Shown: piece by piece, positions 1-64,000 of the stretch
Numbering within the stretch: the stretch's first letter is position 1
How the letters are laid out: each line of letters opens with the position of its first letter
Assembly (NCBI RefSeq): GCF_024584705.1
Contig: NZ_CP097384.1
Coordinates: 1,240,001 to 1,304,000 of the forward strand
From: Blastopirellula sp. J2-11
Lineage (GTDB): Bacteria > Planctomycetota > Planctomycetia > Pirellulales > Pirellulaceae
Direction of reading: 5' to 3'
DNA length: 64,000 nt
Made by a program: the position numbers and the translations under genes
Notes under the pieces: generated by a model
Database searches by the model: none
Told to the model about the DNA's origin: nothing
What the model saw: only the letters and a program-made list of their open reading frames with translations

Positions 1-280
1 CCGGCTATCAGCACGCGACCGATGAGTTCACGCGAACTTTTCCCTCTTCGATCACCACTCCATAAATCACTTGCTCGCTTACCACCACTGCGATGAACCT
101 ACCGCGGTCCCTGGGGACGGCGGTTTTTTTGTGGGGTTTTATCGATTGTGCGACTGGTAAAATCAAGGTGAAACGGGCGCCATTCGCAGGATCGTCCTTC
201 CCCCGTGCTACATTTCTGGAATGTCGGCGCTCGCGGCGGTCCGCCATTTGACCTCACCCACCATCGATTGGAGTTTCGCC
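1..280. other. Intergenic region at the window edge, no supported gene
   Basis: No gene is supported here. A minus-strand reading frame ends at position 8 and runs back to about 247, but it has no recognisable domain and its upstream half overlaps the 5' side of the secreted-protein gene that starts at 281. The segment could hold the 3' end of something outside the window, but nothing in it shows this. Confidence 0.4.
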
Positions 281-661
281 ATGTTAAAGTCCCTGCTTTC
301 CGCACTTGTCTTGGTCAGTCTTCTAAGCGGCGTCGCGGTTGCGCAAAATAGCAAAGAGCGCTACGTTGTTGTTCCGGCTGATGACAAGCCGTTCTCCGTC
401 AGCGAAACCGACTATGTGCGGCTGACCGGCGAAGGGATTTCCGGATCGCGGATCAAGATAGAAGTCAAAGGCCCGGCCGAAGTTGACATGATCTACTTCG
501 TGAAAAAAGTCTCTGGTGACAATCCGCTGTTGGGAATGCAAATCAAGCAATACGACCTGAAGCCGACCGGCAAGGGAAAAGTCACCGCAACCATCACGGC
601 AGTTTTTCCTAACAATCAATCCGAGCCGAAGACGACCAAGTTTGAGTTTGAAGTGAAGTAG
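281..661 (+). CDS. Small secreted protein of unknown function
   Basis: This encodes a 126-residue protein with a clear Sec signal peptide: a basic start, a hydrophobic stretch at residues 5-18, and an AVAQ cleavage site near residue 21. The mature part is about 105 residues, rich in beta-forming residues and lysine, with no cysteine. It resembles a small single beta-sandwich domain, but I do not recognise the family. The frame is open 20 codons further upstream; the ATG at 281 is chosen because the signal peptide begins exactly there. A strong bidirectional-looking terminator follows at 718-752, and the next gene is convergent, so it is probably transcribed alone. Confidence 0.7.
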   Translation: MLKSLLSALVLVSLLSGVAVAQNSKERYVVVPADDKPFSVSETDYVRLTGEGISGSRIKIEVKGPAEVDMIYFVKKVSGDNPLLGMQIKQYDLKPTGKGKVTATITAVFPNNQSEPKTTKFEFEVK

Positions 662-717
662 GTTTCGTGGATTTGTTTGAGACGACGCTACGTTCTATAG
701 CGGGTTTCCTCAAGCAC

Positions 718-752
718 AAAAAAAGCCGCAGTCAACCGACCGCGGCTTTTTA
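718..752. terminator. Intrinsic terminator between convergent genes
   Basis: A GC stem (GCCGC at 725-729 with GCGGC at 742-746) is flanked by seven A on the left and five T on the right, so it can end transcription from both sides. It lies between the secreted-protein gene (plus) and the nagB-like gene (minus). Confidence 0.8.
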
Positions 753-803
753 TTTTGGGTTATTGGCGGAGCGGTAATTTTCTTCTTCCGCTCTCCGCTT
801 TTC

Positions 804-2705
804 TTACAACGGCACCCCATTCCACCGCACAAACGCTTCGATCGCGTAATACTCCGGCAGGCCGATTTGGTTGTAGTTGTCAGCGGTTCCTTTGTTGCGA
901 TCTTCGGCGCGTTGCCAAAATTCGCGGGGGTCGCTGCCGGGGAAGAGCGCGCGGTCTTTTTGGCTTTCGTGCATGAAGATCGCTTGACGCTTTAGCGTGA
1001 TGTCGCCGGGGCTCAGCGGCACCGCGATTTCGATCTCGTGCAGCGGGTACTCTTGCCAGGCGCCGCGATACAGCAGCGCGTCAGGTCGTGAGCCGGTCTC
1101 GGCTTCGATCCGCTTCATCGCGCGGAAGATCGCCATCGCGCAAACGCGGTGCGTTCCATGCGGATCCGACAGGTCGCCGGCGATGTAAACCTGGTCAGGC
1201 TGTTCTTTCATCAACAGGTCGTAAATGATGTCGATGTCGATTTGCCCCAGCGGGTTCTTCGAGACCGTGCCGGTTTGATAGAACGGCAGGTCGAGGAAGT
1301 GCAGGTTCTCTTCCTGACAGCCAACCTTCAAGGCGCCGGCCTTCGCTTCGCTGCGGCGGATGAGTCCCTTGATGTTCATCACCGCTTCGATGTCAGGCTC
1401 GCCTGGCTTTTTGGAGGTGAGCGAACCGGCGACTTCCTGCTCGACTTGCAGCGAACGCTCGCCGTCGACGCCGAACATGCGGTTGTATTCGCTGACAAAA
1501 TCGGCGTAACGCTGCGCGTCATGATCGAAGACGGCGATGTTGCCGCTGGTCATGTAGGCGATATGGACTTCGTGACCATCTTGGATCAAACGAATCAGCG
1601 TGCCGCCCATGCTGATGACGTCATCGTCGGGATGGGGGCTGAAGCAGATCGTCTTTTTGCGTTCTTTGCCGGCAGGGTGATATTCGATCGTCTCTTGCAT
1701 CCACTTGAAGACGCGATGCGCAAGCGGACCGGCTGGGCCATGATGCCGCAGCAACTGATGCAGATTGAATTTGCGAAAGTCATCGTCGTCCAGCTTCAGC
1801 AGCGCCTTGCCGGTTTGTTGGCAGAGCCAGATGACCGCTTTCTTGATCAGCGATTCATCCCACTCCACGCTCCCCAGCGCCCAGGGAGTTTGGATGTCGG
1901 TCAGCTTGCTGGCGGCCGCTTCGTCAATCAAAACCTGCGCGTCAGGATGATCTTGCAAAAAGCTGGCCGGAATCCGGTCTGACGGAGTCGCTTCGACCGT
2001 CTCGCGAATGACGTTCGATTTTCCTTCCCCCAGCGCCAGCAGCAAAATCCGCCGCGCGTCCATGATTGTCGCGATCCCCATGGTGACCGCGCTGGTCGGG
2101 ACGTTTTCTTCCTGGAAGAAATCACTGGCGGCCGACTTGCGGGTAACCGGATCGAGCGTGCATAGTCGCGTGCGGCTGTTGCGGATCGAGAACGGCTCGT
2201 TAAAGCCGATGTGTCCGTTGCCGCCGATGCCCAGCAGCATCAGGTCGATGCCGCCGGACGCTTCGATCTCGCGTTCGTACTGGCGACAGTAGTCTTCGAT
2301 CTCGGCGTGCGGCACGTTGCCGTCGGGAATATGGATATTCTCGGCCGGCACGTTCACATGGTTGAAGAAGGTCTCGTGCATCGTGCGGTGATAGCTTTGC
2401 AACTGATCGGGCGAGATGCCGTAATACTCGTCCAGGTTGAACGTGATGACGTTCGACAGATCGAGTCCTTCCTCTTGGTGCATGCGAACCAGTTCGCGAT
2501 AAACGCCGGTCGGCGTCGATCCGGTCGGCAGGCCAAGCACCGCCGTTTGACCATACGAATTGCGCTCACGAATCACGCTGGCCACAATCCGGGCGACGTG
2601 TCGAGCAAGTTCTTCGCTGGTAGGAAAAGTGAAAGTGGGGATGCGCACGCCGCGGACGGGGGCCGCGGTCGGCAACGAGGCGCTGTTGGTCATGTTTTGA
2701 ATCAT
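804..2705 (-). CDS. nagB: Glucosamine-6-phosphate deaminase fused to a LmbE/PIG-L deacetylase-like domain
   Basis: The 633-residue protein has two catalytic-looking domains. The N-terminal part (about 25-290) is NagB: LPTGSTP at 59-65 (phosphate binding), NLDEYY at 90-95 (general base Asp) and GGNGHIGFNE at 161-170. It would convert glucosamine-6-phosphate to fructose-6-phosphate and ammonia. The C-terminal part (about 350-630) is of the PIG-L/LmbE zinc deacetylase family, with SPHPDDD near 356-362 and a later DPHGTHR that can supply the third metal ligand. Ordinary NagB is about 260 residues, so this is a true fusion; similar fusions are known in Bacteroidetes and planctomycetes. A deacetylase plus a deaminase on one chain would suit use of N-acetylglucosamine, but the substrate of the second domain is inferred. 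The start may instead be the Met at residue 5. Confidence 0.88.
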   Translation of the reverse strand: MIQNMTNSASLPTAAPVRGVRIPTFTFPTSEELARHVARIVASVIRERNSYGQTAVLGLPTGSTPTGVYRELVRMHQEEGLDLSNVITFNLDEYYGISPDQLQSYHRTMHETFFNHVNVPAENIHIPDGNVPHAEIEDYCRQYEREIEASGGIDLMLLGIGGNGHIGFNEPFSIRNSRTRLCTLDPVTRKSAASDFFQEENVPTSAVTMGIATIMDARRILLLALGEGKSNVIRETVEATPSDRIPASFLQDHPDAQVLIDEAAASKLTDIQTPWALGSVEWDESLIKKAVIWLCQQTGKALLKLDDDDFRKFNLHQLLRHHGPAGPLAHRVFKWMQETIEYHPAGKERKKTICFSPHPDDDVISMGGTLIRLIQDGHEVHIAYMTSGNIAVFDHDAQRYADFVSEYNRMFGVDGERSLQVEQEVAGSLTSKKPGEPDIEAVMNIKGLIRRSEAKAGALKVGCQEENLHFLDLPFYQTGTVSKNPLGQIDIDIIYDLLMKEQPDQVYIAGDLSDPHGTHRVCAMAIFRAMKRIEAETGSRPDALLYRGAWQEYPLHEIEIAVPLSPGDITLKRQAIFMHESQKDRALFPGSDPREFWQRAEDRNKGTADNYNQIGLPEYYAIEAFVRWNGVPL

Positions 2706-2992
2706 TGAATTCCAGGTCAGGGCATCGAGCAGTTACCGAACCATTGAGTATGCATGGTAGGAATTAATGGCTCCAGTCTCGCCTTTGCGCCGGACACGCG
2801 TCTCTGTGCCGAGCCGCTTTTTTGCCGAGAAAACGGGCATTTGGCGAAGGGAAAAACCGCTGCAAATCGCCGCAATTTACAGAAATGTCAATTTCCGCGC
2901 GGCGATCGGGCCATTGTCGGGGGAGATGGAGAGGGGAGCAACCGGCAGCGGCACAAATCGGAAATCGCAAGCTGACTGTCGCTGGGTACGTG
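2706..2992. other. Gap upstream of the nagB-like gene, nothing recognised
   Basis: About 290 bp lie between the start of the nagB-like gene and the stop of the next minus-strand gene. I see no supported reading frame, hairpin terminator or repeat. It presumably contains the promoter of the nagB-like gene, but no clear -35/-10 pair stands out. Confidence 0.35.
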
Positions 2993-3499
2993 CTACCGAT
3001 CGTCGTCATCGTCAGGCGCCATCGATTCTAACTGCGGCGCGACGTGCTTGGTCCAGATTTCGTCGAGCCTTTTAAACGGGAGCTTATTACCCCAGATCCC
3101 GTAACGAGGGGCGAACAGTTCATGAAACTCGTCCGAGCTAATAAAAATCGGTTGCTTGTCGCCGACAGTCTCGCCTGCATACAAGGCGACATCTCCTCTC
3201 CAACTAGCGAGATTGGTCATTCGTGCGTCGACTTCGTCCTTGACGATCGCATAGGCAGCGTTGCTATTCAGGCTCTGGGAGTTCGCCGGTATTCGAAGAA
3301 AATAAGCGACGACGGGACGACGGTCGTCGCAAAAAACATGAATGGAGTATCGCGGCGATGCCGGATCGAGAGGATCAATGCCGATCGCCCTCCTTATTGT
3401 GGGCGGTAACGACGAGCGTGGTTGCCGCAAATAGGAGGTGATCCCCAGAGTCAAAGCGAATAGCATCGCGACGAGTAAGAGTGAGATTTTTAGGCTCAT
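2993..3499 (-). CDS. Membrane-anchored hypothetical protein
   Basis: This encodes a 168-residue protein with one hydrophobic segment at residues 3-19, acting as a signal anchor or uncleaved signal, and an acidic end (five consecutive Asp before the last Arg). The middle is soluble and contains no motif I recognise. The frame stays open upstream into the 3' end of purB. I place the start at the Met that begins the hydrophobic segment; a Met six codons earlier (3517) is also possible, and neither has a good Shine-Dalgarno site. It is on the same strand as purB and 94 bp downstream, so it may be co-transcribed. Confidence 0.6.
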   Translation of the reverse strand: MSLKISLLLVAMLFALTLGITSYLRQPRSSLPPTIRRAIGIDPLDPASPRYSIHVFCDDRRPVVAYFLRIPANSQSLNSNAAYAIVKDEVDARMTNLASWRGDVALYAGETVGDKQPIFISSDEFHELFAPRYGIWGNKLPFKRLDEIWTKHVAPQLESMAPDDDDDR

Positions 3500-3593
3500 C
3501 GTGAGTTGCGGTTCCATTCGTTTCGGAAAGAAGCAGGCCAAAAACAATCGCCCACACTCTTTAAAACTCTCCCTCCCGCTTCCCGCTTTTCTT

Positions 3594-5021
3594 CTAAACC
3601 CGCAACTCCTCCGCTTTCGCCAACCGAAACTCATACCGATGTCGGATTGGCGCGATGATGTTGTCCAGAAACTCATCGACTTGTTCCGGCGAGCGGCCGA
3701 CGTATTGCGAGGGCTCGAGCACTTTTTCCATGTCGATTTCAGGAAACGCCTGATCGGCTTGCAACCGATCGAGCAAGTCGTTCGGTTTGCCTTCCATCTT
3801 GACGACCATACCGGCGGCGATGGAGTGCTCGCGGATTTTTTCGTGCAGCTCTTGGCGATCTCCGCCGGCGGAAACGGCCGCCATCAAGATGTTTTCGGTC
3901 GCCATGAACGGGAGCTCTTCGTTGAGGTGTTTGGCGACCATCGCCGGATAGACGACCATGCCGCTGGCGACGTTCTCCAAGATGATCAAGATCGCGTCGA
4001 TCGCCAAAAAGGATTGCGGCAACGTCAGACGGCGATTGGCGCTATCGTCCAAGGTGCGTTCCATCCATTGCGTCGCCAACGTGTTGGCGCCGCTCGATTG
4101 CAGGCTCATCACAAAGCGGGCCAAAGCGCAGATCCGTTCGCTCCGCATCGGGTTTCGCTTATAAGGCATCGCCGACGAGCCGATTTGCTTTTCTTCAAAC
4201 GGCTCTTCCACTTCCTTGCGATGCGACAGAATGCGCAGGTCGGTCGCGATCTTGTGGGTTGATTGAGCGATGCCGCTCAGTGCGTCCAGCACTTGGGAGT
4301 CGATCTTGCGCGAGTAGGTTTGCCCCGTGACGGCGTAGGTGGCGTCGAAACCCATCTTCTCGGCGACGCGTTGTTCTAGCAGACGCACCTTTTCGTGATC
4401 GCCGTCAAACAGCGTCAGGAAGCTGGCCTGGGTGCCGGTGGTGCCTTTGGTGCTGCGAGCTTTGAGCATTTGCAGGCGATGCTCTAGCTCTTGCAGATCC
4501 ATCACCAGGTCATAGTTCCACAAACAGGCGCGGCGGCCGATGGTGGTTGGTTGAGCCGGCTGCAAGTGGGTGAAGCCGAGACAGGGGAGGGCGCGATGCT
4601 GTTTGGAGAAATCGGCCAACTTCAAAATGACCGCGGCCAGACGCTTTTCGACCAAATGGAGCGAGTCGCGGAGCAAAATCAGGTCGGCGTTGTCGGTCAC
4701 ATAGCAACTGGTCGCGCCCAGGTGAATGATCCCCTTGGCCTGCGGGCAAAGATCGCCATAAGCATGAACGTGGGCCATGACGTCGTGACGCAGCGCCTTT
4801 TCGTGCTTCGCGGCGTTGGCGAAGTCGATATTGTCGATGTGCTGCTTCAACTCGGCGATCTGGGCGTCGCTGATCGGCAGACCCAGCTCTTGCTCCGCTT
4901 CGGCCAATGCGATCCACAGTTTGCGCCAAGTGCTGAACTTACGCTGGGCGCCCCAGATTTGGCTCATCTCTTGCGAGGCGTAGCGAGAAATCAGCGGGTT
5001 TTCGTAATGGTCGTGCGACAT
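3594..5021 (-). CDS. purB: Adenylosuccinate lyase
   Basis: PurB removes fumarate from SAICAR and from adenylosuccinate in purine synthesis. The 475-residue product has the fumarase/aspartase superfamily signature [10 protein letters not shown] in the C-terminal half, the [10 protein letters not shown] segment of the N-terminal active-site region, and the TKGTTGTQ loop. Length and the N-terminal sequence point to the longer form of PurB that is shared with animals. The frame allows a GTG four codons earlier (5033), but the ATG at 5021 starts at the usual conserved N-terminus. The stop codon is followed at once by a GAAAAGCGGG-type motif shared with two other genes in this window. Confidence 0.95.
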
Positions 5022-5767
5022 CGGCGTTTCCACAGCGTAAAGCGAAACAGGGCGGGAAAACCTGTATTTTAGCCAGAAATGCTCGGTTTGGTCAGTGCCC
5101 GGGGTGGATGAGTCAAATTCGCCGGAGGAAGAAGCGTACGCGGCCAGGTCACAGAGGAAGGCCAGAGGAGGATCCCAGAAGTCATGCCTAAGATTGTCGC
5201 TTGACAGAGCGCACGCAGTTCGGGTCGATTACAGAAAAATAGATCCCACTGCGGGCGGAGCAGCGCAGCATCTGCGTTGCTCAAAGTTACCCACGCGTCT
5301 GCGACAGACCGACGTGGCCGCTCTGGGTGCGCACCTTCCGTTTGGGAGTCCTGTTGCGCAACAATCCAGTTGGATCGTTGGACTTCCGAGACGAAGAAAC
5401 GTGGTCCTGTCCCATGTTTCGACACGAAAAAACTGCGGTCCTGTCCTGTCCCATGTTTCGGTACGAAAAAACTGCGGTCCTGTCCTGTCCCATGTTTCGG
5501 TACGAAAAAACTGCGGTCCTGTCCTGTCCCATGTTTCGGCACGAAAAAACTGCGGTCCTGTCCTGTCCCATGTTTCGGCACGAAAAAACTGCGGTCTTGT
5601 CCTGTCCCATGTTTCGGCACGAAAAAAACTGCGGTCCTGTCCTGTCCCATGTTTCGGCACGAAAAAACTGCGGTCCTGTCCTGTCCAACGTTCCGATGCA
5701 AACCCAATCCATGCTTCACGGCTTCGACATTAGGACTTAGACCTTCGGCATTTCCTCCCCCCCCATT
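5022..5767. other. Long intergenic region carrying a tandem repeat array
   Basis: This 746-bp gap lies upstream of purB and downstream of the next minus-strand gene. Its right half is occupied by the 39-bp tandem array described separately. Reading frames on both strands through the array are long only because the unit length is a multiple of three. The left part (5022-5400) has no supported gene and should contain the purB promoter. Confidence 0.6.
5404..5690. repeat. 39-bp tandem repeat array, seven good copies plus a decayed one
   Basis: The core CCCATGTTTCG occurs at 5411, 5450, 5489, 5528, 5567, 5606 and 5646, so the period is 39 bp except for one 40-bp unit caused by an extra A. A decayed eighth copy ends near 5690, and the first copy lacks one GTCCT. 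Each unit contains a small dyad, TTTCG and CGAAA around three bases, and most differences between copies fall in those three bases (ACA in copy 1, GTA in copies 2-3, GCA in copies 4-7). There are no spacers, so it is not a CRISPR array. Confidence 0.95.
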
Positions 5768-6433
5768 TTACAGATCGAGCGCCGAAGTCGATGGATCCAG
5801 GTCGTATGATTCCTGTCGCGGTTGGGGGCGAACGGTCGGAGCCTGCAGCGGTGTTGGAGATCGCATCGGGATGATCGCCGGCGTGATGCGGGTCGTTTCC
5901 CGTTCTGAATAGTCGTAGATCAACGGTGCTGAGTAGTAGTAGCTGCGCCGCCGAATCGACGGCTGATAGTAGGTCATCGGGGGCGTCGCGGCGAAGTCGG
6001 CATGCTGGCCAAAGTAGGGATCGATCGCGTCGTAGCCGAACAAGTCAAAATAAAGCTGGTCATAGGACTTTTGCAGATCTTGCCAGGCGGTCCGAATGAC
6101 ATAGGAACGCGGCTCCGGAATGGTGCTGTCAAGAAACCGCTCAAGTTCTTGGTAGGCGACCGAAACGCTGCTGAACTCGCGCTGCAGATAGTAGTAGTTG
6201 GCTTGGCGAGCGGCGTTTTGGCGATAGCGCTCGCAAAGCGACTTCAACGCGTTGGCGGCCGACGCGAGTTGCGGCTGATTGGCCGAGGTCAGTTCGGCGC
6301 CGAGTCGTGCCGCCGCATGTTCCAGCTTGGTCGCATCGGGCGTGATGCGATGTTGATTCATGAATTGATTTTGCGCCGCAACCGAACTGGTCAGCAGAGC
6401 GGCGAGCAGCAGCGAAAGGGATGCGGTTTTCAT
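5768..6433 (-). CDS. Secreted helical protein, paralogue of the next gene upstream
   Basis: This 221-residue protein has a signal peptide (residues 1-20, ending SVAAQ). Next comes a mostly helical region of about 120 residues, and then a tyrosine- and proline-rich tail. The helical part ends in AWQDLQKSYDQLYFDLFG, which matches AWADVERAFDRVYYDLYS in the protein encoded at 6627-7268. The two are therefore paralogues with different tails. The start at 6433 is supported by a GAGAGGAA Shine-Dalgarno sequence just upstream, so the nine codons the frame could add are not used. The function is unknown; the signal peptide and the lack of membrane segments suggest a periplasmic or cell-surface protein. 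Confidence 0.75.
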   Translation of the reverse strand: MKTASLSLLLAALLTSSVAAQNQFMNQHRITPDATKLEHAAARLGAELTSANQPQLASAANALKSLCERYRQNAARQANYYYLQREFSSVSVAYQELERFLDSTIPEPRSYVIRTAWQDLQKSYDQLYFDLFGYDAIDPYFGQHADFAATPPMTYYQPSIRRRSYYYSAPLIYDYSERETTRITPAIIPMRSPTPLQAPTVRPQPRQESYDLDPSTSALDL

Positions 6434-6466
6434 CGGTTTCCTCTCACTAGAAAAGTGCAATTAAGC

Positions 6467-6531
6467 CGTAGGGCAGGCCGTGCCTGCCAGTAGCCTACGC
6501 AGCGCATTCGGCAGGCACGGCCTGCCCTACG
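6467..6531. repeat. Perfect 22-bp inverted repeat (REP-like)
   Basis: The left arm at 6467-6488 begins CGTAGGGCAGG and the right arm at 6510-6531 is its exact reverse complement. The loop is 21 bases. Within each arm there is a second, smaller dyad (GGCAGGC/GCCTGCC). It lies between two paralogous genes and has no T-run, so it looks more like an extragenic palindromic element than a terminator. Confidence 0.85.
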
Positions 6532-6565
6532 TTTGATTCTAGAGGCGCTGTTGGAAATGGAGCAA

Positions 6566-6600
6566 CAAAAAAAGCCGACGCACCGGGGAGGAGGTCGGCT
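6566..6600 (-). terminator. Intrinsic terminator of the His-rich secreted protein gene
   Basis: On the minus strand the stem AGCCGAC/GTCGGCT (6573-6579 and 6594-6600) is followed by a run of seven T. It lies 27 bp past the stop codon of the minus-strand gene that ends at 6627. Confidence 0.85.
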
Positions 6601-6626
6601 CAAGGTTTACACGTGTCGCACGGCGA

Positions 6627-7268
6627 CTATCGGTTAAAGCCCTTGTTGAAACGGTTGTTCCAGGCCGGGCTGGGGTTTGCAAAGACCTTTTTGGTTTGAA
6701 TGGTGACTCGTCCAATCTTGATGGATCCGCTGATCTGCTGGCCGTGAAAGGGACCGGCATTGCTGTGGAAGGGGCCATCATTGCCGTGGTGATGGTGACC
6801 ATGGTCATGGACGCCGCCGCCGATCTGGCAAGGGTAAGTTACGTAACGGCAATGGTTGGAATACAGGTCGTAGTAGACCCGGTCAAAGGCGCGTTCGACA
6901 TCGGCCCAGGCTTGCTGCACGGCCCAATCATGGCGGACACGATAGGTATAGGTAATCAATGACTGTACATGCTGCAGCTCGCGGCTCGCTACTTTGAAAT
7001 CAAGTCGCAGATGCGACAGCGAACCGCCGTGGCGCGCGGTTTCGGCAAAATGTTCAGCCGCTTCATCCAGGTTGAGCGCTTCGTCATCCAGGTGCGAGAA
7101 GCCGGTGCGATGATGAATCAAATTGTGCAAGCGATGGGTCGCTTGATGCAGATAGTAAGCGTCACTCGCTAAGCGATCCTGGTATTGCCAGTAGCCTGCG
7201 TTGGCCCATTGCGGAGCGGCGAACAGGATAGCGACGGCAAGCGAAAAAAAGGCGATTTGGCGATTCAT
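6627..7268 (-). CDS. Secreted helical protein with a histidine-rich tail
   Basis: The 213-residue product has a signal peptide (residues 1-25, WANAG cleavage region). A helical domain of about 110 residues follows, paralogous to that of the gene at 5768-6433. The tail contains HDHGHHHHGND near residues 155-165, which could bind a divalent metal such as Ni, Zn or Cu, although this is inferred from composition alone. Many more His residues are spread through the helical part (for example HRLHNLIHH). The frame is open 136 codons further upstream, but the signal peptide and a GGGGGAA site before the ATG at 7268 fix the start. A terminator follows at 6566-6600. Confidence 0.75.
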   Translation of the reverse strand: MNRQIAFFSLAVAILFAAPQWANAGYWQYQDRLASDAYYLHQATHRLHNLIHHRTGFSHLDDEALNLDEAAEHFAETARHGGSLSHLRLDFKVASRELQHVQSLITYTYRVRHDWAVQQAWADVERAFDRVYYDLYSNHCRYVTYPCQIGGGVHDHGHHHHGNDGPFHSNAGPFHGQQISGSIKIGRVTIQTKKVFANPSPAWNNRFNKGFNR

Positions 7269-7638
7269 AGTAAAAGTTCCCCCAGCATTTTTGTCCCGAA
7301 GTTTTACGACCAGCAACATTGCCGGCCGGCGTCGGAGAAAGGTAATGGCATCGCTGGCGCCAGAAGACGCCACCTTGGCGGGCGATCTTTCACAAGTCGT
7401 TTGTTTGCAATGACTTGCCGAGTTTGAAAGATTTTCAGAAGACTCAGGCTGGGCAAAATCGAGGGGCGCGCCGGAGGCAAATGATATCAAGGTGACAACA
7501 GAAATCTCAGAGCGAGACAGAGTCACGCCTCGGTCACGCCTCGATGCGAATGGCGCGGAACGGGGGACGGTGGACAAAAAAAACGCCGAGCGGTCAGGCT
7601 CGGCGTTTCGAAGAGAAAGTGGCGGGAAGGAATTGCCG
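7269..7638. other. Intergenic region with a terminator
   Basis: This 370-bp gap separates two minus-strand genes. It holds the terminator of the lipoprotein gene to the right (7576-7608) and presumably the promoter of the gene ending at 6627. No coding region is supported. Confidence 0.5.
7576..7608 (-). terminator. Intrinsic terminator of the DUF1559/lipoprotein pair
   Basis: The stem AACGCCGAG/CTCGGCGTT (7582-7590 and 7599-7607) is followed by eight T on the minus strand. The same stem sequence is used again in the terminator at 9538-9566. Confidence 0.87.
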
Positions 7639-8139
7639 TTATGACGCAGGAGGTTCTGGTAGGACCGGTCCTGCACCGCGTGCGTTGGTTCTGGGCGGGC
7701 GAAATCCGGTAGGGGGACGTTCTTTGCTCGACAGGTTGAACTGAAACGTGTTGGCGCCGTCAGCGGTTACCTCGGCTTGCAACTCGCTGCTACGGACAGA
7801 CCAAAAATGAAGCGGCACTTTGCCTAAGAGGCCTTCGCTAGGGGGCGCTGCTCCCGGGGGCGTCGACAGCGAAACCAAAGCGATCGAATAAACGCCAAGT
7901 TTGATCGGCTGGTTCGATTGAAAAGAGCCATCGGCTGAGAGGGGGAAGCCTCCACCGCTGCCTTCGCTACTAAAAAATCGAATGGAGACGTTGGATAATG
8001 GTTGACCATCGAGAGTTACGTTGCCGCGAACTTGGGCTTTTTCTAAACCAGTGCTCGACGTGTTGCAGCCGATCAGCATGCTGGCTGCGAACAGCAGCGG
8101 TAAATGAATGGTCGCACGGATGCGAAAAGACGAAATCAT
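7639..8139 (-). CDS. Small lipoprotein with a carboxypeptidase-regulatory-like beta domain
   Basis: The 166-residue product has a lipoprotein signal with lipobox LIGC near residue 25. It then carries VRGNVTLDGQPLSNVSIRF, the first strands of a transthyretin/carboxypeptidase-regulatory-like fold, and ends the domain with NTFQFNLSSK before a proline-rich tail. Three other lipoproteins in this window share these features (26867-27358, 39814-40242, 52262-52681). As in those cases it lies directly downstream of a DUF1559 gene, here 74 bp away, so the two are probably co-transcribed. Its role is unknown; it should sit on a membrane facing the periplasm. Confidence 0.8.
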   Translation of the reverse strand: MISSFRIRATIHLPLLFAASMLIGCNTSSTGLEKAQVRGNVTLDGQPLSNVSIRFFSSEGSGGGFPLSADGSFQSNQPIKLGVYSIALVSLSTPPGAAPPSEGLLGKVPLHFWSVRSSELQAEVTADGANTFQFNLSSKERPPTGFRPPRTNARGAGPVLPEPPAS

Positions 8140-8213
8140 GGTAAATGCGAACTTTCAGTTGGATGTGACGCCAAGGGTGGAACGTCGTAGAGTTGGGAGG
8201 ATCGACGAAGTTA

Positions 8214-9173
8214 CTACTGGTTGATGATTTGGCCATCGCCGCGCATCGCCATGCGACGGAAGCTGGTGACGTCGACTGTTTCGGGAACGAAGCGAACCGA
8301 GCCGTCCGACATGGCGAATTGGGCGCCGCCTGGATGTTCAGAGTTGACCATCACCGACGAGAGATACGACGCGTCGCAATTGAAGCCGGAGCGGCCGTTG
8401 CAGTTGGCGTTGGGACCGTCTTGGATCGGTAGGATGCCGCCGCCTGAATGTTCGGTTTGAGCAAACATATCGCCGGTATTGCCGGATCCGGCCCAACCGC
8501 CCCAGTCGCCGTAGGTAATGTCGGCTCCGTTGCCAACGACCGTCAGATCGCGTCCTGAGTGTTCACCGAGCAGCAGCGTGTTCGAGGTCCCGTCGGTCAG
8601 CGAATTAAAACCGAGCTTCTCGTTGTATCCGAACGCCCCGTTGTTACATTTCCAGCCGTACCACGAAAAGCATTCGCCCCAGTCAGCGTGCTTATCGGTG
8701 TTGCTTTCATTTAGCGCGCCGTTGATTCCGACATAACTATGGAATTGATGATTCTTATTGTTGTTTCCCCAGTAATTTTGATCAGTGGGATTTTTGGAAT
8801 AAGAAGGGCAGTTGAACGCCGAGATATTGACATGCGACAGAAGATTGGAGTTCACCGTGTCTTCATTGCTTTTAAAGCTGACGGTGTAGTCGAATTGGTC
8901 CGACAGATTGCTTTGCTCAATGAACGGTAGAATCGAAATCTTCCAGGTAATGTACTGGGCTTCGCCGTAGGGCAGCATCAGGTAGGTGTCGTGGTACATG
9001 TGGCACGCCAGCGCGAGTTGTTTCATGTTGTTTTGGCACGACGAACGACGCGCCGCTTCCCGAGCTTGCTGCACCGCGGGTAACAGTAACGCAATCAGCA
9101 CGCCGATGATGGCGATAACAACCAACAGTTCAACGAGGGTGAACCCCAAACGACGTAGACGTAATCGAGACAT
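8214..9173 (-). CDS. DUF1559 pseudopilin-like protein
   Basis: The 319-residue product has a type IV pilin-type leader: basic residues, then [17 protein letters not shown], the prepilin peptidase site and N-terminal helix. It continues with the conserved QQAREAARR stretch and the DUF1559 body. Near the end it has the H-X9-DG motif ([17 protein letters not shown]). The family is greatly expanded in planctomycetes and is thought to be processed like a type II secretion pseudopilin; the exact role is not established. A GAGGT site precedes the ATG. The lipoprotein gene at 7639-8139 follows. The variable middle segment, rich in Trp, Gly and Asn, differs from the other five copies in the window. 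Confidence 0.92.
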
Positions 9174-9800
9174 AGATAGACCTCATAATGACAAAGAATG
9201 ATTGCAAACGCGATCGTCAGGCGAGTGAAACGAATTCACTTGCCTGGACTAATAACAAGATTCATTCCAAAGAATGGCTGCATGCGGCAAATAATGGGAA
9301 AATGGCTCGTTTAATGGAAGTCTGGTCGTCCTCAGGTAGGGGTCTTTTGTCGGAATCCGATGCAAATGTCTGGATATAACGCCTCGTGGACATTTTTTGC
9401 TCAGATTGCGGAGAAATAGCAACTGCGCAATCGTATGGCAGAGATGCATGCAAATGAGTCACCAGCGATTGCAAGTGAATGACAAATATGATGCTTGAAT
9501 TGAAATCGTTGTCGCGAAGGGACTGTCGCCGCGCAACAAAAACGCCGAGCGAGTTGGCTCGGCGTTGGCCGGATTTTGTCGAAAGACGATGTGGCGTCGA
9601 AGCGCTGGTCTGCGTTGACCTGCATCGACGAATCTTAGGATTCGCCTGCTTCGGTCGCCTTGGCCAGCTTGCCTTGCCGAAGCTGAAGACGCTACAGCCT
9701 TCGGGGAAAACGCTCTAGATCGGGTTCAATTCGCTGGTCTTGATCACCATCGGAACCTACTTTGATCATCCGAGGGAGCAGATTTGCGATGGTAACCCCG
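9174..9800. other. Long intergenic region with one terminator
   Basis: The gap of about 630 bp lies between fabH and the DUF1559 gene, both on the minus strand. It contains the terminator at 9538-9566, and the right part (9570-9800) has no gene. The left part (9190-9530) is locally AT-richer and should hold the promoter of the DUF1559 gene. Short frames on both strands here have no recognisable features. Confidence 0.5.
9538..9566 (-). terminator. Intrinsic terminator downstream of fabH
   Basis: The stem AACGCCGAGC/GCTCGGCGTT (9541-9550 and 9557-9566) is followed on the minus strand by a T-run. It lies 235 bp past the fabH stop, so fabH may have a long 3' untranslated region, or a short transcript in between may use it. 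Confidence 0.75.
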
Positions 9801-10850
9801 CTACCAGCGCATGATCGCCGTGCCCCAAGAGAGCCCGGCGCCAAAGCCGGAGAGCAGAACGTTGTCGCCGCGGCGAATCTTGCCGGCTTGATACGCTTCG
9901 TCCAGCACCAGCGGAACGCTGCCGGCCGACGTGTTGCCGTAGCGATCGAGATTGATCACGACCTTCTCGCGATCGAAGCCCAGGTTCTCGCAAGCGGCGT
10001 CGATGATCCGCACGTTCGCTTGATGCAGCAGCACCAGCGAGATGTCGTCGGCCGTCAGTTGGGCGTGCGTCAGCACGTCTTGAATACTGTCAGTAATCAC
10101 GCGGACCGCCCATTTGAAAACGCTGCGGCCATCCATGTGCAGAAAACCGCGACCAGCGGCCAGGCTTTGATCGTCCAGTCGTTCGGCCGAACCGCCGCCG
10201 GGAACGCAGAGCAATTCGCCTCCTTCCCCTTCGCTGCCAAGCGTGTAGGAGAGGAATCCTTGTTCTTCCGATCCGGCTCCTAATATGACGGCGCCTGCGC
10301 CATCGCCAAACAGCGGGTAGGTTCGCTTGTCGGCGGGATTGGCGATGCGAGACAGCAGATCAGCGCCGACGACCAACGCACGACGACTCGTTCCACAGCG
10401 TACGAACTGCGACGCGGTGATCATCGCGTACATAAAACCAGCACAAGCGGCGCTGACATCCATCGCCGCGCAGCGGATCCCCAGCCGATCTTGCAAGATG
10501 CAGGCTGTCGAAGGGGTCGGCATGTCGGGCGTGAACGTACCGACGACGATCAGATCGATTTCGCGCGGATCGACTCCGGCGTTTTCGATCGCCGCGTTGG
10601 CGGCCGCCAACGCCATGTCGCTGGTCGCCATGGTCGGCGGAGCATGCCGTCGCTCACGAATTCCGGTGCGTTGGATGATCCAGTCGGGGTCGCAGCCGAG
10701 CGAGGAGAGATCTTCGTTCTTGACGATATTCTCCGGCACGAAGCTGCCGACGCCGAGAACCTGCACGCCCAGCAGCTGTCGCAACGGACTGCGATCGGAG
10801 AGTTGTGAAACAGACTGCCCATCAATGGCAGCCGAGCTAGCCGACGGCAT
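9801..10850 (-). CDS. fabH: Beta-ketoacyl-ACP synthase III
   Basis: FabH starts fatty-acid synthesis by condensing acetyl-CoA (or a branched acyl-CoA) with malonyl-ACP. The 349-residue product has the thiolase-fold triad: Cys136 in AACAGF, His in LLHQAN and Asn in NTSAGS. It also has the GDGAGA loop and the C-terminal GFGAGLSWG. The frame is open 69 codons upstream; the Met at 10850 is chosen because the extra part overlaps the promoter region and the 5' end of pyrB on the other strand. With about 26 residues before the usual FabH start, translation could also begin slightly later. It is divergent from pyrB. Confidence 0.93.
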   Translation of the reverse strand: MPSASSAAIDGQSVSQLSDRSPLRQLLGVQVLGVGSFVPENIVKNEDLSSLGCDPDWIIQRTGIRERRHAPPTMATSDMALAAANAAIENAGVDPREIDLIVVGTFTPDMPTPSTACILQDRLGIRCAAMDVSAACAGFMYAMITASQFVRCGTSRRALVVGADLLSRIANPADKRTYPLFGDGAGAVILGAGSEEQGFLSYTLGSEGEGGELLCVPGGGSAERLDDQSLAAGRGFLHMDGRSVFKWAVRVITDSIQDVLTHAQLTADDISLVLLHQANVRIIDAACENLGFDREKVVINLDRYGNTSAGSVPLVLDEAYQAGKIRRGDNVLLSGFGAGLSWGTAIMRW

Positions 10851-11008
10851 GTAGGGGAAATTCCTGGGGGTGGCGAACTTTTGGCGCGAATTGCCAGTAT
10901 AACAAGCTTCGATCCATTTTCCACTTACGTGCGTCTGGTTGCTGGAGCCCGTAATACCACCTAAAATCGCACGCCAGCAATCGCTCGGCAGCCAACCAAC
11001 ATGACACG

Positions 11009-11968
11009 ATGATCGAACTTCCCCCGGAATTGGAGTCGCCGCCCGTCCCTTGGACACGGCGCCACTTACTCGACCTCGAGAGTCTTTCCGCCGCAGAAAT
11101 CACCACGGCGCTAGACGTCGCTCAGCGTTTTAAAGACGCAACTCGCGACTGTAAAGACAGATTACCGACATTAGCGGGGGTCACGTCGGTCAACCTCTTC
11201 TTTGAAGACTCGACCCGCACACGGACTAGTTTTTCGCTGGCCGCCCGCCGATTGGGGGCCGATAACATCGAATTCTCGGCTTCCAGCAGCAGCGTCTCGA
11301 AGGGAGAAACGTTGCTCGATACCGCCAAAACGATCGAATCGATGCAAATCGACGCGATGGTGGTTCGGCATCGATCGCCGGGCGCACCGCAAATGTTGGC
11401 GAAAAATCTTGATTGCTGCGTGATCAATGCCGGCGATGGCCCGCACGAGCATCCGACGCAAGGGTTGCTCGACATCCTGACCATTCGTCAGCATCGCGGC
11501 ACGATCGCCGGGTTAACCGTAGCGCTGGTCGGCGATATTGCCCACAGCCGCACCGCTCGCTCCAACATCTGGGGCCTGCAGAAGCTGGGCGCTCATGTGA
11601 TTGTCTGCGGTCCGTCGACGCTCGTCTCGAAGCAGTGGGAAAAGCTGGGAGTCGAAGTTTCGCACGATTTGGATGACATCGTCGCTCGCTGCGACGTCTT
11701 GAACCTGCTGCGGATTCAATTCGAGCGACAATACACGCGCCCCTTTCCGTCGGTCCGCGAGTACGCACTGCTCTATGCGATGAATCGCGAACGGATGGAG
11801 CAAGCGAAAGAAGATATCCTGATCATGGCGCCAGGCCCGATCAATCGCGGAGTTGAAGTGACGCCGGAAGTTGCCGACGGCTCGCAGTCGGTCATTCTGC
11901 ATCAAGTGAACAACGGGTTGGCGGTGCGGATGGCCGCGTTGTATCTGGTCACCAAAGCGCCCCGGTAA
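11009..11968 (+). CDS. pyrB: Aspartate carbamoyltransferase catalytic subunit
   Basis: PyrB joins carbamoyl phosphate and aspartate in pyrimidine synthesis. The 319-residue product has the carbamoyl phosphate site STRTRTS at 68-74, the mobile-loop SVSKGE, the HPTQ motif, and the late loop [11 protein letters not shown]. Length is normal for the catalytic chain. A dihydroorotase-like gene starts 7 bp after the stop, the arrangement seen for pyrB-pyrC' in Pseudomonas. There the second protein is catalytically dead and is needed for the ATCase complex. No pyrI-type regulatory chain is encoded nearby. Confidence 0.95.
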
Positions 11969-11975
11969 AGAAAAC

Positions 11976-13244
11976 ATGACGACGATCCTGCTGAAAAATG
12001 GCCGCCTGATCGATCCGAGTCAACAACTCGATCGCGTGACCAATGTCTTGTTGAAGGATGAGATCGTCGCTTCCCTCGACGCCCAAGAGACGTACGCCGA
12101 TCTGGTGATCGACGTGACCGGCAAGATCATCGCGCCGGGTCTGATCGACATGCACGTGCAACTGCGCGAGCCAGGCTGGGAAGAAGACGAAACGATCGCC
12201 AGCGGTGCGGCGGCGGCGATCGCCGGCGGTTTCACTTCGATCGCGTGCATTCCCAACACCGAACCTCCGCTCGATTCGCCTGCGAGTATCGAATACGTTC
12301 GCCACAAAGCGGCCCGCGCCGATAAGTGCAACGTCTTTGTCATCGCATGCGCCAGCAGTGGACGAAAAGGAGAGCAACTCTCCGAAATCGGCACGTTGGT
12401 CGAAGCAGGCGCCGTCGGCTTTAGCGACGCGTCTCGCGCGATCACCAATCCCGAACTGCTCCGCCGCGCGCTCGAATACACGCAGATGTTCGACAAGCCG
12501 GTTCTCAACCGACCGGAATTGATTGAGTTGACGCACAACGGCGTCATGCATGACGGCATGGTCTCGCTGGTGCTGGGACTCGCGCCGATTCCGGCCGCCG
12601 CCGAAGACGTGATGGCGGCCCGCGACATCTGCCTGTGTGAAACGACCGGCGGCCGGCTGCATCTGATGAGCGTCTCGTCGAGCGGAACCGTCGAAATCCT
12701 GCGTCGCGCCAAAGCGCGCGGCGTACGGACGACCGCCGAGATTCACCCCTGCAACTTTTCGCTGACCGACGAAGCGCTGCGAGAGTTTGATCCCAATTGC
12801 AAAGTCAATCCGCCGCTCCGTTCAGCCGATCATGTAGCGGCCTGCATCGCTGGCTTGAAGGACGGGACGATCGACGTCATCTCCAGCGGGCACGCTCCCC
12901 GCGCGTCGCAAAAGAAGATGCATGAGATGACCGACGCGCCGTTCGGCATGGTTTCGCTGGAGACGACGCTCGGCCTGACGGCGACCAAGTTAGTGCAGCC
13001 GGGACATTTGACCTGGAGCCAGGCGATCGACAAATTGAGTACGACTCCCGCACGTATTTTGGGTGTTCCGAAAGGAACGCTGATGGTCGGCGCCGACGCC
13101 GACGTCACGATTATCGATCCCGATTTGCCGTGGACGGTTGACACCTCCCAATTCGCTTCTCGCAGCTCTAACTGTCCGTTTGATGGTTGGAAATTGATCG
13201 GCAAAGCGACCAACGTGATCGTTGGCGGCGTCGTCAAGTTGTAG
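11976..13244 (+). CDS. pyrC: Dihydroorotase-like protein with lost metal ligands (PyrC'-type)
   Basis: The 422-residue protein aligns along its whole length with type I dihydroorotases (amidohydrolase superfamily), but its active site is degenerate. The usual metal motif DxHxHxRxP reads DMHVQLREP, so the second His is Gln. The segment that normally reads HIAHVS is HLMSVS. The catalytic TDHAPH is SGHAPR, so the Asp is Gly. The PHH before that region is PCN. Pseudomonas PyrC' shows the same kind of loss and acts as an assembly partner of PyrB. The tight spacing after pyrB supports that role here. An active dihydroorotase should then be encoded elsewhere in the genome. Automatic annotation would probably call this an active PyrC. 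Confidence 0.85.
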   Translation: MTTILLKNGRLIDPSQQLDRVTNVLLKDEIVASLDAQETYADLVIDVTGKIIAPGLIDMHVQLREPGWEEDETIASGAAAAIAGGFTSIACIPNTEPPLDSPASIEYVRHKAARADKCNVFVIACASSGRKGEQLSEIGTLVEAGAVGFSDASRAITNPELLRRALEYTQMFDKPVLNRPELIELTHNGVMHDGMVSLVLGLAPIPAAAEDVMAARDICLCETTGGRLHLMSVSSSGTVEILRRAKARGVRTTAEIHPCNFSLTDEALREFDPNCKVNPPLRSADHVAACIAGLKDGTIDVISSGHAPRASQKKMHEMTDAPFGMVSLETTLGLTATKLVQPGHLTWSQAIDKLSTTPARILGVPKGTLMVGADADVTIIDPDLPWTVDTSQFASRSSNCPFDGWKLIGKATNVIVGGVVKL

Positions 13245-13340
13245 GCAGAACCCGAAAAACCAATTAGTTCGGGTCGATACGTTCGCTGAGAGAACGTAGA
13301 ATTCCGCGCAGGCTTCCTTCTTCTGTTGCGGAAACGACCA

Positions 13341-14105
13341 ATGCCCCTGATCATCGACGGCTACAACTTGCTCTACGCATCCGGCGTGGTCAGTTCGCTC
13401 GATGGGAACGGCAGTTTCGAGCAGGATCGCCTGATGCTGCTGGAGCTGATTCGCTCGATCGTCGATCCGCAGGAGATTCGCCAGACGGTCGTCGTCTTCG
13501 ACTCGGCCAAGGCGCCCCCCGGTCTGCCGCGAACCGTTCGTTACCATGACATCGTAGTTCACTTCGCCTCCGAATATGCGGATGCGGATGAGATGATTGA
13601 AGTGCTGATCGAGCGCCATACGGCGCCCAAACGGCTAACCGTCGTCTCCAGCGACCATCGCGTTCAACGCGCCGCACGTCGCCGCAAAGCGACCGCGATC
13701 GATAGTGGGCAATGGATCAGCCTGATGCGACGCAAGCGTCAGGCTCAGATCAAAGCGGCCGAACAGCCAACCAAACCGCAGGCTCCCCCGTCTCAGTCCG
13801 AAGTGGCTCGCTGGATGCGTGAGTTCTCAGAGATCGATGTCGACCAAATTGCCCGTGAGCTGAAACCGCTGCGCACCCCCAATCGACCACCGCCGACCAC
13901 GCCAAAATCGGCGCCGCCAAGCCTAGCGAAGCCGGCTGGAGAAGGGGATTCAGAAAAGCCGGAACTCGAAAATCCGTTTCCGGATGGTTTTGAAGAGGAC
14001 GTTCGACAGCTGGGGAGCCAGCTGGGAGGTTCTGTCTTCCCGGCCGATTATCTCGATCAGATTGCCCGCGAGTTCTTTGACGACGACGACAAACCGTCAC
14101 GTTAA
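13341..14105 (+). CDS. NYN/PIN-domain protein, YacP-like putative ribonuclease
   Basis: The 254-residue product begins with LIIDGYNLLYA, the N-terminal strand and first acidic residue of NYN-domain nucleases. It continues with VVVFDSAKAP and VVSSDHRVQRAARRRKA, which bring further conserved Asp residues of the metal site. The NYN domain fills about residues 1-130. The rest is a basic and proline-rich linker and an acidic end that is predicted to be flexible. YacP-type proteins are linked to RNA turnover. The ATG at 13341 is preferred over the in-frame TTG at 13326. It follows the pyrimidine genes by 96 bp on the same strand. Confidence 0.8.
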   Translation: MPLIIDGYNLLYASGVVSSLDGNGSFEQDRLMLLELIRSIVDPQEIRQTVVVFDSAKAPPGLPRTVRYHDIVVHFASEYADADEMIEVLIERHTAPKRLTVVSSDHRVQRAARRRKATAIDSGQWISLMRRKRQAQIKAAEQPTKPQAPPSQSEVARWMREFSEIDVDQIARELKPLRTPNRPPPTTPKSAPPSLAKPAGEGDSEKPELENPFPDGFEEDVRQLGSQLGGSVFPADYLDQIAREFFDDDDKPSR

Positions 14106-14433
14106 GTCGTAGGTTTGGGCGCATCAGCAGAACTCTTATCAGCCGACGGGCATTAGCCCCGGTTTCTGAAGGTAACTCATTCGCGAGAGTCAAATGAGGG
14201 GCAAACCGCGGCTAACGCCGTGCGGCTGATTTCGATGGATGAAAGCTCACTTCGCCGCTTCTCGGCATAATCGTGCGCGCTCGCCCAATCCGTAAAAACC
14301 GGTCTAACCGGCACAGCCACGCAAACCGCACGTTTTTCCCAGATGTTGCATTTTAGCCACACGGTACACCGATCCCATACTTTGTAACCGACACGTAACC
14401 TTCCCCCTCTCGCGTTCGTTGGAGATCCTACTC
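14106..14433. other. Intergenic region with an inverted-repeat element
   Basis: This 328-bp gap contains the imperfect inverted repeat at 14138-14230. The part from 14231 to 14433 should carry the promoter of the histone-like gene. No coding region is supported. Confidence 0.5.
14138..14230. repeat. Imperfect 28-bp inverted repeat (REP-like)
   Basis: The left arm at 14138-14165 begins ATCAGCCG and ends CGGTTT; the right arm at 14203-14230 is its reverse complement at 23 of 28 positions. The loop contains a second short dyad (CTCATT with AAATGAG). The left arm lies 33 bp past the stop of the NYN gene. It has no T-run. Confidence 0.8.
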
Positions 14434-14919
14434 GTGGCCAAAGCCCAAACCAGCAAATCGACCCCGCGTAAGACCGCTGCGAAAAAGACCGCCCCTGCGA
14501 AGAAGACCGAAGCAAAGCGGAGCCCGAAAGCGGCCGCGCCCAAGAAACGCGCCGCTACCAAGGCTGCGACCAAGGAAGAAGACGTCAAGTCGAAGGCGGC
14601 CGCCGAACAAGAAGTGACGATCGATCGCCGCCGCAAAGAAGAGGCGGTTCCGACCGAACGCCGAGCCAAAGTTGCTCGTCGCCGCCAGATCGACCCGACC
14701 ACTTGCGAACGGGACTACAACAACGAAGAGATCGAATTCATGCAGGCCTTGGACGCCTACAAGCGGACCAGCGGTCGCATGTTCCCGACTTGCAGCGAAG
14801 TGCTAGAAGTGCTGAAAGCCTTGGGCTACCAGAAATCGATCGGCGGAGGCGACATGCCGGCCGAGCCAGAAATGCCGAGCGTTGAAGAGACGCCGATCAT
14901 GGAAGACGCCGACCTGTAA
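14434..14919 (+). CDS. Histone H1-like basic protein with a conserved C-terminal domain
   Basis: The 161-residue product has two parts. Residues 1-60 are rich in Lys, Ala and Pro, with AAKKT- and APKK-like runs as in histone H1 and chlamydial Hc proteins, which bind DNA. Residues 85-140 form a compact domain ([20 protein letters not shown], then [16 protein letters not shown]). I do not recognise it from a named family, but it looks folded and helical. The start is decided by the GGAG at 14421-14424, which fits a GTG start at 14434; the TTG at 14419 overlaps that site and is not used. It may be a nucleoid-associated protein. Confidence 0.78.
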
Positions 14920-15122
14920 GATCAAAAATCGCTATCACTGCTTGCTACCAGCGAAACAGGAAGGCCGTCCCCTCGGTCTTCCTATTTTGTTTCTTGAGCG
15001 ATTCTCTCTTGTCGCGACGAAAAAATCTCTCTACTCTCCCCACGCGCGAAGAACTTTTCTTCCACTCACTTGTTGATTGGCCCCAACCGGGGACAACGGC
15101 AAAGCGATCAAATACACCAACT

Positions 15123-15884
15123 ATGAGGGCTCGCAACGTGGGCGAACCATCAAATCAGCAGATTTCGGCCAAGTATTGGCTGCAACAAAGCGGCATTCTC
15201 TTGGCGCTGGCCTGCACTGGATGCCAAATGGCGGCCAGCAGTTCCAACGTCGCTGGCGTACGTGCGGTCGAAAGCGGTCAGCCGATGGCGGCCGTCAACC
15301 ACTTCCATAATGCGCTGGCCAACGACCCGACCAACGCCGACGCGCTGTACAACATGGCTGCTACCTATCATGAGATGGCGAAAACCAACAACGATCCGGC
15401 GATGCTGAAGCAGGCCGAAGAGTTCTACAACCGCTGTCTCGACCAAGATCCCAACCATGTCGATTGCCACCGCGGCCTAGCGGTCATGTTGATCGACACC
15501 AAACAGCCCGACCGCGCCTACACGCTGATGGAACGTTGGGCTCAGCAAAATCCGAGTTCGGCTGATCCCAAGATTGAGTTGGCTCGACTTTACCAGGAAT
15601 TTGGGGACGAGCAGTCGGCGCTGACCCAGTTGAATCAAGCGGTCGCGATCGACGCCAACAGTGCTCGCGCCTGGGCCGCTCTGGGAAACATGCGAGAAAA
15701 ATCAGGCGATCTCAATCAGGCTTTGGCCAACTATCAACGATCCCTGCAGCTGAACAGCTTTCAAGACGGCGTCAGCACCCGCGTCGCGACCTTGACCCGA
15801 CAAGGGGTTCAAGCCGATACACCATTTTCGCCAGCTGGCGATACCCGCATCGTTCAAAACCCCAACACGACGCAGCGATATTAG
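15123..15884 (+). CDS. TPR-repeat lipoprotein
   Basis: The 253-residue product has an N-terminal hydrophobic segment ending at a cysteine (LALAC or CTGC, either of which could be lipidated). Several tetratricopeptide repeats follow between about residues 45 and 225, with typical spaced residues such as NADALYNMAATYHEM and ARAWAALGNMREKSGDLNQAL. TPR repeats bind partner proteins; the closest known roles are in outer-membrane complex assembly. The frame is open 43 codons upstream without a signal, so the Met at 15123 is chosen. The methyltransferase gene starts 3 bp after the stop, so the two are an operon. Confidence 0.82.
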   Translation: MRARNVGEPSNQQISAKYWLQQSGILLALACTGCQMAASSSNVAGVRAVESGQPMAAVNHFHNALANDPTNADALYNMAATYHEMAKTNNDPAMLKQAEEFYNRCLDQDPNHVDCHRGLAVMLIDTKQPDRAYTLMERWAQQNPSSADPKIELARLYQEFGDEQSALTQLNQAVAIDANSARAWAALGNMREKSGDLNQALANYQRSLQLNSFQDGVSTRVATLTRQGVQADTPFSPAGDTRIVQNPNTTQRY

Positions 15885-15887
15885 AGA

Positions 15888-16622
15888 ATGTCGGGAGAAA
15901 CGACTCCCTACCAGCGCGATCTGGCGTATGTCCACTCCGCCGGATACAGCCGCATCATGTTGCCTGTCGCACATGAGATGGCCTGGCGTCTGCGCGATCG
16001 CCAACTTTCTAGCGGCACGATCGTAGATCTGGGATGCGGCGCCGGTCAGGCAGCAGGCGAATATACTGCAGCCGGATATGACGCGATCGGCGTCGATCTC
16101 TCGCCGGCAATGATCGAGTTGGCTCAAAATATTGTCTCCAACGCTCGGTTTGAAGTAGGAAGCTGGACGAGCTGGCCATTGCCGCCGTGCGTAGCGATTT
16201 CGGCATTGGGAGAGGTCATCTGTTATCTCTCAAGCGGCGTCGATCCTGTCGCCGCGTTGCAAGACTTCTTTGCGAAGGCGTTTACGGCGCTTGCCGCCGG
16301 CGGATTGTTGGTCTTTGATGTCGTTGAGATCGGCTGGGGACGCGAATTGGCCCCCACTTGGACTGCCGGCGAAGATTGGCATTGCCTGGTCAAATACCAA
16401 TATGAAGAAACCAAACATCAGCTGACGCGGCGGATCACTACCTTTCGCGCAGCCGGGGAACTCTACCGCCGACAAGACGAAGTCCATCGCCAACAGCTGT
16501 TCGGCCGCGACGAAGTCGCCCAGATGCTAGAGCAAGCTGGCTTTCAGGTCGAAGTCGCCGAGCGCTTTGGCGACTTCACCCCGCTATCAGGCCGAGCCTT
16601 TTTTGCCGCGACGAAGCGGTGA
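15888..16622 (+). CDS. Class I SAM-dependent methyltransferase
   Basis: The 244-residue product has the SAM-binding motif I VDLGCGAGQAA near residues 46-56 and the acidic motif II GVDLSPAMIELA. A poorly conserved C-terminal half follows, as is usual in the Methyltransf_25 group. The substrate cannot be told from the sequence. It lies 3 bp after the TPR lipoprotein gene. The stop is followed at once by TAAGAAAAGCGG, part of a motif also found after purB and the nagB-like gene, and then by an inverted repeat. Confidence 0.87.
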   Translation: MSGETTPYQRDLAYVHSAGYSRIMLPVAHEMAWRLRDRQLSSGTIVDLGCGAGQAAGEYTAAGYDAIGVDLSPAMIELAQNIVSNARFEVGSWTSWPLPPCVAISALGEVICYLSSGVDPVAALQDFFAKAFTALAAGGLLVFDVVEIGWGRELAPTWTAGEDWHCLVKYQYEETKHQLTRRITTFRAAGELYRRQDEVHRQQLFGRDEVAQMLEQAGFQVEVAERFGDFTPLSGRAFFAATKR

Positions 16623-16648
16623 TAAGAAAAGCGGAAAGCGGAACATCG

Positions 16649-16740
16649 TAGCCCGTTGCGCGAGCGAGGGAATGTGGTTGGCAATCCCAACTCGGATTGA
16701 ATTGGCGAGCCGCTTTTCCTCGCTTACGCTAGAGGGCTAG
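16649..16740. repeat. Imperfect inverted repeat of TAGCCC type (REP-like)
   Basis: The left arm at 16649-16670 begins TAGCCCGTTGCGCGAGCG and the right arm at 16718-16739 ends AGAGGGCTA. The arms pair over about 21 bases with a few mismatches and one gap. The element is 26 bp downstream of the methyltransferase stop and follows the short GAAAAGCGG motif. Confidence 0.75.
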
Positions 16741-16797
16741 TGTTTACTTGGCTCGAAAAAACGCAGCTTCAAAACTTTGGGCTACGAGGGAACCGCT

Positions 16798-17424
16798 CTA
16801 GAACGCCGCCCGCTTATTGAAGCCTAGCCGGCTTTTCGCCAGCAAAGCGCGAAATTTAGAAACCGGTCGAGGTTGAACGGACGCGGTTGTCAGCACGCCG
16901 GCCAAGTTGGTGACGTCAAAGTGAATCGCCTGGGCGGCGTCTTCAGCTTCCTCCGGATCACCGCAATAGACCACATCGATTAGCCGATCCGCTTGCCGCA
17001 ATAGTTGCTGTCCGACGCGGCGATTTTTGCCCAGCGAGATGCTGTAGTAGGCCAAAATGTCGTTTTCGTCCGACAAATGGGTGATTTGGTAGGGGGCTTC
17101 CGCCGTTCCGTCGCCGGTGGCTAACAGACCTTCCAGCATGGTTTGGAAGAGGAAACGCTCAAGATCGGCCTCGCCGTAGCAGCCCATTTCGTTGGCGGCA
17201 ATCCCCGCAAAGAAGTGCGCGGCGGGACTCGCGACCCAGGCGAACGGCATTTCGCAGGTCCGCCAGTACGTCTCGCGGAAGTCGCCGCGCTCGCACGCCG
17301 CTTCCAAGTCGAAGACGAACGAACCTTGCGGATCAAAATCGGGTTCCGCGGCTACCTCGACCTGCAACTGGGCGAAGCCCTGGCTGGTAGGTGATTGGAG
17401 ATAGTTGCGATAAACGTCCGACAT
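16798..17424 (-). CDS. Hypothetical cytoplasmic protein
   Basis: This 208-residue protein has no signal peptide or membrane segment. It has an aromatic-rich central part (FAWVASPAAHFFAGIAANEM) and a segment ISLGKNRRVGQQLLRQADRL that looks helical, giving an overall look of stacked helices like degenerate TPRs. I do not recognise the family. The Met at 17424 is chosen over the frame's upstream end because the sequence reads as a normal start there. The convergent neighbour is the methyltransferase gene. Confidence 0.65.
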   Translation of the reverse strand: MSDVYRNYLQSPTSQGFAQLQVEVAAEPDFDPQGSFVFDLEAACERGDFRETYWRTCEMPFAWVASPAAHFFAGIAANEMGCYGEADLERFLFQTMLEGLLATGDGTAEAPYQITHLSDENDILAYYSISLGKNRRVGQQLLRQADRLIDVVYCGDPEEAEDAAQAIHFDVTNLAGVLTTASVQPRPVSKFRALLAKSRLGFNKRAAF

Positions 17425-17817
17425 GCAAAGCCTCACCAACGTCGTCGACAAAACGGATGTTCGTGCTTCGGTAGGTCTGTTCTAGAAGCGTTGAACACCA
17501 CGCGTGCGTCTTGTCTTAAAGGAGCCACGCGTTTACTTAACTCTTTTAGACTAACGAGCGCTCTATAGAAAGGCAATAACTTTCAAGCATGTAGCGCCGT
17601 AAATTTTCTCGGCATGATCCCAGCAACAAGGATGCGAACGCGCTGTGAACGTTGTCAGACGAACGCACGCACCGAGATCGAGACGCTGATCCGTGTTGAT
17701 TCATTCTCATGCATCAAAGATGCGGTCAAGAAACAACAAAAGCCGCGATGAGTAACTCAACGCGACCTTGATTGGAAAGCTTCATTGGCCGCCGAACGAC
17801 CACTTGCGACGCTTGGA
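17425..17817. other. Intergenic region with a terminator
   Basis: About 390 bp lie between two minus-strand genes. The right end contains the terminator of the YjfB-like gene (17736-17767); the left part is AT-richer and should carry the promoter of the gene ending at 16798. No gene is supported. Confidence 0.5.
17736..17767 (-). terminator. Intrinsic terminator of the YjfB-like gene
   Basis: On the minus strand an almost palindromic stem (GTCGCGTTGAGT pairing with ACTCATCGCGGC) is followed by TTTTGTTGTTT. It lies about 50 bp past the stop codon of the gene ending at 17818. Confidence 0.75.
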
Positions 17818-18018
17818 TTAGCCGAATGCGTCGAGCGAATTCCCTTTGCCTGCTTCTTTGCCGATGCGACCAGCCGACGCGATTAGTTCCACAATCGCAT
17901 CCCCTTGTTGCTCGATGGCGTCGAGTCCTTTTTTCGCAACCGCGAAGTCAATCTGCGTCCGCGTTTGCGCTTCCTTGGCGGCGAGTACGCTCGAAACGGC
18001 CGGATCCAAACCTGTCAT
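17818..18018 (-). CDS. YjfB-family small protein (putative motility protein)
   Basis: The 66-residue protein matches the pattern of the YjfB family: a short N-terminus, a helix with QTRTQIDFAVAKKGLDA, then EQQGDAIVELI. In Bacillus and elsewhere the family is tied to motility regulons, but its function is not known. Two ATG codons lie side by side. The AGGGG site fits the second (18018) with a 5-base gap, while the first (18021) would be only 2 bases away. No flagellar gene is found nearby, so it is either orphaned or has another job in this organism. Confidence 0.7.
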   Translation of the reverse strand: MTGLDPAVSSVLAAKEAQTRTQIDFAVAKKGLDAIEQQGDAIVELIASAGRIGKEAGKGNSLDAFG

Positions 18019-18475
18019 CATTACCCCTTAAGAAACAGTGTCGCTTATCTCAGGTATCGGCTCTCATCCGCCGGAAACTTGGGCGAAAATCGCCTTCCGG
18101 TCCCCAACTGCGGCTTGGCGCGATCATGCCGGATCGCCGGGCCTCTCATCGCGTTCCCCCGCGCGTTATCGACCGGATGGTGCGTATGTTTCGTCTTCTG
18201 CAGATGTTCGAAGTTAGGGAAATAGGCCTCTCACATTCCTCGTCGAGAGATCCTATCGGTTCATCGCGCTGCGCCGCAGTTGGGCTACTCCCCACAAAGT
18301 GGTGGAAATGCCAACGGCTGAGCTGCCAATCGAACCCGCTGATCGCCGGCGCTGCGGGTATCCACCGCTTCGAGGTCGGGCCAGGTTGCCCAAAAATGTT
18401 AGCTCAAACTTCGGCCTGACCAGCGCGGCGCCAAAACAGATCCTTGAATCGTCGCTCGGGATCGGTCCGCCCGCT
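18019..18475. other. Intergenic region, nothing recognised
   Basis: About 455 bp separate the end of the symporter gene (minus) from the start of the YjfB-like gene (minus). Several overlapping short frames exist but show no domain, signal or codon pattern that would support a gene. No clear terminator for the 12-kb cluster was found in this gap. Confidence 0.4.
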
Positions 18476-20122
18476 TTAATCGGCCCGAAGTTGCAGCGGT
18501 TGCGGCGTTCTCTTGGTTAGAGCAAGAATCAGCAAAAACAACATGACGTTAACGGCGAGTCCCCAAGCCGAAGCGTGGATTGGCAGATAGATGGCCGCCG
18601 TTTGCACATGCGTTACCAGAGAATCGAGCGGCGCTAGGTCTACCCAGGCCGCAACCGTGGGAAAGAGGGGAGTAAATAGGAACGCAGTCGTAATGCCGGC
18701 GATTAGCCCCGAAGTTGCGGCCAGCGCCGTCCCGCGACGCAGGAACAGCACATCGATCGTCATCGGTAACAACTGAACGCTGAACGCGACTGCGAACAAC
18801 GCCAGATCGACGATCATGCCCATAAACTCGGCGAGACTGCTTTCAGGGCGGCTACCCATCAAGACCAAGGCTAACGACCCAAGCGTGGCGGCAAGAATCA
18901 CAAAACGTCCGACCCAAACACGCTCTCCTTCGCTGGCCTGCGGCCGAATGAAACGGTCGTAGATATCTCTCGTGACTAAAGCGCTGAGCGCATGCAGATT
19001 GCTGTCGGCGGTGCTCATCGCGGCCGCCATGATCGCGACAATCGTTAACGAGGCCAACGCCGTTCCCAGCGACGGCCCCAACAACTTTGGCAGGTGATCG
19101 CGCAGGACCACCACCAAAACCTGGTCATAACTCGCAATCTCCGGCGCAGGGCTGACGCCGTCGGCCGAAATTTGCAAAGGATAGAGCGCTTGGCTTCCCA
19201 ATCCGACCAGCATAATTCCGAACATGAAGCAGCCGGTGAGCAAGAGGATAAAAATCAACGCACTTTTCTTGAGCGCGGCCTGATCGCGAGCCGCGTAGAA
19301 TCGCATCCACTGGGCTGGTTGAATGATGCCGCCGATCGGCATCAGCAAGCAGATCGTAAAGAGCATCGGCAATTGCCAAAATCCGCTATTGCCAGGCACG
19401 GTAAGCGATGATTCCGGCAACTCGGCGACGGCGTCCCGAAATCCAGACAGCCCTCCGAGACTGGCCACCATCGCTACGCCGGCAAGCAACATCCCCAAGA
19501 TCAACAAAATACATTGCAGCGCATCGGTCCAAGCGACGCTGCGCATGCCGCCGATCATGATGTAGAGCGCCGTGATCGCCGCGAGGACGATTGTGCCGAC
19601 TTCAAAAGCGTAGTCGTAGTCGACGAATAACACCGCCGCGAGTTCGCCTCCAGCTTTCAACTGCATGATGATATAGGGAATCGCGAAGAGAAAACCGACG
19701 AGGGTAATTAATACCCGCAGTAACAAATGGCTGTCGTAGTGGTCGCACAGCATGTCGGCTTGGGTAACGTAACCATGCGCGCGGCCTGCCTGCCAAATTC
19801 GAGAGCCGAGCAAATAGACGCAAAAGCCGGCGATCGGTACGTTTAAACTGACCAGCGCAAACACGACTCCTTCGCGATAGACCATGCCGGGCGCTCCCAG
19901 CAAAGCGAAGGAGCTAAAGAAGGTCGCCATGATCGTCAGCGAGGAGATTAACCAACTCTGCCCTCGTCCGGCGAGATAGTAATCTTCTTCTCCTTGCTTG
20001 CTCTGGCGATAGCCGATCCAGCCGATTGCTAACAGCACGAGTAGATAGACGACTAGCACCACAAAGGGAATCGAGCCGATCAGGTCGCTGGCGGCGGTCG
20101 GATTGGTCGTCGCTTCGTTCAT
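18476..20122 (-). CDS. Sodium:solute symporter (SSS family)
   Basis: The 548-residue product has about 13 hydrophobic segments. It has SSS family features, including YYLAGRGQSW after the first membrane helix, GGMRSVAWTDALQ, and AAAMSTADSNLHALSALVTRDIY, where small and hydroxyl residues line the sodium site. It should import an organic solute with Na+; the substrate cannot be read from the sequence. The open frame goes much further upstream, but the AGGAG site before the ATG at 20122 and the 4-bp overlap with the DUF3311-like gene set the start. It is the last gene of the cluster that begins at 30504. Confidence 0.9.
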   Translation of the reverse strand: MNEATTNPTAASDLIGSIPFVVLVVYLLVLLAIGWIGYRQSKQGEEDYYLAGRGQSWLISSLTIMATFFSSFALLGAPGMVYREGVVFALVSLNVPIAGFCVYLLGSRIWQAGRAHGYVTQADMLCDHYDSHLLLRVLITLVGFLFAIPYIIMQLKAGGELAAVLFVDYDYAFEVGTIVLAAITALYIMIGGMRSVAWTDALQCILLILGMLLAGVAMVASLGGLSGFRDAVAELPESSLTVPGNSGFWQLPMLFTICLLMPIGGIIQPAQWMRFYAARDQAALKKSALIFILLLTGCFMFGIMLVGLGSQALYPLQISADGVSPAPEIASYDQVLVVVLRDHLPKLLGPSLGTALASLTIVAIMAAAMSTADSNLHALSALVTRDIYDRFIRPQASEGERVWVGRFVILAATLGSLALVLMGSRPESSLAEFMGMIVDLALFAVAFSVQLLPMTIDVLFLRRGTALAATSGLIAGITTAFLFTPLFPTVAAWVDLAPLDSLVTHVQTAAIYLPIHASAWGLAVNVMLFLLILALTKRTPQPLQLRAD

Positions 20123-20376
20123 CGCAATTTCTCCTGCTCGCTCGATTTCGATTCCGGCTGATCGCGCCACAGGCAGCAATAGGAGATGATCGCGGCGACG
20201 CACAGGACGAAATACCAACCGATGCCCCAGGTGTAAACAAGCGGCAAGCCGAGAAACATCGTCGGCCGATTCACGAGCAAGACGCCTGGGCCGACGCCCA
20301 TGACGATGGAGAAGATCACGATCGCGGTCATGAAATATCCCAGAACTTGAGAATTGCGACGTTCTTCCGGCGCCAT
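20119..20376 (-). CDS. Small two-helix membrane protein, DUF3311/DUF997-like symporter partner
   Basis: The 85-residue protein has two membrane helices (about residues 12-34 and 46-68) joined by RPTMFLGLPLVYTWG. That loop resembles the LGLP-Y pattern of DUF3311 and DUF997, families whose genes often sit just before SSS symporters (as YhdT before PanF). Its stop overlaps the symporter start by 4 bp (ATGA), so translation is probably coupled. It most likely acts as a small accessory subunit of the transporter. Confidence 0.75.
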   Translation of the reverse strand: MAPEERRNSQVLGYFMTAIVIFSIVMGVGPGVLLVNRPTMFLGLPLVYTWGIGWYFVLCVAAIISYCCLWRDQPESKSSEQEKLR

Positions 20377-20483
20377 ACGACTCCTTCACAGCAAAAAAAG
20401 TGGCTTCGATTAAATTCGCAAGATCGGCGCATTGGCGGCCATTACGCCGTTTCTGCAGAGCTTGGTTCTCACAGACGCCTGAG

Positions 20484-21470
20484 CTAGGCGCGCGGCACTT
20501 CGGCGGTTTGCATTGCTTTCGACATCGACGCGTAGCAGAGCTTGGCCGATTCAATCGGGTCGTAGCCAGGCTTGCCCCAAACCATGCCGCTCACTTCGCA
20601 GTTCAGATCGCCGCGATATCCGCCTGCGTAGAACAAGCGAAAGATTCGCGAAAAATCGACGTTGTCCGATTTTCCGGGCAACTGAAACGCGACGTTCTTC
20701 CCTTGCTGCATCGCATCTTTCAAAGCGATATGAGCCGTATAGGGGAGGGCGGTTTGCACCGTTTCGTCGAGCGGCATTTCGCGAAATGCGTAATGGCTAT
20801 AGTCATAGACCATGCGCAAGCAGCGGGGATTGCCGAGTTGCTGGATCAACCAAACCGCTTCGCTGGGACGCGACATTCCTCCGCCGCGATGCGGTTTGAC
20901 GGCGATGACCACGTCATGTTGTTCGGCCAACTCGACCCACTGGCCGATTCGATCACGATAGAACTCGCGGAGTTCGTTCCAGTTTCCTCCGCCAAGCGTC
21001 GTTTGCACGAGCGGCTTTTGATCGATGCGCCAATCTTCGGCCAACTCGAACACCCCTTGCAGTCGGTCTAACTGCGACTGGCGTTCTTTTTCATCACGGC
21101 TTGGTTCCAGATGTTCCATCAGAGATGTGAGCTGCAACTGATTCTCGGCGAGAAGTTGACGAACGCGCTGGCGTCGCTTCGCTGGCATCTTGCCAGGCGC
21201 CGAATCCCAATCCGGACGCACCGCAATTTCAATCGCGTCGAACCCGATTTTCGCGACGGCTTGGATCGCATCTTCCGTTTGCAACGTCTTCATGCCATAT
21301 GTGCTGAACCCTAACGTGCAACCATCTTGCGACGGTGCTTGGGCAGGCGAAGCAGCGGGCGAAGCGATCAGGATGGCAGCGGCGGCGCCTTGTAGAACTT
21401 GCCGACGAGATAGTCGCAACGGTTCGTTTGCCGACGACGATCGCACTTGGTCGATTGGCGAACTAAGCAT
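20484..21470 (-). CDS. Secreted sugar phosphate isomerase/epimerase-like TIM barrel protein
   Basis: The product of about 328 residues has a twin-arginine signal (LSRRQVLQGAAAA) and then an AP-endonuclease-2/xylose isomerase-like TIM barrel. Recognisable pieces are the first strand GFSTYGM, the GFDAIEIAV segment, VIAVKPHRGG, and MVYDYSHYAF, where Asp and His are typical metal ligands. The Tat signal suggests it folds with its metal before export to the periplasm. Its start overlaps the 3' end of the DJ-1/PfpI gene by 8 bp. A sugar or sugar-acid isomerase role is inferred from the family. Confidence 0.85.
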   Translation of the reverse strand: MLSSPIDQVRSSSANEPLRLSRRQVLQGAAAAILIASPAASPAQAPSQDGCTLGFSTYGMKTLQTEDAIQAVAKIGFDAIEIAVRPDWDSAPGKMPAKRRQRVRQLLAENQLQLTSLMEHLEPSRDEKERQSQLDRLQGVFELAEDWRIDQKPLVQTTLGGGNWNELREFYRDRIGQWVELAEQHDVVIAVKPHRGGGMSRPSEAVWLIQQLGNPRCLRMVYDYSHYAFREMPLDETVQTALPYTAHIALKDAMQQGKNVAFQLPGKSDNVDFSRIFRLFYAGGYRGDLNCEVSGMVWGKPGYDPIESAKLCYASMSKAMQTAEVPRA

Positions 21471-22068
21471 GTATTTGCTCCTTGGCGCCATTGCCCAACG
21501 TCTGTTGCTTTTGCAGCAATTGAAGCAGCGGTTTAAACATCAATGCATAGTCATGCCAGGTTCGACAGGAGAGGAGATTGCCGTCTGTGACGAAAGGCTC
21601 GTCAACGTAGATTCCGCCGAACTGCGTGATATCTAACTCGCATTTGCCGACCGTTGTCGCTGTGCGTCCCGACAAGCAGCCAGCTGCGGCCGCCAATTCG
21701 ACGCCGTGGCAAACGATCGCCACCGGCTTGCCCAGGTCGAAGAAGTGCTTGACGATGCGGAGCAGATCTTGGTCATATCGCAAATATTCGGGCGCTCTGC
21801 CGCCAGAAAGAAAGAGGCCATCGTAATCCGCCGGATTGATGTCGCGAAACGCGACGGTCGTGCGAATATGGTACGCAGGCTGTTCGCGGGTGATATCCCA
21901 TGGGATCGGTTCCAGAGGAGGGATTTCGTGCATGACGCCGTGATAGGTGCGAACCTCCGGACCAGCGACGACCACCTCGTAGCCTTCTTCCGCCAAGCGA
22001 AAGACAGGGTAGAGGGTGTCCATCATTTCGGTGCCGTCACCAATGGGCAACAGTATGTTCCGCGCCAT
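21463..22068 (-). CDS. DJ-1/PfpI family protein
   Basis: The 201-residue protein has the DJ-1/PfpI fold: NILLPIGDGTEMMD at the start, GLFLSGGRAPEYL, and the nucleophile elbow IVCHGVELAAAA with Cys near residue 120 followed by His. Members act as deglycases, chaperones or peptidases, and the sequence does not say which. It sits between a DUF1501 gene (68 bp away) and the TIM barrel gene (8-bp overlap), inside the cluster controlled by the XylR-type regulator. Confidence 0.88.
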   Translation of the reverse strand: MARNILLPIGDGTEMMDTLYPVFRLAEEGYEVVVAGPEVRTYHGVMHEIPPLEPIPWDITREQPAYHIRTTVAFRDINPADYDGLFLSGGRAPEYLRYDQDLLRIVKHFFDLGKPVAIVCHGVELAAAAGCLSGRTATTVGKCELDITQFGGIYVDEPFVTDGNLLSCRTWHDYALMFKPLLQLLQKQQTLGNGAKEQIHA

Positions 22069-22136
22069 TTATTCTCCAGTCGATTCAGTTTTGAAAATTC
22101 GATCTCGTCTTAAAACGGAGTTTCCGTCAATCGAAG

Positions 22137-23555
22137 CTACGCCAATAGGTCTTCTACGATGTGTCCATGAACATCCGTGAGACGGAAGTCTCGGCCTGCG
22201 TATCGATAGGTGAGACGCGTATGGTCTAACCCCATGATCCGCAAGATCGTCGCGTGGAAGTCATGAATATGAACCATGTTCTCGGCGACTTGATTGCCAA
22301 GTTCGTCCGATTGGCCGTAGGTGATGCCCGGCTTGACGCCGCCGCCAGCTAGCCAGCACGAAAACGCCAAAGGATGATGGTTGCGACTCTTGGTTCCTTT
22401 GCCGTCTTGGGCCCACGGCGTGCGGCCGAACTCAGTGCAAAAGACGAGGAGCGTTTCTTCGAGCAGACCGCGCCGCTTTAGATCGGTAATCAACGCGGCG
22501 ACCGGTTGATCGACGCGCTGTGCATATTTGGCGTGCGATTGAATATCGCGGTGGGCCGCGTCCCAGTTGTCGCTGCAGCTTCCTACCGCGTCGATGATCT
22601 CAACAAAGCGAACTCCGCGTTCCACCAGTCGCCTGGCCGTGATGCACTGCGACGCGTACGACTTGACGTCGCCGGGTTTCGATCCATACAAGTGCAGCGT
22701 TTCTTTGGTTTCTTGGGACAGGTCAAACGCTTCGGGAGCGGCGATCTGCAGCCCGCGCGCCGATTGGGCGGCGGCAATGCGTCCGGCCAGTTGCCCTCCA
22801 TCTTGCCGCTGCTGTTGATGTTTTTGGTTGATCTTCGTCAACAGCTCAAATTCAAAGTCTCGAATCGTCGTGGGATTGGGGGACTGTAAAAACGGCAATG
22901 GGTCTTTGCCCGGCAAGATACGGACGCCGCTATGCAGCGCCGGTAAAAAGTTAGCGTCCCAGATTTGGGCGCCGCTGTACGGACGATGCTCCGATAAAAC
23001 GACATGTGACGGGAGCTGCGGATTGAGCGAACCCAAGCCGAAACTGAGCCAGGCTCCGAAACTGGGCATTGCGACCGACGTACTGCCGGTGTGCAATTGC
23101 AAGGTCGCTTCGCCGTGATCGCTATGATCGCTGTTCATAGAGCGAATCAAGGCCACTTCGTGCATCACGTCGCGGATATGCGGAAACAGATCGCTCACTT
23201 CCGTACCGCATTGCCGGTTCGGGCGAAACTTCCACGCCGGCGCTTTCAGAAAGCGATCGATCTTCGGCATGCCGGTGACGATGACTTTCGGCTCTAAGCC
23301 GATCGATTGATCATGTTTTTGGGTCAAGACCGGCTTCGGATCAAACGTATCGACGTGCGAGTATCCGCCTGACATGTACAGCACGATCACATGCTTCGCC
23401 TGAGCCGGAAAATGCTGCGGCGCGTCGACTTGATCGGCGGCCAGGGTTGGACGTGCGACCGAAGCGCCGCAACCCAGCGCGACGCATGCGCTCAAGCCGC
23501 TTCGTAGCAGATCGCGTCGCTTGACGGTACGCTCTGGTTGATTCGATTGAGTCAT
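22137..23555 (-). CDS. DUF1501 Tat-exported protein, alkaline phosphatase/sulfatase-like fold
   Basis: The 472-residue product starts with KRRDLLRSG, a twin-arginine signal. DUF1501 is a family with an alkaline-phosphatase-like fold that is very common in planctomycetes. Visible features are YMSGGYSHVDTFDPKP, SDHSDHGEA, and FCTEFGRTPW with the late HIHDFHATILRIMG. It begins 6 bp after the end of the PSD1 gene, and the PSD1-DUF1501 pair is a standard planctomycete unit, seen again at 57.4-62.2 kb. The true substrate is unknown. Confidence 0.9.
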   Translation of the reverse strand: MTQSNQPERTVKRRDLLRSGLSACVALGCGASVARPTLAADQVDAPQHFPAQAKHVIVLYMSGGYSHVDTFDPKPVLTQKHDQSIGLEPKVIVTGMPKIDRFLKAPAWKFRPNRQCGTEVSDLFPHIRDVMHEVALIRSMNSDHSDHGEATLQLHTGSTSVAMPSFGAWLSFGLGSLNPQLPSHVVLSEHRPYSGAQIWDANFLPALHSGVRILPGKDPLPFLQSPNPTTIRDFEFELLTKINQKHQQQRQDGGQLAGRIAAAQSARGLQIAAPEAFDLSQETKETLHLYGSKPGDVKSYASQCITARRLVERGVRFVEIIDAVGSCSDNWDAAHRDIQSHAKYAQRVDQPVAALITDLKRRGLLEETLLVFCTEFGRTPWAQDGKGTKSRNHHPLAFSCWLAGGGVKPGITYGQSDELGNQVAENMVHIHDFHATILRIMGLDHTRLTYRYAGRDFRLTDVHGHIVEDLLA

Positions 23556-23561
23556 GTCTTC

Positions 23562-26500
23562 TTACTCCACATGCATGAATTCGTTGCTGGCGAAGAGCGA
23601 CTTGGCGACAGCCGTCCAAACGACTCGCCGCACCTCGGCCGGCTTGGCGTCGGCGTCGTCGATCTGCAAGGTCAAACTTGCCTTCGCTTCTAAAATCGCT
23701 TGCTGTTCGACCGAAGTGGGAGCGCGTCCATAGGCAAGCTCGTACGCCAGCTTGACCGCGGCTGCGTCTTCCTCGGATTCAGCGATGACTCGATCGGCGA
23801 AAGCCTTGGCTTGCTGCTGTACGAACGGCGAATTCAGCAAGTACAGCACTTGCGTGGGCAGCGCCGAAACGGTTCGTTCTTCCGTCGACTGATTCCGATC
23901 GGGGCCGTCGAACAAAGAGAAGAACGGTTGCCGGAACAATCGCTGAGTCATCAAGTAAATCGTGCGGCGGTTGCTGGGGAACTCTGCTTTAAATGGATTG
24001 TTCAGCGAGAACGAACGCTTTTTCCAATGCGGAAAAGGATGCTCGCCGCTGCGGCTAAGATCTAAGTTGCCGCTGATCGACAGCATCGCATCGCGGATCG
24101 CTTCCGCTTCTAACCGGCGTCGAGAGAATCGGCCCAGATATACGTTGTCAGGATCTTGACGAAGGCTCTCGGTCGTCGCGTGGGCCGAGAGACGATAAGT
24201 TCGCGAGAGTAAAATGCGACGGTGCAACGCTTTGAGCGACCAGCCATCTTCTTCGACGAACGTATTCGCAAGATAGTCGAGCAGTTCGGGATGCGAAGGC
24301 TTCGCGCCGCGCACGCCAAAGTTACTCGTGCTGGCGACCAGGCCGCGGCCCATGTAGTGTCGCCAAACCCGATTGACGATCACGCGAGCGGTCAACGGAT
24401 GATCGGGCGCCGTAATCCAACGCGCCAGTTCGAGCCGTCCGGAGCCTTGCCTTTGCGGGAGTTCTCCTTGAGACAGAATCAACGGGAAACGTCGCGGGAC
24501 GACGCGGCCCAGGTTTTCGGGGTTGCCCCGCAGGTGGATCTTCGCGTCGTGGGGTTCCGCTTCGCTCACCGCAAAAATCGCTTGGGCCGGCGGGTTGTCC
24601 GCCAAGCGATTCTTTTCTCGATTGATCCAATCGAGACCATGCAGCATCAGTTCGCGGAATTTTCCGTCATAGGCCGAGAGCGCTTTTTCGCGACGATCGG
24701 ATAATTGGGCTCGTTGCTCCGCGCTCAGGTCGTCCGCTTTCAACTGATTGGAAACATCCTTGAACTCTTGCAGCGTCGGCTTTAGCCAGGCTCGACCACG
24801 GTTGTTAATTTGATACGAGTAGCGTTCGATCGTTTCAAAGTGTTCGTCGAGCAACGCTTGTTGTTCATGATCGGGAACGACCGGCGTCAGCGCCGAAGGC
24901 GATTTTTCATTCGACGCGCCCATCGTCGGATAACGCGTACTCTCGAACATGCCGTACAGACCGTAATAATCGGATTGCAGCAGCGGATCAAAGCGATGAT
25001 CGTGACAGCGAGCGCATCGCAAGGTAATCCCTAACACGCTGCGTCCCAGCGTATCGAGCGTGTCTTCGATCATCAGATGCTTGTCTTCAAATTTCGTATT
25101 GCCGAAACGTCGCGATAAAGCGATGAATCCAGTCGCCGCCATCAGGCCGGCTGCGTCTTCTTGTTGCGGCGCTTCGTATGCAAGTAGATCGCCGGCGAGC
25201 TGAGCTTGAATAAAGCGATCGTACGGCATGTCGGCGTTCAGCGCATCAATCACCCAGTCGCGATAGAGATAGGCCGTCGGAATCGGAAAGTCTCCCACAT
25301 CGCCTTGCGTATCGGCATAGCGGGCCAGGTCAAGCCAGTGACGCCCCCAACGTTCTCCATACCGGGGCGAAGCCAATAAGCGATCGACCACTTTGGCGAA
25401 AGCGTCGGTGGATCGATCGTTCAGAAATGCGTCGATCTCTTCCGGCGTCGGCGGCAGTCCGGTTAAATCAAACGTCACACGTCGAATGAGCGTCCGCTTG
25501 TCGGCCAAATCGTTGGGCGAGATATCTTGCTCTTGCAGCTTTGCAAACACGAAACGATCGATTTCGTGCTCGTTCCATTCAGGCTGGTCGATTTTTGACG
25601 CAGTTGGATGCAAGCGAGGTTGAAAAGCCCAATGATCCGATTCGACCTGTTCTTCGATGGTTTCCGAATTTGCCGCGTCGTCAGGCATCTCTTCGCTTTG
25701 CGGCCAAAAGGCTCCATCGTCGATCCAGCGGCGCAGATCCTCAATTTGACGCTTGGTGAGACGATCGCTTTCATCCGGCGGCATCTTCAACGCTTTGTGA
25801 TTCCATTGGACGGCTTGAATCAACAAACTTTCGGACGCTTTGCCAGGCGTGATCGCCGGGCCGAATTCGGCGCCTCGCAGCAGAGCGGCTCGCGAGGTAA
25901 ACGCTAACGGCGACTCTCCAAATTCATCGCCGGTATGACAACCAACGCAACTTTCGAGAAACAACGGACGAATCTTGTTCTCGAAAAACTCTTCGCGCTG
26001 CGTCAACAACGCTAGTTGGCTCGCTTTCAGCGATTCGTCGTCTGCTTTCGTCGCTTTATAACGACGCCGCACTTCCTGCAAATCCAACGCCACATTAAAC
26101 AAGGCCAGATCGTCGATCGCGCCGCGCCAGGGAGACGCTGCGCGATGATCATTTCCCAATACGAGCGGGCCATCGTGTTCGATCGGGCCGAGATCGCTGC
26201 GCAGCGGTTGCTCGGCGACTAACTCACCATCACGAAATGCGCGAATGCCCCATTGGTCGGAGTTCTCGGCCGATCGATCGACGCTTATCACATAGTGATG
26301 CCATTGGCCGTCTCCGGCGCCGGTTTTCGTCAGCGGCGCGATCTCGATACCGGCCTGCCGCGATTGGGCGTCCGTCATCCGAAAGTAATAGCCGCCGTTT
26401 TGCCGCGCTCGATAGAACCAGGTCGAGTTGGCGACAAAACCCCGGTGATCCGCATAATAAAGGATCGCGTAATTCGTGCGTCCATCCGGCGCTGGAGCAG

Positions 26501-26870
26501 CGTCCAAGATCCAGGCTTCCCATGAGAACGATCCGGCGAGCAATTTTTGCAGCGTTTGTTGCGCTGCGCCATTCACGGCGATCTCAATTCGCGCTTGCGT
26601 AAGTTCAGGCCCAAATTCGACGATCGATTCTCTGCCGCTCGTCGCATGAGCGAACCGTTTCGCTCCCGCGAAATAACGGCCGTGGAGTTCTCCATCTCCT
26701 CGATCATGGCAGACGTCATCAGCCGTTTCGTCAAACTGCCATTGGGCGAGCGGACGCATGAGCGATGCGGGGTCTGGCGATTCTGCGTATCCCGGCGCTG
26801 CGGTGGCTAACAGCGACCATCCGATTAGCAGAGTCCGCATCCTGGCGGCATGGTTCAATGCGAAATTCAT
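23562..26870 (-). CDS. PSD1-type protein: LamG, planctomycete cytochrome c box, DUF1549, DUF1553
   Basis: The 1102-residue secreted protein has a signal peptide (residues 11-29), an N-terminal LamG/concanavalin-like domain (about 40-275), and a cytochrome c-like box with CVGCH at 308-312. DUF1549 follows (KLQEQDISPNDLADKRTLIRR region) and then DUF1553 (ARVIVNRVWRHYMGRGLV region to the end SLFASNEFMHVE). The family is thought to act in the periplasm on large carbohydrates together with its DUF1501 partner. The gene starts inside the stop of the lipoprotein gene (4-bp overlap) and ends 6 bp before the DUF1501 gene. Confidence 0.92.
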   Translation of the reverse strand: MNFALNHAARMRTLLIGWSLLATAAPGYAESPDPASLMRPLAQWQFDETADDVCHDRGDGELHGRYFAGAKRFAHATSGRESIVEFGPELTQARIEIAVNGAAQQTLQKLLAGSFSWEAWILDAAPAPDGRTNYAILYYADHRGFVANSTWFYRARQNGGYYFRMTDAQSRQAGIEIAPLTKTGAGDGQWHHYVISVDRSAENSDQWGIRAFRDGELVAEQPLRSDLGPIEHDGPLVLGNDHRAASPWRGAIDDLALFNVALDLQEVRRRYKATKADDESLKASQLALLTQREEFFENKIRPLFLESCVGCHTGDEFGESPLAFTSRAALLRGAEFGPAITPGKASESLLIQAVQWNHKALKMPPDESDRLTKRQIEDLRRWIDDGAFWPQSEEMPDDAANSETIEEQVESDHWAFQPRLHPTASKIDQPEWNEHEIDRFVFAKLQEQDISPNDLADKRTLIRRVTFDLTGLPPTPEEIDAFLNDRSTDAFAKVVDRLLASPRYGERWGRHWLDLARYADTQGDVGDFPIPTAYLYRDWVIDALNADMPYDRFIQAQLAGDLLAYEAPQQEDAAGLMAATGFIALSRRFGNTKFEDKHLMIEDTLDTLGRSVLGITLRCARCHDHRFDPLLQSDYYGLYGMFESTRYPTMGASNEKSPSALTPVVPDHEQQALLDEHFETIERYSYQINNRGRAWLKPTLQEFKDVSNQLKADDLSAEQRAQLSDRREKALSAYDGKFRELMLHGLDWINREKNRLADNPPAQAIFAVSEAEPHDAKIHLRGNPENLGRVVPRRFPLILSQGELPQRQGSGRLELARWITAPDHPLTARVIVNRVWRHYMGRGLVASTSNFGVRGAKPSHPELLDYLANTFVEEDGWSLKALHRRILLSRTYRLSAHATTESLRQDPDNVYLGRFSRRRLEAEAIRDAMLSISGNLDLSRSGEHPFPHWKKRSFSLNNPFKAEFPSNRRTIYLMTQRLFRQPFFSLFDGPDRNQSTEERTVSALPTQVLYLLNSPFVQQQAKAFADRVIAESEEDAAAVKLAYELAYGRAPTSVEQQAILEAKASLTLQIDDADAKPAEVRRVVWTAVAKSLFASNEFMHVE

Positions 26871-27358
26871 TTGGATTTCAATTCAAAGTTGAGTTCAGTC
26901 GACGGCGCAACAACATCGTGAATCAGTTCGGATTTGGCGTTGTAACGTTCTGGGACCGCATCGACCATTTCTTCTACAACCGAGCCTTGCGGCGCATATT
27001 CATCAGGCGGCACTTGGACCATGCGTCCCGTTTTTCGCTTGCCAGCGATGCGAACCAGATGTTGCCCTGGGGGAGGTCCGGTGATCGCATCTAACTGGTA
27101 ACGTCCATTCGCGATTCGTCCGCCTGACATGGGGCCTTTCGTATCGCCCTGCGGGAAGAACTGGATGGTGCCGTGATCTAACGGTTGGCCGTCGACCGTC
27201 ACCATGCCGGAAACCGGGATGCGGTCGATATCGGATGGAGCGGCGCAACCTGCAAACACCATGAGTCCGCAAACGAGAAGTCTCCCTCGCGAACGTTCAA
27301 AGATGGTCCACAGAAATTGATTGGCTATCACTGGAGTTTCTCCTCGAGAGGGGAACAT
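26867..27358 (-). CDS. Small lipoprotein of the DUF1559-linked type
   Basis: The 163-residue product has a lipobox AGC near residue 38. It has the beta-domain start VSGMVTVDGQPLDHGTIQF, a PPGQHLVRIAG segment and the ending NFELKSK. It matches three other lipoproteins in the window. The region before the lipobox is long for a signal, so translation may start at a later in-frame GTG. It follows three DUF1559 genes (21 bp after the nearest) and overlaps the PSD1 gene by 4 bp. Confidence 0.8.
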   Translation of the reverse strand: MFPSRGETPVIANQFLWTIFERSRGRLLVCGLMVFAGCAAPSDIDRIPVSGMVTVDGQPLDHGTIQFFPQGDTKGPMSGGRIANGRYQLDAITGPPPGQHLVRIAGKRKTGRMVQVPPDEYAPQGSVVEEMVDAVPERYNAKSELIHDVVAPSTELNFELKSK

Positions 27359-27378
27359 GAAGGGGGATAGGATGTTGG

Positions 27379-28365
27379 CTACGGATTGGCGTTGACTTCA
27401 TGTCCATGCGCAGTTGAACTTGCTCGCCAGATTGCTAGGTCGATTGTTTCGCTGACGAACCGCACCGAACCGTCGCAATGAGCAGCTTGCACGCCTCCGG
27501 GGTGTTGGCTGCGCGCGGCGACCACTTGCTTATGCACGTTGGTCCAATCTCCCGACAAAAGCGTCGTGCAGAAACCAATCGTATCTTGTTCGCTTGTCGG
27601 CGCCGCTTGCCGCGTGATCTCGTCGCATGCCGAAGCATTGGGGGACAACCACGAAGTAAAGCCTTGGCCGCCGGTTCCCCGGGTGAACTCGCCATGAATA
27701 GGATCGCCCTCCACGGCGAGACTTTCCGACATCAGCATCGTTCCCGAGAGACCATCTTTCAGATCGCGAAAACGGAGATAGACTCCCTGCGTAAAGGGAG
27801 CGCCTTTAAACGTCTCGGAATCTTTAGTTTGCTGGCCATAATTGGTGTTGCCAAAGTTGACCGTGTAGTTCCCCTTCCAACGCACAAATTGCGGCGTATC
27901 GTCGTAAACCAGCTTCATGCCAGCCGTGGGGCATTCAAACGCTTCGACGCGAACGCGGCGCGGAGCTTCGTTGGTATTCGCTCCTGATTGATTGTTCATC
28001 CAAGAGACGTTTTGATCGATTATGTCAAACAGGGCCGCTTGTTCGATGAAGGGGAGAATCGGCTGGCACCAACTCTGATCGTCCACCCAAGCTCCCCCCG
28101 CGGAATGCTCGGGCGTTAGCGAATTACCTGGCAAAGCCCCTTTGATCCGCGAGCCCGGCGGCAGCGCTGTGAACGTATCGTGATAGTTATGCATGGCCAG
28201 ACCGAACTGTTTCAGCTTGTTGTTGCACTGCGTTCGACGCGCGGCTTCACGTGCTTGTTGCACGGCGGGAAGTAATAATGCGATCAATACGCCGATGATG
28301 GCGATCACTACCAGTAACTCGACGAGCGTGAAGCCATATCGCCGGAAGTGGATGGAATTCGACAT
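27379..28365 (-). CDS. DUF1559 pseudopilin-like protein, third of a tandem set
   Basis: The 328-residue product has the prepilin-type leader [17 protein letters not shown], the QQAREAARR motif and the HPGGVQAAHCDGSVRFV ending. It is very similar to the two genes upstream (28450 and 29530), including the same KGNYTVNFGNTNYGQQ and FTSWLSPNASACDE segments, so the three arose by tandem duplication. Of the three it is the most diverged. Confidence 0.92.
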   Translation of the reverse strand: MSNSIHFRRYGFTLVELLVVIAIIGVLIALLLPAVQQAREAARRTQCNNKLKQFGLAMHNYHDTFTALPPGSRIKGALPGNSLTPEHSAGGAWVDDQSWCQPILPFIEQAALFDIIDQNVSWMNNQSGANTNEAPRRVRVEAFECPTAGMKLVYDDTPQFVRWKGNYTVNFGNTNYGQQTKDSETFKGAPFTQGVYLRFRDLKDGLSGTMLMSESLAVEGDPIHGEFTRGTGGQGFTSWLSPNASACDEITRQAAPTSEQDTIGFCTTLLSGDWTNVHKQVVAARSQHPGGVQAAHCDGSVRFVSETIDLAIWRASSTAHGHEVNANP

Positions 28366-28449
28366 TGGACGACTCGCATGAGATGAATTGGGATGCAGCT
28401 ACAACGACGGAAGAAATTCGTGATTCCCCTGCCGTAGAGCCTGGGGACT

Positions 28450-29433
28450 TTAGTTGCTGATCGCTTCCCCTCCTTGCGAAGTCGAACTGGCTCGCCAAAC
28501 CGCCAAGTCGATGGTCTCGGCGACGAACCGGACCGAACCGTCGCAGTTCGCCGCTTGCACTCCGCCAGGGTGCCAGCTGCGTGCTGCGAGGACTTGCGCC
28601 TGAACTTTGGTCCAATTGCTGGCTAAGAGCGTCGTACAAAATCGAACGCGCGCTTGCTCGCCGGCCGTCGGCTCTTGCCGTGTAATCTCGTCGCAGGCCG
28701 ATGCGTTGGGAGACAGCCAAGTCGTAAATTGTTGGCCGCCGGCGCTGGTGCTATAAGCGCCGTGCATTGGATCACCCTCCATCGCAATGCTTTCCGACAT
28801 CATCAAGGTTCCCGATAGCCCGTCGTTAATATCACGGAATCGCTGGTTCTCTCCTTGTCGAAAAGGAGCCCCCAGAAACGAAACCGAACTTTTCGTCTGC
28901 TGACCGTAGTCGGTGTTGCCGAAGTTCACTACATAGTTTCCTTTCCAGTAGACGAACTGAGGCGTACCCTCGTTGACCAAGATCATTTCTGCGGAAGGGC
29001 ATTCAAACTGTTCGACCTTCGCTCGACGGGCCGCCTCATTCGTGTTCGCGCCTGAAGCGCTGCTCATCCAAGCGACGGTCGGATCGATCTGATCGAACAA
29101 CGGACCTTGTTCAATAAACGGCAAGATCGGCTGGCTCCAGGATTGATCGTTGACCCAACTGCCGCCTGCTGGATGAGAGGGGGTTGTCGAGTTTCCGGGG
29201 AACTCGCCTTTGAGTCGCGAACCCGGCGGCAGCGCGCCAAAGGTGTCGTGATAGTTGTGCATGGCTAGACCGAACTGCTTGAACTGATTGCCGCATTGGA
29301 TGCGTCGCGCCGCTTCTCGCGCTTGCTGAACAGCAGGCAGCAACAAGGCGATCAAAACCCCAATAATGGCGATCACCACCAGTAATTCGACGAGCGTAAA
29401 CGCGTTTCGGCGGAGAAATTTTGAAATGGACAT
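28450..29433 (-). CDS. DUF1559 pseudopilin-like protein, second of a tandem set
   Basis: The 327-residue product has the leader [16 protein letters not shown], the QQAREAARR motif and the HPGGVQAANCDGSVRFV ending. Large parts are nearly the same as the gene at 29530-30504 (for example TTLLASNWTKVQ and WLSPNASACDEITRQEP). The start at 29433 is preferred over the frame's end because the leader begins there. The gap to the next gene is 84 bp. Confidence 0.92.
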   Translation of the reverse strand: MSISKFLRRNAFTLVELLVVIAIIGVLIALLLPAVQQAREAARRIQCGNQFKQFGLAMHNYHDTFGALPPGSRLKGEFPGNSTTPSHPAGGSWVNDQSWSQPILPFIEQGPLFDQIDPTVAWMSSASGANTNEAARRAKVEQFECPSAEMILVNEGTPQFVYWKGNYVVNFGNTDYGQQTKSSVSFLGAPFRQGENQRFRDINDGLSGTLMMSESIAMEGDPMHGAYSTSAGGQQFTTWLSPNASACDEITRQEPTAGEQARVRFCTTLLASNWTKVQAQVLAARSWHPGGVQAANCDGSVRFVAETIDLAVWRASSTSQGGEAISN

Positions 29434-29529
29434 AGGACGCCTCGCTTGCGATGAATAGGGAGTCATATCATGTCAAGAGGAAGCGGTAGAGAAGCGAGTC
29501 GCCTTCTCTTTCCGCAGAGAATGGGGACT

Positions 29530-30504
29530 CTATTGGCTGATCGATTCGCCTCCTTGCGAAGTTGAATTGGCTCGCCATACCGCCAAGTCGATGGTCTCTG
29601 GGACGAATCGCACCGAGCCGTCGCAGTTGGCTGCTTGTACGCCGCCTGGGTGCCAGCTGCGCGCGGCGACGACTTGCACTTGAACTTTCGTCCAGTTGCT
29701 GGCCAACAACGTTGTGCAAAATTGAACGCGCGCTTGCTCGGCGGCCGTCGGCTCTTGGCGCGTAATCTCATCACAAGCCGATGCATTGGGAGAGAGCCAA
29801 GTTGTAAACTGTTGACCGCCGGTCGAACGCGAGAAATCTCCATGGATCGGATCGCCTGACATCGCGATACATTCTGACATCATTAAGGTTTGTGAAAGTC
29901 CATCTTTGATGTCTCGGAACTTTTGATTTCGCCCCTGGCGAAATGGCGCCCCTTTGAACGTGACCGAGCTTTTCGTTTGTTGCCCATAATCGGTATTGCC
30001 GAAATTGACGACGTAATTTCCTTTCCAACATTCGTATTGATGCGCTGTGGGGATCGGCGTGAATATCATCTCGGCCGAAGGACATTCAAAGGCGGCGACC
30101 CGAGTTTCCCGTGCGGTTTGCGTGCTGGTGCTTCCGTTCCAACAGACGGTGGAGTCGATGATGTCGAATAAAGCCGATTGCTCGATGAACGGAAGAATCG
30201 GCTGATACCAACTTTGATCGTCTACCCAACTGCCGCCGCTGGGATGCATCGGCGTCGACGAATTGCCAGGAAACGCGCCTTCTATTCGCGAGCCCGGAGG
30301 CAACTTGCCAAAAGTGTCGTGATAGTTGTGCATGGCTAAGCCGAATTGCTTGAACTGATTGCCGCATTGAATGCGTCGCGCCGCTTCTCGCGCTTGCTGG
30401 ACGGCAGGCAATAGTAAGGCGATCAAGACTCCAATAATGGCGATCACCACAAGCAGTTCGACGAGGGTGAAGCCTCGGCGGCCTGGGGAATCAAATTGAT
30501 ACAT
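29530..30504 (-). CDS. DUF1559 pseudopilin-like protein, first of a tandem set
   Basis: The 324-residue product starts the 12-kb minus-strand cluster. It carries the prepilin leader [17 protein letters not shown] and the H-X9-DG ending. The difference from its neighbour lies mostly in the middle, where it has NGSTSTQTARETRV in place of the SSASGANTNEAARR segment. The divergent regulator gene starts 236 bp away, so the shared intergenic region is the likely control point. Confidence 0.92.
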   Translation of the reverse strand: MYQFDSPGRRGFTLVELLVVIAIIGVLIALLLPAVQQAREAARRIQCGNQFKQFGLAMHNYHDTFGKLPPGSRIEGAFPGNSSTPMHPSGGSWVDDQSWYQPILPFIEQSALFDIIDSTVCWNGSTSTQTARETRVAAFECPSAEMIFTPIPTAHQYECWKGNYVVNFGNTDYGQQTKSSVTFKGAPFRQGRNQKFRDIKDGLSQTLMMSECIAMSGDPIHGDFSRSTGGQQFTTWLSPNASACDEITRQEPTAAEQARVQFCTTLLASNWTKVQVQVVAARSWHPGGVQAANCDGSVRFVPETIDLAVWRANSTSQGGESISQ

Positions 30505-30740
30505 AGAACACCTGATGGGGACGAATGGATGGAGCGGAAGATAAAGCGACTAGATTTACTAGGGGGAAGTGGTCGCCGTTAGGGTGAATTACTGAATGAA
30601 CTGATCTTATTATTAGAATTCCTTTCCCCAGAATTACTATTCTGCATTTGCATAAAAGAGTTACACTATTTTGTCAGCGCAGGCGGTCTTGAAAGCGGCG
30701 TCTCATAAATTCACTCGCTGCTAATTTGGTGAGAAAATCG
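30505..30740. promoter_or_regulatory. Divergent control region between the cluster and its XylR-type regulator
   Basis: This 236-bp region is the only non-coding DNA between the tandem DUF1559 genes and the regulator. Its middle (30580-30680) is AT-rich. GAATTACT occurs twice in direct orientation, at 30586-30593 and 30631-30638, 45 bp (about four helical turns) apart, which fits a pair of half-sites for a regulator of the AraC group. No confident -35/-10 pair was found. The assignment of the repeats as operators is inference. Confidence 0.45.
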
Positions 30741-31889
30741 ATGCGACGAGTTGCCCTGATTATCGAAACGTCGCGGACCTATGGACGCGATCTGTTGCGT
30801 GGAATCAGGCGATATACGCAAGAGCACGAACCATGGTCGTTGTTTGTGGAAGCCCGCGACCTCGACTCGACGCCGCCCTCTTGGCTGCGCAGTTGGCATG
30901 GAGACGGAATCTTGACTCGCTCCGGGAGCAAAGCGATCGCGGCGGCGGTTCGACAGACAGGGATACCGGCCATCGAGTTAAGATCGCGTCGCTGGAATTC
31001 AAAGCTGCCTCATTTGGGCATCGACAATGGGCTGGTCGCTTCGCTAGTGGCCGAGCACTTTTTGGAACGCGGGTTCCAACATTTCGGCGTCTTCGCACTC
31101 GATGTCGAACCCTTCTTTGTCGAACGCCGCAAAAATTTCGTCTCCTATTTGAAGCAACGCGGATTTTCTTGTTCGGTCTTTCGCCAACCGGGGCGACTCG
31201 AGAAGTCAGAAGCTTGGGAATCGCAGCAACAAAAACTGATGGACTGGATCTACGAACTCCCTCGGCCGACCGCCATCATGGCATGTACCGATCAGCTTGG
31301 GTGTTGGCTGCTCGACGCTTGCTTTCGACTTTCGGTGCGCGTACCGGAAGAAGTCGCCGTCGTCGGCGTTGAAAACGACGAGGTAATCGCCACCATGAGC
31401 ACGCCGCCGCTGAGCAGCGTCCGCTTTCCTGGCGAACAGATCGGTTATGAGGCGGCCCGGTGGTTAGAAAGAATGATGAACGGCGAAACGCTCCTTAGCC
31501 AATCGACGCTCATGGCGCCGATCTGCGTCGAGACGCGTCAATCATCCGACATTGTTGCGATCAGCGACCCGTGGCTCTCTCATGCGATAAAAGTCATTCG
31601 TGAGCGAGCCTGCGCTGGACTGACGGTGGCGGATCTCTTGGCCGAAGTTCCGTTATCACGAAGTTCGCTGGAACGCGGGTTTCGGCAGTTTCTCGATCGT
31701 TCCCCCAACGAAGAAATCGTGCGAATTCGTATCGATCAGGTCTGCCGTCTGTTACGCGAAACCGATATGAGCCTGGATGTGATCGCCCAACGCACTGGTT
31801 TCGCTCGAGCGCAATATTTGCTGCAAGTCTTCCGCAAGATTAAGGGTGCGACGCCTGGCGCCTATCGGCGATTGCATAAACCTCGATAA
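30741..31889 (+). CDS. XylR-type transcriptional regulator (sugar-binding domain plus AraC helix-turn-helix)
   Basis: The 382-residue protein starts RRVALIIETSRTYGRDLLRG, typical of XylR. It has a periplasmic-binding-protein-like ligand domain (residues 1-270, with ACTDQLGCWLLDA and VAVVGVENDEV) and an AraC DNA-binding domain at 280-380, including the second helix-turn-helix DVIAQRTGFARAQYLLQVFR. Such proteins bind a sugar such as xylose and activate nearby genes. It is divergent from the cluster ending at 18476 and is its probable regulator. The ATG at 30741 is chosen over a GTG at 30729. Confidence 0.9.
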   Translation: MRRVALIIETSRTYGRDLLRGIRRYTQEHEPWSLFVEARDLDSTPPSWLRSWHGDGILTRSGSKAIAAAVRQTGIPAIELRSRRWNSKLPHLGIDNGLVASLVAEHFLERGFQHFGVFALDVEPFFVERRKNFVSYLKQRGFSCSVFRQPGRLEKSEAWESQQQKLMDWIYELPRPTAIMACTDQLGCWLLDACFRLSVRVPEEVAVVGVENDEVIATMSTPPLSSVRFPGEQIGYEAARWLERMMNGETLLSQSTLMAPICVETRQSSDIVAISDPWLSHAIKVIRERACAGLTVADLLAEVPLSRSSLERGFRQFLDRSPNEEIVRIRIDQVCRLLRETDMSLDVIAQRTGFARAQYLLQVFRKIKGATPGAYRRLHKPR

Positions 31890-32370
31890 GGCATTTTTCG
31901 CTGCGACAACGATTGTTTTATTACTGCGCCGCCCCGATCCACCGCTTGCGTCAAACTTCGTTCGGTCAAAAGGTCTGACCAACTTTTAGCGGGCGAATTT
32001 CGAGCTATTCGGCGCCGGTAGTTGAAGCCGGATGCACCCCCAAAGCGTTCTCTTGTCACTCAAAATGAACCGTCTTCAAGTCAAATTGGTTTGCCCTACC
32101 AAATCGAAATTGGCTCTTGCAGTACATCGGTAGCGGCCTAGGCTGACGGTTAAGCGATGATCGATGGTTGGGTGATTTGTCCGTTTTGAGAACCGCTGCT
32201 TAAATCATTATCCCCTTCCTTGTTTCGCTCTCCCGCAATTTGTCGAGTGGCGTGAAACGCCATCCCCACCACGACCCTTTCAAGCACTCAGCGACGCTTG
32301 TAGTGAAATCGCCGCTTTCAGCGCAAGGCGCCTCCCTCTCCGCATGCATTCCGAACAAGGAAACTGAATT
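31890..32370. other. Intergenic region, nothing recognised
   Basis: About 480 bp lie between the XylR-type gene and the beta-helix gene, both on the plus strand. I see no supported coding frame and no canonical terminator. An AAGGAAA sequence near 32357-32363 serves as the ribosome binding site for the next gene. Confidence 0.4.
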
Positions 32371-34254
32371 GTGAAAAGCAGAACATCTCGTGTTACGTTC
32401 CGAAAAGCCGTTCTTTTGTTGTTCATCATTGTTGTCGCAGCGGAGATCGCAAGCCCTCGGCGAGCCTACGCAGATAACTTTGAGCCTCCTGCGGACATCT
32501 CGCACGATTTGAAGTCACGCTCCACTTGGCATGCGCTAGATGATCAAAAAGAGCTTGCGCGTGTTGCGGCTGAAGCCCTTCGGCCAGAGGTTTTCATCAC
32601 GCCGACGCCAAAAGTTACGGCAGATTCCTCCCGTTTTGAGCGGCCATATCTGCTTGAACTCAAGAAATTTGGGATCAGTAACGAAGGCGAAAACGCGATC
32701 GAAACCTCGAAAGGAATCAACGCAGCACTGCTGCATGCGAATTCGATTGGAGCCAATCGAATTCTTTTTCCATCAGGGATCTACTTGATCTCTGCAACGG
32801 ATCCAATCGTGATCGATCATCAAAATACGATCATTGATTTCAATGGCGCCCACTTAAAGCTCAAGCCAAATGGCTTGAAAAAATACTCCATCGTCGAAAT
32901 CATCGACGGCGCTAAGAATTTGCGGATTACGAACGGAACGATCCAAGGCGATAAAGAAGACCATGATTTCAAGACGAATCGGGGATCTCATGAGTGGGGG
33001 CATGGACTGGTTGTTCACGGCGGCAGCGAACTTGAAATTGACCATCTGACGGTAAGCGGCGTAACCGGGGACGGCGTTAGCACCCGCTTTACAGGCGCCC
33101 GCAATCGGGAAGAACTGGTCTCCAAGATCCTGCATTCAGTCTACCCGCGTGATCTCGAATCAGGCGGTTTCTCGGCCGCAGGAGGGAAGATTGATAACGG
33201 GGAAACAATCCGAAGTATCGCACCATTTGATCTCGCCAAGAGCGAAGGGGAGTTTGAATTTGGCTACTCCACCGGCTACTCGGGATATCCATTCATTCAG
33301 GATCGCGAGTACCGAGCTTTCTTTTTTGACGAGAGCCAGCAGTTCCTTGAATCGCAAAGATGTTTGCAATTTCGCAAGGTTCAAGTCCCACCGGCGGCTC
33401 GATTTGTTCATCTCGAATTCAATCAAAGTAATGTTCCAGATAGGCCGCTGCATGCAGGCGCAGGAAGGAAGAGCTTTGCTGGACGAATCTCTGATTACAA
33501 AGGCTCTGTCGACGTCCACTTTCACCACAATAAACTTGTCGCCAATCGCCGATTGGGGATGGGCTACTGCGGCGGCAGAAGGTGGCTGATCGAAGAAAAT
33601 CATTTTGTGCAAAACGGCGGCGTCGCTCCTGGATATGGCATCGACCTAGAAGATGGGTGGGAATCGATGCAGGACGTTGTCATCAGAAACAACTACTTCA
33701 AAGAAAACCAGCGTGGAGATTTGGTCATCTGTGCTGGAACGGAATTGCTGATTGAAGGGAATCATTTTGAGGGCAATGTCGCCGTGCATGGTCGTCCGCA
33801 CAATTACACCTTTCGTAAAAACCATTTTACGGGTGGGCATATAGGATATACGACGCGGACCGGGGTCGCGGAAATTCATGACAACTATTACGAAAACTGC
33901 ACCCTCTCCATTCGGTTCGATACCGCAGCCGTTGCGGATGGACTTCGTCGAGATCCAGGAGAATCGGTACGCACGCCGCCGTTGAAGCTCCGCAACGAAA
34001 CGCTACGCTCGGTGAAAAAGTTAACCGGCACCTACGTCGATTTCGCGAATTCCTCTTTTGAGGATGTGAAATTTGTCGCCGGCAAAGAAACGCAGTTGAT
34101 GCTGTTCAAAGGGGGCGTGGTGGAGTCTTGTTCGGCGCTATTTGAAGCAACGGGCCCCCCCGTGCTGTTCCAGGCAGATTTTTGTCAAGGAGAACTGGTC
34201 GAAGAAGGTCCGGGGCGATCCCGCTTGAAGCCGCAAAACGGGAATTCAAAATAG
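32371..34254 (+). CDS. Secreted right-handed beta-helix protein (pectate lyase-like superfamily)
   Basis: The 627-residue product begins at a GTG with an AAGGAAA site and has a signal peptide (hydrophobic residues 13-26, RAYADN cleavage region). Residues 100-230 and 375-520 contain the repeated short-strand pattern of a parallel beta-helix, for example TIIDFNGAHLKLKPNG, LRITNGTIQG and IEGNHFEGNVAVHGRPHNY. A non-helix insertion of about 100 residues lies between them (about 260-360). The fold belongs to the pectin-lyase-like superfamily, whose members cleave acidic polysaccharides or bind glycans. No catalytic set could be identified with confidence, and no obvious operon partner is present. 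Confidence 0.75.
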   Translation: MKSRTSRVTFRKAVLLLFIIVVAAEIASPRRAYADNFEPPADISHDLKSRSTWHALDDQKELARVAAEALRPEVFITPTPKVTADSSRFERPYLLELKKFGISNEGENAIETSKGINAALLHANSIGANRILFPSGIYLISATDPIVIDHQNTIIDFNGAHLKLKPNGLKKYSIVEIIDGAKNLRITNGTIQGDKEDHDFKTNRGSHEWGHGLVVHGGSELEIDHLTVSGVTGDGVSTRFTGARNREELVSKILHSVYPRDLESGGFSAAGGKIDNGETIRSIAPFDLAKSEGEFEFGYSTGYSGYPFIQDREYRAFFFDESQQFLESQRCLQFRKVQVPPAARFVHLEFNQSNVPDRPLHAGAGRKSFAGRISDYKGSVDVHFHHNKLVANRRLGMGYCGGRRWLIEENHFVQNGGVAPGYGIDLEDGWESMQDVVIRNNYFKENQRGDLVICAGTELLIEGNHFEGNVAVHGRPHNYTFRKNHFTGGHIGYTTRTGVAEIHDNYYENCTLSIRFDTAAVADGLRRDPGESVRTPPLKLRNETLRSVKKLTGTYVDFANSSFEDVKFVAGKETQLMLFKGGVVESCSALFEATGPPVLFQADFCQGELVEEGPGRSRLKPQNGNSK

Positions 34255-34460
34255 GCGAACGTCAAAGAGATGGAAGAAAACTGACAGCCGGCGCGCAGTT
34301 GAAATAAAACAGCAACCGTGACCGGCATGAAGGCGCGTTTTTTCGTATTGTTCTCATGCACGATGCAACTGGCATCGATAGGCGAATCTCGCCTGACTGC
34401 TTCTATAGCAGGCGTGCGATCCCTTGGCAGACCAGAGGATTGGATGGCATGGTGGGAGCG

Positions 34461-35978
34461 TTATTCTCCAGCTTGACCAAATCGCGAAGGATATTCCTGA
34501 CGGAGGATATCGCTCATAAGCTCGACAGTTCTGACGAGTCGCTCTTCTGCATATCCGGTAAATCCGAGAAGCAATGCGCCGCGTTCGTGCGGGCGCAAGC
34601 AATAGTGGGACAACGGCGGAGCCATGATTCCATGCTCGGCAAGTAGTGTTGTCACCGAAACATCGGAGATCCCCGGCGGCAGCCAACCCAGGACATGCAT
34701 GCCTGCATCATTGGCGCCTATCTCCATGAACCCTTCCAGGTTCGCTTTGATCGCGTTCTGTAAGGTTTGCCTGCGATCGGAGTAAAGTGTCCGCATTTTG
34801 CGAATGTGTTGGTCGAAATATCCCTCTTTAAGAAAGTCAGATAGGACCGCCTGATCAAAATAAGAGGGGCCGCGATCGACCAAAGAACGTTCGGCTTGGA
34901 ACGCCTCTAAGAGCGATGGAGGGAGTACTAGATATCCAAGCCGCAATGCAGGAGAAAAGACCTTGCTAAACGTTCCCAGGTAAAGAACTCGCCCCAATTC
35001 ATCGAGGCCTTGCAGCGCTGTTGAGGGGCGCCCAGCGTAGCGATATTCGCTGATGTAATCATCTTCGATAATGCATCCGTTCTCACGGTTCGCCCATTCC
35101 AGCATTTCCAGTCTTCGCGACAAACTCATCACGGCGCCAAGTGGGTATTGATGCGAAGGAGTGACATACGCCAGGCGAGCGTTGGGATTGGCTCGGCGAG
35201 CCGCTTCGAGATTAAATCCCTCGGCATCGATGGGGACCGGAATCAGGGTTGCGCCGGCGGCGGAAAGAGAAAACTGCGCGCGCAGATATCCAGGATCTTC
35301 GATCCAAACTGGATCGCCAGGATCAATCAGAACTTGGGCAATCAGAGCAAGCGCATGCTGCGTACTAGAAACGACAACGACTTGATCCGCTTCGCAGTGG
35401 ACGTCGCGTGACACGCGCAAATGGCGGGCAATTTCTTCACGAAGCGGTCGGAACCCAAACGGTTCGTTCTGTACGAGACTACTCGACGACATGGATCGCC
35501 AGCGGCGGGAAGTTAACCGACGCCAGATAGCGATCGGAAACGTCTCTAGTGCAGAAACGCCAGGTCGAAATGGATGCGGTTGATCGACCAACTGGCGACG
35601 CATCTGATACTGTCCCAGCATTTGCTGTCCACGTTTCGACAGTTCGATGGGGCGTCGATCCTTGGGAGGCAGGTCTTTCTTGGTGGGCAGCTTTCCATCC
35701 ACACGTAGGAAACGATCTGGTTGAAGCTCGCAGGTGAACGTGCCTGAACCCATCTGCGATTGAAGATAACCTTCGGCGGTCAGATTTTCGAACGCCAACA
35801 CGACCGTCGAGCGAGAAACTGACCACATTTCCGCCAATGCGCGGGTGGACGGCAGCTTTGTTTGCGGTGCGATCCGCCCACTTAGGATTGCGTCTCGGAT
35901 ACCAAAGTAAATCTGAACATGGAGCGGATGATGGGAATCATTGTCGAGCGACAACGAGAGTTGGCTGGGTACGAACAT
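34461..35978 (-). CDS. MocR/PdxR-type regulator (GntR helix-turn-helix fused to an aminotransferase domain)
   Basis: The 505-residue protein has an N-terminal GntR winged helix (residues 15-85, with LPSTRALAEMWSVSRSTVVL and GYLQSQMGSGTF). A fold-type I aminotransferase domain follows (about 120-490). GTFSKVFSPALRLGY contains the lysine that should hold PLP, and EDDYISEYRY the Asp and Tyr near the cofactor. MocR proteins usually control genes for amino acids, GABA, taurine or vitamin B6 and are often divergent from their targets. Here it is divergent from an SDF symporter and an M29/NicX-like gene. The start at 35978 is chosen because the HTH domain would otherwise be preceded by 47 unstructured residues. 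Confidence 0.9.
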   Translation of the reverse strand: MFVPSQLSLSLDNDSHHPLHVQIYFGIRDAILSGRIAPQTKLPSTRALAEMWSVSRSTVVLAFENLTAEGYLQSQMGSGTFTCELQPDRFLRVDGKLPTKKDLPPKDRRPIELSKRGQQMLGQYQMRRQLVDQPHPFRPGVSALETFPIAIWRRLTSRRWRSMSSSSLVQNEPFGFRPLREEIARHLRVSRDVHCEADQVVVVSSTQHALALIAQVLIDPGDPVWIEDPGYLRAQFSLSAAGATLIPVPIDAEGFNLEAARRANPNARLAYVTPSHQYPLGAVMSLSRRLEMLEWANRENGCIIEDDYISEYRYAGRPSTALQGLDELGRVLYLGTFSKVFSPALRLGYLVLPPSLLEAFQAERSLVDRGPSYFDQAVLSDFLKEGYFDQHIRKMRTLYSDRRQTLQNAIKANLEGFMEIGANDAGMHVLGWLPPGISDVSVTTLLAEHGIMAPPLSHYCLRPHERGALLLGFTGYAEERLVRTVELMSDILRQEYPSRFGQAGE

Positions 35979-36200
35979 GGAATAGCCTTTTGAGGAAAGC
36001 CGAACGCCGTTAGCCAAGCGAAGAATCGATCGCGAACGATAATTGGTATGGTCAACTATCTCTGAATTGGCACTTGAGACAAAACCAGTACAGTTTAACC
36101 TTACATTCACGGGTCGCACAAACCAAGTTCGTTTTCACGTTGGCGACTCCAGTTCAAGAGACTGCGGCCACTCGAGCCGCAGCGAGTTGAACGTACCCGA
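35979..36200. promoter_or_regulatory. Divergent control region between the MocR regulator and the SDF symporter
   Basis: The 222-bp region is the only DNA between the regulator and the genes it probably controls. The direct repeat AATTGG occurs at 36041-36046 and 36065-36070, 24 bp apart, and is followed by an AT-rich stretch up to about 36105. MocR proteins commonly bind direct repeats, so this is a candidate operator, but the match is short and the call is inference. Confidence 0.4.
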
Positions 36201-37508
36201 TTGTCTTTCCAACAAAAGGAATGGCAATTAGCACATGGGAACTGCACTTTGAATGCTTCATCGTTCAGCAAGTTGAGTCCACAGAATCCACTGAAGATTC
36301 CGCCTTATATGTGGACGATAGTGGCGCTGACCGGTGGAATCATTCTCGGCGCCTGGTTTCCTGGAAACCTTGCCCCCGTGGCCAGTCTGGCGTCACAGGC
36401 GGTCCGCTTGTTCGTGTTGCTTGCGCCGCTACTGATTCTGGTGGCGCTGGCCCCGGCGATCGCACGACTCTGCCGAACAGGTCGCGCCAGCAGTTTGGCC
36501 GGGCGAGTGATCGGATGGTATTTGTTGACGTCGATTGCGGCCGGTTTGCTGGGCGCTTGCGTTTCGGCGTTGCTATTCAACATTCCTGTCACCAGCAGCG
36601 AGTCGGGAATGCTGGACGATGCGTTGCAATTACTTCGCACAACGTTGTCCCAAACCGATGCGTCGTGGCCTGTCATAGCGATCGTTCTCGCATTTATCGC
36701 CGGGATCATCGGCGGAAAATGGGATCTTGCTTTTCGTGCGTTGGAGTGGTCGAACCGCATGTTCACCGCTTCTAGTCGCGGCCTTTACTACGTCATTGTG
36801 CCGTTCGTGTTCTGCTTAGGAACCTCGATCGGGATCCGTTTTGGCGCCAAGATCGGCATGACGACTTACCTGACGATATCGTTCTATACGGCCGCACTTT
36901 GCTTGCTATGGTCCTGCATTTATCTCCTCTTCTTGAAGTGGTTCGCGCGAGAATCGATCTGGGAGGTGATCACTCGGTACTATCTTCCGGTCGCGGTCGT
37001 CGCGGCGGGCACGTGCTCTTCGATCGCGACCCTGCCTTTTAATCTTGATAGCTCGCGCCGGTATGGCGTGTCGCCAGAAGTTTCCAGCTTCGTTATTCCT
37101 TTCGGCTCGATTGTCAATATGGACGCCAGCGTAATCGCCTACATCGCTTATGCGCCCTTCGTGCTCACTCACGTCTTTAACTATCCCTTGAGTTGGACGG
37201 TTTTGTTGATTGCGTGGCCGGCGATTGTGCTGTTCACAATCAGCGCTCCGGGACTGCCTGCGGGAATGGGAACGGCATTGTGGAGCGCAACGTTGTTTGC
37301 GTCGCTGCTGGGATTGGAGGGGGACGCGAAGATCGAATTTATCGAAACCTGGATCGCGTTGTCGGGTGGAATTCCAGACATGCTGCGAACCGCAACAAAC
37401 TGCACCTCGGACGGGTTTACGGCAATCCTTTTCAATCATTGGAGCGACGGCGAATTGGCGTCTGAGCCGGTAGCCGTTGTTCCCCAGCAGAGAGAAGCAA
37501 ATGCTTAA
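36201..37508 (+). CDS. Dicarboxylate/amino acid:cation symporter (SDF family)
   Basis: The product, about 430 residues in the longest reading, belongs to the SDF/DAACS family (GltP, DctA). It shows the hairpin motif CSSIATLPFN, the sodium and substrate motif GSIVNMDAS, and IPDMLRTATNCTSDG near the end. It should import dicarboxylates or acidic and neutral amino acids with Na+ or H+. The family's usual NMDGT reads NMDAS and RT..N.GD reads RTATNCTSDG, so the substrate may differ from that of GltP. The start is uncertain: TTG at 36201, TTG at 36250 or ATG at 36309. The stop overlaps the next gene by 8 bp. Confidence 0.85.
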   Translation: MSFQQKEWQLAHGNCTLNASSFSKLSPQNPLKIPPYMWTIVALTGGIILGAWFPGNLAPVASLASQAVRLFVLLAPLLILVALAPAIARLCRTGRASSLAGRVIGWYLLTSIAAGLLGACVSALLFNIPVTSSESGMLDDALQLLRTTLSQTDASWPVIAIVLAFIAGIIGGKWDLAFRALEWSNRMFTASSRGLYYVIVPFVFCLGTSIGIRFGAKIGMTTYLTISFYTAALCLLWSCIYLLFLKWFARESIWEVITRYYLPVAVVAAGTCSSIATLPFNLDSSRRYGVSPEVSSFVIPFGSIVNMDASVIAYIAYAPFVLTHVFNYPLSWTVLLIAWPAIVLFTISAPGLPAGMGTALWSATLFASLLGLEGDAKIEFIETWIALSGGIPDMLRTATNCTSDGFTAILFNHWSDGELASEPVAVVPQQREANA

Positions 37509-38502
37509 CGAAGTTACAGACAAAATTGTGAACGTGGATCAAGCGCGATCTGCCGGAGCCAAGAAGCTGGTCGAAGTCAACGGTCGAGTTCAGCCTGGCA
37601 ATCGTGTTGTCGTCGTTACGGACGGAACCATGCCTCAGATTGCTAGCGATATTGTCCACGCCGCTACTGGACGAGGAGCCAGGGTGTCTTTGATGGAGAT
37701 GCCGGAAAGAGGATGCGATGGGCAAGAGCCGCCAGGAGATATCGCCGCAGAGATGAAGTTGGCGGACGTCATCTTTTCGCCGGTGCGTCGATCGATCACG
37801 CATACCCGAGCGATGCGAGCCGCCTTGGACGCCGGCGCCCGAGCGATCTTGATGACGGCCTATACGCCCGACGTGATGAAAAGCGCTGCACTGTTGGAGA
37901 CCGATTTCGAGGCTCAAATCGACGTCTGTCGTCGCGTTGGAAAAGCGTTCACGGAAGGGAAAGAGTTACGGCTACGTTCCCCCCACGGAACGGATCTCCG
38001 GTTTTCGATTGCAGGACGCGTCGCCAACGTATTAACGGCGATACCTTCCCCAGGCGAACTCGCGCCGGTCCCGACGATCGAAGTCAATGTTGTTCCCGTT
38101 TATCAAACAGCGGTGGGGCGATTGGTCGCCGACGCCAGCGTTCCTTACCTGGGAATTGGCGTTTTAACCTCGCCGATTACTTGTGAGATCGCCGACGGAT
38201 ACATCCAGTCCATTCAAGGTGGCGAGCAAGCGGAAAGACTGCGAAATGATCTAGAGTCGCACCGCGATCGCAACTGCTTTAACGTCGCCGAACTAGGAGT
38301 CGGATTAAATCCGCATGCCGAACTGACCGGCGTCATGCTTGAAGACGAAGGGGTTCTGGGAACGATCCATATTGGAATCGGAACCAGCCTGACGTTGGGC
38401 GGAGAAATCACTGCGCCGACTCACTACGACCTGCTAATGTGGCATCCGCAAATTGAAGTGGATGGCCAATTGATCATCGATAACCGCAAAATATTACTGT
38501 AG
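37501..38502 (+). CDS. M29 family metallopeptidase/NicX-like protein
   Basis: The 333-residue protein matches the M29 superfamily, which includes aminopeptidase T and the ring-cleaving iron enzyme NicX (2,5-dihydroxypyridine dioxygenase). Visible parts are RSPHGTDLRF, ITCEIADGYIQSIQGG, the ELGVGLNPHAELTG segment, and GTIHIGIG with a later PTHYD, which bring the acidic and histidine metal ligands. The spacing is closer to the NicX-like group than to aminopeptidase T, so either a peptidase or a ring-opening enzyme is possible. It overlaps the symporter gene by 8 bp, so the transported compound or a product of it is its likely substrate. Confidence 0.78.
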   Translation: MLNEVTDKIVNVDQARSAGAKKLVEVNGRVQPGNRVVVVTDGTMPQIASDIVHAATGRGARVSLMEMPERGCDGQEPPGDIAAEMKLADVIFSPVRRSITHTRAMRAALDAGARAILMTAYTPDVMKSAALLETDFEAQIDVCRRVGKAFTEGKELRLRSPHGTDLRFSIAGRVANVLTAIPSPGELAPVPTIEVNVVPVYQTAVGRLVADASVPYLGIGVLTSPITCEIADGYIQSIQGGEQAERLRNDLESHRDRNCFNVAELGVGLNPHAELTGVMLEDEGVLGTIHIGIGTSLTLGGEITAPTHYDLLMWHPQIEVDGQLIIDNRKILL

Positions 38503-38734
38503 GAGCAAGGAAATCCGGGAGTTGGCCTCCCTGAACAGAATCGGAAAACTTTGTTGGAACAAGAGAAGCGGATCCGAAGAGAAGTGGCGTCGAAAAACTA
38601 GGTCAATCACAAGTAGATTCGACTCCCGTGCCGCATCAACGCGACGCGTGAATCCCAGAACTGAGCGGCCTTGCTTTTTCGATTTCTCATCATGCATTGA
38701 TCTATTTTTATCTCTATTCATCGAGGAAACAAAA

Positions 38735-39676
38735 ATGCACATGCAACGCTCTCGAAGAACACGTGGTTTTACCTTAGTCGAATTATTGGTCGTCATTGCG
38801 ATCATCGGAGTATTGATCGCGCTGCTTTTGCCCGCGGTGCAACAGGCTCGTGAAGCCGCACGCCGCATGTCCTGTCAGAACAATCTCAAGCAAATTGGAC
38901 TGGGACTTCACAACTACCATGACACGTACCTGAAGTTTCCGGCCGGACGCTATGAAGACAGCAATGTCAAAACCCAATTGGGTTGGGGGGCGATGATCCT
39001 GCCGTTTCTAGAGCAAACGGCGCTGTTCGATTCAATCCAGGCGAACGGCGGAATGACGGTTGACGACACCTGGGATACGCTTCCCGCTGTTCAAGCTGAC
39101 GCGCGGAACGTGTTGGAGATGTTTATTTGTCCGTCCGACATCGGCGGCGGACTCAACGAACATCCCTATATGCTTGGCGTAGCGGATGATCCTTCCTCTG
39201 CATATGGAAAATCGAACTACGTAGGGATCGCAGGCGCGTCCAATTTCGATGACACCGAAGATCTCGACGGAGTCTTTCAGCACAGTTTTAGTCCGGTACA
39301 GCATGCACGGTTCGCTGATATCACCGATGGAACAAGCCACACCATGATCGTTGGAGAGCGATGCTCGCTGCCAGGAGTCGGAATCCCCGCTAATCAAGGG
39401 AAAGCTTACCGCGCCTCTATTTGGATCGGCGATCGAAATGTGGGACCTGGAGGATCGAGCTCAATGGATGTTTTGACGCGCATGGATCGAGCGGCTGACA
39501 ACGTGCAGTATACGATCTTCGGCGTAAATAACTTGTGTCTAACCAGCGTGCATCCAGGCGGCCTGCAAATGTTGTCGGGAGATGGTCACGTCAGTTTCGT
39601 GAGTGAGAACATTGACCTGCGTGTCTATGCCGGACTCGGGACAATGGCGGGGGCGGAAGTTTCCCAGCCCTATTAA
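38735..39676 (+). CDS. DUF1559 pseudopilin-like protein
   Basis: The 313-residue product has the leader [17 protein letters not shown], the QQAREAARR motif, and the ending HPGGLQMLSGDGHVSFV (H-X9-DG form). A GAGGAAA site 7 bases before the ATG decides the start; the frame is open 71 codons earlier without a leader. It is followed by a small lipoprotein gene, as with the other DUF1559 genes in the window, and then by the M14 carboxypeptidase gene. Confidence 0.92.
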   Translation: MHMQRSRRTRGFTLVELLVVIAIIGVLIALLLPAVQQAREAARRMSCQNNLKQIGLGLHNYHDTYLKFPAGRYEDSNVKTQLGWGAMILPFLEQTALFDSIQANGGMTVDDTWDTLPAVQADARNVLEMFICPSDIGGGLNEHPYMLGVADDPSSAYGKSNYVGIAGASNFDDTEDLDGVFQHSFSPVQHARFADITDGTSHTMIVGERCSLPGVGIPANQGKAYRASIWIGDRNVGPGGSSSMDVLTRMDRAADNVQYTIFGVNNLCLTSVHPGGLQMLSGDGHVSFVSENIDLRVYAGLGTMAGAEVSQPY

Positions 39677-39813
39677 TTGGCCAAATTTCATAAGGCTCCC
39701 ACCAAAACGCAGTCTTCCAACGCCGCGATCTTCATCCTCAGATCGATCGCGGCTTGCGGCGGCGTCGATGCAGGAGACCACCAAGTCCTTTTCCACTGTC
39801 GAGGCTATATATC

Positions 39814-40242
39814 ATGTTTGTTTTCTTAATCCGACTCGCCCTTTTTCATAGTCTTTTTGCGGTCATTGGCCTGATCGTCGGTTGCAGCGGCCAAGCTTCC
39901 GATCAGCCCGACCTGGGGCGGGTTACCGGTCGCGTGTTGATGGATAACGAACCTTTGGCCGGGTACACGATCACCTATACGCCCAGCACCGGCAGGCCCG
40001 CTTTCTCCGTGATCGATTCGGACGGTCAGTATGACCTTAACTACATCCGAAATACGAAAGGCGCCAAAGTCGGACCCAATAAGGTCACGGTTACTTGGGT
40101 GGACTTCGGTGGGGGAAGTGATGGAGGCGATCCGCCGGTGAAGAAAATAAAAATCCCCAAGAGATATTCGACCGAATCTGAATTGTCAGTCGACGTCAAA
40201 CCGGGCGCCAATACTTTTGACTTCGATCTGAATTCGAAATGA
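39814..40242 (+). CDS. Small lipoprotein of the DUF1559-linked type
   Basis: The 142-residue product has a hydrophobic signal and lipobox IVGC near residue 26. VTGRVLMDNEPLAGYTITY follows, and the ending is NTFDFDLNSK, the same layout as the other three lipoproteins of this type. A GAGG site precedes the ATG. A perfect hairpin (GCGGCGC/GCGCCGC, 40243-40260) begins right after the stop; it has no T-run. The M14 gene starts 90 bp downstream. Confidence 0.8.
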   Translation: MFVFLIRLALFHSLFAVIGLIVGCSGQASDQPDLGRVTGRVLMDNEPLAGYTITYTPSTGRPAFSVIDSDGQYDLNYIRNTKGAKVGPNKVTVTWVDFGGGSDGGDPPVKKIKIPKRYSTESELSVDVKPGANTFDFDLNSK

Positions 40243-40260
40243 GCGGCGCGGCAGCGCCGC
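40243..40260. repeat. GC-rich hairpin directly after a lipoprotein stop codon
   Basis: GCGGCGC at 40243-40249 pairs perfectly with GCGCCGC at 40254-40260 around four bases. No T-run follows, so it is more likely a transcript-stabilising or attenuating stem than a simple terminator. Confidence 0.65.
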
Positions 40261-40332
40261 GAAGATGCAAATTTTCCATGAACCGATCCCAACTTGATAA
40301 CACCTCTTCCTTTCCTACCAGGTCTTAAATCC

Positions 40333-41538
40333 ATGTATCGAATACTCACCTTCTCAAACGCTATTGTGTTCATCCTGTTCGCATGCCAAGCGACGTTCGC
40401 CGCGGAACCAAAAGTGACGATCAATTCCGACTTTCCAGGCGGCAATATTGTCGTCGTCGAAAATCGGGGAGCCGAGATCGAGGTCAAACCTCGTTTGGAT
40501 GGAGGACGCGATTGGTTTTATTGGTGCTTTGAAGCCACGGCGGAAACGCCAGGTAAGGTGACGTTTAACTTTCCGCCCGCGTTGGCTAAGCACAAAAACG
40601 GAGCAGTCGGCCATCAGGGACCGGCCGTAAGCACCGATGGCGGATCCAATTGGCGATGGATGGGGAATGATACTGCGATCGTTCAAGGACGCTCTTTCAC
40701 CTACACCTTCAAAGAAGCTGGCGAAAGCGTTCGTTTGGCCGTCACGATTCCCTATGTGCAAACAACCTTCGAGGACTTTGCGAAACGACATGCGGATAAT
40801 CCAAATTTCAAAACGAGCATTTTGAACCGGACTCCAAAGGGGCGGAATGTCGAACTCGTACAGATCGGTGAAGAGCATCCTCAGGCGACGGCGGTGCTCT
40901 TTACGGGGCGCCATCACGCGTGCGAAACGATCGCCAGCTACTTCTTGGAAGGAGTCATGGAAGAAGCGATGTCCGACTCTCCCGCAGGGGTCGCATTTCG
41001 CGAGAAATACGTCCTCTATGTGGTTCCTTTCGTCGACAAAGATGGGTGTGAAGATGGGGATCAGGGAAAAGGTCGAACTCCGCACGACCACAATCGAGAT
41101 TACGGTCCCAAATCGATCTATCCAACAGTTCAGGCGATCATGGAGCTTGGGGAATACAAAAATGTTTGCGCCTCGATCGATTTTCACTGCCCGACGCTCG
41201 TTTACCCTGATCATCAAGTTATCTATTTTGCGGGGCCCACCGATTTGCCGGCTCACAACCATGATGCGGTAAAACAGCTTGCGAAAAACATCAAATCCGA
41301 GCTTCCCAAGGGGAGCCCCGCAGGACCATTGGTCTGGATGAAAAAGACGGATGACGAGCGAAAGACTCATAACAACGGCCACTTCGCACTGCGCCCCGAT
41401 TGCCTGATTGCAGCGACGATTGAAGTACCGTTCGCGCCCAAGAACACGGTCATGACGCAGGATGCGATTCGTTCTTATGGCAAGGCGATGCTGCGAGCAT
41501 GGAATGTGACTGACTTTGCCGCAATCAAGACGAAGTAG
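40333..41538 (+). CDS. Secreted M14 zinc carboxypeptidase-like protein
   Basis: The 401-residue product has a signal peptide (residues 1-21, TFAAEP) and an N-terminal beta domain of about 115 residues. An M14 carboxypeptidase domain follows, with zinc ligands in GRHHACETIAS (His and Glu, HxxE type) and the later His in DFHCPT. DHNRDY supplies the conserved Asn-Arg pair for substrate carboxylate binding, and a late IEVPF Glu is the likely catalytic residue. The same N-terminal domain plus M14 layout is seen in M14 group 6-like enzymes, some of which act on peptidoglycan or peptides. It lies between a DUF1559/lipoprotein pair and a FAD oxidoreductase. Confidence 0.85.
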   Translation: MYRILTFSNAIVFILFACQATFAAEPKVTINSDFPGGNIVVVENRGAEIEVKPRLDGGRDWFYWCFEATAETPGKVTFNFPPALAKHKNGAVGHQGPAVSTDGGSNWRWMGNDTAIVQGRSFTYTFKEAGESVRLAVTIPYVQTTFEDFAKRHADNPNFKTSILNRTPKGRNVELVQIGEEHPQATAVLFTGRHHACETIASYFLEGVMEEAMSDSPAGVAFREKYVLYVVPFVDKDGCEDGDQGKGRTPHDHNRDYGPKSIYPTVQAIMELGEYKNVCASIDFHCPTLVYPDHQVIYFAGPTDLPAHNHDAVKQLAKNIKSELPKGSPAGPLVWMKKTDDERKTHNNGHFALRPDCLIAATIEVPFAPKNTVMTQDAIRSYGKAMLRAWNVTDFAAIKTK

Positions 41539-41637
41539 GTCGAAAATGGTTCACTTGAACGACTTTAATGCAGCGCCGCCGAAGGAAGCATTGATGTGCG
41601 TTCGATTTCCGAATTCTCGGAAGACCAAGCCAAATCT

Positions 41638-41666
41638 GCCGGAGAGCCGTTGCTTGCTTCTCCGGC
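41638..41666 (+). terminator. Possible weak terminator after the M14 gene
   Basis: GCCGGAGA at 41638-41645 pairs perfectly with TCTCCGGC at 41659-41666. The downstream bases (TTCCTCGTGGTTTTG) give only a weak T-run. It lies 100 bp past the M14 stop and 90 bp before the next gene. Confidence 0.5.
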
Positions 41667-41755
41667 TTCCTCGTGGTTTTGTTCTGATTGGCTAAGCGGT
41701 ATCGCCAATCGCATCTATTAAATTGGCCCCGATATCATCTACAGGGAGATCCTCC

Positions 41756-43642
41756 GTGATTCGACGGAACCAAAGACCGATGCTAACCAACCGCCGCAGC
41801 TTTCTCCGCGTCATCGGGGGAGTTGGAGTAACGACCGCGGTAGCTCCTTCCTATCTCATCGCAGGAAAGTCGAAAACGACGAGCGGAGTGCTCATGGAAG
41901 CTTCGTCCTTTCAAAACGCCGGCGGGTGGAAGCTCGATACGCAGCACTACCAACAGATGGGCGGTAACTATTTACTCGCCCACGGTATGGGGATTCCCGT
42001 TGAGAACGCCGCAACGAAGGTCAAAGTTGGCGCTGCAGGAACATGGCGCTTATGGGTGCGGAATCGCGACTGGTGTAAAGGGCAATGGGAATCACCTGGG
42101 AGATTCCGCGTTCTTATCAACGGGGATGCGTTGCCGCAGGTTTTTGGAGCAGGCGACGAGAAATGGCATTGGCAGTTCGGAGGCGAATTTGAAGTCAAGC
42201 AACCAGGCGAGTTGAACATCGAATTGGAAGATCTGACCGGATTTGACGGACGGTGCGATGCAATCTTCCTGACGCAAGAAGTCGAGCCCTATTTGCCCAA
42301 TTCGGATCTTCAGGAGCTTGCCGCGTGGAAGGATCAGATGTCTGGTCGAGCGGCGTTGGAGGTTTCCTCGACCGATTACGATCTCGTTATTGTTGGTGGA
42401 GGAATGTCTGGCTGCGGAGCGGCCCTGGCCGCCCGATCCAACGGGATGAAGGTCGCACTTGTTCAGGACCGCCCTCTGTTTGGTGGAAATGCGAGTGAAG
42501 AAGTTCGTGTACATACCATCGGAATCCACGGGTATGGAACGGAGATCGTGAAGCAACTTGACACGAAAACGTACAAGAACGGCCATGAAGACGCCATCTT
42601 GGATCAAAAGAAACGTGAAGCGGCGCTGGCTGCATCCGGCGTTGATCTATTTGCCGGCCACATCGCCTGCGGATTAGAAAAGGAAGAGGGGAGAATCGCC
42701 AGCGTCGAAGCACGAGAAGTGAAATCCGGAATCATTCGGCGATTTCGTGCGCCGACGTTCATCGACGCGACTGGGGACGGCTGGTTAGGCTACTGGGGAG
42801 GTGCGGAATATCGTAGCGGTCGCGAAGCGTCAAGTGAGTTTGGCGAGCATTGGGAGAAGCAGGGGGACCTGTGGAGTCCCCAAACACCTGACAATCGCGT
42901 TATGGGGACTTCGGTGCTTTGGAACGCCGAGAGGACGAATGAGCGTCAGAGCTTTCCAGAAGTCCCTTGGGCGCATCCGGTCGCCAAGGAGCATGCAGCG
43001 ATCGGGGGAGAATGGTATTGGGAATATTCCGAGAATGACCTCGATCAGATTGATGATGCCGAACAGATTCGCGATCACATGCTCCGCGCGATCTTTGGTT
43101 CATTCTTCAACGCCAAGCAGCATCCTAAGAATGCCGCTATGCGCTTGAAATGGGTCGCGTTTGTGGGCGGCAAACGGGAGTCGCGACGTTTGATGGGCGA
43201 TTACATTTATACGATGCGCGACGCGGCGGACCGCCGAGAATTTCCTGACGCAGTCGTGGTTGAACGAAGAGAAATTGACTCTCACTATCAACGCAATCTG
43301 ACTGGCGACCCGGTAGATTTTCTTTCCACGGCGATGTTTTATGACACCGGCGGAGATTATTTTGTCCCGTTTCGTGCGCTCTACTCCAAAGACATCTCGA
43401 ACTTGATGATGGCGGGACGCTGCTTTAGTTGTTCGCACATCGGACTGGCTGGTCCGAGAGTGATGAACACTTGTTGCCAAATGGGGATTGCGACGGGATA
43501 TGCGGCTGCTCTTTGCATCAAGTACAAGTGCGAGCCGAGAGAGGTTGCTTCGAAGCATATCACTGAGCTGCGCAGTCTCATTGGGTTTGATTCGGGGAAG
43601 AAGCTTGTCGACAATCCCAGTCATGAGACGAAGAGCCTTTGA
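41756..43642 (+). CDS. Tat-exported FAD-dependent oxidoreductase with an N-terminal beta domain
   Basis: The 628-residue product starts at a GTG placed 7 bases after AGGGAG (41743-41748); this site favours 41756 over the ATG at 41780. A twin-arginine signal follows (NRRSFLRVIGG). Residues 40-175 form a beta-rich domain resembling the carbohydrate-binding-like domains joined to such enzymes. Residues 208-600 form the FAD_oxidored domain, with YDLVIVGGGMSGCG (GGGMSG at 214-219), IDATGDGWLGYWGG and a C-terminal MMAGRCFSCSH. Related proteins oxidise or rearrange sugar and polyol derivatives, but the substrate here is unknown. The stop overlaps the next start (TGATG). Confidence 0.85.
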   Translation: MIRRNQRPMLTNRRSFLRVIGGVGVTTAVAPSYLIAGKSKTTSGVLMEASSFQNAGGWKLDTQHYQQMGGNYLLAHGMGIPVENAATKVKVGAAGTWRLWVRNRDWCKGQWESPGRFRVLINGDALPQVFGAGDEKWHWQFGGEFEVKQPGELNIELEDLTGFDGRCDAIFLTQEVEPYLPNSDLQELAAWKDQMSGRAALEVSSTDYDLVIVGGGMSGCGAALAARSNGMKVALVQDRPLFGGNASEEVRVHTIGIHGYGTEIVKQLDTKTYKNGHEDAILDQKKREAALAASGVDLFAGHIACGLEKEEGRIASVEAREVKSGIIRRFRAPTFIDATGDGWLGYWGGAEYRSGREASSEFGEHWEKQGDLWSPQTPDNRVMGTSVLWNAERTNERQSFPEVPWAHPVAKEHAAIGGEWYWEYSENDLDQIDDAEQIRDHMLRAIFGSFFNAKQHPKNAAMRLKWVAFVGGKRESRRLMGDYIYTMRDAADRREFPDAVVVERREIDSHYQRNLTGDPVDFLSTAMFYDTGGDYFVPFRALYSKDISNLMMAGRCFSCSHIGLAGPRVMNTCCQMGIATGYAAALCIKYKCEPREVASKHITELRSLIGFDSGKKLVDNPSHETKSL

Positions 43643-44616
43643 TGCGGCATGTCATTAACTTTAGTTTACTCCTCACGTTTTCGACCCTTGCGCTAACCGG
43701 CGTCCTGGCGTTTGTACTCCCATTCAGCCAGTCGACGACACGCGTCCATGTCTTCTCGGCAATAGCGATGATCGCTTTGGTAGCCGTGCATGTTCTGGGC
43801 AAAGTCGCTTATTTCAAGAAGCATCTTCAAACAGGATCGGCCAATTTTTCAAGACCTGCTTTGGCGATGACGGTTGTGAGTTGTTTGGCTGTTGCGATGG
43901 CCGCAATCTTCGCAGTTCCCCCGACTCAATGGATCATGGAACAGGGATACGAAGCCCGTAACAGCGCGAGTATTGTTCGTGCATCGCCGCTTGTTGGAAT
44001 TGGCGAAACATCTTTCAATCGATACTCGGTTCGTCGTGACACGAATAGCGACAACGTATTTGCGTTATCGGTGTATGTTAGTTTTCGAGAGCATGTGCGA
44101 GAGCGACCGGCCTTCGCTATTTGGGCGGAGACGGCGACGGGGACCATGATCGAGACGATCTATTTGGAATCAGAGCTCGCCTACTCGGAAAGCGTCACCT
44201 GGAAAGGTGCGCTGCTACGTCGCAATCACATTCTTCCGATTTGGCGAAATCGATACACGGCGATCAGCAATATTGGACCGGATGGGGAGCAGGACGGTAC
44301 GTCTGGCGCGACCAGCACGCATACCTTCTCCCTTGACGATTACTTGACGCCAAGTAACTCGCGTAATTTCGTCCTTTGCGTGGAGGTCAATTTGCCGAAG
44401 GATTTCGATCAACGGTGGAACGATCCGCAGATCGGGCAACCCTCTCTGCTCTATTCCGCCTATATCAAAGCGGACGAACCGCAGCAGTACGCGATGTTCG
44501 AATTGACTGGGCACGGTGGCGGAGCAGAAAACAACGGCATCGTCCAGTTCGATCTTGACGAAATTACTACCGCTAAAGAGATCGTCGATCTAATTTTGTT
44601 GAAACTGGAGAAGTAG
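43642..44616 (+). CDS. Membrane protein with a DUF4405-like domain and a C-terminal DUF2271-like domain
   Basis: The 324-residue protein has three hydrophobic helices in the first 95 residues, with His in RHVINF, TTRVHVFSA and VAVHVLGK. This pattern resembles DUF4405, a cytochrome b561-like fold that can hold heme between His residues. The C-terminal part (about 130-320) is beta-rich and resembles DUF2271 (RPAFAIWAETATGTMIETIY). Together these suggest a small membrane electron carrier with an extracytoplasmic domain. It shares one base with the stop of the FAD oxidoreductase gene, so the two proteins are probably made together and may form a redox pair; that link is inference. Confidence 0.6.
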   Translation: MRHVINFSLLLTFSTLALTGVLAFVLPFSQSTTRVHVFSAIAMIALVAVHVLGKVAYFKKHLQTGSANFSRPALAMTVVSCLAVAMAAIFAVPPTQWIMEQGYEARNSASIVRASPLVGIGETSFNRYSVRRDTNSDNVFALSVYVSFREHVRERPAFAIWAETATGTMIETIYLESELAYSESVTWKGALLRRNHILPIWRNRYTAISNIGPDGEQDGTSGATSTHTFSLDDYLTPSNSRNFVLCVEVNLPKDFDQRWNDPQIGQPSLLYSAYIKADEPQQYAMFELTGHGGGAENNGIVQFDLDEITTAKEIVDLILLKLEK

Positions 44617-44789
44617 GTCGCGACCTTCGGGCAGTGGCGAGCCAAGGGGTTTAAGCCGCTAGAGGCAAAGCAAGTTCGACTTCGTATTGTGCAGACGACT
44701 GATTACCGTGCGTTTGGCGAAGTCGCTTGCGTTCCAGCTTCGCCGCTTGGCCTACTATGGATCACGGCTCTTTCGAAAGAACTTTGCGT

Positions 44790-46214
44790 CTACCAATCGG
44801 GCGAAAAGGGAGGGGGGCTCGCACCTTCCAGAAGCCAAGCAAGATTGAATCGATAATGCAATCGACTGCTAATGAGATGGACGATTCGATCGGGAGTTTG
44901 CGTCGCCGCTAAGTATCCGGCATGTTCGGCGCGTTGGGGCGTCGCCCTAAATTTTCCGGTATGAGCGCCTCCATCGAACTCGCCGCTGCCAGGCGTAAGC
45001 AGCTTGCGCACCGGCCAAGTCTCTCCGTTGTCAAACGATAACGCCGCGTACATTCCGTGCCCGAGAAACTCGTCGCCTTGCTGATCGGTGAAAGTCATGC
45101 CGTGGGACTCCGGCTGGTGACGATTGCTGGACGTGAAAGAGATCAGCAGCAGCGGGCCCTCGCGTAGCCGTTTTAACACGAGTCTCTGACCGCCGCCGAT
45201 CGGCGGGAAGGGACTGGCCTTATAGGTCCAGGTCGTTCCCAGATCAGAAGAAAGGCTGATCGGCATCTTGCCGTCGATTGCATCTCCCCGACCGCACGCC
45301 ATCAGGCGCCCATCCTTTAGCTGAATAACTTTCGCATGAATTCCCGCAATGGTTCCTTCGCCTGTTTCTCCAGCGGTGAAGCGAGGTTTCGGCTTGCCTT
45401 GGCCGGGATCTTGCCAGGTCTGTCCCTTATCAACGCTCAGATGGAGCGCCGTCCCGCCATCTCCACCGGGCACTGCGTCACAGGGTTGAATGAGCACTCC
45501 GTCGCTTGTCATCAGCGTGCCCGAGATGACTTGCCGTCGTCCGGTAATCTGCGGATCAATCGCTCGCGGCGGAGTCCAAGTTACCCCATTGTCCTTGCTG
45601 GTTCGCATCAAGAGCGCTAATTTGGCCCAACCTTGGCTGCCGTAAGCCGCCATCCCATTAAAGTGATAGATGGTTCCTTTTTCATCGTGAAAAAGACTGG
45701 AGCCATGCATGTTGTGATTCGGCGATTTAAAGAACTCGCTGGATGGATCCCAAGCATCTGCACCAGATCGCAGCCGGCTTGCGAGTACGGTTAAGTCTGT
45801 GCTCGTTTCCTCACTAGTTGAATACCAGATCGCCAGCAAATCTCCATTCGACAGCCAAGTAATCGAGGGTTGATGATTGTGCGATCCAAACGCTTCTCGT
45901 TGATCGATCGGCGGCGACACAAAGGGAATCGGCGTCGCGAATAACGGCTCTTGCCGGGGCGAAGGCCAGATGAAATTTTGCTGCGCAACCTGAGATGCCC
46001 AGTAGGGGAGGGGCTCCGCAGGAACAGGCGTCATGCGAAGCACGCGCCCATCCGCCTGTTCAACGGCAAAACGTCGATATGTTATCGTCATGTCAGAATC
46101 CTCTGCGTAGCCGATGGCCGCCGACGCTGACAATAGGAGACAAGCGACCAGGCAATATTGATGTCTACGAATCGCCAGCATGCTTCGGAGATTCGATGGA
46201 GTAACATGATTCAT
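44790..46214 (-). CDS. Sialidase-like (BNR-repeat) secreted protein
   Basis: The 474-residue product has a signal peptide (hydrophobic residues 20-37, GYAED cleavage region) and a six-bladed propeller-type layout. BNR/Asp-box-like repeats are visible: SKDNGVTW, SVDKGQTW, SSDLGTTW and SFDNGETW. This is the exo-alpha-sialidase (GH33-like) superfamily, which in planctomycetes covers many glycans besides sialic acid, so the substrate is not settled. It is the last gene of the minus-strand cluster and lies 61 bp past the FAD oxidoreductase gene. Confidence 0.85.
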   Translation of the reverse strand: MNHVTPSNLRSMLAIRRHQYCLVACLLLSASAAIGYAEDSDMTITYRRFAVEQADGRVLRMTPVPAEPLPYWASQVAQQNFIWPSPRQEPLFATPIPFVSPPIDQREAFGSHNHQPSITWLSNGDLLAIWYSTSEETSTDLTVLASRLRSGADAWDPSSEFFKSPNHNMHGSSLFHDEKGTIYHFNGMAAYGSQGWAKLALLMRTSKDNGVTWTPPRAIDPQITGRRQVISGTLMTSDGVLIQPCDAVPGGDGGTALHLSVDKGQTWQDPGQGKPKPRFTAGETGEGTIAGIHAKVIQLKDGRLMACGRGDAIDGKMPISLSSDLGTTWTYKASPFPPIGGGQRLVLKRLREGPLLLISFTSSNRHQPESHGMTFTDQQGDEFLGHGMYAALSFDNGETWPVRKLLTPGSGEFDGGAHTGKFRATPQRAEHAGYLAATQTPDRIVHLISSRLHYRFNLAWLLEGASPPPFSPDW

Positions 46215-46275
46215 TAGCGAAGCAGTTCAAACGAGATTTTAAACATCCACTTTATGACCAAGAGCCTGACGAGGA

Positions 46276-47841
46276 TTAGACCGTCGCGACCTCCAGGATT
46301 TGCCCTTCGGCCGTTAACTGTGATTGAAGATCGGGCATCGAAACGTCCGCTAAGGGGACGTCGTGTTCGATCGCCAGATGTGCGGCAAGACCAGCGGCGT
46401 GGCCCAGCGCCATCCATGTCGGCTCCATCCGCACCGACGAATAGGCGACATGCGTCGCCGAAACGGCGACAGGCACGATCAGCCCTTCGATTGCTTGCGG
46501 AAGCATCACGCGATACGGAATTTGATAGGGACGCGTAATATGGGCCAACATGCCCAGATAGCCTTCCAAGACCAAATCGTCTTGCGGCTGCCGTTTGCGA
46601 ACCGGAAAGCTATCAATCGGGAATTCGCCCAAAGCGACGGTATCGTCAAAATCAGGCGTCGTCGGCGAGTCAGGCGTAAAGCTGACGTCATGTTCCGTCA
46701 ACGTATATCGCCCTAACAAACGCCGCGCTTCGCGCACGTACAACTGCCAAGGGAAATGCCCGTTGTCCACGAACTCATCGCGAGGCGGATGATATTTCTT
46801 CGCCATTGCGCGATGTTCGGCTGGAACAGCTTCGTCATGCTGCAAGAACCAGAGCAACCCAATCGTCAGCTGGCGATGTCGCTTCGCGATTTCGTCGCGT
46901 TGTCGCCAATCACCTTCGACGTAGCCGACGTTCTCTTCGGGAAAAGGAAACGCCAAGGGACGTGGGTTGATGTTGGCGTCGACCTTTTTGTTCGGCAGAT
47001 CCGTCACCGACAAAGCGCGTAGCAACGTATCGAAATGCTCTGGGTAATATCCCCATCCATCTTTCAGCACTTTAGGAGCGCTCAGTCGTCCTGCTTCTAA
47101 ATCGTCGAGATAGGGAAGATATCGCTGTCGATCGTAACCGGGCGGCGGCTCCGACATGACGGCGCTGTTTTCACGATCGGTCGTCAGACACAAGCGATAA
47201 GTGTAAGCAGGCAAGCGGTCGTCGGCTTCACCCGAACTGCCGGGCAAGACGGCGCCATTTTGATAGTCAAAGTAAATGGAGCCGGCATGGGCTTCGTCAA
47301 ACTCGGACCGTTCTTCACGTCCTAGTCGAAACTCGGCGCCGGCCGCTGCAAACAGATCCCCTTCATAAGTCGCATCGATGAAGATTTCGCCTTCGATATC
47401 GACGTTCGCTTTGGTGCGCCGATTCAGCAGTTGGATCGCGCGAACGCGCTGTTGCTCGACGTTTGCAGATTCCAACTGATGTTGTCGCAAGACCGTAATC
47501 GTAGGGAACGCGGCCAGCATTTCGTCGAACACGACTTCGGCGACCGACGGCTCGAAGTAATACCCTTCTCGACAGAGTTGGAACTCGGGAGAGTCTTCTC
47601 CAAATTTGGCGATGTATTTGTCTCGAATCCTGGATACGAATTCGAGAAACAGCCCGCCGATCACCTCACGATGTTCGACATCGCTTTTTCCTAGCCCACT
47701 GGTAGACATGCCGCCCAGATGCGCATGTCGCTCAATGAGTGCGACCGTTCGGCCGTGACGTGCGGCGCCGATTGCGGCGGCGATTCCGCCGGGAGTTCCG
47801 CCCAAGACGACGACGTCATATTTTTTGTTTGTGCTGAACAT
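46276..47841 (-). CDS. FAD-dependent oxidoreductase (FAD_oxidored family)
   Basis: The 521-residue product starts with YDVVVLGGTPGGIAAAIGAA (GGTPGG at 14-19), the Rossmann FAD motif. It has ERHAHLGGMSTSGLG, FIDATYEGDLFAAAGAEF, and a C-terminal LGHAAGLAAHLAIEH. No signal peptide is present, unlike the oxidoreductase at 41756. It lies 20 bp after the SSS symporter gene, so it may act in the cytoplasm on the imported compound. A GAGGT site supports the start at 47841. Members of this family oxidise sugars or sugar acids, but specificity cannot be read from the sequence. Confidence 0.88.
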   Translation of the reverse strand: MFSTNKKYDVVVLGGTPGGIAAAIGAARHGRTVALIERHAHLGGMSTSGLGKSDVEHREVIGGLFLEFVSRIRDKYIAKFGEDSPEFQLCREGYYFEPSVAEVVFDEMLAAFPTITVLRQHQLESANVEQQRVRAIQLLNRRTKANVDIEGEIFIDATYEGDLFAAAGAEFRLGREERSEFDEAHAGSIYFDYQNGAVLPGSSGEADDRLPAYTYRLCLTTDRENSAVMSEPPPGYDRQRYLPYLDDLEAGRLSAPKVLKDGWGYYPEHFDTLLRALSVTDLPNKKVDANINPRPLAFPFPEENVGYVEGDWRQRDEIAKRHRQLTIGLLWFLQHDEAVPAEHRAMAKKYHPPRDEFVDNGHFPWQLYVREARRLLGRYTLTEHDVSFTPDSPTTPDFDDTVALGEFPIDSFPVRKRQPQDDLVLEGYLGMLAHITRPYQIPYRVMLPQAIEGLIVPVAVSATHVAYSSVRMEPTWMALGHAAGLAAHLAIEHDVPLADVSMPDLQSQLTAEGQILEVATV

Positions 47842-47861
47842 TCCGAATCGTACCTCTTTCC

Positions 47862-49436
47862 TTACTCGCTGCTTGCCAATCTCGCGGAAGTTGGGACCGA
47901 TTGTTCCGCTCGGTCTCCTTCCTTTTCCATCGTCCAAATCGTTAGTCCGGTCAGATCGCGTCGCGACGCTCCCAACAACCAGCTAAGTGCATAGGCGGTG
48001 ACGGCAAAAAATAAATTCACCAACGCGCCGATCCAATAGCTATGAACGCCTAAAGTCCATGCAGGCGGCCACCACCCTAATAATCCAAAGCCTAAGTAGG
48101 CGTTAAAGACGACCGCGCCAATCAAGGCGAGCGTGGCCGCAAGGCCGTCAATTCTCCGCGTGAAGAACCCCATCATAAAGAGTCCCATCAAGCAGCCGCC
48201 GAACAAGCTAGTCACGATCAAGCTAATGTCGTTCATGCTTTCTTTTTCAATTCGACTAAACGCGATTCCTCCGCTTACCACAATTACGCTAACAATCATC
48301 GCAATGGTGCGTGCTGATCGCAGGTAAAACAGATCGGTATATTTTTTTGATAGATGGGGACGCATCAAATCGACTACCACGACCGTCGAGATCGAGTTGA
48401 TTCCTGAGTCGAGCGAACTCATGGCCGCCGCCATAACGGCGGCGACGATCAAGCCTGCCAGGCCAGCTGGAATGCGAGTCAAAATGAAATAGGGCAAGAT
48501 CTGATCGGTTTCTAGGGTGGCTAACGTCGGGTCGGGAAACGATTGGTAATAGACGAACAACGCGGTCCCGATGAAGAAAAACATCGTCCACATCGGCAAC
48601 GCGATCGCCGAGTAAATGATCGTCGCTTTGCGGGCTTCCCGGGTAGATCGCGCCGCCAGATAGCGCTGCACCATGTTTTGATCGCCTGAGTATATCGCCA
48701 GCCAATTAATGATTCCTAAGATGGCGACTGTCCAAAAAGTCCGTTCGTTCAAATCCCAGTCGAAACTTCCCATGCTAAATTTGTTTTCCGCTGCACCCGC
48801 CTCCAAAATCTGGGAAACGCCGCCCGGCAGATCCATCACGATATAGACGAAGCAGAGTACGCAGCCGATCATCAGCACCAATGCTTGTACTACATCGGTC
48901 CATACGACCGCTTCAATACCGCCGGCGATTGTGTAAAAGGCGATAAAAACGCCGGCGCCGATAACGACGAATTCGACCGAAACCCCGGTTAAAAACTGAA
49001 TCGGAATCGACACGAGAAACAAGATCTGCGCCATCCGAATCATTTGCAACAGGATAAAACTAACCGTGCCGTAAATTCGCGGAATCGCGCCAAATCGCAG
49101 CCCTAGATACTCGAATGCAGAGGTTAATTTGCCGCGGCGAAAGAAAGGAATGAATATCAAGACGGCCAAAACGGCCACGAACGGCAGCACCAAATTGACC
49201 GCCAATTGTCGCCAATCAAGCACATAGGCGGCGGCCGGCAGCGCCAAAAAAGTAGCCGAACTAACAATCGTACCCAACATCGACAACCCAATGACCCAGC
49301 CCGAGAACGAACGGTTGCCGACAAAGTATTCTTCCGTCGTATTATTGCGACGCGAGAAATAAATCCCAATCGCGATCATCGCCGTTAGATAGGCGATGAT
49401 CGCCGCCGCATCGAGAGGTCTTAACATCAATTCCAT
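47862..49436 (-). CDS. Sodium:solute symporter (SSS family)
   Basis: The 524-residue product has about 13 membrane helices. It has the SSS markers EEYFVGNRSFSGW, GGIEAVVWTDVVQA and AAAMSSLDSGINSISTV, the last being the sodium-binding helix. The central NWLAIYSGDQNMVQRYLAA resembles the sialic acid and sugar branch of the family. Its position between a sialidase-like gene and an oxidoreductase suggests it imports a monosaccharide released outside, but this is inferred from the context. The gap to the sialidase gene upstream is 68 bp. Confidence 0.9.
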   Translation of the reverse strand: MELMLRPLDAAAIIAYLTAMIAIGIYFSRRNNTTEEYFVGNRSFSGWVIGLSMLGTIVSSATFLALPAAAYVLDWRQLAVNLVLPFVAVLAVLIFIPFFRRGKLTSAFEYLGLRFGAIPRIYGTVSFILLQMIRMAQILFLVSIPIQFLTGVSVEFVVIGAGVFIAFYTIAGGIEAVVWTDVVQALVLMIGCVLCFVYIVMDLPGGVSQILEAGAAENKFSMGSFDWDLNERTFWTVAILGIINWLAIYSGDQNMVQRYLAARSTREARKATIIYSAIALPMWTMFFFIGTALFVYYQSFPDPTLATLETDQILPYFILTRIPAGLAGLIVAAVMAAAMSSLDSGINSISTVVVVDLMRPHLSKKYTDLFYLRSARTIAMIVSVIVVSGGIAFSRIEKESMNDISLIVTSLFGGCLMGLFMMGFFTRRIDGLAATLALIGAVVFNAYLGFGLLGWWPPAWTLGVHSYWIGALVNLFFAVTAYALSWLLGASRRDLTGLTIWTMEKEGDRAEQSVPTSARLASSE

Positions 49437-49504
49437 ATTTTCTACGCAACTACCTCACACCGAGTTTCGTCATGGTGACGCAACGTTTGTCTCAATGCCG
49501 ATCT

Positions 49505-51151
49505 CTAGCGAGGCGAAATCAAGATCGCATCGACAACGACGTATCTTCCTGGTTGACTCACTTGAATCTCGACGGCGGACTGATCAGGCGTCAACGGAAA
49601 CGTCCCCAAGCTGTACCACGTTCCGCCGTCGGCATTTTGGTTGGTATGCACTTTTGACTTGCCGTCAGCATGCGTGATCTCGTACGGAACCCAGTTCGAA
49701 CGAGAGCCGCGTGAGTTCCATATCGCGAAGACTTCGTAGTCGCCAGCCTTCGGCGGTTTTAGCTCGAAACGAACCGATCCTGACAAACGGGGATGCATAT
49801 AGAGATAGTCTTCGCCGTGACGATCTTCCGCGATTTGGCTCTTCTCCCAACCCCCTTTCACCGTGACCTGATCTTGCTGATTCGCGTCGATAATCACGTC
49901 GTTTTCACCTGGTTGGTAGGGAGGATCTTTCTTCAACGGCGAACTGGGCATCTGCAACGCATTCAAATCTTCTAAACGAATTTTCAGCACTTCGACTGTC
50001 TGCTTTTGTCCCGCAAAAGCGACCATCAAGACGCCGTCATGCTCGATCACATGCGGATAGTCGACATGCCGTCCCCCGGTCAGATAGCCCATCTTGTTAA
50101 AGACGACGCCGTCATCACTGATGGAGATCGCTAACGGATCGCGACGTGTGGGATGCGGATTCGAGACCAACACGTAACGACCGTCTTTCAAGCGAACGCC
50201 ACTGAACTTCGAGCGAGCGTCAGGAAAATTGGTTTTGATCGGACGGCTCCACGTTCGCCCATTGTCTTCCGAGAAAGAGCGATAGAGATAACCGCTTTGT
50301 CGATTGTCGCGAAACAGCGCCGCTAAGCGGTTATCAGGGAGTACCCACCAATACGGCTCTTCGGCCGCCAAAGCTTCGCTGGTCCCTAAGACTGGGAACG
50401 ATTCCCACTTGTCAATCGCTTTAACTCCGCCGGTCAAAAAATCGACGCCGCGTCTCGAATAGTCAAACGTGCGACGAGACATCATCCACTCTCCGCTCGG
50501 AATCCGCTTGGGAGGAAAGTTGTTGATCGCGTTGTCATGAACGACGCCGATATCGGCCCAATCCTGCTGCGCCTCTTCCCAGCGAAAAGCTCGCAATTCA
50601 AGACTCGGGCCAAAGAAGCTTCCCGATTCATCGAGTGACGCTAAGGCCAGCAACTCTCCATCTCGCTGCCAAAAACCACGCGAGATCCAGCGGAATCCAT
50701 GTTGCGACCATTTGCCGTAATGGGGCGTGCCCGGCCCTGATCCCGGCGGCTCAGGCGTTAAGTATTTTGGTTTTGTCCAATTCATACCATCTTTGCTGGT
50801 CGCATACGAAACACGCTGGCCGACCAGATCTTCGACCCCAGGGCCATCGCTCCACATCGCCCAATATTGGCCGTTATGAAAGACTAAATAGTTGTGCTGA
50901 TGGACGCCCTTTTGAACTCGCACATCGCTAATCGTCGCGTGTTCCGACGGCACGACCGGCAACTTGCGAAAATCGATGTCATGGGGATTGTCCGGCGTCC
51001 AATCGCCGACCAGCATCACGGGCGAATCGGCCTTTGGCGTCTCTTCTTCGGCCAAGCTAACTTGGCAAGTCAGTACGCAAAACGCCAGCACGAGCGGCAA
51101 ACGGTCAACAGCAAAGGAAATCGGTTTGAAGAAATACATGCAGGGACTCAT
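49505..51151 (-). CDS. Sialidase-like secreted protein with a C-terminal golvesin/xanthan lyase-like domain
   Basis: The 548-residue product has a signal segment (hydrophobic residues 15-33, SLAEEE). A propeller domain of about 400 residues follows, with QYWAMWSDGPG, SYATSKDGMNW and SFSEDNGRTW. The C-terminal 110 residues (GDYEVFAIWNSRGSRSNW, then GTWYSLGTFPL and YVVVDAI) match the golvesin C-terminal-like domain, a carbohydrate-binding beta sandwich. The propeller is a paralogue of the gene at 55337-56551, which lacks the extra domain. It starts 32 bp after the LacI-type regulator gene. Confidence 0.85.
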   Translation of the reverse strand: MSPCMYFFKPISFAVDRLPLVLAFCVLTCQVSLAEEETPKADSPVMLVGDWTPDNPHDIDFRKLPVVPSEHATISDVRVQKGVHQHNYLVFHNGQYWAMWSDGPGVEDLVGQRVSYATSKDGMNWTKPKYLTPEPPGSGPGTPHYGKWSQHGFRWISRGFWQRDGELLALASLDESGSFFGPSLELRAFRWEEAQQDWADIGVVHDNAINNFPPKRIPSGEWMMSRRTFDYSRRGVDFLTGGVKAIDKWESFPVLGTSEALAAEEPYWWVLPDNRLAALFRDNRQSGYLYRSFSEDNGRTWSRPIKTNFPDARSKFSGVRLKDGRYVLVSNPHPTRRDPLAISISDDGVVFNKMGYLTGGRHVDYPHVIEHDGVLMVAFAGQKQTVEVLKIRLEDLNALQMPSSPLKKDPPYQPGENDVIIDANQQDQVTVKGGWEKSQIAEDRHGEDYLYMHPRLSGSVRFELKPPKAGDYEVFAIWNSRGSRSNWVPYEITHADGKSKVHTNQNADGGTWYSLGTFPLTPDQSAVEIQVSQPGRYVVVDAILISPR

Positions 51152-51183
51152 CGCATTGGTAACGAGGGGGCAAAAGCAGGAGA

Positions 51184-52221
51184 TTAGGGATCCGAGTTTG
51201 GCCATGACTCTCCTTCAATCAAAATGGGTTCGACGACCAGTTCGACCCGGCGTTGATCGGCGCACGACTGTTGCGAACTCCACAACAGCTGCTCGACCGC
51301 ACGACGCCCAGTCAGTTCCGGGCCGAGATCAATCGTGGCCGGTCGCGGATGGAGTCCTGCTAAATAGGGCTCTTCGTTGTTGCACGAGATGATCTCGATC
51401 TCTTTGCCGATCTTGACGTTGGCTTGCTGTAAGCGCCGATAGACGGCGGCGGTCAATTGATCATCCGGCAGAAACAAGCCAATTGGGCGAGTCTTGTCAG
51501 CAAGCATTTGATCGACCAAGGGACCGGCGATTTCTTCTAACTCGCGACTAGTCAATTGCTCGAACGGCTTTTGTTGGTCGCTGCAATAGCGCTGGATCTC
51601 TTTGCCGGCCAGATGGGCCGCATATCCAAATCCTTCGCCGCGAGCGCTAAAGCCGGGGTGATCGCTCTTGATCATTAAAAAGCAAAGGCGTGAAAAGTTG
51701 CGATTGAGTAAATGCTGACAGGCTAGTCGTCCAACTGCCGCATTGCCTTGAGAGATCGCCATATCGCCGCTGCTGACATGCGACGAAAGCCAAACGGTCG
51801 GTACGTCTTGCAGCTTGGCCATCAAGCCTTCCGGAACGCGATGCCCCCACAAGAGCGCCCCGTCCAGTTCTTTTCGCTCTAAGACCGGCAAAGTCACGTC
51901 GGCAGAGCTGACGTCGGCCAAGATCATATTCATACCGGCCGCCGTCAGCGCTCGTTCGACTCCGCGTAGTTTAGCCATCGCCAACGTCGGATGACGATGA
52001 CAACTTTCGTCCAACAATAACACGGCGACGTTCTTTATTCGTTCCGTTGTTTTTTTCGAACGTCGCGTCTTGCGCGGTCGCGATCGATAGCCCAGCCGTC
52101 GAATAATCTCCTGCACCAATTGGACCGTCTCGGGGGCGACGCCAGATTGGTTGTTAATCACCCGCGAAACGGTCGCTTGCGAAACGCCTGCCGCTTCTGC
52201 GATTTCGGTTGTGTTTGCCAT
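51184..52221 (-). CDS. LacI-family transcriptional regulator
   Basis: The 345-residue protein starts with TTEIAEAAGVSQATVSRVIN, the LacI helix-turn-helix, and the hinge region RRLGYRSRPRKTRRSK. The effector domain follows (60-340, with DGALLWGH, GFGYAAHLAG and IEIISCNNEEPYLAGL). An AAGG site precedes the ATG; the longer open frame upstream is ignored. It is embedded in the sialidase/symporter cluster and is the probable controller of it, binding a sugar or sugar derivative. The 41-bp gap to the lipoprotein gene suggests a shared transcript. Confidence 0.9.
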   Translation of the reverse strand: MANTTEIAEAAGVSQATVSRVINNQSGVAPETVQLVQEIIRRLGYRSRPRKTRRSKKTTERIKNVAVLLLDESCHRHPTLAMAKLRGVERALTAAGMNMILADVSSADVTLPVLERKELDGALLWGHRVPEGLMAKLQDVPTVWLSSHVSSGDMAISQGNAAVGRLACQHLLNRNFSRLCFLMIKSDHPGFSARGEGFGYAAHLAGKEIQRYCSDQQKPFEQLTSRELEEIAGPLVDQMLADKTRPIGLFLPDDQLTAAVYRRLQQANVKIGKEIEIISCNNEEPYLAGLHPRPATIDLGPELTGRRAVEQLLWSSQQSCADQRRVELVVEPILIEGESWPNSDP

Positions 52222-52261
52222 GATTCGCCTTTTGAATTGCTTGCTCACCGAGTGCGAAAGA

Positions 52262-52681
52262 TTATCGAGACGGTTTCCGGTCCTTGAGCTCGATATTAAG
52301 CGTTGAGTCGGTCTGGGGTAACACGAACGCTTCTTGATAGCTGTCGCCGATCGACCGGCCGTATGGAGCGTAATCCTGATTCGGTTCGACGCCGTCAAAC
52401 GCTTCAATGGAGATCAAGTGCGGGCCGCCGATGGTCGCGGTTCCATTGTCTACTCGCGTATCAAATTTACCATCTTTGATCATCGCGCTGCCGTAAGGAC
52501 CTGCGTTTCCCTGGGCCTCGTCCGGCTGAAAAATGATCGAACCATGCGGCACCGGCTTGCCGTCAAAAGTGACGACGCCGGAAACGTCAAACTGGTTTAC
52601 GGACGCTTTTTCGGCGCAGCCGACCGCCAGCAAGATCGTCGTTGCAATCGCAAATTGTGAATAGAATACCGCCTGAATCAC
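52262..52681 (-). CDS. Small lipoprotein of the DUF1559-linked type
   Basis: The 139-residue product starts at a GTG that follows AGGAGT by six bases; the longer frame has no such site. It has lipobox AVGC near residue 22, then VSGVVTFDGKPVPHGSIIF and the ending STLNIELKDR. It is the fourth lipoprotein of this type in the window and again follows a DUF1559 gene (65 bp away). Confidence 0.82.
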   Translation of the reverse strand: MIQAVFYSQFAIATTILLAVGCAEKASVNQFDVSGVVTFDGKPVPHGSIIFQPDEAQGNAGPYGSAMIKDGKFDTRVDNGTATIGGPHLISIEAFDGVEPNQDYAPYGRSIGDSYQEAFVLPQTDSTLNIELKDRKPSR

Positions 52682-52745
52682 TGCTAACTCCTGGAGAAAG
52701 GGACAATTGTAGACGCGAACCGATCTAGCTGACACGTTGCGCTAC

Positions 52746-53672
52746 TTATGGTGTAACGACAACTTCCGATCCTCCGCGACTTGCTAATCCCAGATAAGTC
52801 TCCATCGAAATCGTTTCAGGAAGAAATCGGACCGAAGCGTCGGCCATGGCAAAGTTGGCGCCGCCGGGATGCTGACTTCCATACCCGCCGTTATTGGCGA
52901 CCATTGTAAAAGTCGGGGTCTTGATGCCGATGTTGATCGGATAACGATGGTTCTTTGTCGTCGCCAGATAGAGTCCGTTGGATGTCCAGACCAGGCCCCG
53001 GTTCCAAGCGCGGTAGAAGGGATAGTCATTCCAGGAGAGTTCGCCAAGCATGATTGTGTTTGAAGTGCCGTCCGTTATGTCCCGGAATCCCAAGGTACTG
53101 CGAAGCTTATAGAGTCCTTCATCGGAGAGTTCCCCAAACATCGAGACATTCTCGCGAGACTCATCACGCGCGTAATCCTCGCCGGTTGTCGCATTCAAAC
53201 CAACTGGGCCTGCGTTTCCGAAATAGTGGGTTGTCCAGCATGGTTGTTCGGAAGCAAGAGTCGATATCAGACTAGAGCCGCTTGGGCAGTGAAGCGTTTC
53301 CATGTTTGCTTGAGTGCATAAATCCAGATTTCCGCGCCAGTTGGTGTTGAAGTTGTACTGATCGTAAAGTGCGCTAAACTCAAAAAATGGAGCAGTGCGA
53401 ATCCAGATGCCATGGGATCGATTGGAGGCGTCGATCCCAGAAGGCGGAAACGAGCCATAGGTGTCGTGATAGTTATGCATGGCCAATGCGAGTTGCTTTA
53501 GGTTGTTCGTGCAACTCATGCGTCGCGCCGCTTCGCGAGCTTGCTGAACAGCAGGCAGCAGTAGTGCGATTAACACGCCGATAATTGCGATAACTACCAA
53601 CAACTCGACCAGAGTAAATGCGGGACGTTCAATACGCCGAAAACCGGCTCGCGGTGATACCAAGGACGCCAT
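52746..53672 (-). CDS. DUF1559 pseudopilin-like protein
   Basis: The 308-residue product has [26 protein letters not shown] and the ending [17 protein letters not shown]. In this copy the H-X9-DG motif reads AMADAS, so the Gly is replaced by Ala. The start at 53672 is fixed by an AGGGAG site; the 26-codon extension upstream is hydrophobic but would put the leader too far from the N-terminus. It lies downstream of the sulfatase gene. Confidence 0.9.
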
Positions 53673-53966
53673 GGAAGCGTTCTCCCTGAACAAAAGGAAT
53701 AAGATGAGGAATTCCCAGAAAAACGGACCTACTAGGAAATGTGCTTGCAAACCAGCGGCAGCGATATTTGAAGTTCACCACCAGCGGTTCTGGTAAAATA
53801 AAAAAATAATAAACATGTAAATCAGAGGGCGTTCGAGCTCAATTCTCTATCGCTCGCAGGGCAGCATTTCGTGTCACTTTCTGCATGCTTTTTTTGAGTT
53901 TTTCTAAGCCAAAGGTTGGGGAAAAAGTTCACTCTGCGTATGGGGAAAAACATCGAACAACAATAA
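53673..53966. other. AT-rich intergenic region
   Basis: This 294-bp region between the sulfatase gene and the DUF1559 gene is richer in A and T than its surroundings, with a stretch of about 25 A/T bases near 53796-53822. It may hold a promoter for the DUF1559 gene. No terminator hairpin with a T-run is clear. Confidence 0.4.
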
Positions 53967-55310
53967 CTACTGGCTTGCAGGAAGATCTCGAAAGGGGCGA
54001 TTCCACTGAAAAAATTTGGCTTGGAGAGCTTTGGCGACATCGGGATGCTGGGAAGCCAAGTTCTGCGACTCAGAGAGATCGCTTTCCAGGTCGTATAAGG
54101 AAACCTCCGTGCCTTGCTCGATAAGCTTCCATTTCCCTTCCCGAACCGCGCTGGCGTTTGTCTTGGTGTAGAGATTGTTAAACCGCCAAAACAAGGTGCG
54201 ATCGGGGAGCGGCGCGTTTCTCAATAGCGTGCTCTTAAGATCCAAGCCGTCCAGTTCTAATCCCGTCGGTAGCGGTAGCCCGGCTAGAGATAGTATCGTA
54301 GGCATCAAGTCCATGGTCATGATGGTTTGGTGATTCTTGCTTGCTGCTGGAATCTGTCCCGGCCAATAGGCAACGGCGGGAACGCGATGCCCTCCTTCGA
54401 ACAAGTCTCCTTTTTGTCCGCGCAAGCTGCCGTTACTTCCTACCCAGGAGTAAGCTCCGTTGTCGGATAGTAGGAATATGATCGTGTCATTCTGCAGGCC
54501 CGAGCTATTTAGGGTGTCCATAACCTTGCCCACGCTTTTGTCGACGGCGACCAGCATGTCTCGATAGGCTCGGCGATACTCGCGTTTGTTAAGCGGGCCA
54601 TGCTTCTGGTCGTGCCATATCTTTCCCTCGGTGCGTAACGGCGGATCGTTCGGACCCTGGAAAGGAAAGTGCAAAGCAAGGTGAGAAATCACCAGAAAGA
54701 AGGGCCTGTCGACATTGTCCCGAATAAAGTCGCAAGAATGCTGACTGACGAGATCGGTCAGGTAGCCTGGTTCGCGATCTATTTGGTGATTGTGATACCA
54801 ATCTAACTCGCCGATTCGGGAGACGTGCGTGTGATAGTCAGGCGTATTGTTGGAGCACCAACTCTCATCAAATCCTTGATCGTTCGGCCCAAAGCGACTG
54901 ACATGACCAAGGTGCCATTTTCCCATCAATCCGCACGTATAGCCCGCCTGCTTTAACGCTTCGGAAATCGTGAACTTTTCCAGCGGCATACCCAGTTCAT
55001 GCGTGAAGGGAATCGCATATTCGATCCCTGATCGCTGCTGGTACTGCCCCGTCATGATCGCCGCCCGCGTGGGACTACATACGGGAGCATTCGCGTGGAA
55101 GTCGGTAAACAACATTCCGCCCGACGCCAAGCGATCGATGTGCGGCGTTTGGTGAATTTGGCTGCCGTAACATCCGAGGTCGCCATATCCTAAATCGTCG
55201 ATGACGATCATGATGATATTCGGACGCTTCGGCAAACTTGTATCCTCCGCCGCAACAGCGGAGGAAGTGAAGTGGAGGCCAATTAACAGCAGGATATAGA
55301 AGCGATGCAT
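53967..55310 (-). CDS. Secreted sulfatase (type I, arylsulfatase-like)
   Basis: The 447-residue product has a signal peptide (residues 1-20, SAVAAED). It has the metal-binding IVIDDLGYGDLGCYG (Asp38-Asp39) and the formylglycine signature CSPTRAAIMTG, with Cys78 as the residue to be converted. Further matches are KWHLGH, SHLALHFPFQGP and LLSDNGAY. It should remove sulfate esters from carbohydrates in the periplasm or outside. Its position between two sialidase-like genes points to a sulfated glycan as the target. Activity depends on a formylglycine-generating enzyme that is not encoded in the window. Confidence 0.93.
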   Translation of the reverse strand: MHRFYILLLIGLHFTSSAVAAEDTSLPKRPNIIMIVIDDLGYGDLGCYGSQIHQTPHIDRLASGGMLFTDFHANAPVCSPTRAAIMTGQYQQRSGIEYAIPFTHELGMPLEKFTISEALKQAGYTCGLMGKWHLGHVSRFGPNDQGFDESWCSNNTPDYHTHVSRIGELDWYHNHQIDREPGYLTDLVSQHSCDFIRDNVDRPFFLVISHLALHFPFQGPNDPPLRTEGKIWHDQKHGPLNKREYRRAYRDMLVAVDKSVGKVMDTLNSSGLQNDTIIFLLSDNGAYSWVGSNGSLRGQKGDLFEGGHRVPAVAYWPGQIPAASKNHQTIMTMDLMPTILSLAGLPLPTGLELDGLDLKSTLLRNAPLPDRTLFWRFNNLYTKTNASAVREGKWKLIEQGTEVSLYDLESDLSESQNLASQHPDVAKALQAKFFQWNRPFRDLPASQ

Positions 55311-55336
55311 GATGAAATCTTCCGTAAGAAACGGAT

Positions 55337-56551
55337 TTAAGGCTGCGTCTTTTCTGAAGCAATGCGAGCGTCAATGTCGTCTAGCGAAACCTTCAGGACT
55401 TCCATCGTTTGCTTTGCCCCCGAGAACGCTATAAGCAGCTCGCCGTCATGTTCTAAAATATGGGGATAATCAATATGTCGACCCCCAATCAGATAGAACA
55501 AATGCGTGAACACAAGCCCGTCTTTGCTAATCGCGAGCGTGAGCGGATCGCGTCGACCGGGCTTGGAGTTGGAGACGAGGGCATAGTATCCGCGTGACGT
55601 GCGGAGAACAAAAAATTTGCTCGTAGCATCGGGAAAGTTGGTGCGAACGATTGGGCTCCATGATTCTCCATTGTTCGTAGAGAACGTTCGTAAGAGTCGC
55701 CCCGATCGGCCGTTGTCGCGAATCAGCCCCACAATGTTTTCGCCATCCGGCAACGTGTACCAATAGGGCTCTTCCGGTCTCCCCTTTTGATCGTAAGTGG
55801 ACAGGGGATGCGTCTTCCATTGGTCGAACTTTTCCGCTCCGCCAATCATGACCGAGAGTTGCCGCCGGTGGTCGCGACGAGTCATCATGAACTGACCATT
55901 CGGTAATCGCTTCGGCGGGAAATTGTTGAGAGTGTCGTCCAGGACGGTCCCATGCGGCCCCCATTTCGAAGTCTCCGAATCCCAGCGGAACGCCTCCAGG
56001 CTTAAACCCAGGCCGGCATAGCCAGGAGCATCAAAATGACTGGCCAGCGCCAAGAGTTCTCCGTCGCGAACCCAAAATCCACGCGCGATCCAACCATAAC
56101 CTTCCTTTCGGGGCGCTCCCGATAAATCGGCCGGCGGATTCCAATGGACGCCATCTTTACTGGTCGCATAAGAAACGCGGGTTCCTGGTTGGTCATGTTC
56201 TGGCACGACGTTGCGATGTTGTTCTGGAGTCAGATTTTTGCGACGTTTGCCGGGGCCGTCGCTCCACATCGCCCAGTATTGCCCGCCAAAATAAGCGACG
56301 TAGGCGTGCTGATGAACACGATTGCCGCCCTCGTCTCGTGCGTCGCTGATGATCGAATGCTTCGCCGGAAGCTTGGGCAGATTTTGGTAGTCGATCTTGC
56401 TTGGGTCGGTACCCACTCCCACTAGATCAAGCATTAACGTCGCGCCAGGATTGGCAATCGGATCGGGGACGGCTGAGGAAGCCTCTTGCGCCCAAGCAGT
56501 CGAGCACAGACCAATCACACAACTCACAGCCAAGATGAAACGTGAAAACAT
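55337..56551 (-). CDS. Sialidase-like secreted protein
   Basis: The 404-residue product has a signal peptide (residues 1-21, AWAQE) and a propeller domain with QYWAMWSDGPG, SYATSKDGVHW, STNNGESW and GGRHIDYPHILEHDGELL. It is a paralogue of the protein at 49505-51151, with the same order of motifs, but stops before the golvesin-like domain. It is the first gene of the minus-strand cluster, 26 bp before the sulfatase gene, so the cluster promoter should lie just to the right. Confidence 0.85.
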   Translation of the reverse strand: MFSRFILAVSCVIGLCSTAWAQEASSAVPDPIANPGATLMLDLVGVGTDPSKIDYQNLPKLPAKHSIISDARDEGGNRVHQHAYVAYFGGQYWAMWSDGPGKRRKNLTPEQHRNVVPEHDQPGTRVSYATSKDGVHWNPPADLSGAPRKEGYGWIARGFWVRDGELLALASHFDAPGYAGLGLSLEAFRWDSETSKWGPHGTVLDDTLNNFPPKRLPNGQFMMTRRDHRRQLSVMIGGAEKFDQWKTHPLSTYDQKGRPEEPYWYTLPDGENIVGLIRDNGRSGRLLRTFSTNNGESWSPIVRTNFPDATSKFFVLRTSRGYYALVSNSKPGRRDPLTLAISKDGLVFTHLFYLIGGRHIDYPHILEHDGELLIAFSGAKQTMEVLKVSLDDIDARIASEKTQP

Positions 56552-57428
56552 TTAGGGGCCTCTGGGTGATAAACGCGATTCAATGATTTATTCGTAAACC
56601 GACTGAATGGGAGAGACTGGAATCGTCGGGGTGTTACGGGGATTCCAGCGACGTCGCAAATTTGGGAGAGAATCGCACTGGCATCAAATAAAAGCAAAAA
56701 TCAAAATTTGTACTAGCGAAGCAACTAGAGAGATCTTACTGGATTGAAATATTTATTCAACAGAATAAACGCGTATATTCCTGTTTCTTTGGATATTTTC
56801 TAGGGCTGCAATCACGCGGTAAAGAACTTTGGCCACTTCTAATGTTCGATTGCGTTGATTAAATCGCCTTTGTGTATCCGGATATGCTTGGCAAGGGAAA
56901 TTACGTGTATAATCTGTAGATTTATGTTCTTGATGGCGTATTGACGCAAAATGCGGATTCTTAATTATTCATGAATAATTTGCGGCTTTGACATAAGAGA
57001 TCTGCTCTGTCTTGCGCAAAAAGAAAATCGCGAGATTAGGCCGGCATGGATCACCTGGGATCAGCCATTTAACCGCCGTGCTTGCCTGCTTGGCAGTACT
57101 GGGGGCCTATAGAGGACAGAGTGCTCACCGCAGAACGGGGAACTCGATTACGTTGTATGCTAATTGTTGATGACGACGTCTGTGGCTCCAAAAGCAGACG
57201 TTGTGAACAAGCGTCACCACAACAATGAAGTGGGGCGGCTCGTTAGTGTGCAATCCGCCATCGAGAACGAAGGAGGGCGCCTAAACTCCTTACGAGAACT
57301 TCCTGCAACCTTCGGGCATCAAGGAAGGATTTCGGAGCGTTCCTGAGATTCGGCCGCTTCGATTCTAGGGAATTGCATGCAGTGCACGCTCGGTGCTTTT
57401 GCGGGGCTATGCATGATCCGCTGGATGA
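56552..57428. promoter_or_regulatory. Long AT-rich intergenic region with a perfect palindrome
   Basis: This 877-bp gap is the longest in the window. The part from about 56680 to 57000 is clearly AT-rich. It contains the perfect 18-bp palindrome AATTATTCATGAATAATT at 56963-56980, followed by TTGACA at 56987. The left end (56552-56680) should carry the promoter of the sialidase/sulfatase cluster. A 60-codon frame at 57164-57346 shows no feature that supports a gene. Confidence 0.5.
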
Positions 57429-58859
57429 TTAGCCGAGTCCCAGGACTTTCATCTCGGCTTTGCCTTCATTCATATCTATCCGCTCGGGACGCCCCTTGTG
57501 TCGATAGATGAGTTTCGTGTGATCGACGCCCATGATTCGCATGATCGTGGCATGCAGATCATGCACATGCAGCGGGTTCTCGACAGCATGCAGACCAAGA
57601 TCGTCGGTTGATCCAATCGTGCGTCCTCCTTGGACGCCGCCGCCGGCCATCCACATCGTAAAGCCGGTCGGATTATGATCGCGGCCGTTACCTTGTTCTG
57701 ACATCGGCGTGCGGCCAAATTCGCCGCCCCAAATAACTAGCGTTTCGTCGAGCAGTCCGCGACGTTTCAGATCTTGCAAGAGACCGGCAATCGGCTTATC
57801 GACCTGTTTGCACAGCTTGCCATGGTTACTTTCGATGTTGCTATGCGCGTCCCAACCGCTGCCGGCTCCGCTGTAGAGTTGCACAAAGCGGACGCCATTT
57901 TCGACCAGTCGTCTAGCCATCAGGCAATTGCGACCAAAGACGTTGGTTTCTTTGTCGTTCAGGCCGTATAGCTGTTTCGTCTCTTCCGTTTCGCCGGCGA
58001 GATCGACGATTTCGGGAGCGGACGACTGCATGCGAAACGCAAGTTCGTACGAAGCGATCCGAGCTTCCAATTCGGATTTATCGTTTCGCACCGCCGCATG
58101 ACGATTGTCGATCTGCCCTAAATAGTCGAGCTTCGCTTTTTGACGAGCGACGTCGATATGGCTTGGCGGGTTGAGGTTCAAGATCGGATCTTCGCCCGAC
58201 TTAAACGGCACGCCTTGATACGACGCAGGCATGAAACCGCTGCCCCAGTTTCGCGGACCATTCACTACTTGGCGATTGCTGTCGGTCAAAATCACAAACG
58301 CCGGCATGTCTTGGTTTTCGGTTCCCAAACCGTAGGTCGCCCACGCGCCGAGCGAAGGGCGGCCACCGATAACGTGCCCGGTATTCATCTGGCAGACGCC
58401 GGACGAATGGTTGATGCCGTCCGAAACGCAAGAGCGAATCACGCATAAGTCGTCAGCGCAATTTGCGACTTCCGGCATCCAGTCCGATACCCAGAGCCCG
58501 CTTTGGCCGTGCTGTTTCCACTTACGCGGACACTCCATCAGCGGAGCGTTGTTTTCGCCCATCGCCAAGATGACTTTGCCAAAGCTTTCGGGCAACTTCT
58601 GCCCCGCCAACTTGTTCAAGAGCGGCTTTGGATCAAACAAGTCTATATGGCTGGGGCCCCCTTCCATGAAGAGGAAGATAACGTTTTTCGCCTTCGCGGG
58701 AAAATGCGGCTTTTTGGGCGCCAGAGAATTTCCCTCCGCCGCGGAGGCAAGATCGCCGCCCATGAGCGCCGCCAATGCGATCGCCCCGAATCCAGCGCCG
58801 CTCTTGGCGAGAAATTCGCGACGCGAGTTTGGAACTACATTATGGGGCGTTATAGGCAT
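57429..58859 (-). CDS. DUF1501 Tat-exported protein
   Basis: The 476-residue product has the twin-arginine signal NSRREFLAKSGAGFGAIAL and the DUF1501 body: FLFMEGGPSHIDLFDPKP, CVSDGINHSSGVCQMNTGH, WGGEFGRTPMSEQ, and HVHDLHATIMRIMGVDHTKL. It has an alkaline-phosphatase-like fold of unknown substrate. Compared with the other DUF1501 protein in the window (22137) it has an extra NHSSGVCQMN segment in place of SDHSDHGEA. It follows the PSD1 gene by 65 bp and is the last gene of the ECF sigma/FecR/PSD1 operon. Confidence 0.9.
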   Translation of the reverse strand: MPITPHNVVPNSRREFLAKSGAGFGAIALAALMGGDLASAAEGNSLAPKKPHFPAKAKNVIFLFMEGGPSHIDLFDPKPLLNKLAGQKLPESFGKVILAMGENNAPLMECPRKWKQHGQSGLWVSDWMPEVANCADDLCVIRSCVSDGINHSSGVCQMNTGHVIGGRPSLGAWATYGLGTENQDMPAFVILTDSNRQVVNGPRNWGSGFMPASYQGVPFKSGEDPILNLNPPSHIDVARQKAKLDYLGQIDNRHAAVRNDKSELEARIASYELAFRMQSSAPEIVDLAGETEETKQLYGLNDKETNVFGRNCLMARRLVENGVRFVQLYSGAGSGWDAHSNIESNHGKLCKQVDKPIAGLLQDLKRRGLLDETLVIWGGEFGRTPMSEQGNGRDHNPTGFTMWMAGGGVQGGRTIGSTDDLGLHAVENPLHVHDLHATIMRIMGVDHTKLIYRHKGRPERIDMNEGKAEMKVLGLG

Positions 58860-58924
58860 GGGAAATCTCGCTTCGGAAGGAATGGCGATGAAAGCAGCAA
58901 AGTCTTTGAGGAGGGAAGGGCGGT

Positions 58925-61900
58925 TTAATCGACAAATTGAAATTCGCTGGAGTTCAACAACACATGGCAAAAATCGATAAGCGCGATCAGGTCGGCGCTA
59001 CGCGAATCGGATCCGGACGACAACTCCAAGTCTTGCGGCTCATGAGTTAGCTCGGCCAGCGGACCGCGCGGAGCCGACCGGACGAAACGCCACATCCCGA
59101 CCGTCTCGTCCGTGACCAAGTCATTGGGCGTATTAATCATGATCTGATCCGTTTCCGTTAACGCAGTACGAGTCAGACGGACGTCATCGAGCAATCCGTC
59201 CCAGTTATGAGAATCACTTTTTTTATCGCGTCCGCCGATGCTGAAATGGAGTCGGTCGTCGTGGCAATTGCCGACGATGCTGTGCGGTACGACGACCATT
59301 TCTAATTCCGATTCGTCGTATGACATGTCACGGGTGTAGAACGTGACCGTGCCGGCGTCAAAGTCGACGGCGGCGCCCACGTAGTAAGGTTTGTCGGACG
59401 GGATGCGCAGATTTGACGCGATCACTTCGTACTTTCGATTTCCCTGCTTGTCGTCGCCGATCAACTGTAAAATGAGATTACGCGGTCGATAGCTCGATTG
59501 CTCGCTGGTGACTCCAAAATTCCAACCGGCCGAAGTCGATTGGCCGTTCCAGTGGGCGGCGATCGTGCGGACCGACGCGTTCGGAAAGAGCGAACGTTGA
59601 AAGACGATCGCCTCGATTGTAAAGTTGTGCGACGGCAGCGAAGTCGTATCTGGCAAAGTCAGAATCTGGTGGGGCGTCTTGTCGCTGATGTTGAAAGCGG
59701 TGTTCCAGCGTTGCATTTGCGGCTCGTCCAACAGCGCAGAGGAAGGGATCTTCGCTTGTTGCTGACGCGCCAATTCGCGGTTGTATTTGACCTGACGCTC
59801 GAAGAACGAGATCGCGGCGTCCAACTCTTGCTGCTGTGGAGGACGACCATAACACTCCTCGTAGCTGTGCTGGATCAAGCCTGTCAAATTCGAGCCAAAT
59901 TCGCGATGCAATCGTTTGCCCATGGCTTCGGCTCGCTTGAGCGTCCAATCACCGTTGATCATCAACAAAGATTGCGTCGCCGTGGTGGTCGAGTTTCGCA
60001 ATGCGACGCTAGAAAATCCGCCAGGTGCGTCGAAGCTTTCCAACAACGCGTCGGGCGAGTTTCGCATTTTCTTGGTGTACCCGCTACGAACGGTATCGTT
60101 ACTCGAAGCAGCGGGGCCCCCGGTCCTCTCTTTCAATTCGCCGCTCGCGGCCAGCATCGCGTCACGGATTTGCTCCGCGTCCAGCCGATGCGCGGGGAAC
60201 CGCCACAGCAGTCGATTTTTGGGATCAACTAGCAACGCTTTCTCTGATGCTGCGGTTAGCGACGACTGGCGATAAGTCCCCGAAAGGAGAATCTGCCGAT
60301 GAAGCGGCTTGAGTCGCCAATCGTTGTCGATAAATTCGCTGGTCAGCCAGTCAAGTAACTCCGGATGACTGGGAGGTTCGCCCAAGCGGCCGAAGTCGCT
60401 GGCGTTGGCTGATAATCCGACGCCAAAGTGATATTGCCAAACGCGATTTACAATCACCCGCGAAGAAAGGGGATTGTCATCTTGCGTCAACCATTGGGCC
60501 AAAGTCGTTCGGCGTCCGCTGGTGTCGGCGACGACTTCAGCATCATTCATCTTGGCGGGCTGCGGATCTAAGATGGTCAAAAATCCTGGCGCAATGTCGC
60601 GTTCAAGACGGTCCCCGGGGATCCGCGTCGGCGAAATCTCTCCTTGTGCGTCGACGGCGATATCCGCCATCGGCGGCTCCTTGGGCTTGTTTTTCAAAAA
60701 CGCTTGCAACTCTTTCTTCAGAGCTTCCCATTCTTTTTTTTGCTTTTTCGGAATCGCATTAGCGAGTCGGTCGTATTCAAATTGGACTTGCTTCTCGACC
60801 AGATAGAAGATCTGGTTCTCGTAGGTCGTCCGTTCTTCGCGCGGTTTCCAGTACATCTCCTGGACTTCGGTAGGAAACATGCTAACCGCTTTTTTGCGTC
60901 GGCTTTCACGCACGGGCGCTTCAATCGCATTAATCTTGTCCAGCAGTTCTCGGTGCTTGGTTTCCCATTGGGCGAGTGCAAGCTGATAAGCTTTCCGCTC
61001 TTCATCGGTCGCCAATAAATGCTCGTCCTTCCAGACGAGCGGCTTAAAGAACGCTTGAAGCCGATAATAATCGTCCCGCAGGATCGGATCGAACTTATGG
61101 TTATGGCAGTGTGCGCAGGCGACGCCCATTCCTAAGAAAACGTCGCCAACCGTATCGGTCAGTTCGTCGGCGATCAAAACTTGCTGGCCTTCGGCGTCTC
61201 GGCTGTTGTATTCATAGACGCCGGCTCGCAAAAAATAAGTCGCAGTTAACGCATCATGATCGTCCGGAGCGATTTCGTCGCCAGCTAGTTGTTCTTGCAG
61301 AAATCGCTTGTACGATTTGTCTTCGTTCAGGCTGCGAATTACATAGTCGCGATAGCGCCAAGCCAGCGGGCGATAAGCGTCTTGACGGTAACCGTCCGAG
61401 TCAGCGTAGCGAACGAGGTCGAGCCAATGCGAGGCCCAGCGCTCTCCATATCGGTGATCGGCTAAAACGCGATCCACGAGTCGTTCGTAAGCGTTGTCGC
61501 GTTCGTCAGCGACGAAGCTTTCCACTTCTTCCACGGTTGGAGGAACGCCGAGCATGTCGAAATAAATGCGGCGAATCAGAACTCTCCGCTCGGCGGGCGG
61601 CGACGGTGAAATATCATTTTGGCCCAACTTCGCCTGAATGAAATTATCAATCGGGTTATGGACGATCGCTTGTTGGGCGATTGCCGGCGTTTCAGGACGA
61701 GTCACCGGTTGAAACGCCCACCAGTTCCGATCCTCGGCGGTAAACGGTCCACTGTCAGCGCGCGTCTCGCCCGCTTGCTCGGGCCAGAAGGCTCCGTTGC
61801 GAACCCAGGTTTCCAAAATTGCGATCTCGTCGTCGGGTAGCTTACCAGAGGGGGGCATCTCATATCCTTCCCACTTTACCGCTTCGATCAGGACGCTCTC

Positions 61901-62152
61901 TTCTGGTTTACCAGGCTCCACAATCGGTCCGCCAGTGCCCCCTTGTAGAAAGTGCGTGCGTCGATCAAGACGCAAATCCGACTTTTGCTCTTCGCGGCCA
62001 TGGCACTTGAAACAATGTTGCGCCAATAGCGGGCGCACTTTCGTTTCAAAATAACGAACTGCTTCTTTGTCGTCCGCGCGGATCAAATCTGTCGAAGTCC
62101 ACGCAACGGCGAAGATCAGCGGCGCAATCAGGATACGAAAACATTCAGACAT
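58925..62152 (-). CDS. PSD1-type protein with LamG inserted near the end of DUF1553
   Basis: The 1075-residue secreted protein has a signal peptide (residues 1-25), a planctomycete cytochrome c box with CFKCH at 47-51, and DUF1549 (RRIYFDMLGVPPTVEEVESF region). DUF1553 follows (SRVIVNRVWQYHFGVGL region), and then a LamG-like domain of about 180 residues (from SHNFTIEAIVFQRS to WDGLLDDVRLTRTAL). After LamG comes the normal DUF1553 ending, DFCHVLLNSSEFQFVD. LamG is thus inserted near the end of DUF1553, while in the other PSD1 protein (23562) it lies at the N-terminus. The gene starts 7 bp after the stop of the FecR gene. Confidence 0.88.
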   Translation of the reverse strand: MSECFRILIAPLIFAVAWTSTDLIRADDKEAVRYFETKVRPLLAQHCFKCHGREEQKSDLRLDRRTHFLQGGTGGPIVEPGKPEESVLIEAVKWEGYEMPPSGKLPDDEIAILETWVRNGAFWPEQAGETRADSGPFTAEDRNWWAFQPVTRPETPAIAQQAIVHNPIDNFIQAKLGQNDISPSPPAERRVLIRRIYFDMLGVPPTVEEVESFVADERDNAYERLVDRVLADHRYGERWASHWLDLVRYADSDGYRQDAYRPLAWRYRDYVIRSLNEDKSYKRFLQEQLAGDEIAPDDHDALTATYFLRAGVYEYNSRDAEGQQVLIADELTDTVGDVFLGMGVACAHCHNHKFDPILRDDYYRLQAFFKPLVWKDEHLLATDEERKAYQLALAQWETKHRELLDKINAIEAPVRESRRKKAVSMFPTEVQEMYWKPREERTTYENQIFYLVEKQVQFEYDRLANAIPKKQKKEWEALKKELQAFLKNKPKEPPMADIAVDAQGEISPTRIPGDRLERDIAPGFLTILDPQPAKMNDAEVVADTSGRRTTLAQWLTQDDNPLSSRVIVNRVWQYHFGVGLSANASDFGRLGEPPSHPELLDWLTSEFIDNDWRLKPLHRQILLSGTYRQSSLTAASEKALLVDPKNRLLWRFPAHRLDAEQIRDAMLAASGELKERTGGPAASSNDTVRSGYTKKMRNSPDALLESFDAPGGFSSVALRNSTTTATQSLLMINGDWTLKRAEAMGKRLHREFGSNLTGLIQHSYEECYGRPPQQQELDAAISFFERQVKYNRELARQQQAKIPSSALLDEPQMQRWNTAFNISDKTPHQILTLPDTTSLPSHNFTIEAIVFQRSLFPNASVRTIAAHWNGQSTSAGWNFGVTSEQSSYRPRNLILQLIGDDKQGNRKYEVIASNLRIPSDKPYYVGAAVDFDAGTVTFYTRDMSYDESELEMVVVPHSIVGNCHDDRLHFSIGGRDKKSDSHNWDGLLDDVRLTRTALTETDQIMINTPNDLVTDETVGMWRFVRSAPRGPLAELTHEPQDLELSSGSDSRSADLIALIDFCHVLLNSSEFQFVD

Positions 62153-62159
62153 GCGATTA

Positions 62160-63875
62160 CTACTCGGGCAGAGTGTGTGACGTGTTGGCGGGAAGCCCTC
62201 CGAGGAAAACCGGATCAATCAAGTTCACGTCATCCAATGCGTCTTGAAAAAAGAGCTCGGAGACTTCGTCACCTTCGGCGTAGCCGAGGTCCGAGAGATC
62301 GATTCCTACGGCAATTACTTTGGCAGGGACTTGATGGATATAGCCGCCGTTATGTTTTCCCGACAGCAATTCTTCCACCGATCGGACCGGAGGATCAAAT
62401 CGATAGAGGAGGAAACCGGACAATTGATGGGCGCTGCGATGCGCCAACGAGACGTCATATTTACGAACCGTATGCGACCGCAAACCAGGCTCGAAATGGG
62501 TCGGCGAGACATGAAACGGATCGCCATTTTCGGGATGCACGACCACGTGCAGTTCAAAGAAGACAATGTCAGGACCGACAGCGTTGATCACCGGTTGGTG
62601 AAACCGAACGGCGAAACCAGGCGTGTGTCGAGCCGCGTCGGGACTGGTCCAATCGGGATCTGATTTTAACGGTTTGACGGCGCCCCCAGGGTTGAGCGTT
62701 CCGGTCGTGAGCAACGCGTCGCGATCCAACAGCGCCGCTCGAGTTCGTGAGCCGTCTCCTTCACGCGGGTCGGGCCGGTCAAGCGGCGTGCTAAAGTTTG
62801 CGCCGTTGGTCCCCGCTTTGAAATGAATCAGATCGAAACCGATCAGTTCTTCGACGTCATAACGTTGAATCTTTCCTCCCCGCTGCACCGTTACGTCCAA
62901 TAGAGTGTCGGGCTGCGGATGCTTGCGATCGGTGACGCGATAGTCAACGATGCGATCGGAAAGCGAACCGCGATAGTCGCGATTCATGTCCGAAGCAGGC
63001 GGGTTGGAGATATGACCTTGCGAGTTGATGACGCGTCCCTCGCCGGCGCCTAGTAGCAGTCCAGACAAATCGGGAGCGACGTTGTTGGGCGTAAATATCT
63101 CGGCTTCGCCTTCAATCACATTGACATCCGCTTCGCCCGATTCGGTCACGTTGACCGCGAAACGAGTTCCTTTGTCGACGATCTCAGCCTGGGGCGTAAT
63201 GACGCGAAATCCCTCCGCTCCTGGCGGTGCGTAGACCGAACAGGCGCCTACTTTCATCAACACCTGATCGGCTGAGCGAGCGAGAAATACGGCGGGCGCC
63301 TGGACGATCATTTCGGCGCCGTGACGCGTACGCAACTGAATCTCCCCTTCGACCAGGGCATAGTCATGGTCGAGTTGCAGAACGTCGCCCGCGGACAAAG
63401 AACCAAGCTCGCCAAAGAAACGGCTGTGAGCCGTCTGAATCAAAGTAATCTCGGGCAGCGTTCGCTCCGCCGGGCCGGGGGTTGCAACTTTGGGCGGCTT
63501 GGGTGGATCTTGCTTCGTGACCTGTCGCGAGTTTCCGTTCCAATAAGCGAGCGGCGCCAGGACCAAGCCCGTTAAGCAAGCGGCTAACGCGAGCCAGACG
63601 CGCGGCGATGTTCGCCGTTGCGAAGGCTGCGGCGCACCCGGCAATCCTGCCGGGCGGATCGATTCGGGCAAACCGATCGACGGCTGGCCGGTTTCTTCGG
63701 CCGTCAACTTCGCTAAGCCGTATTCGAGATCGAGCAACAGAAAATAGTTTCGCCGCGCCTCTGCGTTTTCCAGCAGCAGTTGCTCTAGCTCTTGGTGCTG
63801 CTCTACGGTTAACGAAGCGTGCATCGCTAGATGCGTTAGTTCCGCCAACCGCTGAGACGGATCGTGTTGGCTCAT
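62160..63875 (-). CDS. FecR-type anti-sigma factor or sensor protein
   Basis: The 571-residue protein has a short cytoplasmic N-terminal part (1-90), which may hold the sigma factor, and one membrane helix (about 91-112, VWLALAACLTGLVLAPLAYW). A FecR domain lies outside (about 150-260, with VEGEIQLRTRHG, VITPQAEIVDKGTRFAV and VNVIEGEAEIF), and then about 300 residues of beta-rich sequence. FecR proteins sense an outer signal and release an ECF sigma factor. Its start overlaps the stop of the sigma gene by 4 bp (ATGA), and the PSD1 gene follows after 7 bp. The large C-terminal part is unusual for FecR and may be the ligand-binding part. Confidence 0.87.
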   Translation of the reverse strand: MSQHDPSQRLAELTHLAMHASLTVEQHQELEQLLLENAEARRNYFLLLDLEYGLAKLTAEETGQPSIGLPESIRPAGLPGAPQPSQRRTSPRVWLALAACLTGLVLAPLAYWNGNSRQVTKQDPPKPPKVATPGPAERTLPEITLIQTAHSRFFGELGSLSAGDVLQLDHDYALVEGEIQLRTRHGAEMIVQAPAVFLARSADQVLMKVGACSVYAPPGAEGFRVITPQAEIVDKGTRFAVNVTESGEADVNVIEGEAEIFTPNNVAPDLSGLLLGAGEGRVINSQGHISNPPASDMNRDYRGSLSDRIVDYRVTDRKHPQPDTLLDVTVQRGGKIQRYDVEELIGFDLIHFKAGTNGANFSTPLDRPDPREGDGSRTRAALLDRDALLTTGTLNPGGAVKPLKSDPDWTSPDAARHTPGFAVRFHQPVINAVGPDIVFFELHVVVHPENGDPFHVSPTHFEPGLRSHTVRKYDVSLAHRSAHQLSGFLLYRFDPPVRSVEELLSGKHNGGYIHQVPAKVIAVGIDLSDLGYAEGDEVSELFFQDALDDVNLIDPVFLGGLPANTSHTLPE

Positions 63876-64000
63876 AGATCGTCTCCTGCAACGGCGAGCC
63901 GCATTTGGACGCATTGGGCCAGCTTGCGGCGAATCGTCGTTAGTTGGTTGTAAAGCGTTTGCGCCGAACGCCCTGTTGCGTCGGCCAAATCGGCCATCGT
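63872..64000 (-). CDS. ECF RNA polymerase sigma factor, C-terminal fragment cut by the window edge
   Basis: Only the last 42 residues lie in the window. They read MADLADATGRSAQTLYNQL near the start, then a basic segment TTIRRKLAQCVQMRLAV. This is the final helix-turn-helix of region 4 of ECF sigma factors, in the planctomycete style. The stop overlaps the FecR start. The gene continues beyond position 64000 and its start is not visible. Confidence 0.8.
   Translation of the reverse strand, partial: TMADLADATGRSAQTLYNQLTTIRRKLAQCVQMRLAVAGDDL

Follow-up and report, generated by a model that had tools for sequence, protein, structure and literature searches.

The window, the whole stretch of 64,000 nucleotides that was analysed, contains pyrB (11009..11968, + strand), which encodes the catalytic chain of aspartate carbamoyltransferase (319 aa) with intact catalytic residues. 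A PyrC-like gene (11976..13244, + strand) follows after a gap of 7 bp, the distance given by the sequence-only reading of this DNA. It starts with ATG and forms an uninterrupted frame of 422 codons, and its 422-aa product is a pseudo-dihydroorotase, predicted from its residues to be catalytically dead. In the scoring with family models, the pyrB product reached 299.4 bits with TIGR00670 (cut-off 236.95). The PyrC-like protein reached 350.9 bits with the TIGR00857 "dihydroorotase" model and passed the family cut-off of 279.05, which fits the earlier expectation that automatic annotation would call it an active PyrC. Among the best 25 of its 51 matches, it stayed below the cut-off of all equivalog models (top score 428.3 against 728). 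Its best solved relatives were the dihydroorotase (DHO) chains of Aquifex (4bjh, 3d6n and others), at 280 bits.

The start of pyrB is overlapped by the frame of a FabH-like ORF (9801-11057, - strand). Since the family match of this ORF begins only at residue 97, its real start is probably located downstream. Two short palindromes were the inverted repeats found near the operon, and an Rfam search of the 64-kb window gave no match. A tandem array (5404-5686) with a 39-bp unit, 7.2 copies and a 97% match lies near the ORF at 3594-5033, which resembles purB.

Active-site residues of the PyrC-like protein

In Aquifex DHO, the alpha-zinc ligands are His61, His63 and Asp153, with Asp305 adjoining, and the beta-site residues are His180 and His232, as described in PMC3880350. 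In the PyrC-like protein, five of these six metal ligands are replaced (H63Q, D153A, H180R, H232S and D305G in the Aquifex numbering). Thus, positions 61, 63, 153 and 305 carry H, Q, A and G, and the two beta-site positions carry R and S. H309R comes on top of the five ligand losses, and H61, R65 and N95 are retained. R65, N95 and H309 are residues with substrate roles.

All the altered positions were located on the + strand. The former HxHxR metal/substrate motif (12153..12167) keeps H60 and R64, and the residue corresponding to His63 is Q62. The residue for the alpha-zinc ligand Asp153 is A152, and the adjoining conserved Gly has become S153 (12429..12434). His180 is replaced by R179, which is followed by P180 (12510..12515); this proline is found in 98% (weighted) of the altered sequences of family f1. 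S232 stands for the beta-site ligand His232 (12669..12671). TDHAPH is changed to SGHAPR (12888..12902), in which D305 and H309 are replaced by G and R.

The sequence-only reading had listed four changes, and all are present in the protein: Q62 (DMHVQLREP), S232 (LHLMSVSS), G305 (SGHAPR) and CN for HH (PCNF). Its list missed D153A, H180R and H309R. As evidence, the four changes are of unequal value. The HH position is not diagnostic, as it is NH in the active Aquifex enzyme, HY in an intact Monoglobus homologue and CN here. The change of His232 is likewise weak alone; H63Q and D305G are decisive. Since Aquifex DHO stays active with Ala at His180 and His232 according to PMC3880350, we placed the weight on H63Q, D153A and D305G. 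The substitutions are not a chance event: among the planctomycete orthologues, 99 show erosion of these columns and 60 retain them, and Blastopirellula marina DSM 3645 has a 97%-identical copy of the PyrC-like protein. Judged by sequence, the PyrC-like protein has lost DHO catalysis, and the central claim of the sequence-only reading, the loss of the catalytic residues, is borne out.

PyrC and other dihydroorotases in planctomycete genomes

The sequence-only reading had proposed a search of the genome for a second, intact PyrC, as the absence of any other dihydroorotase gene would speak against a dead subunit. Such a gene was found in the genome, which is one contig of 6.43 Mb. The product of C1:156600-157931 scored 577.1 with the PRK07575 dihydroorotase equivalog model against a cut-off of 529. 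It has the HxH motif (HVH), the lysine of GIKIY, both His residues and the TDHAPH motif with Asp. By these motifs, it is a separate, intact DHO of the genome. An E. coli-type PyrC was not found in the genome; the only TIGR00856 match was weak and lay inside the same gene. Among the second-DHO sequences of relatives (L101-L130, L232-L238, L245-L253), QVH stands in place of HxH in 32 of 43, and those inspected for it contain the lysine of GIKIF/Y or YKAY. The PRK07575-type DHO of most relatives thus has QVH for HxH, and its activity there is an assumption.

These results bear on the idea that the PyrC-like protein is a still-active dihydroorotase with an unusual site. H61, R65 and N95 are kept, and the beta-site ligands are dispensable in the Aquifex enzyme (PMC3880350). 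However, H63 and D153, two of the three alpha-zinc ligands, have been lost along with D305, and another, intact DHO is encoded in the genome. We consider an active enzyme extremely improbable.

PyrC was typed in 159 planctomycete genomes by the residues at nine catalytic positions. The genomes comprise 133 genomes of the same order (the present genome included), 13 of family f18 in the same class, and 13 elsewhere in the phylum. At a limit of 1e-45, the search across the phylum gave matches in 88 of 156 genomes; the best 30 of these were typed and the other 58 left out. PyrC was altered in 99 of the 159 genomes and intact in 60, where four partial sequences were typed on fewer positions (six in G227, five in G263 and in G305, two in G255). 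Twenty-five further named loci lie outside the 159 genomes. Two of them are altered (L036 and L037), 20 have all nine positions intact, two are incomplete but intact where readable, and one is unreadable. The predicted non-catalytic mode of DHO is therefore wider than one planctomycete, as it covers the 99 altered genomes.

Two sequences have kept more of the site. L021 (G032) retains all six metal ligands, yet carries N95D and H309L. L022 (G026) retains four ligands, H61, H180, H232 and D305. Both would represent stages in the erosion of PyrC.

All the 99 altered genomes carry another DHO-family gene, which is one of three types. The PRK07575-type DHO is present in 90 of them. Six, all of family f18, have another DHO-family type with about 33% identity to the PRK07575 type; the one of these six that was scored gave 251.6 bits with TIGR00857, below the cut-off of 279.05. 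The remaining three (G013, G264 and G299; L310, L311 and L312), which belong to one genus, have an E. coli-type (class II) PyrC with TIGR00856 scores of 444.0, 443.8 and 446.4 bits (cut-off 292.95). By these scores, class II PyrC adds a third type to the replacement DHOs of Planctomycetota. G013, G264 and G299 had been candidates for exceptions, being altered and without the PRK07575-type DHO; this was rejected by the presence of the E. coli-type PyrC.

No PRK07575-type DHO was detected in the 60 intact genomes, of which 45 were searched at 1e-60, two at 1e-15 and 13 at 1e-8. The 1e-60 limit in the 45 genomes would miss the second-type DHO and class II PyrC; sensitive searches for the second type covered 21 of the 60 (8 + 13), and those for class II PyrC covered three. 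A further amidohydrolase was seen in seven of the intact genomes (G112, G049, G142, G072, G053, G085 and G036). These were rejected as second DHOs, since they are dihydropyrimidinases (TIGR02033 scores of 528-639 against 393.25).

Fisher's test for the altered state against the second DHO gave 2.6e-45. This value takes no account of kinship or of the limited searches in the intact genomes, and it is not evidence by itself. The kinship-corrected pairs test found one pair on the starred branches and three in all, which is not significant. Thus, the association with a second DHO rests on one to three independent contrasts.

Selection and co-occurrence with PyrB

For the PyrC-like gene, dN/dS over the six pairs formed by four genomes of the genus was 0.039-0.117; PyrB had values of 0.033-0.051, and the second DHO had values of 0.015-0.065. 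Conservation was analyzed with 156 planctomycete sequences (59 intact and 97 altered), after three short frames had been dropped. In the intact sequences, 100 columns are conserved at 95% or more, and nine of these are catalytic. The letter is kept in the altered sequences in 26% at the nine catalytic columns versus 86% at the other 91 (weighted means), a contrast that is partly built in, because the nine columns, although chosen beforehand as catalytic, also define the split into altered and intact. A value as low as the 26% of the nine catalytic columns was not reached in any of 100000 random draws. G154, E255, A307 and H260 of the same motifs, which were not used to define the split, are lost too, as expected if the whole pocket was released. 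Fifty-five of the 91 non-catalytic conserved columns are kept at 90% or more. These results show that the PyrC-like gene is retained and that the rest of the protein is under purifying selection.

Among 148 genomes of the order (the present genome included; each protein searched at 1e-60), 125 had both PyrB and the PyrC-like protein, and 23 had neither. PyrC is altered in 80 of the 125 and intact in 45. This agrees with the sequence-only reading, in which the gene is kept together with PyrB. Where pyrB lies upstream in the fetched stretch, the gap between the two genes is 100 bp or less in 81 of 85 altered loci. pyrB and pyrC are on separate contigs in nine altered and seven intact genomes, some of them at contig ends. 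The catalytic columns of PyrB were placed by what we take to be the E. coli positions. Across the planctomycete loci compared (85 altered, 50 intact), 11 of the 12 columns do not vary, and Ser80 is kept in 85/85 altered and 49/50 intact loci.

The 23 genomes without the pair, among which G247, G250 and G253 are counted, were also inspected. The PRK07575-type DHO is present in 22 of them and not in G203. Similarly, two or more TIGR00670 carbamoyltransferase matches were found in 22 and one in G203. G203 has a 158-aa PyrC fragment located directly at a contig end, and this genome is probably incomplete. Longer ATCase-like proteins (L285, L287, L292 and L296) were observed in genomes without the pair. 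They are the extra carbamoyltransferase in those genomes examined, and the two that were scored have 432 and 490 aa. One kind has a Cys-bearing C-terminal extension.

A decaying relic without function, kept merely by its operon position, could account for the eroded catalytic site and for a dN/dS above that of PyrB. However, that ratio is still 0.04-0.12, no internal stop occurs in any listed orthologue match, and the non-catalytic conserved columns are largely kept as described above. Furthermore, the presence pattern of the gene is that of PyrB, also where both are on different contigs. A relic is thus hardly conceivable.

In family f1, some of the replacement letters are themselves conserved: G305 in 96%, P181 in 98%, R309 in 83% and E63 in 74% (76 altered rows, weighted). 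This hints at a possible role of the old site besides that of a scaffold. Amidohydrolases often shift substrates, and a neofunctionalised enzyme acting on another substrate could explain such conserved letters. In contrast to this idea, the metal site is destroyed, the replacement letters differ between lineages, and the gene follows the presence pattern of PyrB. We therefore regard a new enzymatic function as very unlikely.

Alternatively, the protein may be a regulatory subunit whose vacated site binds an effector (a nucleotide or carbamoyl aspartate) and tunes PyrB like E. coli PyrI. The conserved letters of f1 are consistent with such a site, as is the retention of R65 in 72 of 97 and of N95 in 53 of 98 altered sequences with a readable residue at that position. 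However, the replacements vary by lineage, with 58 distinct signatures among the 97 fully readable altered sequences, and all 13 sequences of family f18 keep D305. Moreover, nucleotide inhibition in Pseudomonas is attributed to a loss of complex stability, and the ATP site is on the ATCase chain (PMC7053772). A regulatory subunit is unlikely on balance.

Proposed role beside PyrB and comparison with known systems

We propose that the PyrC-like protein is a non-catalytic DHO homologue that still serves PyrB, a class-A-like aspartate transcarbamoylase, as its partner chain, another gene doing the chemistry. We consider this reading probable. The ancestral planctomycete would have had a PyrB-PyrC pair with an intact DHO, as is seen in relatives. 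Lineages with another DHO, of the PRK07575 type or one of the two others, would then have freed PyrC from catalysis; the association is observed, and the order of events is that of our model. The sequences show that the metal and substrate residues eroded differently by lineage, while the rest of the protein remained under purifying selection and together with PyrB. In its remaining role, the protein would help the PyrB complex to assemble and keep it stable, as Pseudomonas PyrC' and the Aquifex DHO-ATC complex suggest. We infer this role of a structural subunit for PyrB from these counterparts.

A bolder version of this proposal applies to the whole phylum. In Planctomycetota, the DHO subunit might have been freed on the arrival of any of three replacement DHO types, and one family might have rebuilt its site as a metal-free pocket (E/Q63, P181, G305 and R309) that stabilises or regulates PyrB, with intermediates such as L021 still alive. 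We regard this version as speculative, with a low but real chance. If the vacated site was rebuilt as a pocket, an enzyme would have turned into a regulatory subunit.

In Pseudomonas aeruginosa, the inactive DHO chain is required for an active ATCase trimer inside the dodecamer, according to PMC7053772. The DHO and ATC chains of Aquifex also form a dodecamer (PMC3880350), and a dodecamer with active or inactive DHO is one of three ATCase types in PMC4581275. The partner-chain reading places the planctomycete protein beside Pseudomonas PyrC'/pDHO of class A aspartate transcarbamoylase, which is likewise an inactive DHO homologue found with PyrB and conserved despite its dead site. Three features of the Pseudomonas type are present here, namely a DHO homologue beside pyrB that has lost metal ligands, a separate DHO and intact PyrB catalytic residues. 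Pseudomonas also has a separate working DHO in its genome, and that of the planctomycete is predicted to work. The substitutions differ from those of PyrC', in a comparison where Acinetobacter and five alphaproteobacterial homologues stood in for the Pseudomonas sequence. The Pseudomonas complex is a PyrB6-PyrC'6 dodecamer, in which PyrB needs PyrC' for activity. In the Aquifex aeolicus DHO-ATC dodecamer (PDB 3d6n), the chain and its partner are homologous to those described here. However, Aquifex DHO has all six ligands and is active when bound to ATC. The fungal pseudo-DHO domain (Ura2 type) has lost the zinc ligands and is still joined to ATCase (PMC7053772). In contrast to the separate planctomycete protein, it is a domain of a multifunctional CAD-like chain.

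The kind of system is thus already known from Pseudomonas, and what is new is its occurrence in this phylum, together with its link to a second DHO and the succession of graded forms within one order. The sequence-only reading had expected the mode to extend to another phylum, and the catalytic loss, the second DHO and the retention of the gene in a planctomycete, distinct from Proteobacteria, speak for this. No account of an inactive DHO from planctomycetes turned up in the open-access literature; subscription papers may mention one. Intact, part-eroded and dead PyrC coexist in one order and track the second DHO. Because these versions coexist, the transition from enzyme to scaffold becomes testable with natural variants. 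Our results also suggest that the label "dihydroorotase" on many planctomycete genes, including the present one above the TIGR00857 cut-off, is functionally wrong.

The number of origins was analyzed by quick IQ-TREE searches, in whose trees many forks are weak and some rows are long. The PyrC tree contained 85 of 177 rows after thinning, with the catalytic columns left out, and the PyrB tree 103 of 151 rows. In the PyrC tree, the altered sequences of Proteobacteria (from Acinetobacter and five alphaproteobacteria) are placed apart from the altered planctomycete ones, and the starred branches force at least two changes of state. One clade of all 54 altered rows, proteobacterial ones included and Pseudomonas absent, was 32.8 log units worse and was not rejected by the AU test (p 0.19). 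Accordingly, we lowered our claim of separate origins. Within Planctomycetota, parsimony gave three changes. A single altered planctomycete clade was not rejected by the AU test with either the PyrC tree (p 0.87) or the PyrB tree (p 0.28), and in the PyrC tree the clade held together scored even better than the quick-search tree. The claim of several independent losses in Planctomycetota was dropped on this basis. The fewest changes per residue were 16 for N95, 11 for H180 and nine for H61. Thus, individual catalytic residues appear to have been lost repeatedly.

The PyrC homologues of the five alphaproteobacteria and Acinetobacter (L062, L063, L065, L067, L068 and L069) also look dead from their residues. 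Their substitutions are unlike the planctomycete ones, and L067 and L068 are annotated as dihydroorotase.
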